Of a stretch of DNA of 45,063 bases, positions 1 through 45,063 are shown one piece after another (positions within the stretch are counted from its first letter, which is position 1; the number at the start of each line of letters is the position of its first letter). The DNA is from Schlesneria paludicola DSM 18645 (GTDB taxonomy: Bacteria; Planctomycetota; Planctomycetia; Planctomycetales; Planctomycetaceae): positions 1-45,063 of the forward strand of contig CAMCMU010000041.1 of NCBI GenBank assembly GCA_945876035.1, in the 5' to 3' direction. The translations under genes were made by a program, and so were the position numbers. The notes beneath the pieces are model-generated. The model did not search any database. It saw only the letters and a program-made list of their open reading frames with translations, and was not told the DNA's origin.

Positions 1-748
1 ACCTCGTGCGGTTCGGTGACACCGAACAGACCTGCCACGCGACAGGTCCGTATGGAATCGAGTTCAAGGATTTCTGTCACGATGCCATGGCACGCGTCAA
101 TTCCTATCCGCCTCCAAGACCGAGACCGCAGCCCGTTAAGGAACTTTCAAAATTCAATCTCGCCGACCGATCGCGTCGGGAACGCACGTACGCGTTCCGC
201 CGCGAAAATCCCGCCACCACCAAACGGCGTTGTGAGACATGCGGGCTAGGGTTTGAGTTCGACAAGAATTGTTGAGTTTCGGCTCGGCCATAAAATGTGG
301 GGGATCGTTCGGTAAATCTCTTTTTCGTTGCAGACCTCTCCATGATCACGAGCCTGTCAAAAAGACTGTTGAGATATTTAGGGGAGAATCGCGACTTGCC
401 TCAACGTACGCTCTGGGCTGAATCCTGTCACCTGATAGCGACTCTTTTGTTCAAAGAGGCTTGGCGAGGGAGTGGAATTAGCAAGCCACATGCCGACCGA
501 CATCGACTTTATTCCTGCGATTACAGATCAGCTGTCATGATGAAGTCTGATGCGAAAAAAGGTTGTCATTCTGAAGCTCCCCCCATCAATACGTAGACGC
601 GTCGGGGATGCCGATTGTTTTCTTTCTGCGAAATCGTAGGTGGCTCAATGGCCGGGGCATCCACGCCGCTGCGATGAGCCGCAGACGACAGCCGGACCCT
701 AGGGGTTTTCATCCTCCACAGCACTAACGGCAACTTTGAGCTGAATCG
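1..748. other. Left-edge region without a recognisable gene
   Basis: No reading frame here resembles a known protein, and several short frames overlap on both strands without convincing ribosome binding sites. Two small inverted repeats sit at the extreme left: arms at 11-17 and 21-27, then arms at 29-34 and 43-48. They could be the tail of a structure belonging to a gene outside the window. The segment just before 749 is the 3' flank of the creatininase-family gene on the minus strand. Confidence 0.4.
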
Positions 749-1630
749 TTATTGAAATGGAGTTGGCCGTTGGCCCCACGGCAGGGGGAATGTCGGAGGA
801 CGGCGATGCAAATCGGTTCGTTGCTCTTTAGGTCGACCGTGAAAATAGTCGACAAATGCAGACAATTGTCGAACGGCTTCCAAGTAGGCGACTTCGCCCT
901 TTTCAGCGGAGGCTTTTTCGGCATCGCCGAGTACTCCGGTACTGCTGTAACTACTGGTCCAACCGATGATCGTTGCTGGACCAGCACCAAACAGATCTAC
1001 CCAATTGAACGCGTTCTCCTCCGCATTGAACGAGATCGTCCCGCTCTGAATCTTGTCTTTTCGGACGTTGTCGCCGTCCAGATACAAGTACAACGATGTT
1101 TCCAATTCGCAGGCGTGAGAGCATCCACCGGGAAATTTACTTTCCCGCCACTTCGGCAGAAATGTCTTATCAACGGTCAACAGGTTCCACCAAGCGATTA
1201 CAACACACTCCGCATCGGTTTCCAAATTCGTTCGGCGCGATGCCAAGTCCAGATTCGGCATATTGGAGCCGTGTCCGTTCAGAAGAATGATCTTCTTGAA
1301 TCCGTGGTAGGCTAGTGACCGAGTCACATCCAATACTTGTTCAATGAACGTGGAATAATTCGTATTGATCGTCCCCGGATAATCCATCACGTGCCCGGTA
1401 TAACCATAGGCAAGTACAGGTAAGACAAGCAGTTTTTCCGAAATAGTGCGTCCCGCCCCATAGGCGATACCAACCGGACAGACAAGATCCACATCCAGAG
1501 GCAGATGGGGACCGTGTTGTTCGACCGCTCCGCACGGCACGATGCAGACTTTCTCGAGTTCCACGGCATCGTTGATTTCAGGCCACGTCAGTTTTTCATA
1601 TCGATATTCCGTTGCCGCGTGGGATGTCAT
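749..1630 (-). CDS. Creatininase family amidohydrolase
   Basis: This 293-residue protein belongs to the creatininase/creatinine amidohydrolase superfamily, metal-dependent cytoplasmic enzymes that hydrolyse cyclic or linear amides. Counting from an in-frame ATG two codons upstream (1636), the metal-site motifs are GAVEQHGPHLPLDVD at about 36-50 (Glu39, His41, Asp50), LNGHGSN at about 119-125 (His122), and HACELETS at about 174-181 with the C-terminal acidic ligand. I chose the ATG at 1630 because AGGAG (plus-strand 1638-1642, read on the minus strand) lies seven bases before it but only one base before the ATG at 1636. Length is close to the usual 240-270 residues, with a short Pro/Arg-rich tail. 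The family also includes FAPy deformylase and MftE-type peptidases, so the substrate is not known. No neighbour suggests creatinine metabolism. Confidence 0.85.
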   Translation of the reverse strand: MTSHAATEYRYEKLTWPEINDAVELEKVCIVPCGAVEQHGPHLPLDVDLVCPVGIAYGAGRTISEKLLVLPVLAYGYTGHVMDYPGTINTNYSTFIEQVLDVTRSLAYHGFKKIILLNGHGSNMPNLDLASRRTNLETDAECVVIAWWNLLTVDKTFLPKWRESKFPGGCSHACELETSLYLYLDGDNVRKDKIQSGTISFNAEENAFNWVDLFGAGPATIIGWTSSYSSTGVLGDAEKASAEKGEVAYLEAVRQLSAFVDYFHGRPKEQRTDLHRRPPTFPLPWGQRPTPFQ

Positions 1631-1928
1631 CAACATACTCCTGATAAAGCGATTGCAAAACCACCTCTGTTGGTCATGTAAACACCATGCCCTGTGTCGT
1701 ACAAACTTTATTAAGGAAACACATCAGGCATCAAATCGTATGCCGGAGGCTTGATCGCCTCCGTCTCAGAACAATGCTTCATCGCATAGGATTTCCTTAC
1801 AGTCTACATCAAGCCGCTCCTTTTTTGAACCGGAGCCCGTTTCACGGAACACCGCAATCGACCCGTGACTCGAATCACGCATTCGGTGTGGAAATCACAC
1901 GCCTGGCGCAGACGTAGCCTTTCAATCC

Positions 1929-1960
1929 TTGACATTTTTTCTCGAATCACGTTCTATATG
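1929..1960 (+). promoter_or_regulatory. Probable promoter of tRNA-Glu
   Basis: TTGACA at 1929-1934 is a perfect -35 hexamer. A TATA core follows at 1955-1958, 14-16 bases before the mature tRNA 5' end at 1974. The spacing is somewhat long (18-20 bases depending on the -10 register), so the exact -10 is uncertain. Confidence 0.5.
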
Positions 1961-1973
1961 TTCCGCCTGTTCC

Positions 1974-2046
1974 GCCCCCATCATCTAGAGGCCTAGGATA
2001 CAGGATTCTCAGTCCTGATACGCGGGTTCGAATCCCGCTGGGGGTA
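1974..2046 (+). tRNA. tRNA-Glu (anticodon CTC)
   Basis: The sequence folds as a complete cloverleaf. The acceptor stem pairs GCCCCCA (1974-1980) with TGGGGGT (2039-2045) and has a terminal G-U. The D-arm carries the TCTAGAGGCCTAGGA block typical of tRNA-Glu. The anticodon stem CAGGA/TCCTG encloses the loop TTCTCAG, giving anticodon CTC, and the T-arm is GCGGG-TTCGAAT-CCCGC. The discriminator base is A2046. The CCA end is not encoded and must be added enzymatically. A strong hairpin begins 16 bases downstream. Confidence 0.97.
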
Positions 2047-2061
2047 TTCCTCGAGTTTTGA

Positions 2062-2104
2062 AACCCCCTTGTTTTGCAGGATGTCCCTGCGAGACAAGGG
2101 GGTT
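2062..2104 (+). terminator. Hairpin terminator downstream of tRNA-Glu
   Basis: An 11-bp arm (2062-2072, AACCCCCTTGT) pairs perfectly with 2094-2104 (ACAAGGGGGTT). An inner 5-bp stem, GCAGG 2076-2080 with CCTGC 2086-2090, is separated from it by a symmetric 3/3 internal loop. The 3' tail (CTCATTTCC) is only moderately T-rich. Position and stability favour a terminator or 3'-processing structure for the tRNA transcript. Confidence 0.6.
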
Positions 2105-2646
2105 CTCATTTCCAGACGGCGCACCAAGAGGAACCGTGAAAACATAGGGCGATTGAAACAGCCGATTGACCGAAACCGCGAACTCGACATTCACACAACG
2201 TCTCAGAAACAGTAAATGTGTACACTGAGGCAACCGAGGCTTCCATCTTAACGCGATCGGTGTCGGTTGCGATGTCATTCCGGTGACGTCTGACGTGAGC
2301 AATGGGATGTTTCCAGACCACAGGGCTTTTCCGTCGACGCAGAGCGACTGAACAGCATTGCCTAGAACGCCTTCCGTAAACTCCCTCGACAATGTTTTGA
2401 GCGGGAGATCAAACATGCGGCCCGAACCAAGCCCCACGGCCTTGGGTTTCTTGGTGCAGCCCTAGGTCACGAGGAGGGGCGTCAATCGCATTGGTTCGAG
2501 TGGCTCACTTCAAAGCCAGACGACACCGACAATGTCGCGGCTTGACGGAGCAAGTCGCCAATGCGACACACGATCCAAGAGCAAGGGATCACGACGTCTT
2601 CGATCGAGTTGCCACACATTGGCGGAATCTCAAGAACGAGAGCATC
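2105..2646. other. Intergenic region, nothing recognised
   Basis: About 540 bases between the tRNA hairpin and the dapB stop. The long minus-strand frame here runs through the antisense of the tRNA and ends in the phrase GFEPAYQD. This is a well-known spurious translation of antisense tRNA-Glu, so it is not called as a gene. No promoter or repeat is evident. Confidence 0.5.
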
Positions 2647-3447
2647 TCACAAACCTAAAGCGTCAGCCATCGTATACAGACCAGCGGTTTTGGTGGCGAG
2701 ATACTTGGCGGCGGTGAGTGATCCTGCGGCATAACTGTCACGTGACTGCCCCCGCACCGTTACCTCAAGCGTCTCACCAAGCATTCCGAAAACAATCGTA
2801 TGCTCACCGACATTGTCACCGACTCGCAGTGCGTGATAACCGATTTCGTTGCGTTGTCGCTCTCCGGTCTGGCCCTCACGGCCGTGCACCTGCTTTTCTT
2901 GACCCATGATCTGCGCAACAATCTCACCGAACTTCAACGCGGTGCCGCTGGGCGCATCCTGCTTAAAGCGATGGTGCCGCTCGACAATTTCGACGTCGAC
3001 GCCCGTGGAGTGATTCTTTAAAGCCCGCGCTGAATCGGCCACCAGTTTCATAGCAATATTCACCGCAAGACTCATGCTCGGAGCCATCAAAATCGGGATT
3101 GTCTGTGCGGCCTGTGCCACTCGTGTCCTGTGTGCCAGAGTGAGTCCCGTAGTCGCCACGACCAACGGTATGGACCGAGCTGCACACTGATCCAAGATGT
3201 TCATGCAACCTTCGGGAGTCGAGAAATCGATGACGACGTCAACAGGCTTGCCGATTTCCGCTGTGAGGATCACGCCCAACGCCCCGACTCCGGACAACTC
3301 CCCAACATCATATCCCAACCGGTCTGATGCAGACCATTCGTAGCCCGCGGTAACGTTCAGTTCCTTGTCTACGGAGGCCAGTGCGATGACCCGTTGTCCC
3401 ATGCGTCCGGCCGCTCCGTTGATTCCCAGTTGCAGAACTTTTTTCAT
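2647..3447 (-). CDS. dapB: 4-hydroxy-tetrahydrodipicolinate reductase
   Basis: DapB performs the NAD(P)H-dependent reduction of 4-hydroxy-tetrahydrodipicolinate in the diaminopimelate/lysine pathway, in the cytoplasm. The 266-residue protein matches the usual family length. It has an N-terminal Rossmann motif GINGAAGRMG (8-17), DFSTPEG (74-80), VVATTGLT (97-104) and the signature VERHHRFKQDAPSGTA (155-170). His158/His159 and Lys162 are the catalytic and substrate-binding residues. The frame is open far upstream, but the ATG at 3447 is chosen because homology begins exactly there and a weak GGAA precedes it. The upstream extension lies antisense to a decayed SUMF1-domain gene. No other lysine-biosynthesis gene lies nearby. 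Confidence 0.95.
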   Translation of the reverse strand: MKKVLQLGINGAAGRMGQRVIALASVDKELNVTAGYEWSASDRLGYDVGELSGVGALGVILTAEIGKPVDVVIDFSTPEGCMNILDQCAARSIPLVVATTGLTLAHRTRVAQAAQTIPILMAPSMSLAVNIAMKLVADSARALKNHSTGVDVEIVERHHRFKQDAPSGTALKFGEIVAQIMGQEKQVHGREGQTGERQRNEIGYHALRVGDNVGEHTIVFGMLGETLEVTVRGQSRDSYAAGSLTAAKYLATKTAGLYTMADALGL

Positions 3448-3545
3448 CAGTTGATTCCGTGATTGTTGATCCGTTTGCGATACAGAATGTCGCATGACGG
3501 CGATGCTCGGACAGAGAATGAAGTCTAACATCGCGGATTCGACAT

Positions 3546-3864
3546 TACACGCTTGCTGACGAGGCTTAGTACGCCGCAAGCGCTCCGTTGCAATCGCATC
3601 CCATCGGCTAGAAAAACGCCAGCCAATTCGGCTTGCACGACATGTATGGCAACGTCTGGGAATGGACAGAAGACTGCTGGAATCCGAATTGACTCCGATG
3701 GGCAGTCCAAGCATGTCGTTTGGAAAGAAGGCAACGGCGTGTCCCGTGTGATCCGGGGCGGATCTTGGGTAAATGGTGCGCAATCTGAGGTCCGGATTTC
3801 GGATGTGCTTCAGCATCCATCTCAAGAGCCATTATTTGGGTCAGTGCGTAGCCGGATCAAATGA
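3546..3864 (+). pseudogene. Decayed SUMF1/FGE-sulfatase domain gene remnant
   Basis: Plus-strand translation yields conserved pieces of the formylglycine-generating-enzyme (SUMF1/EgtB/PvdO) domain in the correct order but broken. LADEA-stop-YAAS (3549-3581) resembles the LPTEAEWEYA motif. PIG-stop-KNASQFGLHDMYGNVWEWTEDCW follows (3600-3680), then a stop after the following Asn-Pro-Asn. SRVIRGGSW (about 3739-3770) comes next. The C-terminal match continues only after a frame change, as NLRSGFRMCFS and then SHYLGQCVAGS. There are thus at least three in-frame stops (3567, 3609 and after 3690) plus a frameshift, and sequence is missing between motifs. Intact members bind a metal or oxidise sulfatase cysteines. 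This copy cannot encode a functional protein. It lies between dapB and the SDR gene, on the opposite strand to both. Confidence 0.75.
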
Positions 3865-3901
3865 GATCGTGGTGCGCGACCGCGACCAAAAGAAGCATGC
3901 T

Positions 3902-4663
3902 TTATCCGCGACCAACATAAGGCATGTTGGTCGCCATGATTGTCATAAAGAGCACATTGCTCTCCAGCGGCAGTTGCGCAATTTGTAAGACCGCCTGGGC
4001 GATGTGTTCGACATTCATTCGCGGCTCTATTTTTGTCGATCCATCCGCTTGCAAGATGCCCTCAGCCATACGGTCGGTCATCTCGGTGGCGGCATTGCCA
4101 ATATCAATCTGGCTGCAGGCAATCCGGTCAGCGCGATAGTCGAGTGCAATCGATTTTGTCAAACCTGTGATTGCATGCTTGGTGGCAGTGTAAGGCAAAG
4201 AAAAAGGCCTCGGCGTGTGTGCCGAGATCGAGCCGTTATTAATAATTCGGCCGCCCTTAGGTGACTGTGACTTCATGATGCGAATGGCTTCCCGTGCACA
4301 TAAAAAAGGCCCGCACAAATTGGTGTTAACCACCGCCATCCATTGCTCATAGGTTAGCTCTTCCGCCGATACCGGCGGCGATCCAATGCCGGCGTTATTG
4401 AACAAAACATCAAGCCGCCCGAAACGGAATTTCAGACGGGCGAACAGCGTCTGAACCTGATCCGGATTGCCGACGTCGCAGGCAATTGCCACAGCGCTGT
4501 CGGCGTTGGCGCCCATCGCCGCGATGGCGGCCTCTAATTTATCGAGCTTACGTCCTGTGAGCACCACAGCGTAGCCGGCACCGTGCAGGGCTTTTGCCGT
4601 GGCTTTACCGATGCCAGTTCCGGCGCCAGTGATGAGTGCAACCCGGCGATACGTCGTCGTCAT
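3902..4663 (-). CDS. Short-chain dehydrogenase/reductase (SDR)
   Basis: A 253-residue classical SDR, a cytoplasmic NAD(P)(H)-dependent oxidoreductase. The glycine-rich cofactor motif TGAGTGIG is at 12-19, the structural NNAG at 89-92, the catalytic Asn at 114, Ser145, and the YxxxK pair Tyr158/Lys162. Arg38 in the TGRK stretch after beta-2 favours NADP(H) by family rule. Substrate is not predictable. It ends 38 bases from the SUMF1 remnant. Its ATG lies 43 bases downstream of the MscS-type channel stop on the same strand, so co-transcription is possible but no functional link is apparent. Confidence 0.9.
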
Positions 4664-4706
4664 ATTTGAGCTTTTTTAGGGTAAAGATTCGTCTGATGTT
4701 TTCACG

Positions 4707-7700
4707 TTACACGGATACACCCGCCTGCTTTACGGCCTCGTCCAGTGGGGCATGAACATCGTCGATTGGCTGAATGCCGTTGATCTCCGATTTGGGCATT
4801 CGGACGAGGACTTCTTGGGTGGGGCAGGGCATTTCAATGCGGGCGTCTCGGAATCGGCGATGAATCGCCGTATGCAGGTCGTGACTCGCTCTGGGGCGAT
4901 CTTTTAACGTCGGCAGAAAAGCTCTCAACACAAACAGTAGCCCATTAGCCCCGATCTCCTCTAATGCGGCACTGGGGGCGGGATCTTTCAGCAGTGTGAG
5001 ATTTTCTCTGGCGATCTTGAGCAGAAGTTCTCGAATTTGCTCAGGCTCGTTTCCCGGTCCGACATAGACTTTGATCGCTAGGCGATTCACGCTGTCGCTA
5101 AGTGTCCAGTTGAGTAGATTTCCGGTGATGAAAGACTTGTTGGGTACGATCAACTCACGACGGTCACCATCAATGATCGTTGTGGCTCGGAACCGAATAC
5201 GTGAAACCGTACCCGTCGTGTCACCGATCGTGATGACATCGCCGACTCGCATCGGACGTTCAAACAACAGGATGATCCCCGAAACAAAGTTTGCGAAAAT
5301 TTCCTGTAACCCGAACCCAAGTCCTACAGAAGCGGCTGCCACCAGCCATTGCACGCTGCTCCATCCAATGCCAATTTGAGAAAATGCCAGGCAGACACCG
5401 GCCATGAAAATGGCATAGCGGACAAGGCATGTCGTTGCGAAACGGATCCCCGCGTCAACCGAGAAGTATTCGAGCAAGATGACTTCGACGAGACCGGGAA
5501 TGTTACGACCGGCCACGATTGCGATGCTCAAAACCAACAAAGCCAGCCCCAAATTCGCAGCCGTCACGGCCCGACGTTTCGTGACCATTGCCGGTTGTGT
5601 GCGGCCATTAACCGACGCCTGATCTTGGCCGTCTTTCGATGACAGGACATCCTCACGATTTGATGGCACGACTTCCGTAATCTGCCACAGCGGTACTCGA
5701 TCCAAAATATTGAGTGCCGGAGCCACGTCGGACCATGCACACCACAGCCCGACGCCGGCAATTGTGAACAAGACCGTGTCGAGCAGGCCACGAATTTGCG
5801 TGACGATCTGTGTCAGATTTAAGCGAAAATCAGGCCATGTCCATCGAGGAAACAAGAACGGCGTCTGGGTCTCCGTCTCTGGATGTTTCCCTGCCTCAGC
5901 AATCGCGTGCAGTTCTTCCGCTTGTAGAATTGCGATGCGACGTCTTTCAATTGTGATCCAACGAATCACAATCGAACGCAATAACGTCAGGCTCACCGCA
6001 AGCCATGCCGTGTACTGCAATCGCCACGTCAGTTGCAGTGCCGTATAAAAATAACCGGTCCAACTGAGTATTAGGAGTCCGAGTGGGATTACGAACGCAC
6101 AAATCCTGCCCAACTTTGACGCACGCCGAAACCAGACGTCCGTTTCATCGGCCGACTCTTCAGACCGCCGAGCAGATTGTGAGTCGAAGGTTGCAGCCTT
6201 GCGCGCCGGTGGAGTACGGCTGTGAAGTTGAGGAAACGTCATTAGGCAGAAGATGACGAAGAGTATTACAACCATCAGAAAGCAAAACCGACCCAACGAA
6301 TCGAGACGCTGTTCATCAGAGGTGGCCTCCACCATTCCTACGAGGCCAATTAATGCAATGCACACCGGCGGGAACCAACGCCATTGACGTCTCATTCGCA
6401 GAGTGGTCAGTGGGGACCAATCGAAATGCTTTTCCGCCAGTCCACCCTGCAACACCATCAATTGCAACAACTCGAAGGGAAAGGCACACACCGCCGCACG
6501 CCACAGACCGGACGACAGGGCATCCACAAACGTTGAGGAGGATTCCACTTGATCCAATCGCCAACCCAAAAATGCCAGAACACTAGGAATCACTCCGGCC
6601 ATCAGAACCGTCAAAAACACCGCCTGCAAAGTCGGTTTGAGGTGATGGCAGGAGACATCGTCGGCGACGGTACCGAGCATTCTTAAATGGCCCAGAAGAC
6701 TCCCTCGCATGGCCGCCCAAGAAATTAGCATTAGCGCCGCGATCATATAGATCAGCGGCTCTTTCTCGCAGTCTTGCTGAATCGCGGTACCGACTTTCAG
6801 CCAATTGGCTCGTTCGGTCAACCATGCCGAATTCAGGGCGACGTTCGCAAGTTGAACGCCTCCAAAAAATGGCCCGGTTCGAATCCAGAGGACTCGTTCA
6901 TCGATATACTCGGCATACTCGCGAGTCGACTGGCCAAGTTTTCGTTCCTCAATATCGAGTGACACCAGTTGCTTAAATTGGGTTTGATAATTATCAGAAA
7001 GCGATTCCAGAAAATCTCTGCGTAGCGTCAACAGCAGCCGAGTTTCTTGCGCCAATTGAGGAATTGAAGGCGAGATATCCGGTGTTGTTGTTCCCTGTCT
7101 TGCCACTTCACGAGCCGTCAATTCGCCGGCAATCTTTGTAGACGCTTTGTCAAGATCGCTGATCGCCGCAAGATCTGCGTCCATTTGAAAATGTCTCATC
7201 TGAACTTGACGGACTTGTTCCCCTCGCTGTGCCAACCGAGTGTTCAGGTCTCGAGAGTTCCCCAATTTGACCCGCTGTTGTCGCAATAGCAGCCCAATCG
7301 AATCGGTGAGCCCAACCGCATCGACCATCTGATGGACTCGAGTGAAGTCCGCTTCGATTTGGCGATGGTCTCGACTTGTCTGGTCAATGATTTCGGTGGT
7401 TTTCCGAAATGTCTTGCTAAGATCGCGGAGCTCCTTGGCCAGAAAAAGATTGTCTTCCGCGACCGTTTTCAGCAGTGGAGCTGCTTGTGCGACAATCAAT
7501 TCTGATTTACGAACCTGCTGGTCCGCTTCGCTGCCGCGTTTTTGATAAACGGCATCATGCAAGATTTGTGATTCGGCATCGGCCACCGACAGTTCTAACG
7601 CTCGTAGTTCCCATTCGGCGCGCAGAAGTTCTGCAACATCGTCGGACTCGCACCATGTCTGCTCGGCATGCAAAGCCGCTCGCTCTTCAGTGGCCCTCAT

Positions 7701-8312
7701 CTTGCGAGTCAGTAGGAGCATTTCCCGAGCATGGTTCAACTCCTGTGGTTCGTTTGCGGCGTTTGGAGAATCGAGATCTTCTTGGATTGTTTCGATTCGT
7801 GCGTCCACTTCGGACAGCGCATTCGCTATTTCTTTGAGACGCGTCATCCGACCGACAAGTTTTTTTTGGGCATCAGCAGCCATCACACGGAGGCCGTGAT
7901 CCGGATGCTCTATCCGTTCGCGACTGGCCAGCCGCATTCGTTCGAGTTTGTCGATATCGTCGCCAACCAAAGAGAACGCGGTCGTCACCGTCAGGCTGGT
8001 TGCGTCAGAAACCGACTTCCGTTTCGCTTGAATCGTCTGAAGCTCATCATTCACGGAATTTGTTCGTTTGGAAAATGCGGCAGCAATGCTCGTTGCTTCT
8101 GTCGCAATCTCGATTCGCTCCATTGCCGCCGCATAGAGATCGATGACCTGCTGCCTGAGAATCGGTTCCAGCTCCACATCGGCTTGCGCGCGTTTGAGCC
8201 TCATTTTCAGCTCAGCCAAACTTGGTCCGATCGACGGACTTCCCGACTGCGCGAATGAGCTGGCAAGATTCAGCAGCACAACGGCAATAACCAACATTCT
8301 GTTCCTGAACAC
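4707..8312 (-). CDS. Large MscS/MscK-type mechanosensitive channel
   Basis: A roughly 1,200-residue inner-membrane channel of the MscK/MscM-like branch of the MscS superfamily, expected to release solutes on hypo-osmotic shock. Features in order: a signal peptide just after the start (LVIAVVLLNLASSFAQ); about 450 residues of heptad-rich periplasmic helix; a multi-pass membrane region; and the C-terminal MscS core from about 957. That core contains the pore helix with GLGFGLQEIFANFVSG, the beta-domain ERPMRVGDVITIGDTTGTV, and IVPNKSFITGN. The start is uncertain. The GTG at 8312 puts the signal peptide at the N terminus and is preferred, but in-frame ATGs at 8510, 8540 and 8738 would add 66 or more residues of unrecognised sequence. 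E. coli MscK is about 1,120 residues. A 43-base gap separates it from the downstream SDR gene. Confidence 0.9.
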   Translation of the reverse strand: MFRNRMLVIAVVLLNLASSFAQSGSPSIGPSLAELKMRLKRAQADVELEPILRQQVIDLYAAAMERIEIATEATSIAAAFSKRTNSVNDELQTIQAKRKSVSDATSLTVTTAFSLVGDDIDKLERMRLASRERIEHPDHGLRVMAADAQKKLVGRMTRLKEIANALSEVDARIETIQEDLDSPNAANEPQELNHAREMLLLTRKMRATEERAALHAEQTWCESDDVAELLRAEWELRALELSVADAESQILHDAVYQKRGSEADQQVRKSELIVAQAAPLLKTVAEDNLFLAKELRDLSKTFRKTTEIIDQTSRDHRQIEADFTRVHQMVDAVGLTDSIGLLLRQQRVKLGNSRDLNTRLAQRGEQVRQVQMRHFQMDADLAAISDLDKASTKIAGELTAREVARQGTTTPDISPSIPQLAQETRLLLTLRRDFLESLSDNYQTQFKQLVSLDIEERKLGQSTREYAEYIDERVLWIRTGPFFGGVQLANVALNSAWLTERANWLKVGTAIQQDCEKEPLIYMIAALMLISWAAMRGSLLGHLRMLGTVADDVSCHHLKPTLQAVFLTVLMAGVIPSVLAFLGWRLDQVESSSTFVDALSSGLWRAAVCAFPFELLQLMVLQGGLAEKHFDWSPLTTLRMRRQWRWFPPVCIALIGLVGMVEATSDEQRLDSLGRFCFLMVVILFVIFCLMTFPQLHSRTPPARKAATFDSQSARRSEESADETDVWFRRASKLGRICAFVIPLGLLILSWTGYFYTALQLTWRLQYTAWLAVSLTLLRSIVIRWITIERRRIAILQAEELHAIAEAGKHPETETQTPFLFPRWTWPDFRLNLTQIVTQIRGLLDTVLFTIAGVGLWCAWSDVAPALNILDRVPLWQITEVVPSNREDVLSSKDGQDQASVNGRTQPAMVTKRRAVTAANLGLALLVLSIAIVAGRNIPGLVEVILLEYFSVDAGIRFATTCLVRYAIFMAGVCLAFSQIGIGWSSVQWLVAAASVGLGFGLQEIFANFVSGIILLFERPMRVGDVITIGDTTGTVSRIRFRATTIIDGDRRELIVPNKSFITGNLLNWTLSDSVNRLAIKVYVGPGNEPEQIRELLLKIARENLTLLKDPAPSAALEEIGANGLLFVLRAFLPTLKDRPRASHDLHTAIHRRFRDARIEMPCPTQEVLVRMPKSEINGIQPIDDVHAPLDEAVKQAGVSV

Positions 8313-9535
8313 GCATTCTTGGAACGGACGCGAGTCGGTTGAGCCGACGTTGAATCGTCGCTGGTTGTCGGATTTCTGTAGCAGTTTCGTAACGGCAAGG
8401 CTAACGGCGTTGCCCGCCTTCGCGGCCACAATGGCTTTGGGATTTGTTCCTCGAGATCCAAAACAACGCAGGAAACGCTGGCGAAAATAGAAGCTAGAAC
8501 GAAGTTCCATGTTGTCTTCGTTCTGTTGCGAAGTGTGCATCGACGGACCCCTGAACGTCACCCACAAGACATGAAGGCAAGACGCGCGAGATATGGCAGA
8601 AACTGCCGATACGGTCAACGTGTGTTGAGTCGACTGCCGGGGACACGGCCCCCCCACGACAACGCACCGATCATGGTCAACACGGCAGGGATTGATGGAC
8701 AGGGGACACGTCGCATGACGCGACATTTCCCCCTGCATGTTTTGCTACTCAAATACGGCGTTCGTTGGTACTGTTGACCAGACGGGCGGAAAACGTTGTC
8801 TCAAAAATCGACCGACAACGAAAGATCATCACAATGACGGGTTCAGAGAAAAAACGACTTCAAAAACGAATGACAAGTCCTCCTGATATCGTCGCCGAAG
8901 ACTCCACCACGAAATCTGGAGCCGGAATGTGTACGCTAAGCCTGACAACAACAGGAGCAGGCACATGGCGTGTCACATCGTCGAGGAGGCCTTTGGTCTT
9001 TCACATCTGAGGAGGTACCTGACGCTGCTCGAGACGCGATCCGCAATCGGATGACAGCGAATCTCGTTCCCTGTTCCACGTCTCGGTCATTGAATCTGGA
9101 TCTGTTCTGGGGTGGTGGGGCAAATTTTCGCACAGGAACATGGTACAACAGGGACAGCGCAAAGCCAGAAAGTTGATTTGATGTTTCAATATTTTGGCGA
9201 TGGCGTTGCGAGGAGCATGGACCGAACAAAACGGTTCCAAGATTGTCCTCTATTCCGTCAGGTCTGCATTCGCGATCCCTCGGCCGCTCAGAGTGTTCCA
9301 GACACGAGTTGAGCTGAACAATCTCAGTCTCAACGGCCTCGCCAGTGAGTGTTTTAACGTTTCAGTAGGATTCAAAGGAATAGGACGAGGTCATCTCGGC
9401 ATCGACACCGCCAAGAGTTGAGACGACCGGTGATTCAGGACGGAGCACCGCGAAACGAGCCGATAGTCAGGTCGTCACAGAATGAGGATCATCAATCGCT
9501 CATCCGCCCTTCACAAAAATGGAGAATCGATTGAT
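8313..9535. other. Region between channel gene and FliN-like gene
   Basis: The part up to 8738 is open in the frame of the mechanosensitive channel and could be an N-terminal extension if an upstream ATG is used. From 8739 to 9535, none of the short frames on either strand resembles a protein family or has a clear ribosome binding site. The promoter for the channel gene presumably lies here, but no consensus pair stands out. Confidence 0.4.
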
Positions 9536-10189
9536 ATGAACGAGCCAAATAGCAGCGAATCGATTCAGAGGCCGCTGACCGCCGATGAGATTGAAGTTCA
9601 GTTGCGTGAGAGTCGCAGGTCTCGGTCAGAAAGTCGCTCCGGGTTGCAAGCCTATCGGCCCCCCACACGGGATGATCAAGGTCACGAGCGAAGCACGTCG
9701 TTGAATGACGATCAACAACACATCGAAACGGACGACGAATGGGAACAGGAGTTGTCCCTCGGTGTGTCTGTCATTTCTGACGGAGAGACCCACGCTGTCG
9801 ATTCGCTAGATCGCCTCGCTGTGTCCCGCCAAAACGATTCGTCGAATGGTCGCGGTCTGGGCGAGCAGTCGGCCGACACAGCCGCATCGAGTCTCGCATC
9901 CACCGGAAATTTTCATACCGTCCGTTTGCCAGGTCAGGCCGACGATGTTGAGCTTGATGTGACGCTCGAGATTGGTCGGGCTGCGATGAACGTGGAGGAC
10001 ATGTTTCAATTGCGGGAAGGGTCGGTAGTCTCACTGGATCGAGCGGTAGGTGATCCGATCGATATTCTCGCCAAGGGCAGACTCGTGGCACGCGGAGAGG
10101 TCCTTGTTTTTGGTGACCAGATTGGTATCCGTGTTTGTGAGGTGATTGGATGTTGTGAACCTGACCGTTCCCTTAATACGATTGGGTGA
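9536..10189 (+). CDS. FliN/SpoA-domain flagellar switch-like protein
   Basis: The C-terminal 70-80 residues form a SpoA (surface presentation of antigens) domain like that of FliN, the C-ring protein of the flagellar motor that controls torque and rotational switching. The visible core is ELDVTLEIGRAAMNVEDMFQ, followed by LREGSVVSLDRAVGDPIDI, LAKGRLVARGEVLVFGDQIG and IRVCEVI. The N-terminal 120-130 residues are polar, rich in Ser/Asp/Glu/Arg and probably disordered. The ATG at 9536 is preferred over 9482 because GGAGA (9521-9525) precedes it. FliN is usually flanked by fliM or fliO, but this copy stands alone. About 217 residues, longer than the 130-140 of simple FliN. Confidence 0.8.
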   Translation: MNEPNSSESIQRPLTADEIEVQLRESRRSRSESRSGLQAYRPPTRDDQGHERSTSLNDDQQHIETDDEWEQELSLGVSVISDGETHAVDSLDRLAVSRQNDSSNGRGLGEQSADTAASSLASTGNFHTVRLPGQADDVELDVTLEIGRAAMNVEDMFQLREGSVVSLDRAVGDPIDILAKGRLVARGEVLVFGDQIGIRVCEVIGCCEPDRSLNTIG

Positions 10190-10827
10190 TTCCATTGTGT
10201 GACGTAAGGCACTCCTGTGTTGCACATCATTTTCTAGGGGATTGTTTTTGAAGGGCGTTTGCTGCGGAGTTTGAACACACAGAGTGAAACCTGATCGGCA
10301 GGACGGAGCATGCCAAGAGTGGAAACTTCGACGCCGATGAGTGTGAGTCGTCCGATGTCGAGGGAGCGGATTGCTCGACGTTCGCGCAGGACTCTTCGGC
10401 GGTTCGTCAGAATAAGATTGCATGCGACACAATATGCGGCAACCGTTGGCAGTGCTTCGGTGCCACGCCGACGTCCGCGAAGGATCTAGTTCTGAGGTGT
10501 TGCAGACACATTCATCGTTTCTGCGGATGGCGAATTGAACCACGTGCGGCGGGGTCAAGGCCTGTGCGATTGCCAAACGAAATTCGTTTTTTCTCGGAGC
10601 CTCGCCGTCAAATCCGATCAAAATGCAGGCCGGAATACAGACATTCATCGACGACCGGACCAGCAGTCCTCACAAGCCGATCCGGAAAATTCTAGGAGCC
10701 GTGTTGAAGCACGGTTCAAGGAACGGAAACAGCGATCGTCATCACGATCACTGTTTCCGCCAGATCGCCGAGTTTCATGAGGCCACGTTTTTGGTCACGG
10801 GCTGTTTGAAGACGTGCATCAGTCGGC
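10190..10827. other. Gene-free stretch with a strong hairpin
   Basis: No convincing gene is seen; the frames present are low-complexity Arg/Ser/His translations. The only clear structure is the inverted repeat at 10724-10759, listed separately. Confidence 0.4.
10724..10759 (-). terminator. Hairpin downstream of SMP-30 gene
   Basis: CGGAAACAG (10724-10732) pairs with CTGTTTCCG (10751-10759). After a single C/A mismatch, GATCGT (10734-10739) pairs with ACGATC (10744-10749), leaving the four-base loop CATC. It lies about 70 bases past the stop of the minus-strand SMP-30 gene. Neither side has a true T-run, so it may be a terminator or an mRNA 3' stabiliser. Confidence 0.45.
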
Positions 10828-11904
10828 TTAGCGACTTGGTGGCAAGTGGTAGCCTTCGCGATTGACCTGAATGCTGTAGAGTTTGTTCATGGCAGTGATG
10901 TACAGCGTTTTGCTGCTGGCACCACGTCCGAAGCCGACATTGGTTGGAACTTCGGTTTTGATGTATGCCAGTTCCTTTCCTTCCGGTGAGTAGACGCAGA
11001 TCCCCGGACGGTTTAACGCCCGCACGGCGACATAAAGATTTCCATCCCGATCGGTCACGAGTCCGTCCGGTCCGTCATGTGGCGAATAGTCGACAAGGGT
11101 CTTTCTAAGTGTGGCGGTTCCATCGGGTGCTAAGTCATACGCTAAGAGTGCCATGAGGCCTTTTCGTAGCGTGACCTTAGATTTGTTGGCCGGGGTAGGA
11201 TCGCCTGTTGGTAACCGATCAATGGCCGTGCCGCCGTTTTCGTTGCTCACCACATACAGTGTCTTTTGGTCCGGTGAAACACAAACACCGTTGGCTTTGC
11301 CAGCGTCTGTAATAATTCGATGGAGCGAGCCATCCGTATCAATGCGGTAGACTGCCACCACAGGCTGATCGATTGGTTCGTGACCCAGATAGCGTGGATC
11401 GCTGAAATAAATCCGGCCCTTTTCATCGATCGTGATGTCATTGGGAGAGTTGAGCGGGCGGCCCTCATACAGCCCGGCGATGATGCGAGTTTTGCCTGTT
11501 TGCATATCGGTTCTAGTAATTCTGCGTCCACCAAAGTCGGCACCCTCCGCAACCACCATGGCTCCGGAGGCGTCAAACTTGATACCGTTCGACATTCCAC
11601 TGGGCGAACGAAAAATTGATGTTTTCTTGGTGGTCGGATCAAATTTCCAAATATGCCCAGCCTCGATCGCCCCATTCTTGTCTTGCGACTTGTGTGAAAA
11701 CGTGATGTCGCTGAAATAGACCATCCCGTCCGGAGCGACAGACACTCCCTCCGTCAAAATGCTCGCTTCAAACAGCTTTTCAACCTGAGCCCCCGCCGGA
11801 ACGATCGGCTCTTCAGCGCCTGTCGAACGACTCACAAAAAACAATCCAAACACCGTGAGGATGTGGAAGGTTGAAAAACCGAGTTGCCGCGAGTGACTCA
11901 ACAT
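10828..11904 (-). CDS. Secreted SMP-30/gluconolactonase-like protein
   Basis: A 358-residue six-bladed beta-propeller of the SMP-30/gluconolactonase/LRE family, which hydrolyses sugar lactones with a bound divalent metal. The N terminus is a signal peptide (hydrophobic 13-25, cleavage probably after GAE near 31), so it acts outside the cytoplasmic membrane. The family metal ligands are in place: Glu52 in LTEGVS, Asn155-Asp156 in SPNDI, and Asp280 in GPDGL. The start is supported by AAGGA shortly upstream. It may belong functionally with the dehydrogenase/aldolase cluster to its right, but a strong hairpin separates the transcripts. Confidence 0.88.
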   Translation of the reverse strand: MLSHSRQLGFSTFHILTVFGLFFVSRSTGAEEPIVPAGAQVEKLFEASILTEGVSVAPDGMVYFSDITFSHKSQDKNGAIEAGHIWKFDPTTKKTSIFRSPSGMSNGIKFDASGAMVVAEGADFGGRRITRTDMQTGKTRIIAGLYEGRPLNSPNDITIDEKGRIYFSDPRYLGHEPIDQPVVAVYRIDTDGSLHRIITDAGKANGVCVSPDQKTLYVVSNENGGTAIDRLPTGDPTPANKSKVTLRKGLMALLAYDLAPDGTATLRKTLVDYSPHDGPDGLVTDRDGNLYVAVRALNRPGICVYSPEGKELAYIKTEVPTNVGFGRGASSKTLYITAMNKLYSIQVNREGYHLPPSR

Positions 11905-11987
11905 TACGGATTCCTTAACGATAAAAAAAACAAAGCCTCATGTTCTCATCTAACCATAATCTGCGTTGAAGTGAAAGCAAACGTGTC

Positions 11988-12035
11988 GCCCCCTGATGCT
12001 CTCGAGTTAAGGAAGACTTGAGAGCATCAGGGGGC
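11988..12035 (-). terminator. Long perfect hairpin, probable terminator
   Basis: The arm 11988-12003 (GCCCCCTGATGCTCTC) pairs perfectly with 12020-12035. Four more inner pairs (12004-12007 with 12016-12019, one of them G-T) leave an 8-base loop, about 20 bp in all. It lies between the stop of the 2-hydroxyacid dehydrogenase gene and the start of the SMP-30 gene, both on the minus strand. On that strand it is followed by a moderately T-rich tail. It probably terminates the dehydrogenase transcript. Confidence 0.6.
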
Positions 12036-12186
12036 TCACTTCAGTAGGACTCAGAAGGGACGTCGAAGGTCCACGCTCGACGCCGCGAGGAGGGGGCGCT
12101 GTCCTAAAGAACGGGCCGTCGGCCGCCGCTTCAGTTGACGCATTTGGATTGTACGTGATCGGTGTGCTCCACTGGATTCCGAGGCA

Positions 12187-13239
12187 CTATCGGGGATCCA
12201 TTAAACGCTTCCACTTCTCAACAAATCCAGACCGCTGGAGGACTTCCGGATTGACGATGGCGCGTGGTCGATGACCGGACGCGAGATCGATCATTCCCTG
12301 AAACGCAGATCGACCATTGTCCCGAAAAAGCTCGTCGGTCCAAGCGATACAGTGAGGCGCAAGAAGGACATTTTCAAATCGCGAAAAGCGGGACGGGGAA
12401 TTCAGTGGCTCGCCCACGAAGCAATCGAGTGCCGCGCCAGCAATTCGATTCTCGGCAAGTGCATCGAACAGAGCGTCTTCATCGACGATGCCACCGCGTG
12501 CGGTGTTGATCAGATACGATGTCGACTTCATGAGTGCGAGTTCGCGAACGCCGATCAGATTCTGCGTCTGCTGATTGAGTGGGCAGTGAATCGATGCGAA
12601 ATCTGACTGGGCCAAAAGTTCATTCAGCGTGACAGGCTTTGCTCCGTAGTCTTCAATAATCGAAGAGGGCGTGAAAGGATCGTAAACGAGTGGAGTGTTC
12701 ATGCCAAATCCCGAAAGCAGCTTGACGAGACATCGACCGATCCCTCCAAAACCGATGACTCCGAGTGTTCTCTCTCGCAACTCACAGCCCATATAAAGAC
12801 TTCGGTCATTCCAGCGTCCTTCGCGGATCAAAAGATCCTTCGCACGCATGTGATGAGTGAGGGCCAGCATCCAACCGACAGTCGCTTCCGCGACGGGACG
12901 ATCCACCGCACCGGCGGTAATGAACAACATCACATCGGCCGCAGTACAGGCCGGAACATCCACCGTATCAAAGCCAACACCGAAGCGACCGACGGCTAGC
13001 AGGTCGTGGCACTGATTCAGGCTGCGAGCCGAAACACGGGGTGTGAGTACGATGACTCCGTTGACACCTGTCAGCTGATCGGGCTCAATCTCCGGCCGAT
13101 GATCTAAAAATTTATCGACGCTGATCCGGCTGTTGTTTTCCACCAAACTCAGGCCGATGTCGCGATACTTCGTCTGTCCCGTTTCCTCGTAAAAGTCGGC
13201 AGTCAGAGCAACGCGAAATTGTTGTAATTGGGGTGTCAT
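12187..13239 (-). CDS. D-isomer-specific 2-hydroxyacid dehydrogenase
   Basis: A 350-residue NAD-dependent D-2-hydroxyacid dehydrogenase (SerA/GhrA/VanH superfamily), interconverting 2-oxo acids and D-2-hydroxy acids in the cytoplasm. The dinucleotide motif GFGGIG is at 163-168. The catalytic triad is present: Arg248 in NTARGGIVDE, Glu277 in VGEP, and His296 in APHCIAW. There is no C-terminal ACT domain, so it is not a regulated SerA. GGAA lies upstream of the ATG. Its position beside an HpaI-type aldolase, which makes pyruvate plus an aldehyde, suggests it reduces or oxidises an intermediate of the same sugar-acid pathway. The exact substrate is unknown. Confidence 0.9.
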   Translation of the reverse strand: MTPQLQQFRVALTADFYEETGQTKYRDIGLSLVENNSRISVDKFLDHRPEIEPDQLTGVNGVIVLTPRVSARSLNQCHDLLAVGRFGVGFDTVDVPACTAADVMLFITAGAVDRPVAEATVGWMLALTHHMRAKDLLIREGRWNDRSLYMGCELRERTLGVIGFGGIGRCLVKLLSGFGMNTPLVYDPFTPSSIIEDYGAKPVTLNELLAQSDFASIHCPLNQQTQNLIGVRELALMKSTSYLINTARGGIVDEDALFDALAENRIAGAALDCFVGEPLNSPSRFSRFENVLLAPHCIAWTDELFRDNGRSAFQGMIDLASGHRPRAIVNPEVLQRSGFVEKWKRLMDPR

Positions 13240-13532
13240 GTTATTCCATTTTGGGGCCAGGAAGGATTTATCAAGACGGCAAGAATGGCAGCCATCGACG
13301 GACGTGGAAGGTGAACGTGATCTCGATCACACGAGCTGTGGTCAAAATTGCGATGTCCGATTTGACTTTCCGGATCTTGGCAAAATGTCTTGACGACACA
13401 CTCCAAGTGAGGCCGATGACACCGCAGAACAGGCCAGTTGAAGGTTGCCTCTGGAGGTTGCATCAGGAATGGTGCGGAGGCACATTGCCAACACTCCCGT
13501 ATTTAAAAAGCGGCGACGTATGCAAGCGGAAC

Positions 13533-15194
13533 TCAACGCCAGGGATTTCCCTCTGTCGTAGCGCAGCGTTCATCGACAATAATTCGCTCTGGTTTTGGGC
13601 CGGCGTAGACCCAAATCATCTCCATCGGTGCGTTCGATTCATTGATGAAATAGTGGACTCGTCCACGCGGCTGCAGCGCCGTTGAACAATCGGACATCAG
13701 ATACTTACGGCCTTCCACAACACAGGTCGCCGTTCCAGAGATAATGCATATTGATTCATCAAAATCGTGGACGTGTGCCGGAAGTCGTCCACCCGGTTCA
13801 AAGAGACCATAGCCCCCACTCATTTCGAGTTTCGGCATCAAATCCTCATTGAAGCAGTCAATGAATTCTGTGTTGGGCCCGGCCACTCCTCGCTTGGCGG
13901 TTGCAAATCGGTTGATTCTTTCCGAACCAGAGACTCCGGTTGAATCGTCTGGCATCGCTTTTTTGGAAAAGAAACGCTCAATCAGCGTGCGACTCGGGAT
14001 GTCTGTCGCCATGGCAATATGCACCACGGCTGGTTCCGAGAAAGAACTGTTTCGTGCCGAGTGGGCCAATGAGGCCGGAATGACCGCGTTATCGAGTTTC
14101 GTCAATTGATAACTGCGCCCCTCAACATCCACGGTCAGTGCACCGTTGAGAAGTGTGATGGATTCAGTGAACGTGTGAGCGTGATACGGAAGCATGGCTC
14201 CGGGCGCAAAAGTGACGATGCCAGTTGTCAGGTGTTTTGCTTGATTGTGCCTGCCGACGAGACATTCAAAACTCACTCCGCGAGCGATGTCCGTCTTCGG
14301 AACACTTCCTAATGCCGTCATCACCTCCGGACGATCAGGCCGCATCGTTTCGGGGGGCTGAGACAAGGGAGGCAACTTCAGAGACGGCACGGTCCAGTCA
14401 GGAACCAGCGAAGTTCGAATTGTTCGGTCTCTGCCCACGGAGGCCAATGATGTTCTCAGCGATCGAAGGAGCAAACCGGTATCCGTACCGACTCCGATTG
14501 CCCGAAACCCTTGGGCTTGCCGTTGGTGAATGTTGTCGATGCTCGTTGCCAGAACACCGCAATGTTTGCCCGCGGCATGAATCGTATCTTTGAGTTTTAA
14601 AATTTGTTCCGCGATACCCGGCCCTTCCCATTGACCCCGATATCCAGCACTGGAAGAAAAATCGGCTGGACCGAACCAAAACAATTCCACACCGTCTACC
14701 TGACACATCATGGGCACCTGCCTCGCCCCTTGAACGGTTTCGATAATCGGCACCACTAAGACGTGTTCATTGGCTTCGGCCGTGTGCTCCTCAAAACACT
14801 GCCCCCAACACGTGGCCCGCTCCGCTCCGATGCCCCTCACACCTTCGGTCGGATAACGTGAGAAGGCAACCGCTTGTTTCAACTGTTCGGCGGTTTCCAC
14901 CCAAGGAACGACGATCCCGTCTGCTCCAATATCAAGCGCGCGTTTTATGTCTCCACCATTGAGCTCCGCAATTCGAACGAGGGCGACCGTTTCGCTGCGC
15001 ACGGTCGCTCGCAGATGCTCAACAATCTCCTTCCAGTCAAGGTGCCCGTGCTCGGCATCAATGACAACCCAGTCAAGACCCAATGCCACGGCCATCTCCG
15101 TCACTGTCGGGGATTCCAGCGTGACCCACAGTCCGAAAACAGGAATATTTTCCGCCAGCTTTTTCCTTAAATTTCGGATGGCAGATGTCTTCAT
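13533..15194 (-). CDS. HpcH/HpaI aldolase fused to two cupin domains
   Basis: A 553-residue three-domain protein. Residues 1-255 are a class II HpcH/HpaI aldolase, cleaving 2-keto-3-deoxy acids to pyruvate and an aldehyde. The catalytic His49 is in IDAEHGH, Arg74 in LVRI, and the metal ligands are Glu152 in IIET and Asp178 in GPADFS. Residues about 325-398 are a cupin with His338, His340, Glu344 and His378. Residues about 460-535 are a second cupin with His474, His476, Glu480 and His514. All three domains therefore keep their metal-binding residues. The ATG at 15194 is preferred to 15215 because aldolase homology begins there. Simple aldolases of this family are about 260 residues, so the bicupin tail is the unusual part. 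It may isomerise or bind the sugar-acid substrate. Confidence 0.9.
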   Translation of the reverse strand: MKTSAIRNLRKKLAENIPVFGLWVTLESPTVTEMAVALGLDWVVIDAEHGHLDWKEIVEHLRATVRSETVALVRIAELNGGDIKRALDIGADGIVVPWVETAEQLKQAVAFSRYPTEGVRGIGAERATCWGQCFEEHTAEANEHVLVVPIIETVQGARQVPMMCQVDGVELFWFGPADFSSSAGYRGQWEGPGIAEQILKLKDTIHAAGKHCGVLATSIDNIHQRQAQGFRAIGVGTDTGLLLRSLRTSLASVGRDRTIRTSLVPDWTVPSLKLPPLSQPPETMRPDRPEVMTALGSVPKTDIARGVSFECLVGRHNQAKHLTTGIVTFAPGAMLPYHAHTFTESITLLNGALTVDVEGRSYQLTKLDNAVIPASLAHSARNSSFSEPAVVHIAMATDIPSRTLIERFFSKKAMPDDSTGVSGSERINRFATAKRGVAGPNTEFIDCFNEDLMPKLEMSGGYGLFEPGGRLPAHVHDFDESICIISGTATCVVEGRKYLMSDCSTALQPRGRVHYFINESNAPMEMIWVYAGPKPERIIVDERCATTEGNPWR

Positions 15195-15487
15195 GTGGCT
15201 ACTTTCATAATTCAATCAGTCACAACTGGATTGCTTGTCGGTCGACGTTAAAGCAAGTAATGACTCATGGGAACGATGTCAAGCAAACCGTTGTTGACGA
15301 ACACTGTTCGAATTGTCGAAACAAGGGGGGCCTTTTTAGGAGGCAACAGAGAATGCCTCGGAGACAAATGCCAAAAGCGTTTCGAAATTTCACCAGCCCA
15401 TGCGGTTGGAATCGCAGGGCTGCCGGTTGACCAATCGGCATGCCAACGTTATTCAAGTGCCAATTGACAGAAAGGAAACTCCGTTTT

Positions 15488-16528
15488 ATGACGATTGAAA
15501 AACAAGAATCCCACAATTCGCCGCCCCGTGATCAACAGGGGATATCCCCTGTTGGCTTTGGAGGGTTCACTTACAGTGCGCACGATGACTGGGAGAAGCG
15601 TCCGGCAGAATTTGAGTGGATTGAAGTTTCTGCAGTCGCCACTGACAGCCAAGATCGGGTCTATGTCTTCAACAGGGGAACTTGTCCGGTCATCGTCTTC
15701 GACCGCGACGGGAGCGTGCTCGATTCCTGGGGAGCCGGCAAGTTTGCGCGTGCTCACGGCATCACGATCGGTCCCGATGACGCGGTCTATTGCGTGGATG
15801 ACCTTGATCATACGGTCAGCAAATACACTCGGGATGGTCAATTGCTTTTGAAACTGGGGACAAGCGGACAGCCGTCTGATACAGGTGCCACGAGCATCGA
15901 TTTTCGCACCATTCGGTATGCAGGTCCTCCGTTTTACTTTCCAACAAACCTGGCCCTGTCTCTCGAGGGCGAAATCTATGTTGCCGACGGATACGGCAAC
16001 GCCTGCATTCACAAGTTTGCCCCCGACGGACGCCTGCTCTTGTCTTGGGGGAGCCCGGGTGTTGGCCCTGGGGAATTTCGAGTTCCACATGGAATCGCCG
16101 TCGATACAGTCGGAAACATATTCGTCGCCGATCGTGAAAACTGCCGTATTCAAGTGTTTTCGCCACAAGGTGAGTTCTTAAGCGAGATGACAGACATTGC
16201 CCGGCCATGCCAGGTGTCGTTTGATGCCTCGGGAAACCTGTACGTTGCCGAATTGGGCTTTCGAGCGGGCATCTGGCCGGGAACTCCCGCTCCGCCACCG
16301 GATGCGACTGGTGGCCGAATCAGCATCTTCAGTTCGCGAGGCGAGTTGCTGTCACGTTGGGGCGGAGGCAACAATCCGACGAGTCCTGGTGACTTCTTTG
16401 CTCCTCATGATATTTGTATCGACTCACGCGGTGACGTGTACGTCGCAGAAGTCGTCATGTCCGCTGGCGGCAATCGTGGGCTTGTCTCAGCCACCTGTCA
16501 CACGCTGCAAAAGTTTGTGCGGCAATAA
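15488..16528 (+). CDS. NHL-repeat six-bladed beta-propeller protein
   Basis: A 346-residue protein made of NHL-type repeats such as FYFPTNLALSLEGEIYVADG, HGIAVDTVGNIFVADRENCR and PHDICIDSRGDVYVAEV. Family members include peptidyl-alpha-hydroxyglycine amidating lyases and scaffold proteins. No signal peptide is visible, so a cytoplasmic location is likely. The ATG at 15488 is chosen because AAAGGA lies about a dozen bases upstream. Divergent from the aldolase-cupin gene and 63 bases upstream of the alcohol dehydrogenase on the same strand, it probably belongs to the same catabolic unit. Its enzymatic role, if any, is not determinable from sequence. Confidence 0.85.
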   Translation: MTIEKQESHNSPPRDQQGISPVGFGGFTYSAHDDWEKRPAEFEWIEVSAVATDSQDRVYVFNRGTCPVIVFDRDGSVLDSWGAGKFARAHGITIGPDDAVYCVDDLDHTVSKYTRDGQLLLKLGTSGQPSDTGATSIDFRTIRYAGPPFYFPTNLALSLEGEIYVADGYGNACIHKFAPDGRLLLSWGSPGVGPGEFRVPHGIAVDTVGNIFVADRENCRIQVFSPQGEFLSEMTDIARPCQVSFDASGNLYVAELGFRAGIWPGTPAPPPDATGGRISIFSSRGELLSRWGGGNNPTSPGDFFAPHDICIDSRGDVYVAEVVMSAGGNRGLVSATCHTLQKFVRQ

Positions 16529-16591
16529 AGCCATCATCCTTAAGAAGATAGACCTGCTTCCGATCGTCCTTCACCACATGGAATATCAAGA

Positions 16592-17683
16592 ATGAAAGCA
16601 TGGCGATTTTACGGTTTCGGAGATATGCGGCTCGATACGATTCCCGCTCCGGACTTACGGCCTGGGCATGTTCTTGTCGAACCACTCTGCGTTCAGCCAA
16701 GCGTGACCGAGGCCCAGTTGGCCTTGGGAATTCCGACACTGGCTTACGATCGAGTCAAACGGCGGCTAGAAACGGAGGCTCCGGTGCAGTTGTTTGGCCA
16801 CGAGTTTTGTGCTCGTATTTTAAAAACCGGTCCGGAAGAAACTCGATTTTGTGTCGGTGACCGAGTGGCTGCGAGAGCCAAGCTCCCCTGCGAAAAATGC
16901 TCCTTGTGCTTGTCCGAGCGAAGTTCCCTGTGTCGCAAAGGGCCCGTCATTGGCTTCGATCTTCCCGGCTGCTTTAGCGAGGTGGCTTCATTGCCGGTGA
17001 TCTCTCTGGTCAAAGTCGCCGACAACATTTCGAACAGCGAAGCCGCCTGCCTACAGTCTCTGAGTGATAGTATTGCCGCGGTGGAGACGGCGAGCATCCA
17101 AATGGGGGATTCGGTTGTCATCTTTGGACAGGGGAGCATGGGATTGGAGTGCTTGCAAATCGCTCGCATCAGCGGGGCTGGGTTAATCATCACCGTCGAT
17201 GTCCGCGACGAATCCTGTCAGATGTCCAAGGAACTCGGGGCGGACTACTCACTGAATGCGAAGCAATGCGATGTCGTTGCCACCATCCGTGATTTGACAC
17301 AAGGCAATGGCGCTGACATCGTATTCGAGTGTGCGGGTGGCAGCCCCAAGCAGGGAATGGCCGGAACGCAAACTGTCTCGCAAGCGATTGATGCTGTTCG
17401 ATCTGGTGGAAAAATTATTGGCGTTTCGTGGTTTGGTGGACCGATGGAAATTCATGTGGATCTGCTGAGAGAGCGGTCGCTACGTTATCTTTTTCCAGAC
17501 ATCAGCACGCAGGCGCACTTGGAACACACCGTTCGACTTGTTTCGTCTGGCCGAGTTCGGTTGGGACCTACGATCACGCATGTCCTGCAAGGAATTGAGT
17601 CCGTGCCACAGGCCTTTGAGATCACAGCAAACAAGGGGAAGTTTCAAGCAATCAACCCCGCGCAAGTGATCCTCAAACCGTAA
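16592..17683 (+). CDS. Zinc-dependent alcohol dehydrogenase family protein
   Basis: A 363-residue medium-chain dehydrogenase. The catalytic zinc site uses Cys33 and the GHE motif (His70-Glu71). The structural zinc site is Cys100, Cys103, Cys106 and Cys114. The Rossmann motif GQGSMG is at 179-184, with Asp near 203 favouring NAD(H). Relatives include L-threonine, sorbitol and galactitol dehydrogenases and L-iditol-type enzymes. It follows the NHL gene closely on the same strand, consistent with one operon for oxidation of an alcohol or polyol, or reduction of the aldehyde released by the aldolase. Substrate is inferred only from context. Confidence 0.9.
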   Translation: MKAWRFYGFGDMRLDTIPAPDLRPGHVLVEPLCVQPSVTEAQLALGIPTLAYDRVKRRLETEAPVQLFGHEFCARILKTGPEETRFCVGDRVAARAKLPCEKCSLCLSERSSLCRKGPVIGFDLPGCFSEVASLPVISLVKVADNISNSEAACLQSLSDSIAAVETASIQMGDSVVIFGQGSMGLECLQIARISGAGLIITVDVRDESCQMSKELGADYSLNAKQCDVVATIRDLTQGNGADIVFECAGGSPKQGMAGTQTVSQAIDAVRSGGKIIGVSWFGGPMEIHVDLLRERSLRYLFPDISTQAHLEHTVRLVSSGRVRLGPTITHVLQGIESVPQAFEITANKGKFQAINPAQVILKP

Positions 17684-18016
17684 TTGACAATCTCAGAAGT
17701 GAGCGGACAACGACCCCTAAATACGGAGACTTTAGGTGTCCGGAACGGAGTCGGTTCATCGCACGGGCTTCGCCTAGCCGGCAGAGCCTTCGGGATCTCC
17801 GTCCGCTCCCCCCTCCGATTGTCCGTTTCGTGTTCTGACTGGAAATGACCGCTCACGAATCGCCAGTTGGCTTGTAGGTGTTTCTCCCACAGCCGCCCGT
17901 TCGTTCTTGTTTTTGGCGAATCGGTATCCGTCGGCTGTTTTGCCTTTTGTGGATTCGCCAGAGTCCATCTGTTCACTTGGCGTCAACGATCAACCACGAT
18001 GTCAGGATTTGGCGAT
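17684..18016. other. Convergent intergenic region with a nested hairpin
   Basis: Twenty bases after the dehydrogenase stop, CGGACA (17704-17709) pairs with TGTCCG (17737-17742). Nested inside, CCTAAA (17716-17721) pairs with TTTAGG (17731-17736), with a one-sided six-base bulge. There is no T-run, so it may be a 3'-end structure rather than an intrinsic terminator. The rest shows no gene. Confidence 0.4.
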
Positions 18017-19111
18017 CTAATGTTTCCGTCGGGCGACTTCGGCCTTGGACGTCACAAAAATGAAATCGCCTTCGATTTCGAGAACATATCCTCTGGACTT
18101 TAAAACCGCTTCTAGGGCAGCAAGGATCGTCACACTCTGCAACTTCAGCGAAACGGTTCCATGGATTTCAGCACTGAAAATCAGATTGGCTCCGGACTCT
18201 CGTGCCAGCGTTGCCAAAACCTGTGTCAATTCTGCGTTATGAAACTCCAGCGAATAGAGTCTGGAGTCGCATAGGCATTCTTGGGGAATAACATGGATTG
18301 CCCCCTCCTTACCGCTGGGAAATCCAGAAGACTTGGCCATTTTATCGAGAGACGATTTTGAGGGTTGATTGACTTCCGATAGTGTCTCCGAAACATCGGA
18401 GATTGCCGGGACGTGGCCGGTTTCTCTTGGCCGTGGTTCCGATTGTTCGAGTTGCCGAAGAATCTTGATAGCGATGTCCAATTCCGATCGCTGACTCTGG
18501 ATCTGTGATTTAGACAATTGATCGAGTTGCCGCTGCAGGCTCGAAAGACGATCTTCGAGTTGTGATTCACGGCAAGGCAAATCAGGCTTCTCCGGCCCGG
18601 TTTGCGGCAACATCATTTCGAAAGGATGCGTTGAGTCGAGAAGGGATTGGCAAATCTCATCCTCGGTTCGAAACTTGATCAGGTGTGGTTTTTGTGGTGT
18701 TTCAAATTTTTGAATCAAAGCAGCAGGTTTGTTGGCCATCGGAGGTGATTGTCGCTCGGTGAGCGACACGTATTTCGGACCAATCGTCGCCGGATCATCC
18801 CAAATTTCCGGTATTTCGATCGATGAAATTTCAATCCCGGATCCTGTCGGGAACGACGAATGCGGGTCTTGCCGCATTAATCGCATTTGTCCGTTCGGGA
18901 AATCCGGCGGCGGATTGAACGACTCCGATGCCTTTCGAGGTTGGTCACCGCGTGGCCCATCCGTTGCCGTGAATTCCATCCATCGGGGATTCGCCGTGGA
19001 TTGAAGTTGGCGTTGTCTCACGTGCGCGGCACAAAAGACGATCAAGGGCAGAAGTACCGCAAGCAATATCGTCTGGTTCACAACTCGAAAAGCGGCAACA
19101 TGGAGTATCAT
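18017..19111 (-). CDS. Membrane-anchored STN (secretin N-terminal-like) domain protein
   Basis: A 364-residue protein with an N-terminal hydrophobic anchor (about residues 11-29) and a long polar, Pro/Ser-rich middle. The middle includes a probable helical segment rich in Gln/Leu (SSLQRQLDQLSKSQIQ). The C-terminal domain of about 75 residues has the secretin/TonB short N-terminal (STN) pattern: LEFHNAELTQVLATLARESG, then ANLIFSAEIHGTVSLKLQSV, then TILAALEAVLKSRGYVLEIE. STN domains normally precede a secretin barrel or TonB receptor. Here the domain is at the C terminus with no barrel, so it may be an accessory subunit. Its stop lies in the intergenic region convergent with the dehydrogenase. 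Confidence 0.7.
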   Translation of the reverse strand: MILHVAAFRVVNQTILLAVLLPLIVFCAAHVRQRQLQSTANPRWMEFTATDGPRGDQPRKASESFNPPPDFPNGQMRLMRQDPHSSFPTGSGIEISSIEIPEIWDDPATIGPKYVSLTERQSPPMANKPAALIQKFETPQKPHLIKFRTEDEICQSLLDSTHPFEMMLPQTGPEKPDLPCRESQLEDRLSSLQRQLDQLSKSQIQSQRSELDIAIKILRQLEQSEPRPRETGHVPAISDVSETLSEVNQPSKSSLDKMAKSSGFPSGKEGAIHVIPQECLCDSRLYSLEFHNAELTQVLATLARESGANLIFSAEIHGTVSLKLQSVTILAALEAVLKSRGYVLEIEGDFIFVTSKAEVARRKH

Positions 19112-19555
19112 GTGACATCCGAGACCATCTGGAGTTCGCGATCCGTCTCAAAAATGCGTTGGCAGTGGATGTCCGCGATTCGTCAAATGAACCATCGCCA
19201 CGACTCAAACCATGAGACCGAACGGAATTTTATCGGACGACGATCGACCTGACATGACGGTATTTCCGGAAGTTCCGGTAAAAACTCGCAGAGAACAAAA
19301 ATGAAGGTCGATCTGCGAGAATTTCCTCAAGCCGATGTGCTCGTACTCGACTTTTGAATCATGCGGTCCGTCCCGCTTGCCGAGCCAATACCTGCGAGGT
19401 CCACGCCTCAGCGAATTGACTAAGAGGGCCTAGGGATATCTCCGCCAAGTCCTCTAAAAACGACCACGCCCGAGAAATGCGATTGGCCGTTCAGCATCCA
19501 ACACATTCTCTCAAAGTTCAATCGATTCGCTCTCCAATCCCGATTTAATGACGCT
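19112..19555. other. Intergenic region, nothing recognised
   Basis: Between two minus-strand genes. It contains a tandem CCGGAA pattern near 19265-19280 but no coding frame with recognisable similarity. The promoter of the STN-domain gene is expected near 19112-19200, though no clear hexamer pair is seen. Confidence 0.4.
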
Positions 19556-21277
19556 CTACGGTATCTGCAGCGAAGGGGTTACAAGAGTTTTTTCATCGGC
19601 ATCGAGTTCCGAAGTTTCTTCATCAAGATTGAGCTTGGCTGCGGAACGTGAACCGGTCAGCAAACTGTCACCGATATCGACTGAGGCGCCATTTCTTAAC
19701 GAAAGTTTCACGTCGTTCCGTTCGAGAATGGAGACTCGGTAGATCGGGTGCTGGCGTCCTGCAAGGTTCATGTTTCCTAAACCATCGGGCGTTGATCGCA
19801 GGTCATATTCTTTCGATTTAAGGATCAACTTAATCGGGGCGGACTCGGGATACTTAATCGTCAGTGCCACTTCATAGTCATCGTGAGCATGCAACAACGG
19901 ACCGCCAAATTCGGCGATGCCGTCGAAGCTGACAAGTACCGCATCGCGACCGCCTGCAATTCGTGGAGTTGTGAATGTCTTGTCCCCAATGTGCAGTGCA
20001 ACTGTCGCGGTATGCAGTTGCCACGAGGGACTGGCGGAAAGCACGAAGTCATCCTTGCCGAACACCAAGCGGGGTGTTCCTTGCAATGACGATTGCAGTT
20101 GATCCGTGACTGGTTGAGGAATGGCGGGTGACAACTTGACGGCACACACCATGAGTTGGGCGGCGGAAATGTCTTTCACCCATTCGGGGTCTGTCAGCCT
20201 TGCGGCTAGTTCTGGGCGATTGTTCGTGCGATAGTAGATCCCGAGTAAAGCAACACGACTCTGCGTCCGTTCAAGATTGACGTCAATATTCCTGAGGATC
20301 GCGTCCTCGGCCTCCTGATGTCGGCCAAATTTTTCCAATACGGATGCGCAAACAAGATTTGCCTCCCAGGCATCGGTCGAATATTCAAGGGCCTTCTTTG
20401 CCGTTTCCGAGGCGACCGACTGCCCGAGAAACGCCTGTATAAAAGCGCGGTTGGCCAAGCCCGCCGCCAGCATTTCATCCTTGCGAAAATGGCCGTCTCC
20501 CAGAGTGGCCAACCTCTCGTAGGTCGCCGTGGCCGCCAGAAACTGTCCCATCGATTGTTGTGTTCGTGCGACGTAATAAAAATACGGCGGGTAGCACTCC
20601 ATGAATGATTCCATCCGCTTGAGAACTCGTAGACGTACTGTCGTATCTTTTTCGCTCCACGCCTCTTCGAGTTTGTCGAGGTCATCATTTCTGACGAGCC
20701 ATTTGTCGGGGATCTGTTTGGAGCGAGCCATCTTCCAAGAGGTGTCGAGAAATTGGTTGGACTTGTCGACAACACTCAACATCCGCTTCTTATCGACCTG
20801 CCAGAGATCGAGGTCCTTGGATGCCGATTGACTCCGGTGGTCCCACCAACTGTTGGCTCCCGTCCGCACGGCGGAGGCGTATCGAGCAGTCGCCACCTGC
20901 GCCGCGATCTCAAAGGCATTGATGCTCATATCGCGAGTAAACGCCCGCCGAAATTTCTCGCGAAGCACCTCTCGTTCGCGATCAGCGATTTGGGATTGTG
21001 CGATGTCATCAATGACCGAAGAGTAAAGTTTCATCACCTCTTCGTCGCCAATTCCATTCAAATTCAGGTGATTTAGAATCTTCTCTTGTTCTTCGACCAT
21101 CACCCGAACGGACGGGTTGCGGCGGATGCGATGAAAAGAGGCGCGACTGTAATTGAGGGCGACCGCTGCAGAACGGCGCTGAGCGTCGGTGATACCGGCC
21201 ACCGGTGTTACCGCATCGGCGGAGAAAGCGGTGGCCCAATGGCACAGCAAGATCGCGGAAACCAAAATTTTTCGCAT
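19556..21277 (-). CDS. Secreted hypothetical protein with TPR-like helical repeats
   Basis: A 573-residue protein starting with a signal peptide (MRKILVSAILLCHWATAFSA). The middle (about 200-370) is alpha-helical with tetratricopeptide-like pairs, for example GQFLAATATYERLATLGDGH and ASETAKKALEYSTDAWEANL. The C-terminal 180 residues look beta-rich. No catalytic motif is apparent and I do not recognise a named family. AGGA precedes the ATG. It is probably a periplasmic or extracytoplasmic scaffold protein. It lies next to the STN-domain gene on the same strand with a 444-base gap, so a shared operon is unlikely. Confidence 0.75.
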   Translation of the reverse strand: MRKILVSAILLCHWATAFSADAVTPVAGITDAQRRSAAVALNYSRASFHRIRRNPSVRVMVEEQEKILNHLNLNGIGDEEVMKLYSSVIDDIAQSQIADREREVLREKFRRAFTRDMSINAFEIAAQVATARYASAVRTGANSWWDHRSQSASKDLDLWQVDKKRMLSVVDKSNQFLDTSWKMARSKQIPDKWLVRNDDLDKLEEAWSEKDTTVRLRVLKRMESFMECYPPYFYYVARTQQSMGQFLAATATYERLATLGDGHFRKDEMLAAGLANRAFIQAFLGQSVASETAKKALEYSTDAWEANLVCASVLEKFGRHQEAEDAILRNIDVNLERTQSRVALLGIYYRTNNRPELAARLTDPEWVKDISAAQLMVCAVKLSPAIPQPVTDQLQSSLQGTPRLVFGKDDFVLSASPSWQLHTATVALHIGDKTFTTPRIAGGRDAVLVSFDGIAEFGGPLLHAHDDYEVALTIKYPESAPIKLILKSKEYDLRSTPDGLGNMNLAGRQHPIYRVSILERNDVKLSLRNGASVDIGDSLLTGSRSAAKLNLDEETSELDADEKTLVTPSLQIP

Positions 21278-22054
21278 GACTGTTTCCTACCTGATACGGT
21301 TGGGTATGGCTTCTTCACATGGTTCCAATAAGAATTCAAGCCCTCCCGGGGATGGTTTTCTGATTGGGAACACGGTCTGACGCAATAAGCCGCACCGTCA
21401 TGGCACGAAATCATGTCCACTCGCTAGTCCTCTTGACATGAAGTGATCTGAGTGCACTCGCGATGCCGCGACCAGAAAAAATGACGGTGTGTTTCTGCAG
21501 ATGTCGTCGACAGCGGACTCGCCAAATTGTAACCGGCAGAAAATGGAGTAGGCCGTATCTAAATACCAGAAGTCGTTGAGAATGTCAGAATCCGTGTGGG
21601 CATGACCGACGATCAAACGTCCGCGGATTCCACAAGGTTTAACGGCTGGTGAACTGTACAGAGTTGGGCGAACTCTAATGACCTTCTCGTCAAGAAGAAA
21701 CGACAAGACACGGAGGACTCGGCCCGGAATTATTGCAAGATCGACAATGATGCGGAGCGATGTTAACGTCGGCCCACTCGTGGCGAATGAGGCCAAGGAT
21801 GGTTCTTCAGCCGCAAAGGGGCCTCGGTGATGTTTCGGGGCATACCTATCGAAAATCGCGGACGCGACAAACGTCCTGCGTCTTGTGCCGCCCTCCGAAC
21901 CCTCGTTGTATTCAACAAATGGATTGATCCGACAACCGCTGACGACGACTGCAAGGGGACACCGTTTTGACAGTGTTTATCCCTGGCCGTCTCTCGTCGA
22001 AACAACTAGTTGCGGGCGATCGATTCCGCGACAACGGTGAGGACACTGCTAGGA
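21278..22054. other. Gene-free region between parB and secreted protein gene
   Basis: About 780 bases. A minus-strand frame of 132 codons (21398-21796) is open, but it has no recognisable similarity, no convincing ribosome binding site and competing frames. It is not called. No inverted repeats or parS-like 16-mers are seen. Confidence 0.4.
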
Positions 22055-22978
22055 TTATGCCGCGCGATGGAGTTTGCCAACAATTCGTTCAAAATCGTCA
22101 CTGGACTGGAATTCAATGACGATTTTTCCTTGATCCCTGGCCGCCAGCGTGATTTCGACAGATGCGCCCAACCAATCGCGAAGCTGATCACGCAGGCTCA
22201 GGACATGCGGTGTCAATTCGACGATGGTCGTCTGTGACTTAGGCTTCTTTCCTTTAATCGATACGACAGAGTCGTCCAAACTGGCATTCAAGTCACGGAC
22301 CGCTTCTTCAATTTTACGGACGGACAAACCTTCTTTTTGAATCCGGTCACAGAGCGTCACTCGGTCAGAATCACTCTTCAGCGAAAGCAGCGCACGAGCA
22401 TGCCCTGCTGAGATCTTGTCCGAACGCAAATCGGCCTTCACGGCTTCGGGAAGTTCGAGAAGCCGAACCATATTGCTGACCGTGGACCGATCGAGACTTA
22501 AACGACGTGAAAGCTCTTCAATGGAACAACCGTAGCGGTCAAGATAACCCTGAAAGGCCGTTGCCTTTTCCAAGACGTTGAGATCCTGTCGTTTCAGATT
22601 TTCTTCGAGGGCGACTTCACTGACCTGCTGGTCGGTGAGTGCAAGAACACGACAGGGAATCTCCTGCAATCCGGCTTTCTTGGCGGCTATCAGACGTCGC
22701 TCACCAGCGATGAGTTGATAGCCGCCGCCAGCAGATCTGACGAGCACTGGTTGTAAGACACCATGCTGACGAATACTGTCAGCCAACTCATTCAGAGCGG
22801 CCGGATCAAACTCGTGACGCGGTTGAAACGGATTGCGATCAATCAAATCAACGGAGATGTTGGATGAGGTTCCCGGCTCTGCTTCGGTCGACGGGCCTGT
22901 CGGGGCCATGCCCAGCAAGGCATTCAAACCACGTCCTAGTCGACGGCGTGACGGTTCTTGAGTTCCGAAGTCGTCCAT
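22055..22978 (-). CDS. parB: ParB/Spo0J chromosome partitioning protein
   Basis: A 307-residue ParB CTPase/DNA clamp that loads at parS and helps segregate the chromosome origin. In order: the N-terminal RRLGRGLNALLG motif (11-23), which contacts ParA; NPFQPR (49-54); GVLQPVLVR (73-81); the GERR box (92-95); EENLKRQDLN (125-134), all parts of the CTP-binding ParB/Srx fold; a helix-turn-helix at about 153-172 (IEELSRRLSLDRSTVSNM); and a C-terminal dimerisation domain. AAGGAAGA immediately upstream is a strong ribosome binding site. The parA partner is not adjacent, unlike the usual parAB arrangement. No canonical parS is seen within the window. Confidence 0.95.
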   Translation of the reverse strand: MDDFGTQEPSRRRLGRGLNALLGMAPTGPSTEAEPGTSSNISVDLIDRNPFQPRHEFDPAALNELADSIRQHGVLQPVLVRSAGGGYQLIAGERRLIAAKKAGLQEIPCRVLALTDQQVSEVALEENLKRQDLNVLEKATAFQGYLDRYGCSIEELSRRLSLDRSTVSNMVRLLELPEAVKADLRSDKISAGHARALLSLKSDSDRVTLCDRIQKEGLSVRKIEEAVRDLNASLDDSVVSIKGKKPKSQTTIVELTPHVLSLRDQLRDWLGASVEITLAARDQGKIVIEFQSSDDFERIVGKLHRAA

Positions 22979-23125
22979 GACAATCTTCCTTGATAATTAA
23001 GACTCGTTCGATTCAAAAGCCAAGAACGAACGAGAGAGGATGAAATACCGGATCGCAAACAAGCCAGAGTTATAACTTTGAACAGGAGAACGCGACAAGA
23101 CGAAGTTGCGCAACAGAAAATAAAG

Positions 23126-23140
23126 GTCCGCTGACCGGAC
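23126..23140 (-). terminator. Probable intrinsic terminator of the glycosyltransferase gene
   Basis: Read on the minus strand, GTCCG-GTCAG-CGGAC forms a 5-bp stem with a 5-base loop, 40 bases after the stop codon. It is followed by CTTTATTTTC. The stem is short but GC-rich and the tail is T-rich. Confidence 0.45.
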
Positions 23141-23179
23141 ACAAATAGATGGCGAATGAAGATGCGACGTCCGAACACG

Positions 23180-24898
23180 TCAGCGAGTCACACGTCCGAT
23201 CCAGACAGAGACGTTTGCCGGTATATCCTGATTGATCCGTTGATTTCCTGATGTGTCTGAGTCATCGAAAAGCACAAGCGGACTTTTCTTCAAGTTTTGT
23301 GTCTCAATGATTTCGAAGTCGTTTCGGTGACGCATCAATTCTTCCTGAAATGTCGCGGATTTCAATGCGCGATCTGAATACACGAAAAACACCGGACGTG
23401 GATGAGATGACGAAAGGAATCGCAAGTGTTGAATTGGTACCACCAAAGGGAATCCTCTGGATTTTAATGTGAAGGCCATCGCCGGTTCGCCGAAAACATA
23501 GATGATCGATTCCTCGGGCGGAAAACCCGAATTTTTTGTCAGTTCCTGTATTTTTGATGCAATCTGAGTCCCCATGGATGCGACGTGGGTACGGTCTGCC
23601 CATGCATGTGCCGTGCCCAATCCACAGCGGGTGCTTTCACAAACAACGAGCCAACCGATGACCACCAACTCCACCCGTGTTGGTGTCCATAACGCGTTGC
23701 TCCCGCTCTTGTCCAATCTCAAGACGAAACGGGGGTTTCGCAGCATTTGCAGAGACAATGCGACACCGATCCAGCATCCTATCAACCAAGGCAGGGCCAA
23801 TCGCGGATACGGGTGGTACAAGGGCGTGGAGAGACTCATTCCGGCGAACCATGCCAGCGAAGTCCACACTCCTGCGTTCCTTAATTCGGACCAGTTTCTG
23901 ATCAGCAAAGAGGCGTAAGTGACACCGCTCACTAGCAGAAAGACAAGAGGGGTTGCGATCACCCGGATTTTGTTGAGACGGTCAGGCTGGTGGATTGTTT
24001 TGTTGGTTTCAACAGTTTGAGGCGTCGGCAGTAACCACGGTTCTGTCAACAAACTAAACCAATTGTCATAGAGGCCGATATTCGTCAGTTGCTGCAACGC
24101 TGCCATTCCCCACCCGCGGAAACCGACGACATATTGCCGGTGATTAGCCGCCACGGCCGAATAGCCGCCATGGCTTTGTAGTCCCCACAAGACCGGAGAC
24201 CAAATAGCAAATGCGATGGCCGCGACCGATAGCCAGCGGGTGGCCGCCAATCGCAGGCATCTTTCGTGGCGTGGTCCTGAGATCTGCCATGCCATACCTC
24301 CGAACAGCCCAATCAGGAGCGGTAGCCAGCCATTGTACTTCGTCCACCAGGCCAATCCTGTGAAGAGGCCGGCAAGCAGACTGTGGCGCAGCGTTCCGGT
24401 TTGCAAAGATTGACAAATAAAATACACGCCCCAAAGGATGAAGAGACAAACAGGGACATCCGTCAGGGCCGCTCGACTGTAACACGCATGGAAGTCGCTC
24501 GTTGCAACAAACCATGCGGCAACAATTCCGGCACTCGGTCCGAACCAGCGGCGGCCGATCCACCAGATTGAGGGAATGGTAGCAAGCCCCGCAATCAGGC
24601 AGGGAATCATTGGAATGAATCCCGTCGGTTGGATACCGCACAACGAGGCAACGATCATCGTCCACTCAATCGCCATCGGAAGGAGTGGCGGTGCATACAG
24701 ATGCCGCGAGGGATACTCCCCTCCCTGATTGAATTCGAACCAAATATTTGAAGCGTAAACACCCTCATCAAAGTGCTCGATGGCCATTCTCGTGGGGAAA
24801 CTCAGTCGTAAAATCAAACCGAATAGCACCGCGCCCCACAACCAGAAAAGCTCCACTTGCGACATCGATCGTATTTGAGGGGGAGGGTCATGTGCCAT
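23180..24898 (-). CDS. GT39/ArnT-type membrane glycosyltransferase
   Basis: About 572 residues with 10-12 predicted membrane helices, of the GT39/GT83 (PMT_2) superfamily. These enzymes transfer sugars from polyprenyl phosphate to lipids or proteins on the outer face of the membrane. The first extracytoplasmic loop carries the acidic motif EHFDEGVYAS, which contains the conserved catalytic Asp-Glu. The next loops carry YSRAALTDVPV and WWTKYNGWLP, typical of the family. The ATG at 24898 is chosen over an upstream TTG because GGAAGAAGA precedes it. The C-terminal 150 residues form a soluble domain. The acceptor is unknown and neighbours give no hint. Confidence 0.88.
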   Translation of the reverse strand: MAHDPPPQIRSMSQVELFWLWGAVLFGLILRLSFPTRMAIEHFDEGVYASNIWFEFNQGGEYPSRHLYAPPLLPMAIEWTMIVASLCGIQPTGFIPMIPCLIAGLATIPSIWWIGRRWFGPSAGIVAAWFVATSDFHACYSRAALTDVPVCLFILWGVYFICQSLQTGTLRHSLLAGLFTGLAWWTKYNGWLPLLIGLFGGMAWQISGPRHERCLRLAATRWLSVAAIAFAIWSPVLWGLQSHGGYSAVAANHRQYVVGFRGWGMAALQQLTNIGLYDNWFSLLTEPWLLPTPQTVETNKTIHQPDRLNKIRVIATPLVFLLVSGVTYASLLIRNWSELRNAGVWTSLAWFAGMSLSTPLYHPYPRLALPWLIGCWIGVALSLQMLRNPRFVLRLDKSGSNALWTPTRVELVVIGWLVVCESTRCGLGTAHAWADRTHVASMGTQIASKIQELTKNSGFPPEESIIYVFGEPAMAFTLKSRGFPLVVPIQHLRFLSSSHPRPVFFVYSDRALKSATFQEELMRHRNDFEIIETQNLKKSPLVLFDDSDTSGNQRINQDIPANVSVWIGRVTR

Positions 24899-25612
24899 GG
24901 CGAGTCCGATCTTCTTCCGGTGAGACAAGACGCAGCGAGCGAGTCATCCGATGGGATTGAGAAGCTGGTTTTCTGAGGGAAAGAGGGATTGGTCTGTGAA
25001 GAACAAGATCGCGGCCCATGCTTAAGCCAGATCGACCCGCTTCTGTTTTTGCCCCATGTGGTCAAACGAATTTCCGTCTTTTGTCTTGCCATCGGCCGAC
25101 TTGAAAATTGAGACGGAGGCGCCGATTCGGTGACGTCGTTCAGAGGTCTGCACTCACAGCCTATCGATTTTACTCGGCGACCCGACCCACATCGGCTACC
25201 TTTGTAGGTGAGGCTGAATTCCTAGGCAATGGCGACCAGAAAGCCGCCACTTCGATGCAGCATCATTCGGATCGAGCGGAAACGGTCACCGTAGACGATC
25301 ATTTTGGCCATCCATGAGCCACCCCGCAGGCCAAATCTCTGAGTTAATGCGAGCCGATACGATCCAGTTTTCATTGGCGAATGCTTGTGAGTGGCGAATT
25401 GCGCCTACGACGTGAGATCTCAACGGGGACGCTCTTCCAGTAGTTTTCGGTACACGGCAGCAGCGACCACATGGACGCTGGCGTTAGCGATTCCTAAAAT
25501 TTGCGCTACGCCTGTTTTCCTCCGCGACAGAGCCTTCCCTGACACAGCCGCGGATTTTCACCGTCGATCGACATTGACTCTCAATGTTCTTCACCCGCCA
25601 TGGAGTCGAGGC
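24899..25612. other. Divergent intergenic region with a gene remnant
   Basis: This 714-base region separates the divergently transcribed glycosyltransferase and protease genes. Apart from the SUMF1-like remnant at 25222-25340, listed separately, it contains no convincing gene. A plus-strand frame extends from 25391 into the protease gene, but its first 74 codons have no signal peptide or similarity. Confidence 0.4.
25222..25340 (-). pseudogene. Possible C-terminal remnant of a SUMF1-domain gene
   Basis: Minus-strand translation gives RFGLRGGSW, then a region with RFRSIRM, then GGFLVAIA and a stop codon. The RGGSW motif followed about 25-30 residues later by a GF-x-VA ending is the C-terminal signature of SUMF1/FGE-sulfatase domains. 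Nothing of the domain's upstream motifs (GNVWEW, EAEWEYA) is found in frame. This is probably a short fragment of a lost gene. The match is limited to the two motifs. Confidence 0.4.
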
Positions 25613-27862
25613 ATGATTCGTCTCAGGCAGAGTTTTATTCTTGCCAGTCTATTCTGTGTGATTGCGATCGCTTCCGCGGACGAGCGAGACGACAACAAAA
25701 AAGGGCCGTCTGATGTCATCGACCAAACGGTACAACAACTGGCCCCGCAGTTGAAGAAGTCTGTCGTCGTCGTGACATTTCTCGGTCGCGACGGGAAACG
25801 ACAGGGACTAGGATCGGGATTCATCATCGATTCGGAGGGACTGATCGCCACCAACATGCACGTCATCGGCGAGGCACGTTCCATTCAAATTGAGCTGCAA
25901 GATGGCCGGAAATTTGATGCCATCGCCATTCACGCAACCGAGCGGTCACATGATCTTGCAATTCTTCGAATTGCAGCCAGCGGCCTACCCGCACTTCCGC
26001 TGGGAAATTCAAATGACTTGCAGGAGGGACAATCCGTCATGGCGGTGGGAAATCCGATTGGCTTGGAAAGGAGTATTGTCAGTGGCGTCCTGTCTGCGAG
26101 ACGAGAGATTGAAGGTCGAGTGATGTTTCAAGTGGCCCTGCCCATTGAGCGAGGTAATAGTGGCGGACCATTGGTCGATATGAAGGGACGCGTGCAGGGA
26201 ATTTTGACGTTGAAATCGATGAAAACTGAGAATCTTGGATTTGCCATGCCGATCAATGCCCTCAAGCCGCTGTTAGAAAATCCCAATCCGATTCCGATCA
26301 GCCGCTGGCTGACGATAGGCGTCCTCGATCCCGAGGAGTGGACTGTTCTTCCCGGTTGCCGATGGCGGCAACGCTCAGGAAGAATTTTCGTGAGCGACAT
26401 CGGTGTTGGTCTCGGAGGCCGTGCCTTGTGCCTCTCGACACATCCGGTCTTCAGTGGCACTTTCGAAATCGCTGTTCAGGTGAAAATGACGCCGAATGAG
26501 GGTGCTGCCGGCCTCGTATTTCAATCCGATGGTGCAGACCGGCATTACGGATTCTACCCCAGCAATGGCGCCGTTCGGTTGAGTCGATTCGATGGCCCGG
26601 ATGTCTTTTCGTGGAATGTGCTGAAGGAGGTCCGATCTCCGTCACTCCACAAGTCTGGCTGGAATTCTTTGAAGGTACGCGTCGAAAAAGATCGATTCCT
26701 GTGCTATCTCAATGAGGAACTAGTGATCGATGTCACCGACTCCAAACTGGAATCGGGACGCATCGGTTTGTGCAAATTTCGGCAGACGGAGGCTGAGTTT
26801 AGAAACTTTCAGTGTGGTGACAGCCTCGCTTCGGCGAAACCCTCGACGGAACTTCGTGAACGTGTCTCCCAAGTCGTCGACCAACTGACGACAACTGCGG
26901 TTCTGCCGTTTTCGACGAAAACGCTCCCCACGGAGGACGCTACGTTGGACGAACCCGCCGCGATCGAGTTGTTCGAACAGCTCGCCCAGAGGCTGGAACA
27001 ACAGGCCGGCCGTGTCAGACAACATGCGCAGGGTCTTCAACTCCGCAGGACTCTCGCGGAATTGCAGAAGGTGTTGTCGGTAGAGGACGAAAAAAATATT
27101 GATTTGCTACGCGCGGGATTGTTGATTTCCAAACTGGACAATCCCGAATTGGATGTGGAGGCCTATGTTCAAGACGTCGAACGTCACGCCCGACGTGTTG
27201 TGGTTGGTTTTTCCAAAGACACCACGGAACAGGAACGGTTGGCCTCGCTCAATCGTTATCTGTTTGAAGAGCAGGGTTTCCATGGAAGCCGAACGGACTA
27301 TGAAAACCGATCAAACAGCTATTTGAACGAAGTACTCGACGATCGCGAAGGTTTGCCGATTACGTTGTCTGTGTTGTATATGGAACTGGCTCGACGCCTC
27401 GACGTGCGTGTTGTCGGTGTTGGAATGCCACGACACTTCATTGTTCGACACGAGCCGCAGCAGGGAGATTCCCAACTGATTGATGTTTTTGAACGCGGCC
27501 AACAACTTTCCAAAAATCAGGCGAGATCTAAGTTTGAGTCGTTCAGTGACGATCCATGGACCGACTCGTATCTCAACACATCGACTCCACGCGCGATCCT
27601 CGAACGAATGCTCAGAAACCTCTTTGGAACCGCTGCAACGGATGAAGATCCCGAACGCATGCTGCCATACATTGAGGCGATTTTGTTGCTCAATCCCGAA
27701 TCCGCTCGCGACCGTTTTATTCGCGCCGTCATCTGTCATCAGACGCAGCGATGGAATCAGGCTCGCACAGACGTCGAATGGCTGATGTCTCACAATTCGG
27801 AGCTAAACCAACAAGCAATTGAGGATTTGGCCGTCGCGATTGCACGTGATTCTCAGAAGTGA
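25613..27862 (+). CDS. Secreted trypsin-like protease fused to beta-sandwich and SirB1 domains
   Basis: A 749-residue protein. After a signal peptide (1-21) comes a HtrA-like S1C protease domain with the triad His83 (TNMHVIG), Asp114 (SHDLAILRI) and Ser183 (RGNSGGPL), all intact. No PDZ domain follows. Residues about 238-405 instead resemble the DUF1080/LamG-type beta-sandwich (YGFYPSNGAVRLSRFDG, GWNSLKVRVEKDRFLCYLNE). Residues about 490-670 match the SirB1 transglutaminase-like family (LDNPELDVEAYV, NSYLNEVLDDREGLPITLSV, GVGMPRHFIVRH). A TPR-like helical tail ends the protein. The ATG at 25613 has GGAG seven bases upstream and starts directly at the signal peptide. It is probably an extracytoplasmic quality-control or regulatory protease. 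Confidence 0.88.
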   Translation: MIRLRQSFILASLFCVIAIASADERDDNKKGPSDVIDQTVQQLAPQLKKSVVVVTFLGRDGKRQGLGSGFIIDSEGLIATNMHVIGEARSIQIELQDGRKFDAIAIHATERSHDLAILRIAASGLPALPLGNSNDLQEGQSVMAVGNPIGLERSIVSGVLSARREIEGRVMFQVALPIERGNSGGPLVDMKGRVQGILTLKSMKTENLGFAMPINALKPLLENPNPIPISRWLTIGVLDPEEWTVLPGCRWRQRSGRIFVSDIGVGLGGRALCLSTHPVFSGTFEIAVQVKMTPNEGAAGLVFQSDGADRHYGFYPSNGAVRLSRFDGPDVFSWNVLKEVRSPSLHKSGWNSLKVRVEKDRFLCYLNEELVIDVTDSKLESGRIGLCKFRQTEAEFRNFQCGDSLASAKPSTELRERVSQVVDQLTTTAVLPFSTKTLPTEDATLDEPAAIELFEQLAQRLEQQAGRVRQHAQGLQLRRTLAELQKVLSVEDEKNIDLLRAGLLISKLDNPELDVEAYVQDVERHARRVVVGFSKDTTEQERLASLNRYLFEEQGFHGSRTDYENRSNSYLNEVLDDREGLPITLSVLYMELARRLDVRVVGVGMPRHFIVRHEPQQGDSQLIDVFERGQQLSKNQARSKFESFSDDPWTDSYLNTSTPRAILERMLRNLFGTAATDEDPERMLPYIEAILLLNPESARDRFIRAVICHQTQRWNQARTDVEWLMSHNSELNQQAIEDLAVAIARDSQK

Positions 27863-27892
27863 CTGAGACCGACGACCGACGAAGTGTCACAA

Positions 27893-28168
27893 TCACGATA
27901 CCGTTTCATCTGCAGCAGAGACGATAGTCAAGTGCGGCGAATTTTCTTGAGGCATCCAAGGGGCAATCCGCGAATTTAACTCGTCCACTCGCTGTCTCAG
28001 TTGTTCTGAAAGCTGAAGTGTTGTTTGATGCCATTCGTGGCAAAATCGCTTCAAACGAGACTGGTGATCTGAAAAAGTGGCAACCCGCTGTCGAAGGACT
28101 GCGAGGGTCTGCTCAGCCCAAAGAACTTGAGTCGATTGTTGGTAAAAATCATTAAAATCGATCGCCAT
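27893..28168 (-). CDS. Small helical hypothetical protein
   Basis: A 91-residue protein that I do not recognise. It is almost entirely helical and amphipathic, with heptad-like Leu/Gln spacing (QTLAVLRQRVATFSDHQSRL, LSEQLRQRVDELNSRI), suggesting a short coiled coil. The ATG at 28168 is preferred because GGAG lies about nine bases upstream. The frame stays open to 28264 but the added residues look non-coding. It converges on the protease gene, with stop codons 30 bases apart. No signal peptide or cysteine pair is present. Confidence 0.55.
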   Translation of the reverse strand: MAIDFNDFYQQSTQVLWAEQTLAVLRQRVATFSDHQSRLKRFCHEWHQTTLQLSEQLRQRVDELNSRIAPWMPQENSPHLTIVSAADETVS

Positions 28169-28624
28169 CGAAACGGCTCCATATTCGTGATTCAGGATTC
28201 CAATAAATTTTCGAGTGCGACTTATGATCGACCAAGAAGAGTCGGCAGCTTGATTCGTTTGCATAGAATTTATGGATCAGTAAACATGCGTGCTTTCCAC
28301 AGGCTGGACAATGTGAATAATCCGGTCTTGAAACAAATTCATGGCGTCGAATGAAATTCTGCTGAACGTCTGTCCGCAGAAATCACCTTCCCATTCGCTC
28401 GACGATCGCCGCAGATGGAAGTATTTCAACGGATTCGGTGCCGGAAAGAGGTTGTGGATTGCGTCGTGCCGAGCGACCTCGCTCCATCATACGACGGACA
28501 TTGATGTCAACAGCCGCAGTGCGGACTTCTAGTGCCAGGGCGCTACGGACGCGAAGGTCGAACGTGTCCGAAATCTCGCAACCGGTGTCGTCGCGAATGA
28601 ATAGTTCCAAAGTACGAGTGCTGA
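28169..28624. other. Intergenic region upstream of the metal-transport operon
   Basis: No gene is supported. Short frames on both strands overlap and lack family similarity. Base composition is ordinary until about 28620, where it turns sharply AT-rich at the promoter and operator of the transport operon. Confidence 0.4.
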
Positions 28625-28653
28625 TTGACAGAAAACAGGATTATGATTATATT
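28625..28653 (+). promoter_or_regulatory. Consensus sigma70-type promoter of metal ABC operon
   Basis: TTGACA (28625-28630), a spacer of exactly 17 bases, and TATATT (28648-28653) match the consensus promoter in 11 of 12 hexamer positions. The predicted start site is near 28660, inside the adjacent palindrome. The transcript would have a leader of about 88 bases before the lipoprotein ATG. Confidence 0.75.
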
Positions 28654-28654
28654 T

Positions 28655-28686
28655 TGATCAATAAAAATAAATATTTTTATTGATCA
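28655..28686 (+). promoter_or_regulatory. 32-bp palindromic operator candidate
   Basis: TGATCAATAAAAATA (28655-28669) and its exact reverse complement (28672-28686) flank the central AA. The two 15-bp arms match perfectly. The palindrome starts two bases after the -10 hexamer and covers the predicted transcription start, the classic placement for a repressor site. Each arm ends in TGATCA. An intrinsic terminator is unlikely because the stem is extremely AT-rich and sits at the promoter. The likely ligand is a dimeric metal-responsive regulator such as a DtxR/MntR- or Fur/Zur-type protein. Confidence 0.7.
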
Positions 28687-28747
28687 CGACAACGTTCCTC
28701 AACAGCTCAATCTGTGTTTCCCTGAACCCTGCATCGGAGTTCACCTG

Positions 28748-29812
28748 ATGAAGCCGTTTGCCCGAGCGTCGGTTTTTTTTTCTGTTCTGATTTTCTTTCT
28801 AAATCTGCTCATTGGTTGCGGTGGAACCACGTTTCAACGTGAAGGGGCTGCGGCCTCGGCCACCGCAGAAAAAAAACCCGAATCAACAATCCCTTCGAGA
28901 AAAATCATTACGACCACCGGAATGGTCACAGACATCGTACGGCAAGTCGTCGGCTCCTACGGGCAGGTGTCTGGCCTGATTGAAGCGGGTGGCGATCCGC
29001 ATTTGTTCAAACCGACGCGAGGAGACGTCAAACGACTCTACGAAGCGGATATTGTCTTCTATTCCGGCTTAATTCTTGAAGGACGCATGAGCCAAACGTT
29101 CGAGCAGTTAGCACACGCTGGCAAGCCAGTTTTTGCCGTGACTGAGCGGATTGACCGGGCCGATCTTCGGACGTTTTCTGGGTCGCCAACTCATCCCGAT
29201 CCACATGTCTGGATGGAAGTCGCCAAGTGGAGTGAGTGCGTCCAGCATGTCGCCGAATCACTAGCCGGACTTGATCCGGCTCTCGCCCTTGAATATCACC
29301 GGAACGCGGCGAGATACCTCTTGGAATTGAATCGCTTAGAGGAGTACACAAAGGCTTCAATCGCCTCAATCCCCGAAAAGCATCGCGTTCTGGTAACGGC
29401 GCACGATGCCTTTGGGTACTTCTCACAGGCCTATGGCATTCCGGTGATGTCGGTCCAAGGCATCTCGACAGTCGCGGAAGCAGGCGTTCTCGACGTCAAT
29501 CGATTGGTCGATTTTCTCGTGGCGAGAAAATTGCCGGCGATCTTTGTTGAGTCGAGTGTAAATGCGAAAAATATCCAAGCGGTGATTGAGGGGGTTGCTT
29601 CACGTGGTGTGACGGTTCGCATTGGAGGCGAGCTTTTTTCGGATGCGATGGGACGAGAGGGAACCTACGAAGGGACTTATCTCGGCATGATCGACCACAA
29701 TGCGACGACAATCACTCGCGCTCTCGGAGGCACGGCTCCCGCGGGGGGACTTCACGGAAAACTCAGTGGCCATTCCTTACAGAACGTGCCTACGGAAGGG
29801 GTCACAGAATGA
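28748..29812 (+). CDS. Metal ABC transporter substrate-binding lipoprotein (TroA/MntC type)
   Basis: A 354-residue cluster A-I metal-binding protein delivering Mn2+, Zn2+ or Fe2+ to the permease. The lipobox LLIGC places the lipidated Cys at 24. Predicted metal ligands are His85 (GGDPHLFKPT), His153 (DPHVWME), His219 (TAHDAFGYF) and Asp299 (ELFSDAMG). Their order and spacing match the His-His-His-Asp set of Treponema TroA. The His-rich loop typical of ZnuA is absent, so manganese or iron is at least as likely as zinc. It is the first gene of the operon, has GGAG about ten bases before the ATG, and its stop overlaps the next frame as ATGA. Confidence 0.93.
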   Translation: MKPFARASVFFSVLIFFLNLLIGCGGTTFQREGAAASATAEKKPESTIPSRKIITTTGMVTDIVRQVVGSYGQVSGLIEAGGDPHLFKPTRGDVKRLYEADIVFYSGLILEGRMSQTFEQLAHAGKPVFAVTERIDRADLRTFSGSPTHPDPHVWMEVAKWSECVQHVAESLAGLDPALALEYHRNAARYLLELNRLEEYTKASIASIPEKHRVLVTAHDAFGYFSQAYGIPVMSVQGISTVAEAGVLDVNRLVDFLVARKLPAIFVESSVNAKNIQAVIEGVASRGVTVRIGGELFSDAMGREGTYEGTYLGMIDHNATTITRALGGTAPAGGLHGKLSGHSLQNVPTEGVTE

Positions 29813-30054
29813 ACCGCGCCACAGGGGATGATGGAGTGGCCGGCTCATGGAGGAATCGCGTTCATGAAATCGTCACGCAGGTCGTTGGGTGGAGACCGGC
29901 GGAGATCCGCCGAAGATGTTGTGACGCACCGGTGGAGTCTCAGAAGATTCGTAGACCTCGGCATGAGTTTCGAGAGACGACGACCGAATATGGTTCCTGC
30001 GACTCTGCCTCTGACGATTGGCGATCAATTGTTTTTCAGAGGGAAGTCGAATGA
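29809..30054 (+). CDS. Small ORF coupled between lipoprotein and ATPase genes
   Basis: An 81-residue frame whose ATG overlaps the lipoprotein stop (ATGA) and whose stop overlaps the ATPase start (ATGA). This is the pattern of translational coupling in tightly packed operons. The protein is polar and Arg-rich with three cysteines (a CC pair near residue 38), no membrane segment and no recognised family. Without it, a 240-base untranslated gap would sit inside the operon. The overlap is the main evidence. Coding character is not strong, so it may still be chance. Confidence 0.45.
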
Positions 30055-30806
30055 GTGTTCCGCCTCTTACAATCCACGACATGACGGTCGCCTATCGTGG
30101 CCGGCCGGTCTTATGGGATGTGGACTACGACGCACCGGCTGGGAAACTTGTTGCGATCGTCGGACCGAACGGTGCGGGGAAAAGCACGTTGATTAAGGCG
30201 GCTCTGGAACTGGTGCCCCGCGCATCAGGTGATGTATCCTTCTTCGGAAAAACCTATCGCGAGATGCGGTCGCGAATCGGATACGTTCCTCAGCGGACAA
30301 GCGTGGATTGGGACTTTCCGATTGACGCACTTGGCGTCGTCGTCATGGGCCTGTACCGTCAGATTGGCTGGTTTCAACCGGTGTCACGTCGGTACCGGAA
30401 ACAAGCACTCGCGGCACTGGAGCGAGTGGGTTTGGCAGAGTTTGCCTCAAGGCAGATCAGCCAGCTTTCCGGTGGTCAACAGCAGCGAGTTTTCCTCGCC
30501 AGAGCTCTCGTTCAGGAGGCAGATCTTTATCTCATGGATGAGCCATTCGCCGGAGTTGATGCCGCCACAGAACGGGCCATCGTCGAACTACTACGCGATC
30601 TCAGAACGGCTGGCAAGACGGCGATCGTAATCCACCATGACTTGCAGACGGTGACCGAGTATTTCGATGAGGTGTTGCTGCTGAACATGCGTCGGATCGC
30701 CTCCGGACCTGTCGAGCAAGTCTTTACTACGGAAAATCTGAGACGGACCTACGGCGGAAAATTGGCGTTGCTTGATCAGGTCGGACATCGGATGAGCGGC
30801 AAATAG
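30051..30806 (+). CDS. Metal ABC transporter ATP-binding protein (MntB/TroB type)
   Basis: A 251-residue ATPase subunit of the metal importer. Walker [10 protein letters not shown] (38-46), Q-loop [11 protein letters not shown] (80-90, a sequence characteristic of the Mn/Zn/Fe transporter ATPases), signature LSGGQQQR (139-146), Walker B LYLMDEP (159-165) and H-loop IHHD (194-197). The ATG at 30051 follows the excellent ribosome binding site AGAGGGAAG and overlaps the preceding small ORF's stop. A TTG 33 bases upstream is in frame but less likely. It acts on the cytoplasmic side of the membrane with the two downstream permeases. Confidence 0.95.
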
Positions 30807-30955
30807 ATTGGAGCCGAGAGAACCGGCCACCGGTTGCATCTGAAATATCAGCAGGTCCTGACTCAAACGCAAACCGAGACACGTGAGGAATGCTTGAACC
30901 TTGTTCAACGCGTGTTGCGAGCGAGACGCCCTGAAAGAGTAACGGAGCGACGAAG

Positions 30956-32341
30956 ATGATTGCGGCGAACGATCTCCTGCGAGTCCTGACGTTACAGGAT
31001 TACAATACGCGCGTCGTGCTGCTCGGGACGGTTCTGTTCGGAGTTTGTGGTGGAGTGGTCGGGGCATTCATGCTCCTGCGAAAAAAAGCACTCGTGGGCG
31101 ATGTCGCCAGCCATGCCGCATTACCGGGAATCGGATTGTCCTATTTGATTTTGGAGTCACTCACCCCGGGGTCTGGAAAGTCACCGCATTGGCTGTTGGC
31201 CGGTGCCGGTCTGACCGCGGCCGGAGGGTTGTTAGGAACACGGCTCATTCAACGCATTCGATTGATCAAGGAAGATGCTGCGATGGGAATTGTGCTCAGC
31301 ATTTTCTTCGGATTTGGTATCGTTTTGCTGACCATTATACAGCGATTACCAACGGGCAGCGCCGGATTGAACGAGTTCATCTTCGGTAAGGCAGCTGCAC
31401 TCACAGAGAGCGACGTGACCTCGATTGTGATCGCCAGTGTCTTGGTGCTTGTCGTCTGCTGCGCGATGTACAAGGAATTCTCTGTGCTGTGCTTCGACGA
31501 GTCTTATGCGGCCGTGCTCGGTTGGCCCGTGGCCAGGCTCGATCTCTTGCTGACATCACTCGTCGTTGTCGTCACAGTGATCGGGATTCCTAGCGTCGGG
31601 TTGCTGCTCGTGGTGGCCCAATTGGTCATCCCGCCCACGGCTGCAAGATTCTGGACGAATCGACTGGGGCCGATGGTTGTCATCTCGGGTTTGATCGGTG
31701 CCTTGAGCGCAGCGGTGGGAATCGTTGCCAGCGCCTGCGTACCCAACCTCGCTGCCGGAGCCATCATTGTCCTCGCCGGAACGGCCATCTTCGCGGTGAG
31801 CCTGCTTTGGGGCTGGCAGCGCGGCGTGGTATGGCAATGGCTGCAACAGCGGGAGACGCATCTTCACATCGGCCAAATCGACCTGCTGCGTGCCTGTTTT
31901 GAAGTGATTGAGAGCGTTGCAGAGCGGACCGAAATGGGGAACAATTTGCCAATCAGTCCTGCGACAATGACGGCGGCAGCGGATCGCGATCTGACCGCGA
32001 TTCCGATTTCGCGTGAATCGTTGTTTGGCAGTAGAACCTGGTCGGCACCCCGATTCGCCCGAGTGTTGGCGGGTGCCCTACGCGAATCCCTCATCCGCCT
32101 TGATGCCGAGAACCACGTTCGTCTGACGAATGCCGGGGCCCGTCGAGCAAAACGGGCCACCAGAAATCATCGGCTGTGGGAACTGTATTTGATCCACTTT
32201 GCCGATACGGCCCCTAGTCGTGTCGACCGAGAGGCGGATCAAATTGAACATGTTCTTGAACCGGCATTGATCGAGCAACTGGAATCGTTGCTTGATCAAC
32301 GGATTGCATGTGTGAAGATTCCAGAGAGTCCGCACGAATAA
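30956..32341 (+). CDS. Metal ABC permease fused to a C-terminal DtxR/MntR-like domain
   Basis: A 461-residue protein. Residues 1-285 are an ABC-3 family membrane subunit (MntC/TroC/ZnuB) with 7-9 helices, including RKKALVGDVASHAALPGIGL and GIPSVGLLLVVAQLVIPPTA. Residues about 303-448 are cytosolic and resemble a DtxR/MntR repressor. They contain a winged-helix-like segment (WSAPRFARVLAGALRESLIR, then HVRLTNAGARRAKRATR) and the motif HRLWELYL (405-412). DREADQIEHVLEP follows, with Asp428, Glu431 and His432 where MntR has Glu99, Glu102 and His103. A linker of low complexity (325-350) interrupts the first helices. Chlamydia YtgCR has the same architecture and its repressor half is released by cleavage. 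The ribosome binding site GGAG precedes the ATG. Confidence 0.9.
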   Translation: MIAANDLLRVLTLQDYNTRVVLLGTVLFGVCGGVVGAFMLLRKKALVGDVASHAALPGIGLSYLILESLTPGSGKSPHWLLAGAGLTAAGGLLGTRLIQRIRLIKEDAAMGIVLSIFFGFGIVLLTIIQRLPTGSAGLNEFIFGKAAALTESDVTSIVIASVLVLVVCCAMYKEFSVLCFDESYAAVLGWPVARLDLLLTSLVVVVTVIGIPSVGLLLVVAQLVIPPTAARFWTNRLGPMVVISGLIGALSAAVGIVASACVPNLAAGAIIVLAGTAIFAVSLLWGWQRGVVWQWLQQRETHLHIGQIDLLRACFEVIESVAERTEMGNNLPISPATMTAAADRDLTAIPISRESLFGSRTWSAPRFARVLAGALRESLIRLDAENHVRLTNAGARRAKRATRNHRLWELYLIHFADTAPSRVDREADQIEHVLEPALIEQLESLLDQRIACVKIPESPHE

Positions 32342-32460
32342 ATGAATCACAACACACATTCGATGCACTCAACAATTGAAAAGCCTTGCCTGAACGGCAT
32401 CGTTTATTCGGCGTTTTCACGATCCACAAAGTGTGGCGGGTTTGTTAAAGAGGCATCCCC

Positions 32461-33939
32461 ATGATTTCTGAATTCCTCCAGCGTCTCTCCGACTGGAAAG
32501 CCTTTGATACATGGATTGCCTTGACGGGTGCGATGGCGGCGATGGCGTGTGCCTTGCCGGGTGTGTGGTTGTTTCTCCGCAGACAGAGTCTCTTGGGAGA
32601 CGCGTTGAGTCATGCCGTATTACCCGGAATTGTCGTTGCATTTCTGAGTTTCAATATGTTTTCTCAGTCGCCCGCTCAGGCGAATTCCGGCCTCTCGAAA
32701 ACGAATTTTGACCAGAGTGAGTATGTTGCGGCTGAAGATTTGGTTCGCGTCGCACGACGTCAATTGATGCTGTTTTTTGGCGCCGCGTTGTCCGGTGTCG
32801 TGGCCGCGTTCCTCTCAGAATTGATTCAGCGTTGCTGTCGAATTGATCGTAGTGCTGCACTCGGTGTGGTCTTTACATCAATGTTTGCCTTGGGTTTGTT
32901 GCTGATTCGGTTATTCGCCCACAACGCCCACATTGATGCCGACTGTGTCTTGTACGGCAATTTAGAAACAACCGTGACTGACGTTCTCGCGGGAACCAAC
33001 ATTCCGCGTGGGGTCGTTGTGAACGCCGCCATGTTTTTGTGCAATAGTTTTCTGGTCGTTGTGTTCTTCAAAGAATTGCGGCTGGCAACGTTTGATGCGG
33101 AGTTGGCCGCGTCCATGGGATTGGGACCGACTGTGATTTCTCTGGTGTTGATGTCTGTGACTGCCGCCACGGTCGTTGCGGCATTTGAATCCGTCGGCTC
33201 CATTCTTGTCATTGCGATGCTGATCGTACCGGCAGCCACCGCTCGGCTATTCACCGATCGGCTGTCGATTCTCTTGGTTCTCGCCCCACTAATCGCCGGC
33301 TGTGGAGCACTTGCTGGCCACGCAGCCGCGCTGACGTTTCCGGCGATCATCTGTTCGCGAATTGGTCTGCGAAATATCGAAGATGCGAGCACTGCCGGAA
33401 TGATGGCGGTCACGACCGGCATTCTTTTTCTGCTGGCCGTTATTGCGAGCCCTCGACACGGGTTGGCTCGCGCGATTTTTGATCGATTGAGACTGCAGGT
33501 ACGAATAGCCAGTGAAGATTTTCTTGGTCAGTTGTATCGCCGAGAAGAATCGAAGCGGACGCATCTTGATATCGCAGGCTGGAGAACGGACGTTCGCCAA
33601 TCGATCGAGAAAATTGCCGGAAAGCGATCACCGCGCGCCGGCTGGGCGAAGTGGCTTGGCCGTCAAAACCTGTTGCATCGATCGCTGATTCGAGTGACCT
33701 CTGCGGGTGATGAGTTGACTAACTCAGGTCGTCGATTGGCAACCGGCGTTGTTCGTTCTCATCGATTGTGGGAGTCCTACATGGCTAGGCACTTTGATCT
33801 GCCTCACGAGCAACTTCATGCAACAGCCGAGCGTATCGAACACTTTCTCAGCCTTGACCTACAGGCTGAGCTTGCCGCAGAACTCAATCAACCCTCGATC
33901 GATCCGCAGGGGAAGTCAATCCCATCGGAGGCCGATTGA
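32461..33939 (+). CDS. Second metal ABC permease with a DtxR/MntR-like C-terminal domain
   Basis: A 492-residue partner permease. Residues 1-330 hold the ABC-3 membrane domain (RRQSLLGDALSHAVLPGIVV, SVGSILVIAMLIVPAATARL), with an extra polar loop at about 68-98. The cytosolic tail, about 360-475, again resembles DtxR/MntR. It has a winged-helix-like stretch (NLLHRSLIRVTSAGDELTNS, then GRRLATGVVR), HRLWESYM (434-441) and HATAERIEHFLS (453-464), with Glu457, Glu460 and His461 matching the MntR metal ligands. The N-terminal helix-turn-helix is shorter than in the first permease and may no longer bind DNA. AAAGAGG precedes the ATG. The two permeases probably form a heterodimer carrying two regulatory domains. 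Confidence 0.9.
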   Translation: MISEFLQRLSDWKAFDTWIALTGAMAAMACALPGVWLFLRRQSLLGDALSHAVLPGIVVAFLSFNMFSQSPAQANSGLSKTNFDQSEYVAAEDLVRVARRQLMLFFGAALSGVVAAFLSELIQRCCRIDRSAALGVVFTSMFALGLLLIRLFAHNAHIDADCVLYGNLETTVTDVLAGTNIPRGVVVNAAMFLCNSFLVVVFFKELRLATFDAELAASMGLGPTVISLVLMSVTAATVVAAFESVGSILVIAMLIVPAATARLFTDRLSILLVLAPLIAGCGALAGHAAALTFPAIICSRIGLRNIEDASTAGMMAVTTGILFLLAVIASPRHGLARAIFDRLRLQVRIASEDFLGQLYRREESKRTHLDIAGWRTDVRQSIEKIAGKRSPRAGWAKWLGRQNLLHRSLIRVTSAGDELTNSGRRLATGVVRSHRLWESYMARHFDLPHEQLHATAERIEHFLSLDLQAELAAELNQPSIDPQGKSIPSEAD

Positions 33940-33975
33940 GACTGCATTCCAAGACAAAACACGGACGCAGACCGA

Positions 33976-34902
33976 TTATTGTACTAACCCTTTTGTCAGC
34001 GACATGAACGCCGTTTCGAGATTGACCTCTTCTTCTCGAAACAGCGTGACCTGGAAACCGTTTTCGATGAGAAGAGTGGGCAGTTCACTGTAGTCCATTG
34101 TTTCAGACTTGAGCGTGGCTTCAATTGTTCCCCTCACAATATCCACTTTGTCGATGGAATCGTGTTGAGACAACAACGCAGCGGCCTTTTCTTGTCGGTC
34201 CTTAACGCGAATTTGCAGCATCAACTGTTGCCGCGCCTTGCGCATCACTTCGTCCACATAGCCATCGACGATCAGGTTGCCTTTTTCAATCATGCCCACT
34301 CGAGTACAAACATCGGCCAATTCCGGGAGAATATGGCTGGAGACAATCACCGTCTTCTTCATCTCTCCGAGCTTCTTCAACAGATTGCGGATTTCGATGC
34401 GGGCACGTGGATCGAGTCCGCTAGCGGGTTCGTCGAGCAACAACACTTGAGGCTCGTGAAGTAATGTGCGGGCTAGACCAATTCGTTGGGTCTGGCCCCG
34501 AGACAACTGATTCACCATCGCATCCCGTTTAAACGCCATATCGACGAGTTCCAGTTTTTCCTCGCATACCTTTCGCCGGCTCGGTCCGTTGATGCGATAG
34601 GCCGCCGCAAAAAACTCCAGATATTCAATGACGGTCATATCGTCGTAGACGCCGAAAAAATCGGGCATATAGCCCACGAGGCGGCGAATTTCACGGGGGT
34701 TGGTATAGATCGACTGCCCGCAGACGTAGGCCTCGCCGTAGTCCGGACTGAGAAGTGTTGCGATCATCCGCATGGTAGTCGTCTTGCCCGAGCCGTTTGG
34801 CCCGATAAAGCCGAAGACATCCCCCTCCTTCAGCGAGAGGTTAATTTCATTGACCGCGATCAGATTGCCATAACGCTTCGTCAGTTGTCGAGTTTCAATC
34901 AT
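33976..34902 (-). CDS. ABC transporter ATP-binding protein (ABC-2 export type)
   Basis: A 308-residue ATPase. Walker A GPNGSGKT (34-41), signature LSRGQTQR (133-140), Walker B LLLDEP (154-159) and the H-loop His190 are all present. The layout, with a C-terminal extension of about 100 residues after the nucleotide-binding domain (MDYSELPTLLIENGFQVTLF, then FMSLTKGL), is that of CcmA/NatA/DrrA-type exporters working with ABC-2 permeases. No ribosome binding site is obvious. It lies 113 bases downstream of the large membrane protein gene on the same strand and probably works with it. Transported substrate unknown. It converges with the metal-transport operon, stops 36 bases apart. Confidence 0.9.
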   Translation of the reverse strand: MIETRQLTKRYGNLIAVNEINLSLKEGDVFGFIGPNGSGKTTTMRMIATLLSPDYGEAYVCGQSIYTNPREIRRLVGYMPDFFGVYDDMTVIEYLEFFAAAYRINGPSRRKVCEEKLELVDMAFKRDAMVNQLSRGQTQRIGLARTLLHEPQVLLLDEPASGLDPRARIEIRNLLKKLGEMKKTVIVSSHILPELADVCTRVGMIEKGNLIVDGYVDEVMRKARQQLMLQIRVKDRQEKAAALLSQHDSIDKVDIVRGTIEATLKSETMDYSELPTLLIENGFQVTLFREEEVNLETAFMSLTKGLVQ

Positions 34903-35015
34903 GATGGGAGGGATATCAATTAGAAAGGTGCGGAATGGATGGGAGAAAGAGTGCCTGCATTGTAAACTCTGTCGGCATGAGCTCGGGGACGCACGTCGGA
35001 GTGTGTGCGTCTTTT

Positions 35016-37457
35016 CTAAAGCTTGTCTGGATCCAAACTTTCGAGCTGTCGAGGAACCTCGCGGATCTTCGTCACGGGGAGAACGATTCGAACAAACGTG
35101 AATTCGCGATTCGGTGTTACGTCTTGAGACGGTTCCTTGCTCGCGGAAATCTGAACGGAACTTGCCGCCCCCTTCAAGCGACCGAAAAGAATCGCTCGGT
35201 TGAGCTTCAAGAGGTGCGATAAATCTTCGTCGGATAACAATCGGTTTGTTAGACCGGTATATTTCGTCCCTCCGGATTCTTCGTGAAACGTCAACGCTCG
35301 AGCCAAGTCTTGAGCATTTAACGACAGCGGATCGTAAGTCGTTTGCCGGTGGCTCAAATTTTCCAGGTTAGAATCTGCCTGCCGTATTGCAACCGTGACT
35401 TGGCCAATCAGGAACGACCGCAGATCCCGTTGGAAAACGTTGGGTTGCTCGACACGCCAGAGTTGACGTGATGCTAGAGAGATGGTCGCGGGATCGTCCC
35501 GACTCTTGCTTTGCCGGTACACTCGATTGCCGTAGGCCAGAAACCAATCCTCAATCGTCCCCGGTAAACGATGCGTCAGCGTTCCAGTTAATCGGCCGGA
35601 AAGGGATCCGACAAGTTCGCTGGAGACAAGTGATGTCGCGGATCCTGTTTCCTCCGTCAGGAGCGATTTTGAGGACCATTGAACAACCGGTAGCTCGTTC
35701 AGCTGATGCTCTGGCGATTGCGAATAATGACTCCGGCCCATTTCGATTCCGGAGGTGCGATAAATGCCACCAAAAGCGGATTCGGCAACTCCCGACCAGC
35801 TCGACCGATTTTTTCCGGGCGATGACTCCCTGAGGGAATGAGACTTGGACAATGATGTGCTCATTTGAACCGTCGACAGCGAAATCGTTTGCGGGCTGTA
35901 GATGTTTGTCCATAGTTTCGTCCGGATGGCCGAACTTTTGGCATCAATATTGATCAGCTGAAACTGATTCACTCGTTGTGTTGTTCCATTCCAAAGCGAG
36001 GCACCGTATGCGGTGAACACGGCTGCCCCGGCGATCCACAAAGGAAAGGTGATCCATGTTGCGTGAGGCCGCCGCAATATCACGTGAACCAACAGATAGT
36101 CCATCGGACCAATGGCTAAGAGAAGCAAGCCCATCACTCCCATCGCTAACCATAGTGAGGATCGCGTCACACCTTTGAACTCGTCCTGAATGGCGTGAAG
36201 TTGAGTGCCGATATCGGTGATGCCTGTGGAACTGAGTTGCGCGCGTTTGGTGTTTCTGTCATTCCGGATTTCTCCGGATGATGTCACGTCATTGAGCAAC
36301 GTACGACCGAGCGAATCAACGGCGCTCCACTCACTGAGCGGTGGTCGGGTCAGATCCAGAGAAATCATTGTCACGGACCCGAAGCCATAGGGTAAACGCA
36401 GCACAATCGCGTTATCTCGGTCCCCGACAAGGACGACTCCTTCCTCCGCACGAACGGCTGGAATCGGTTTTCTCCCCTGTATCGGAATTCGAATATTGCG
36501 GCCCGCATATTTTTCCAGCAACGAAAGCTCGTGGACAATCATCGGCTCATCATCAATCGTCATGGGCACCCAGCTCGAAAGCGGTCCGAGCATCTTCCTC
36601 GCGTCTTCCGGATTTGACGGCAGAGAAATCACAACGCGCCCTCCCTGAACAATCCAATCACGCAAAGCAGCGGACTGGGCAGAGCTGGGGGCCTTCGATC
36701 CGGCAAAGACCAGCAAGGACACACCATCGTAACCCAGAGCATCAACAGGGAGTTCCTCAACCTCTGTCTCCACGACAGACATAGAGTCCTCATGGGGAGT
36801 CGTCGTCGATCCATTCTCTTCGGCTACCATCAGGCTGGAGGCCATTTCACGAACGGGGAAACCACGTGGGTTGCCAATCGTGACGACCAGGCGTGTTCCC
36901 GCCTTAAGAAGTTTTGGCCGGGATGATGCATCAACCGTCGTTGAGTTCCATTGAATCACCGGTTCTGAAGAATCCTCCGCGGTGACATGGACCTCAATTT
37001 CTGGATCGAACCAGTATTTCGTCGAGGCTTCTGATCCGGCAAACCGCCGCACCGGTCGGCCCAGTTTGCAATAGCCACGAAGGGTCTTGGTTGTCGCGTC
37101 AGTTTCAGAAGCGGACTCGGAAAATGAAACGACCGGTGAAAGATACGTCACCCGATGCCCATCGGGATCGGGTGACGTCACGTGTAATTGCAATGAACCC
37201 TGTTGGAGGTGACTCAGCTCGACGACAATTGGAGCCCATCGGCCGGCAAAGCAGGCACCGTTCCAGCCAAGTTTTATCTTCGGCGGCCCTGCCTGGGAAA
37301 TCGATGCCGCGAGAGGAAGCAGAATAATTACTATCGCCCAAGCCGCAATTTGCCCAGACAACGGGGATCGACGTTTTCGTTTCAGAAAACACCACCGCTC
37401 AGTGTTTTCTCGAACCTGCGGATTGCGAAAACACCCGCACGAATTTGTTCTTGTCAT
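35016..37457 (-). CDS. Large membrane protein partnered with the ABC ATPase
   Basis: About 813 residues. A signal-anchor helix lies near residues 36-56 (AAWAIVIILLPLAASISQA). A long extracytoplasmic region with a DUF4350/GATase-like segment (YDGVSLLVFAGSKAPSS, LRDWIVQGGRVVISL) follows. Two helices (SSLWLAMGVMGLLLLAIGP, ATWITFPLWIAGAAVFTAYG) enclose the GPMDYLLVHVILRRPHATW motif common to a family of uncharacterised membrane proteins. The C-terminal region is soluble. The start is uncertain between the ATG at 37457 and a GTG at 37484. Being just upstream of the ATPase on the same strand, it may be a component of the same gliding- or export-type complex. A separate ABC-2 permease is not present next to it. 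Confidence 0.7.
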   Translation of the reverse strand: MTRTNSCGCFRNPQVRENTERWCFLKRKRRSPLSGQIAAWAIVIILLPLAASISQAGPPKIKLGWNGACFAGRWAPIVVELSHLQQGSLQLHVTSPDPDGHRVTYLSPVVSFSESASETDATTKTLRGYCKLGRPVRRFAGSEASTKYWFDPEIEVHVTAEDSSEPVIQWNSTTVDASSRPKLLKAGTRLVVTIGNPRGFPVREMASSLMVAEENGSTTTPHEDSMSVVETEVEELPVDALGYDGVSLLVFAGSKAPSSAQSAALRDWIVQGGRVVISLPSNPEDARKMLGPLSSWVPMTIDDEPMIVHELSLLEKYAGRNIRIPIQGRKPIPAVRAEEGVVLVGDRDNAIVLRLPYGFGSVTMISLDLTRPPLSEWSAVDSLGRTLLNDVTSSGEIRNDRNTKRAQLSSTGITDIGTQLHAIQDEFKGVTRSSLWLAMGVMGLLLLAIGPMDYLLVHVILRRPHATWITFPLWIAGAAVFTAYGASLWNGTTQRVNQFQLINIDAKSSAIRTKLWTNIYSPQTISLSTVQMSTSLSKSHSLRESSPGKNRSSWSGVAESAFGGIYRTSGIEMGRSHYSQSPEHQLNELPVVQWSSKSLLTEETGSATSLVSSELVGSLSGRLTGTLTHRLPGTIEDWFLAYGNRVYRQSKSRDDPATISLASRQLWRVEQPNVFQRDLRSFLIGQVTVAIRQADSNLENLSHRQTTYDPLSLNAQDLARALTFHEESGGTKYTGLTNRLLSDEDLSHLLKLNRAILFGRLKGAASSVQISASKEPSQDVTPNREFTFVRIVLPVTKIREVPRQLESLDPDKL

Positions 37458-37831
37458 TTTGTCGACCCAATTGCACACCGCCACTCAGACTCCAAGAAAA
37501 ATATAGGTCCAAGGGAATGACAGGACCAAGTAAATTTCTCAACGGGCTGACCATCATACGCGAGAACGTCTTCAATCGTGAGTACCCTGAGCAATTTTTT
37601 GTGCTTGAATGAAAACGATTCCTGTTAATAACGGAGAGACTCTCGCGCAATTTTCATAACGTCGCGTTTTTTTTTGCAAACAAAATTCCATGTTGAGCGG
37701 CATCGGTTCGCAGGGGAAGCAGTGTTGTTTTTGGGGGCGGTTCACCATCTTTGGGACCGACAAACATCTTGGACTGGTCGTAGGATTTGTGACGCATCAC
37801 CTCGTTTTTTAACGCACGGCATCGCCATGAA
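37458..37831. other. Intergenic region, nothing recognised
   Basis: Separates two minus-strand genes. It holds a run of nine T's near 37667-37676 on the plus strand and no coding frame of note. The promoter of the membrane protein gene is expected at its left side, but no clear hexamers were found. Confidence 0.4.
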
Positions 37832-38971
37832 TTACCGCAGGCTTAGGGAAGATCGTGCCTCTCGGGCAATTCGCTCGGCATCAGCCGGATCCTCCGCGAG
37901 AGTTGTAATGTGCCCCATTTTCCGTCCACGTCGCGGCTCGCGTTTACCATAGAGATGCAGTTTGACTTGGGGGTTTTGCATCAGCCTCGACCAGTTCGGT
38001 TTGCAAGGCTCCCACAAATCACCGAGCAGATTGGCCATCGCGCTGGGTGACCGTTGCTCGGTCGAACCGAGTGGGAGACCACAGATGGCCCTTACCTGTT
38101 GCTCGAATTGGCATGTCACGTGTGCATCAATCGTCAGGTGTCCCGAATTGTGTGGCCGCGGAGCCGTCTCGTTGATCAGCAGTTGTCCCTCTTTCGTCAC
38201 AAAAAATTCGACACACAGTACGCCGATGACATCCAGTTTCTGCAACACGTTGCGGGTAATCTCAACGGCTTCGCGTGCGATCGACGCGGTCACGCGTGCG
38301 GGGCAGACAGACACGTCAAGAATATGCTGTCGATGTGAGTTGCCAATAGGCCCATAACTCGCAAAATCGCCTCCGAGACTGCGTGCGGCGACCACGGAGA
38401 CTTCACAATCAAAGTCGATGAGTTTTTCCAATATCGCATCGGCAACGCCTAGCTTTGTCCATGCTGCGGAGGCCTCGTCAATCGATCTGATGACGGTTTG
38501 CCCCTTTCCGTCATACCCCCAGTCTGCCGTTTTGAGGACAGCCGGCAGGCCGAGTTCCTTCAATCCATCAAGTAATTGCCAGACATTCTCTACAGCCAGA
38601 AACGGGGTCACGGGGAGTCCCGCATCTCGCAGATACTTTTTCTCTCGTCCGCGATTTTGAGACGTAAAAAGAACAGAGCCGGCCGGCCGGACAGGTGCGA
38701 ATCGCTCGCAAACGGATGTCGTCTCCGCGGGAACATTCTCGAATTCAAATGTCACAACCGAAACAGTTCTAGCGAATTCGGCAACCCGTTCGAGATCGCG
38801 ATAGTCCGCCCGTACCTCCCAATCAGCGACTTGTCCTGTGGGTGTGTCATCGTCCGGCGAAAGAACGTGAACGCGATAACCCAGTCGCCTTGCTGCAATG
38901 GCAAACATCCGACCAAGTTGGCCGCTGCCAAGCACGCCCAACGTCGCTCCCGGAAAAATAACAGATGTCAC
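37832..38971 (-). CDS. purK: 5-(carboxyamino)imidazole ribonucleotide synthase
   Basis: PurK carboxylates aminoimidazole ribonucleotide with ATP and bicarbonate to give N5-CAIR in purine biosynthesis. The 379-residue ATP-grasp protein shows the N-terminal [12 protein letters not shown] motif (11-22), VTFEFENVP (72-80), the ATP-grasp [12 protein letters not shown] segment (146-157) and the C-terminal [16 protein letters not shown] with metal-binding residues. The start ATG overlaps the purE stop by four bases (ATGA), so the genes are translationally coupled. Length is typical (355-390). Confidence 0.96.
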
Positions 38972-39468
38972 GGGAGCGATTCCCCCAACACTTGGGATTC
39001 TTGACGTTGCTGGAAATCGTGCAACTTCGTTCGTAATTCTAAACGTGTTGTGGCAAGGACACGTACCGCGAGCAATCCCGCGTTCTTCGCTCCCGCTTCA
39101 CCGATCGCGAGCGTTCCGACAGGAATTCCGCCGGGCATCTGGACAATTGACAGCAACGAGTCCAATCCGCTGAGTGTTTTGCTTTGCACGGGAACGCCAA
39201 AAACGGGCAACAGAGTTTGAGATGCCACCATGCCTGGCAGGTGGGCGGCTCCGCCCGCTCCCGCAACAATCACCTGCAATCCACGACTCTCCGCGGTTCG
39301 TGCATACTCATTCATTAGGGATGGCGTGCGGTGAGCGGACACAATCCGACATTCGTAAGGCACGGAGAACTCCGCCAAGATGTCGACCGTGTGACGCATC
39401 GTCTCCCAGTCGGATCTGCTGCCCATGATGACCCCCACAAGGGGTAATGGTGTTGGTTGCTCAGGCAT
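38968..39468 (-). CDS. purE: N5-carboxyaminoimidazole ribonucleotide mutase
   Basis: Class I PurE moves the carboxylate of N5-CAIR to give CAIR, the step after PurK. The 166-residue protein carries GSRSD (16-20), SAHRTP (44-49) and [10 protein letters not shown] (70-79), the active-site loops of the octameric enzyme. The ATG at 39468 gives the typical length of about 160-170. A TTG 48 bases upstream is in frame but adds unrelated residues. First gene of a two-gene purEK operon. A promoter candidate lies 58-85 bases upstream of the ATG. Confidence 0.96.
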
Positions 39469-39525
39469 GCTTGTCCGTGGCTGGTTTGCGAGTCTGTGAC
39501 AAATCTTGAAATTCAAACGCTCCTC

Positions 39526-39553
39526 ATCATATTCTCACACAAACGGCATCCAA
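39526..39553 (-). promoter_or_regulatory. Candidate promoter of purEK
   Basis: Read on the minus strand, TTGGAT (39548-39553) and TATGAT (39526-39531) are separated by 16 bases. This gives a start near 39519 and a leader of about 50 bases before purE. The -35 is imperfect. No PurR-like palindrome is visible. Confidence 0.4.
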
Positions 39554-39828
39554 TCAAGCGATCCGGAATTCCGGTCAAGATGCGGAAGCACTTTTTTCTG
39601 TGCGTATGCGTGATGCAGACGAAACCTCTTGGACGCGGTTGTGGGGATGTCACACGATTCCCTGAATTTGTCGGCGATTTTGCAAAGCTGTCACGATTAC
39701 GGGAATTTCCGCGAAGCAAACCGCGTTGGTTGCTTTGTGAGATGGCTTGACTGCCGTTGCTGAAAATGGCGTTTTCCATTACGGTCACAAGAGGTTATCG
39801 GGAATAGAATTTTCGAAAGGAGTCGAAG

Positions 39829-41247
39829 ATGGAATTGTGTCGCCGTACCAACACCGTGGTTTCCATCGCGTTCTTGGTCTCGGTGGTAGGACACTATGCG
39901 GTTTACCGGCATTTCGAGGCGAAGGTTTTGAGCCTTGTTGAGTGCTCGCGAACCGACGGACGAGTGGATGGCACAGAGTTGATGCTCCCCCGTCCTCTTG
40001 AGGATTGTCCGCCGGAAATTCCTCGATTTCTCAGTGAAGTCGATCCAATTCAAATTGTGCAACAGTTGCTCGAAGAGCCAAATTCGAAGTCGTCGTTGCT
40101 CGCCCAGTCATCATCGCAAGCCGTTCCCAACCCGCTTGAGCCAGCAACTCCCTCAGAAACTCCACCGTTGATCGATCAGGCCAAAACCGACGCTGGCACG
40201 CCTGACACTCATGCTGTTCGTCGAGTCATCGAGGAGGAATTGGCCGGATCTTCTGGGGAAGAAAAGGAAATCTGGTACGACGAGATGAAGTCGCTACCGG
40301 CGGGTGTTGTTCGAGACTTATTGCAGGTTCGCAAGCAATTGCGGGCCTTGCCACGCGCATTGCATCAAGCGGATGCTCCCCTAAAAAAGGTCGCTCCATT
40401 TGTCATGCGGAAAGCGGAGATTCCCGCCGAATCGGTGTCGCAGATGCGTCGTCAGCAATTTACGGACTGGACATCCACGACGTTCGCCTTGGAGCAGGCC
40501 ATCACGTTGTCCCGTCACAATATCGCAAATGGATTGACACCCGGTTACAAGCAAATTCGCCGTCAGTTTGTTGATGCATACCAGACTCCCGAAGAGAACG
40601 TCGGACGTTCGTCCGGCGGGACACTCGATGAATCGGGCTTTCATTCTCAAGCCACAGACGTCCAGGCTGACGGATGTCGACTCACGCTGCCGGTTTTGGA
40701 TGTCCGGCAGGGGATTTTGCTGAAAACAGGTCGTGCACTGGATCTGGCGATCGAGGGTCATGGCTTTTTTGCTGTTGTTGCGGATGGCCAGCGGCTGTGG
40801 ACACGTTGTGGCAGTCTGACGATCGATTCGCAACGTCGCCTGACCCTTTCCGTGGATGGATCGATGGTTTTGCAGCCCCCGATAGTAATCCCCGAGGACA
40901 CCCAAGAAATTCAAATTTCCGCTCAAGGAGAGGTTCTCGTATTGCGATTCCCGCAGAACGATCCCCAATTGCTCGGCCGCTTGATTCTGGCACGATTCGC
41001 GTGCCCCGAGCGACTGCGTCCCGTCGGAAAAACATTGCTCAACGCCACTTCGGATTCGGGAGTGGCCGACATCGGTCCGGCAGAGGTCGGAGGACGGGGT
41101 GCCATTCATCAGGGATTCGTCGAGCAATCCAACGTCGATGTTAAGTCCGAGTTAGCCGACATTGAACGGATTGAATCACTGCTCAACTCGCTGCCGACTC
41201 AGACACGTCCCGTGACGGCGAGCGGCGCGGCAAACGATTCTCGATAA
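39829..41247 (+). CDS. FlgG-like flagellar rod/hook protein with long N-terminal extension
   Basis: A 472-residue protein. Residues about 215-455 match the flagellar basal-body rod family (FlgF/FlgG). They include LSRHNIANGLTPGYKQIRRQ (the ANxxTPGYK rod motif), then QGILLKTGRALDLAIEGHGF, then LWTRCGSLTIDSQRRL. The C-terminal VEQSNVDVKSELADIERIES resembles the family SNVd-v-Em helix. Residues 1-210 are extra: an N-terminal membrane anchor or signal (TVVSIAFLVSVVGHYAVY, 9-26) and a low-complexity, Pro/Ser/Glu-rich stretch. Canonical FlgG is about 260 residues. AAAGGAG precedes the ATG, a near-perfect ribosome binding site. No other flagellar genes are adjacent. Confidence 0.85.
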   Translation: MELCRRTNTVVSIAFLVSVVGHYAVYRHFEAKVLSLVECSRTDGRVDGTELMLPRPLEDCPPEIPRFLSEVDPIQIVQQLLEEPNSKSSLLAQSSSQAVPNPLEPATPSETPPLIDQAKTDAGTPDTHAVRRVIEEELAGSSGEEKEIWYDEMKSLPAGVVRDLLQVRKQLRALPRALHQADAPLKKVAPFVMRKAEIPAESVSQMRRQQFTDWTSTTFALEQAITLSRHNIANGLTPGYKQIRRQFVDAYQTPEENVGRSSGGTLDESGFHSQATDVQADGCRLTLPVLDVRQGILLKTGRALDLAIEGHGFFAVVADGQRLWTRCGSLTIDSQRRLTLSVDGSMVLQPPIVIPEDTQEIQISAQGEVLVLRFPQNDPQLLGRLILARFACPERLRPVGKTLLNATSDSGVADIGPAEVGGRGAIHQGFVEQSNVDVKSELADIERIESLLNSLPTQTRPVTASGAANDSR

Positions 41248-41720
41248 ATCCGTCGATAACCCGCCGAGAGACTCTAGCGACGCTGGTTCGCGGCTTGGAA
41301 CAATGCCTTCGAAATTGATACCACTCCCCCAAAGGCTGGAACAGACACGTCACACTGCCAATCGCTGACACGGAGACATGTCGCCGCGCCTGAACGACCC
41401 GATTCGACATTCTTCGGTGCAGGATTACGTCGGCAGAATCTGCCGATGATTCTCCCCCAGAGTCTTTAATATTAAAAAAATGTTTGATCGGACGGAAAAT
41501 GAGGCAAGTCTGATTGACCGATTTTGCGTCATGGCTATACTCCGCCGCTCAGTGACCGGAGTTCCACTCTGGATCGATATCGGATCGACATTTCTCGTCT
41601 TAACTCCTACCGGCAACCCATCGCTTATTTGGATGAGCAAACCTGTTGACTCGGAAAATCCAGCGTCAGTTCTGCCATCTCAACGATTGTTGCGATTTAT
41701 GAAGAAAGAGAAGGTCAAGG
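41248..41720. other. Intergenic region with small hairpin and promoter
   Basis: A short perfect hairpin, CGGCAG-AAT-CTGCCG, lies at 41431-41445. It is followed by an A-rich tract at 41464-41481 and the promoter candidate at 41514-41541. A frame from 41480 overlaps the downstream gene out of register and is not called. Confidence 0.45.
41514..41541 (+). promoter_or_regulatory. Candidate promoter upstream of the carboxypeptidase-regulatory-like gene
   Basis: TTGACC (41514-41519) and TATACT (41536-41541) are separated by 16 bases. The predicted start is near 41548, leaving a leader of about 170 bases. Confidence 0.5.
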
Positions 41721-42263
41721 ATGAATGGATTTCGTTTCATGAAGGGCGTGGTCGTAAGCCTCGCTACCTTCGGCGTGGTCTGTCCGCAAACACAGCTGCT
41801 GGCTGAAGGGTCGCAGGCGGCAATACGCTCGTCGGCAAAAGCCTCCGAAGGGAAGGCAACGGCAGACGTGCTTCTGACGCGTGGCGGCACGCTTTCCGGA
41901 CGCGTTGTCGATCATACCGGCAAGGCGATTGAAGGGGCACAGGTCACCGTTCGGAACGGGAAAAAAGAAATTACCAAAACACGGACTGACAAAGAAGGTG
42001 TGTATTCTTTCAAAAACATTAAAAGTGGCGTTTACGAAATTCATTCCAGTAATACCGTAGGAACGTTTCGCGTCTGGACGGATCAGACGGCACCACCGGC
42101 AACGAAGGAATACGCGTTGTTGGTCATGGGTGAAAATGGCGCTCGCGGTCAATTCGGGGCCGTCGATCCAACATTAGTTCTCCTGACCGGTGGAATCATC
42201 GCGAGCGTAGTTCTAGGCGCGATCACACTGGATCAAGTGAATAAGATTCCGACATCTCCTTGA
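41721..42263 (+). CDS. Secreted carboxypeptidase-regulatory-like domain protein
   Basis: A 180-residue protein. Signal peptide 1-29 (FMKGVVVSLATFGVVC). A CarboxypepD_reg/CNA-B-type beta-sandwich covers about 55-120: TLSGRVVDHTGKAIEGAQVT, then TRTDKEGVYSFKNIKSGVYE. A C-terminal hydrophobic helix (TLVLLTGGIIASVVLGAITL) may anchor it. Such small proteins are common and unassigned in planctomycetes, probably structural or adhesive at the cell surface. AAGG lies directly upstream of the ATG. Transcription ends at the intrinsic terminator 50 bases downstream. Confidence 0.85.
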   Translation: MNGFRFMKGVVVSLATFGVVCPQTQLLAEGSQAAIRSSAKASEGKATADVLLTRGGTLSGRVVDHTGKAIEGAQVTVRNGKKEITKTRTDKEGVYSFKNIKSGVYEIHSSNTVGTFRVWTDQTAPPATKEYALLVMGENGARGQFGAVDPTLVLLTGGIIASVVLGAITLDQVNKIPTSP

Positions 42264-42281
42264 GGCCGTTTGTTCAATCCA

Positions 42282-42351
42282 CATGAAAGTCGTCTCCCCC
42301 ACGCTTTCATGCCGACAGTGAGTCCGTTGCGGATTTGCTGTCGGTTTTTTT
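42282..42351 (+). terminator. Double hairpin with T-run: intrinsic terminator
   Basis: The first hairpin pairs CATGAAAG (42282-42289) with CTTTCATG (42304-42311). The second, starting at the next base, pairs CCGACAG (42312-42318) with CTGTCGG (42338-42344). It contains an inner TCCG/CGGA stem and is followed by seven T's (42345-42351). This is the clearest rho-independent terminator in the window. Confidence 0.85.
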
Positions 42352-43522
42352 CGTTGATCGCCCTTCTGAAAATCTAAGGGCATGTTCTGCAACATCGGTT
42401 GCAATCCAGGGCCTTCCAAAAGCACACGGGCTCTCTTGCCGTTTCCCGCGGAGATTCCTCTGCCAGATCAGTAAACGCCGTTGCTGGAATTCATTCAGAA
42501 TCGTTAGCCATGCCCTGCGTCGACGAGAATAGACTTGGCTGCGTTGTGTCCTGCTGTACCGGTCACAGATCCCGGGATGCGTTTTCGAACCGCACAATGA
42601 CCGCTCGTTGATCGCCGTTTTTTCAGCCGACCACGCAGGATACGGGCGACGTGACAGCAACGGGGGTAAGCATCATTTTTACCTGACGGATGCTTGTGGT
42701 CGTGATCCGCGTTTTTTGCTTAACGTCTACCGCCGTGTCCAGTCGTGGCCTGGATCCCCGTTTTCGACGTTCGGGTACCTGTATTCCTATCGCAAGAACG
42801 ATCGATTCAACGACTGACTCCCGCAAGTCTCTCCCCGAGGACGTTATTGATTGGAGCGAAGCGAACCCACAGATCTGATGATGTGAGTTCCCCGCGTCAG
42901 CCATTCCGGCATGAGCGGGGTCCCGAGCATCGGCCGCGTAAGCGAAAATGCCTGATCATGAATTGCCCCACGCCCGATTATCGTCGAGCAGGCTTGGGGC
43001 AATTCATGACCTTCAACTCAACCACAAAATTGAGACGCCGACAAATTTCAGCGTTTGACTTTCGGCCGCGTGATACGCCTTGCTGCCCCCAGAGGGCCTG
43101 ATGCGTTCCCTGTTATTGCGGAATTTGGCCGGAACAGCCGCTGCCTCCACGATCGCAATCCGCTTCGCGGGGACTGCAGGCTCAACAATCATGCGAGCGT
43201 GAAGTCGGTTTCCTCCCCCGCACGACAACACCGCAGCCCAGGCCGTTGTCGATGAGGAGACTTTCGCCGGCTGGCTCGGTTTGAATCCGTTCGTCCTGAT
43301 GTCGTAAAACCATTCGCTCACGGACGCACTCATCACCGCCATGCCTTCGGACCATGAGTTTCTCCGACGGATCATCGATGAAACACGTTCTGTGTCTGAT
43401 TCGATGTCTTGCCGACACTGAGCGTTGGCGGTTGTGTTCGGAATCGTTATGTTCGGTGAGATGTTCGAAACGCAGGGGACAACCTTTTTTCAAGCCCCTT
43501 TTTTAGCAGGACAAACAGACTC
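42352..43522. other. Long gene-free stretch with inverted repeats
   Basis: Nearly 1.2 kb without a supportable gene. The frames present are short, compete on both strands, and include translations such as SRGLDPRFR, often produced by repetitive noncoding DNA. Besides the large palindrome at 42957-43008 there is a CCCCGC/GCGGGG pair near 42890-42921. No tRNA or known RNA gene was recognised. Confidence 0.45.
42957..43008. repeat. Long inverted repeat, 14-bp perfect arms
   Basis: CATGAATTGCCCCA (42957-42970) is the exact reverse complement of 42995-43008. One further base pair lies outside, and GCC/GGC (42972-42974 with 42991-42993) inside after a mismatch. No T-run follows on either strand and no gene ends here, so it does not behave like an ordinary terminator. 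It might be a small structured RNA, a protein-binding site or a mobile repeat unit. Confidence 0.6.
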
Positions 43523-44773
43523 ATGACGGCCATTGCATTGGAATACGGTGCCAACGGACATTGGGAAGGCGATATTCCAGCCGAAAGATTACTCGTCCAC
43601 CATACGGGGCCGAGACCATTAAATGACGTGAAGACAGACATTCGCGCATGTCTCGAATCCCCCCTCGAATTCCCGGCTTTGCGGCGTGCAATCGTACCGG
43701 GCGATCAGGTCGTGGTGGCTCTCGACAGAAATATCCAATCGGCGGCAGAAATCGCCGCCGAAGTCTGTACTGAGCTTGTGTGTGGCGGAGTTTCCCCCAG
43801 CGATATTCTAATTATGCATCCGGCAGCGTTGCTGGGACCACGTCCCACCGATCCTCGTCGGTTACTGCCAGAATTCATCAATGAACATCTCGACATCCGA
43901 CAAAAAATCGGCTGGAAAATTCACGACCCTACCGCAAAAGATGCCATCGGCTATCTGGCGTCGTCCGCAGCAGGAGAACGAATTTATTTGGCGCGTGAGA
44001 TCTTGAACGCAGATTTTGTCATCCCCATTTCAGGATTGGGATACGATGCCGTTCAAGGCCGGCGTCATTTGATGAGTGCGTTCTACCCTGGATATTCCAG
44101 TACGGAGTCATTTGCCAAGTCACTGGGCGATGGGCACAGCGAACTGGGCCCAGATGACGAACGTCCACTGAGCCAATTGGTTCGGGAGTTGACTTGGTTG
44201 CTTGGGATTCAGTTTGCCGTCCAAGTGCTTCCATCATCGGGGCGAAGTGCCGCTGCCGCCGTGTTGGCCGGCCAACCGGATGCGGTGACACGTCATGGTC
44301 AAACGGTGCTCGATGACAATTGGGAAGTCATCTCCGATCAACGGGGCGAAACGGTATTTGTCTCGGTTCCGAACTCAAATGAAGAGCCCGCCAGTTGGGA
44401 GCACTTAGGTGCCGCTCTCGACGCCGCTCGCAACCTTGTTCAGAGCGAAGGCCGCATCATTGTACTCAGTGACCTGTCTGCTAAAACGTCGCCGGGGATC
44501 GACATCTTGCGTTCCAGCCGTTCTGCAAAAGCCTCCTTGAAGCCGTTGCGTCAAGAATCGCCGCCGGACTTGGTGGCTGCTTCCCAGATCGCCCGTGCCG
44601 CGGATTGGGCTTCCGTATATTTGCTCAGTCAACTGGATCCGCTCGTTGTCGAAGAATTATTCATGACTCCCTTGGGAAATGAGCGGGAGGCGACTCGCCT
44701 GATATCATGCTGCGACGGATGTATTGTATTTGATGGGGCTCAACATGTCTGGACGCGTCTTGTCGAGGAATAG
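43523..44773 (+). CDS. LarA-like (lactate racemase domain) protein
   Basis: A 416-residue protein resembling the nickel-dependent lactate racemase LarA superfamily. The N-terminal DIPAERLL, the IVPGDQVVVALDRNI stretch (about 57-71) and the helix-rich core match the first LarA domain. The residues that hold the nickel-pincer cofactor in LarA look altered. Where LarA has a THR motif there is IMHPAALLGPRP, and the GYSGGRK-like lysine loop is replaced by YPGYSSTES. It may therefore be a divergent epimerase or a non-nickel relative. AGGA lies upstream of the ATG at a long spacing of about 14 bases. Its stop is close to the start of an insertion sequence. Confidence 0.75.
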   Translation: MTAIALEYGANGHWEGDIPAERLLVHHTGPRPLNDVKTDIRACLESPLEFPALRRAIVPGDQVVVALDRNIQSAAEIAAEVCTELVCGGVSPSDILIMHPAALLGPRPTDPRRLLPEFINEHLDIRQKIGWKIHDPTAKDAIGYLASSAAGERIYLAREILNADFVIPISGLGYDAVQGRRHLMSAFYPGYSSTESFAKSLGDGHSELGPDDERPLSQLVRELTWLLGIQFAVQVLPSSGRSAAAAVLAGQPDAVTRHGQTVLDDNWEVISDQRGETVFVSVPNSNEEPASWEHLGAALDAARNLVQSEGRIIVLSDLSAKTSPGIDILRSSRSAKASLKPLRQESPPDLVAASQIARAADWASVYLLSQLDPLVVEELFMTPLGNEREATRLISCCDGCIVFDGAQHVWTRLVEE

Positions 44774-44857
44774 CATCCTGTTGAAAAATCCGGCGTTGGC
44801 TTGATGTGTGTGACAGGGCACTATGATCTGCGCGTTTGAGGGACTGAGGAGCAGGGA

Positions 44858-45063
44858 ATGGCGATGGGACATTGACAGACGGAGCAGCAGCAAGAGTTTT
44901 GGATTGCGACCGATGAACTGTCCCAGACGCCCCGGCATGTGTTTTATCAGCGGGTGAATGAACTGCTCGCGAAGGCTGAGTTCGCTTCGTGGTTGGAGCA
45001 ACTCTGTCGGCCGCACGACTCCCAGCAGGATCACGGTTCGATTGCGCCGGGGGAGGGATTTTC
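44858..45063 (+). mobile_element. 5' part of an IS1182-type transposase with an early stop
   Basis: After an ATG at 44858 with AGGA seven bases upstream, the frame reads Met-Ala-Met-Gly-His and then TGA (44873-44875). It continues open to the window end, reading QTEQQQEFWIATDELSQTPR, HVFYQRVNELLAKAEFASWL and EQLCRPH. These are the N-terminal motifs of IS1182 (DDE) transposases, with the characteristic WIAT-x-DL/EL, HxFY-x-x-x-NELL and LCRP. No start codon lies between the TGA and the conserved region, so this copy looks inactivated, unless the stop is read through. The left end of the element probably lies between 44774 and 44800 (a TGTTGAAAAA stretch), almost touching the LarA-like gene. The right part is outside the window. 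Confidence 0.75.

Follow-up and report, generated by a model that had tools for sequence, protein, structure and literature searches.

Predicted DtxR-type modules on both permeases of a planctomycete metal ABC importer, and their possible role in gating import

Both membrane subunits of a divalent-metal ABC importer of Schlesneria paludicola DSM 18645 end in a predicted two-domain module of the DtxR type, complete in each of them. We propose that these modules may form a built-in pair that senses metal and gates import, with a free DtxR controlling transcription of the operon, and we give this scheme about an even chance. The operon lies in a stretch of 45,063 nucleotides, hereafter the window (contig CAMCMU010000041.1 of GCA_945876035.1, positions 1 to 45,063, forward strand), from a genome that is 96.85% complete.

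Operon layout and predicted fold of the permease tails

The operon holds a substrate-binding protein, an ATPase and two ABC-3 permeases, P1 and P2, the gene set of TroABCD/PsaABC/ZnuABC importers (Table 1). It encodes a divalent-metal ABC importer of the TroABCD/PsaABC type, and the permease models of P1 and P2 match PsaBC (Foldseek). The start of the ATPase gene given in Table 1 is our choice, the longest ORF beginning at 30018.

A preliminary description of the window had reported DtxR/MntR-like tails on both permeases, with HRLWE and D/E-x-I-E-H motifs. Its coordinates are right, both motifs are present in both tails, and Fe_dep_repr_C (PF02742) was found in P1 at residues 391-449 (E = 2.5e-13) and in P2 at residues 420-488 (E = 1.8e-19), each above the curated Pfam cut-off. 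The profile of the N-terminal HTH family (PF01325), the other half of the search that had been proposed, matched neither tail even at E 10 in HMMER, whose filters drop most weak matches. In the AlphaFold single-chain models (pLDDT 90 for P1 and 88 for P2), a wHTH and a dimerisation domain are complete in both tails, with the helix-helix-helix-wing order of the wHTH fold, and Foldseek aligns each tail, across some 140 columns, with IdeR, DtxR and DR2539. The predicted fold is that of DtxR, not an unrelated one, and the profile matches, the models and the Foldseek matches together rule out a chance motif as the source of the likeness. Helix 1 of the P1 tail belongs to a long helix (residues 291-328, DSSP) after the last TM helix, and helix 1 of the P2 tail to a similarly placed helix at residues 335-368; the 'recognition' helix spans residues 362-377 in P1 and 390-407 in P2.

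Table 1. Features of the importer operon and of its upstream region (positions in the window).
Feature	Position	Strand	Evidence
Sigma-70-like promoter, TTGACA - 17 - TATATT	28625..28653	+	consensus scan, 11/12 matches
Putative DtxR-type operator (D-box) TTTTGATCAATAAAAA, 1 mismatch to TTTTGANNNNTCAAAA	28652..28667	+	equally good in 0/60 shuffles
Inverted repeat, perfect 15-bp, 2-nt spacer, right after promoter, overlapping D-box	28655..28686		
Substrate-binding protein, TroA/PsaA type (ZnuA family)	28748..29812	+	PF01297 5.9e-70; best PDB match TroA 1.6e-71
ABC ATPase	30051..30806	+	PF00005 3.5e-29
Permease P1 with C-terminal DtxR-like tail, 461 aa	30956..32341	+	ABC-3 2.6e-54, PF02742, AlphaFold, Foldseek
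P1 tail wHTH domain, residues 307-391	31874..32128	+	AlphaFold DSSP, conservation
P1 tail metal-binding/dimerisation domain, residues 392-449	32129..32302	+	PF02742, ligand columns
Permease P2 with C-terminal DtxR-like tail, 492 aa	32461..33939	+	ABC-3 3.8e-40, PF02742, AlphaFold, Foldseek
P2 tail wHTH domain, residues 348-420	33502..33720	+	AlphaFold, conservation
P2 tail metal-binding/dimerisation domain, residues 421-476	33721..33888	+	PF02742, ligand columns
P2 DPQGKSIP element	33901..33924	+	D481, P482, G484, I487, P488 invariant in 33 P2 sequences

Ligand residues, recognition helix and distribution of the tails

By residue type, both tails carry potential ligands at all seven metal-ligand positions of DtxR, which we take to be M10, H79, E83, H98, C102, E105 and H106. 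These are D309 (helix 1), H405, E409, D424, D428, E431 and H432 in P1 (D H E D D E H), and D353 (helix 1), H434, E438, H453, E457, E460 and H461 in P2 (D H E H E E H), and in the planctomycete family set they are among the most conserved tail positions. We compared 54 distinct operons in which both tails can be aligned across every ligand column, and none has lost both sites (L159, whose P2 reads as having no tail, was removed by name from the two-tail count, and L218, the same locus as L052, was left out of distinct-operon counts). With position 102 ignored, the site is intact in all 54 P2 tails and in 47 of the 54 P1 tails; with this position counted, both sites are intact in 38 operons, that of P1 only in nine and that of P2 only in seven. 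The partners also differ from each other, [D/H/N]HEDDEH being present in 44/54 P1 tails and DHEHxEH in 47/54 P2 tails, unlike the P1 rows from other operons, where NHEHEEH, without that divergence between P1 and P2, accounts for 40/65 and xHEDDEH for 13/65.

In contrast to the metal helices h4 and h5, which are conserved among relatives in both tails (mean JSD 0.53-0.59), the recognition helix h3 is poorly conserved, with a mean JSD of 0.39 in P1 (2/16 columns above 0.6) and of 0.30 in P2 (0/18 columns; the bare L069_P2 was excluded from this set). Among free DtxR proteins from this family (n = 30), the same helix reaches 0.69, with 11/14 columns above 0.6. Neither the P1 nor the P2 tails thus display, among relatives, the conserved DNA-recognition helix of the DtxR/MntR family. 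This difference could be partly general divergence, as the tails evolve faster overall, the metal domain being spared (mean pairwise identity 0.29/0.23 for the tail wHTH, 0.53/0.48 for the metal domain and 0.69/0.78 for free DtxR). P1 retains R360, W362 and R366 around helix 3, within a partly conserved R-x-W-S-x-x-R, and the wHTHs of both tails are net positive (+2.8, versus -0.1 in free DtxR); DNA binding would also explain these features.

Fusions of a permease with a DtxR domain were already known, and the double-tailed form is not unique to the window: surveying planctomycetes for single and double fusions, we found two full tails in 31 of 138 genomes (hand count from listings). Fusions occur in at least six phyla (Planctomycetota, Verrucomicrobiota, Kiritimatiellota, Acidobacteriota, Bacteroidota and Sumerlaeota). 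Outside Planctomycetota a full tail on P1 only is common, so that two tails are not required. Flavobacterial relatives have short, wHTH-sized tails only, and the single pair that we searched with PF02742 gave no match; this suggests that the wHTH has some role without the metal site; tails of this size alone are also present in some acidobacterial and planctomycete permeases. In one locus (L144), the tail sits between two permeases within a single ORF. The genome scan was run with a closer tail set, the alignment of 24 divergent tails being too variable, and L140, which is a placeholder of 100 bases, was left out of annotation.

All 88 sampled tails (P1, P2 and single-permease) lie across one branch from 18 free regulators (SH-aLRT = 100) in a quick tree in which the faster evolution of the tails may have produced a long-branch effect. 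This placement disfavours an independent origin of the two tails. P1 and P2 tails are largely parted from each other, and the tree suggests that one tail lineage was duplicated along with the permease.

Free regulators and the upstream box

The preliminary description had also stated that the operon has no separate regulator gene. This holds for the operon, but a reading of it at the level of the genome is refuted by a PF02742 search, which returned only the P1 and P2 tails and one stand-alone DtxR on another contig (223 aa, L007:5319-5990; PF01325 at 9e-11, PF02742 and FeoA). The P2 element DPQGKSIP resembles DPHGxxIP, which follows domain 2 in this free protein. The free-regulator profile was matched in 61 of the 62 planctomycete genomes checked, and 82 of 135 distinct operons have a separate DtxR/MntR gene no more than 2 kb away.

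Upstream of the operon, the promoter-like site is one of three in a scan whose shuffle mean was 3.5, so that the scan as a whole gives no excess. The inverted repeat is the sole copy in the genome, allowing up to 3 mismatches, and is likely an operator. The D-box occurs at 24 places in the genome within 1 mismatch, versus 9 for a control pattern, a modest excess.

The class of box upstream of the operons follows that of the free regulator. With box patterns set after palindromes had been seen in the same upstream regions, the operons of DtxR genomes (n = 33, window included) have a D-box in 25 cases, an MntR-type box (M-box) in none and neither in eight, and those of MntR genomes have an M-box in 12 cases, a D-box in none and neither in four. 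We assigned class M to matches with E below 1e-40, plus G029 (a 37-residue fragment match at a contig edge), and class D to weaker matches in open frames of about 220 aa or more. Of the 61 planctomycete operons that include a substrate-binding protein and an ATPase within the sequence covered, four (L071, L137, L141 and L142) were left out, and a clear box is absent in 17 of the 57 operons tested. L052 groups with D-type permeases (support 87), yet carries MntR and an M-box. On the tree the association comprises about three switches, one of them on well-supported branches, and a descent-corrected test, with too few independent pairs, did not reach significance. Boxes at the regulators' own genes lend weak independent support to the box assignment: free DtxR genes have a D-box within 2 mismatches in 5 of 28 readable cases (of 30) and an M-box in 0/28, and free MntR genes have a perfect M-box in 3 of 10 readable cases (of 11), one of these three also having a D-box-like site with 2 mismatches.

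Possible roles of the tails and known systems

In the scheme that we propose, each permease of a P1:P2 pair would carry its DtxR-type module on a cytosolic C-terminus, and the two tails of the same transporter would pair beneath the membrane. When cytosolic metal is abundant the tails would bind it and thereby keep the permeases or ATPases from transporting. The outcome would be feedback (trans-) inhibition, similar in kind to that of MetNI and ModBC, although here the inhibiting part would be a repressor fold carried by the membrane subunits, and transcription would be left to the free DtxR at the box around 28652-28686. Gating is favoured by the conservation of the metal helices beside a poorly conserved recognition helix, by the absence of any operon that lost both ligand sites, and by the divergence of P1 and P2 ligand patterns in two-tail operons. 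The free regulators nearby or in the genome, with the box class following them, point the same way, as do the continuity of tail helix 1 with the long helix after the last TM helix, the L144 tail lying between two permeases, and the separation of the tails from free DtxR/MntR on the tree. Gating is weakened by the flavobacterial tails and the frequency of full tails on P1 only, and by the few switches in the box test, the boxless operons and the sparse own boxes of free regulators. A wider version, in which the P1 and P2 tails form a DtxR-type heterodimer that gates import and most permease-repressor fusions are gates, YtgR being a special case, is more tentative, and we place it somewhat below even.

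Chlamydia offers a precedent for a different role, since its cleaved YtgR, the closest studied relative, binds the ytg promoter with Fe2+ according to the accessible text of PMC5599777. One or both tails could likewise be metal-dependent repressors of their own operon, cleaved off or membrane-tethered; the wHTH fold is complete in both, and the residues retained around P1 helix 3 and the net positive wHTHs, like the precedent itself, weaken gating. We nevertheless consider such repressors unlikely: the recognition helix, unlike that of free DtxR, is poorly conserved in P2 and no more than partly conserved in P1, the window genome has a free regulator, the box class tracks the free regulator, L052 included, and the L144 tail lies inside a longer polypeptide. 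Release of a repressor, one of the two mechanisms offered in the preliminary description, thus has the recognition helix, the free regulator and the box class against it, and the other, allosteric control of transport, would fit best.

The tails might instead hold P1 and P2 together or dock the ATPase, the metal being structural and not a signal. The wHTH-sized tails of flavobacterial and some acidobacterial and planctomycete permeases, where a wHTH is maintained without the sensor, agree with such a role, but the conservation of ligand-type residues in the planctomycete family set argues against it, and we find it quite unlikely. Sequestration of regulators at the membrane has precedents in Mlc/EIICB-Glc and MalT/MalK, and the tails could similarly hetero-dimerise there with free DtxR, which would let the amount or activity of the transporter adjust transcription. 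They keep the dimerisation domain, their recognition helix is not well conserved, and almost every genome also encodes a free DtxR-family protein. However, double tails co-occur with regulators of two distinct types (DtxR-like in some genomes, small MntR-like in others), so a conserved and specific partner is not likely, and the tails are well separated from free regulators on the tree; this possibility appears very improbable.

The fused domain of planctomycetes, often doubled on both permeases, keeps metal-sensor features while its DNA-reading helix is not well conserved, and its host genomes almost always encode a free regulator as well, a box of the matching class usually preceding the operon. 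As an alternative to the reading as membrane-borne repressors, which has been adopted for such fusions on the model of Chlamydia, we offer an importer whose own DtxR pair gates uptake in response to metal. If true, divalent-metal uptake would have a direct feedback route, a repressor fold would have been turned from DNA reading to transporter control, and the annotation of a widespread family would change.

Like the window's permeases, YtgCR is an ABC-type permease with a C-terminal DtxR-like domain in one ORF, in a ytgABCD operon. It differs, as far as its description goes, in that both permeases are fused in the window; in addition, the recognition helix of planctomycete tails is poorly conserved among relatives, and the window genome also has a free DtxR, whereas YtgR is the only regulator of its kind in its genome according to the accessible text of PMC6504234. 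YtgCR is the sole studied case that we found, as the preliminary description had it, but the fusions are more widespread than this implied: apart from what our own scan shows, a review (PMC5599777) relates that Thompson et al. (2012) saw orthologous permease-repressor fusions in 11 phyla, very likely the same broad family as those of the window. That review considers that permease-DtxR fusions as membrane-borne repressors may hold throughout bacteria, and its accessible text makes no mention of double fusions, of divergent ligands between partners or of co-resident free regulators (PMC5599777). With free DtxR, IdeR and DR2539 the tails share the two-domain fold and the ligand positions, and they differ from them in being tethered to a permease, in ending after domain 2 (in the window's two tails) and in their poorly conserved recognition helix. 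In MetNI and ModBC the regulatory part is the C-terminal domain of the ATPase, whereas in the window the membrane subunits would carry it, in the form of a DtxR module. The likeness that we propose lies in the feedback control of import, MetNI and ModBC being named as regulated transporters, with trans-inhibition cited for ModBC, in the accessible text of PMC7367683.

Two-domain tails on both permeases

The operon (table) encodes a TroA-like binding protein, with TroA as top PDB match (1.6e-71), and an ATPase. Its two ABC-3 permeases are P1, of 461 aa, and P2, of 492 aa. Both permeases match PF02742 at their C-terminal end (Pfam E 2.5e-13 and 1.8e-19, respectively), PF01325 was undetected by profile search in either tail, and no NCBIfam model scored above its cut-off for either protein. 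AlphaFold models, based on alignments of 34 (P1) and 33 (P2) sequences, were confident (P1, pLDDT 90.0, pTM 0.84; P2, pLDDT 88.3, pTM 0.82). In both, a long helix directly after the last TM helix (P1 291-328, P2 335-368) contains helix 1 of a winged-helix domain (wHTH). After it come helices 2 and 3 and a wing of two strands, then three helices that belong to a metal/dimer domain. By Foldseek, the membrane part matches PsaBC (7kyp) and the tails match IdeR, DtxR and DR2539 in alignments of about 140 columns, with TMt reaching 0.83 for P1. Because models and structural matches agree on this point despite the undetected PF01325, the modelled tails are two-domain DtxR modules, in line with the DtxR/MntR-like tails that the preliminary description had proposed for both permeases; of the two profiles it named, only PF02742 was matched.

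Features of the operon, its surroundings and a fused homologue
Feature	Location	Description
Metal ABC operon	window 28748-33939	binding protein, ATPase, two ABC-3 permeases
P1	window 30956-32341	ABC-3 permease with tail
P1 residue 309	window 31880-31882	helix-1 ligand position
P2	window 32461-33939	ABC-3 permease with tail
Perfect 32-bp palindrome	window 28655-28686	15-bp arms, 2-nt spacer; immediately follows the operon's sigma-70-like promoter
Composite ORF	window 25391-27862	trypsin-like peptidase, 3-keto-disaccharide hydrolase-like, transglutaminase-like and TPR stretches
Fused ORF	locus L144 (genome G293) 58-2643	P1, DtxR tail and P2 in one 861-aa ORF

The residues aligned to DtxR positions 10, 79, 83, 98, 102, 105 and 106, which we take to be the ligand positions of the tails, are D-H-E-D-D-E-H in P1 and D-H-E-H-E-E-H in P2, and are strongly conserved in both tails across the Planctomycetaceae set (P1, n=34: H405 30/34, E409 34/34, D424 32/34, D428 31/34, E431 and H432 33/34 each; P2, n=33: H434, E438, E460 and H461 33/33, H453 32/33, D353 29/33). 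At P2 position 457, 18 sequences have E and nine H; at P1 position 309, 17 have D, 13 H and three N. This helix-1 position is likewise D, H or N in the equivalents of residue 309, H being seemingly commoner in genomes with a free MntR-type regulator and D in family genomes with a DtxR-type one, a difference that possibly reflects metal preference or descent.

Distribution of fused permeases

PF02742 is present in 60/61 family genomes. Two full tails (wHTH plus metal/dimer domain) occur in 22 of the 27 family operons, window included, with binding protein and ATPase in the stretch; the others have a P1 tail alone (1) or a P1 tail with P2 outside the stretch (4). By hand count over 138 Planctomycetota genomes (ABC-3 threshold E 1e-25), 66 had an ABC-3 match: 31 with two full tails, six with a full P1 and a wHTH-sized P2 tail, seven with a single fused permease, two with a short tail on P2 and none on P1, and 20 with bare permeases. 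The double fusion holds for the window and is not unique to it, being present in 31/138 genomes. At eight single-fusion loci (L120, L121, L126, L129, L136, L137, L141, L142) the tail runs 218-228 aa past the permease, beyond the metal domain, and a second permease was absent from the retrieved stretch; a homodimeric transporter would likewise carry two tails.

A genome scan confirmed 561 of 592 candidate stretches, at least 80 loci being listed. The matches listed come from Acidobacteriota, Bacteroidota, Verrucomicrobiota, Kiritimatiellota, Sumerlaeota and Planctomycetota, with one further bin labelled Thiotrichales, and passages of PMC5599777 credit Thompson et al. with orthologous permease-repressor fusions in 11 phyla; the earlier view that only one fused permease is well known thus needs qualifying, although YtgCR was the only one found to have been studied. 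Among the 75 listed operons with binding protein and ATPase, fused P1 with bare P2 was the most frequent full-tail form (26/75), two full tails occurred in 10/75, and in 28/75, mostly flavobacterial, each permease ended in a short tail (about 90 and 110 aa). PF02742 did not match these short tails in the one flavobacterial pair tested. Flavobacterial loci such as L210 and L226 have conserved wHTH-sized tails on both permeases and a same-direction DtxR gene upstream. At L048, L051 and L071, P2 tails of 243-277 aa extend past the metal domain and the P1 partners miss one or two ligand residues. In G004, G034, G006, G043 and G028 (L057-L066), P2 lies on another contig or distant from P1, its full tail kept.

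Ligand sites in paired tails

Both sites are lost in none of the 54 distinct operons that have full tails on P1 and P2. All nine 'P2 defect' cases concern position 102; with this position disregarded, P2 is intact in 54/54 and P1 in 47/54. D stands at positions 98 and 102 in 44/54 P1 tails of double operons, and the 65 P1 rows from other operons (some with P2 outside the stretch, one bare) include 40 NHEHEEH and 13 xHEDDEH. Judged from sequence, this divergence of P1 looks like division of labour within the pair. It is also clade-structured: the tree places double-operon P1 tails in a supported group of 25, with two P1-only members, and other double-operon P1 tails fall outside it. Short-tailed flavobacterial operons have no site whatever by the ligand-position measure.

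Repression or gating

The preliminary description offered repressor release and allosteric gating as mechanisms. A tail acting as repressor would resemble chlamydial YtgR, which, according to passages of PMC6504234 and PMC5599777, binds its own promoter and undergoes cleavage; the wHTHs of the tails are net positive, and P1 retains some conserved helix 3 residues. However, four observations speak against it. By mean JSD, the recognition helix is nearly invariant in the family's free DtxR proteins (0.69, 11/14 columns over 0.6) but poorly kept in P2 tails (0.30, 0/18) and P1 tails (0.39, 2/16, W362 and R366); metal helices h4/h5 are conserved in all three. The host genome encodes a free DtxR that combines HTH, metal and FeoA domains, and a free-regulator profile matched in 61/62 planctomycete genomes checked. 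A DtxR or MntR gene lies at most 2 kb away in 82/135 distinct operons, the window's operon being outside these 82, so that the described lack of a separate regulator gene is correct for the operon and 2 kb around it, but not for the genome. At L144, moreover, the tail sits in one ORF together with P1 and P2.

The fourth observation concerns two box classes upstream of the operons, TTTTGA-N4-TCAAAA (D-box) and TGTAGC-N4-GCTACA (M-box), compared in 57 operons. In genomes with a DtxR-type regulator (n=33), 25 operons had a D-box, none an M-box and eight neither; with an MntR-type regulator (n=16), 12 had an M-box, none a D-box and four neither; with both (n=3), two had an M-box and one a D-box; in genomes of unclear class (n=5), neither box was found. 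Box class thus follows the free regulator's class within the limits of descent (Fisher P 5e-10, not independent of descent; corrected for it, just 3 changes suffice on the permease tree, with 1 supported independent pair). Free regulators themselves have their own box upstream only sometimes, a point in favour of a repressor tail. The window's D-box (1 mismatch) overlaps the promoter-proximal palindrome, of which the genome holds no other copy at up to 3 mismatches.

Gating is favoured as the simplest reading only. Each half of the transporter carries one DtxR module; with cytosolic metal, the tails would bind it and pair, and pairing would stop transport, transcription being left to free DtxR. 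Metal locks DtxR modules, which dimerise, according to part of PMC5599777. YtgCR is described in passages of PMC6504234, PMC7755916, PMC10972484 and PMC5599777, and the open-access literature searched yielded no account of a double fusion or a gating role. The regulation of import proposed here has precedents in MetNI and ModBC, which passages of PMC7367683 describe as regulated ABC importers.
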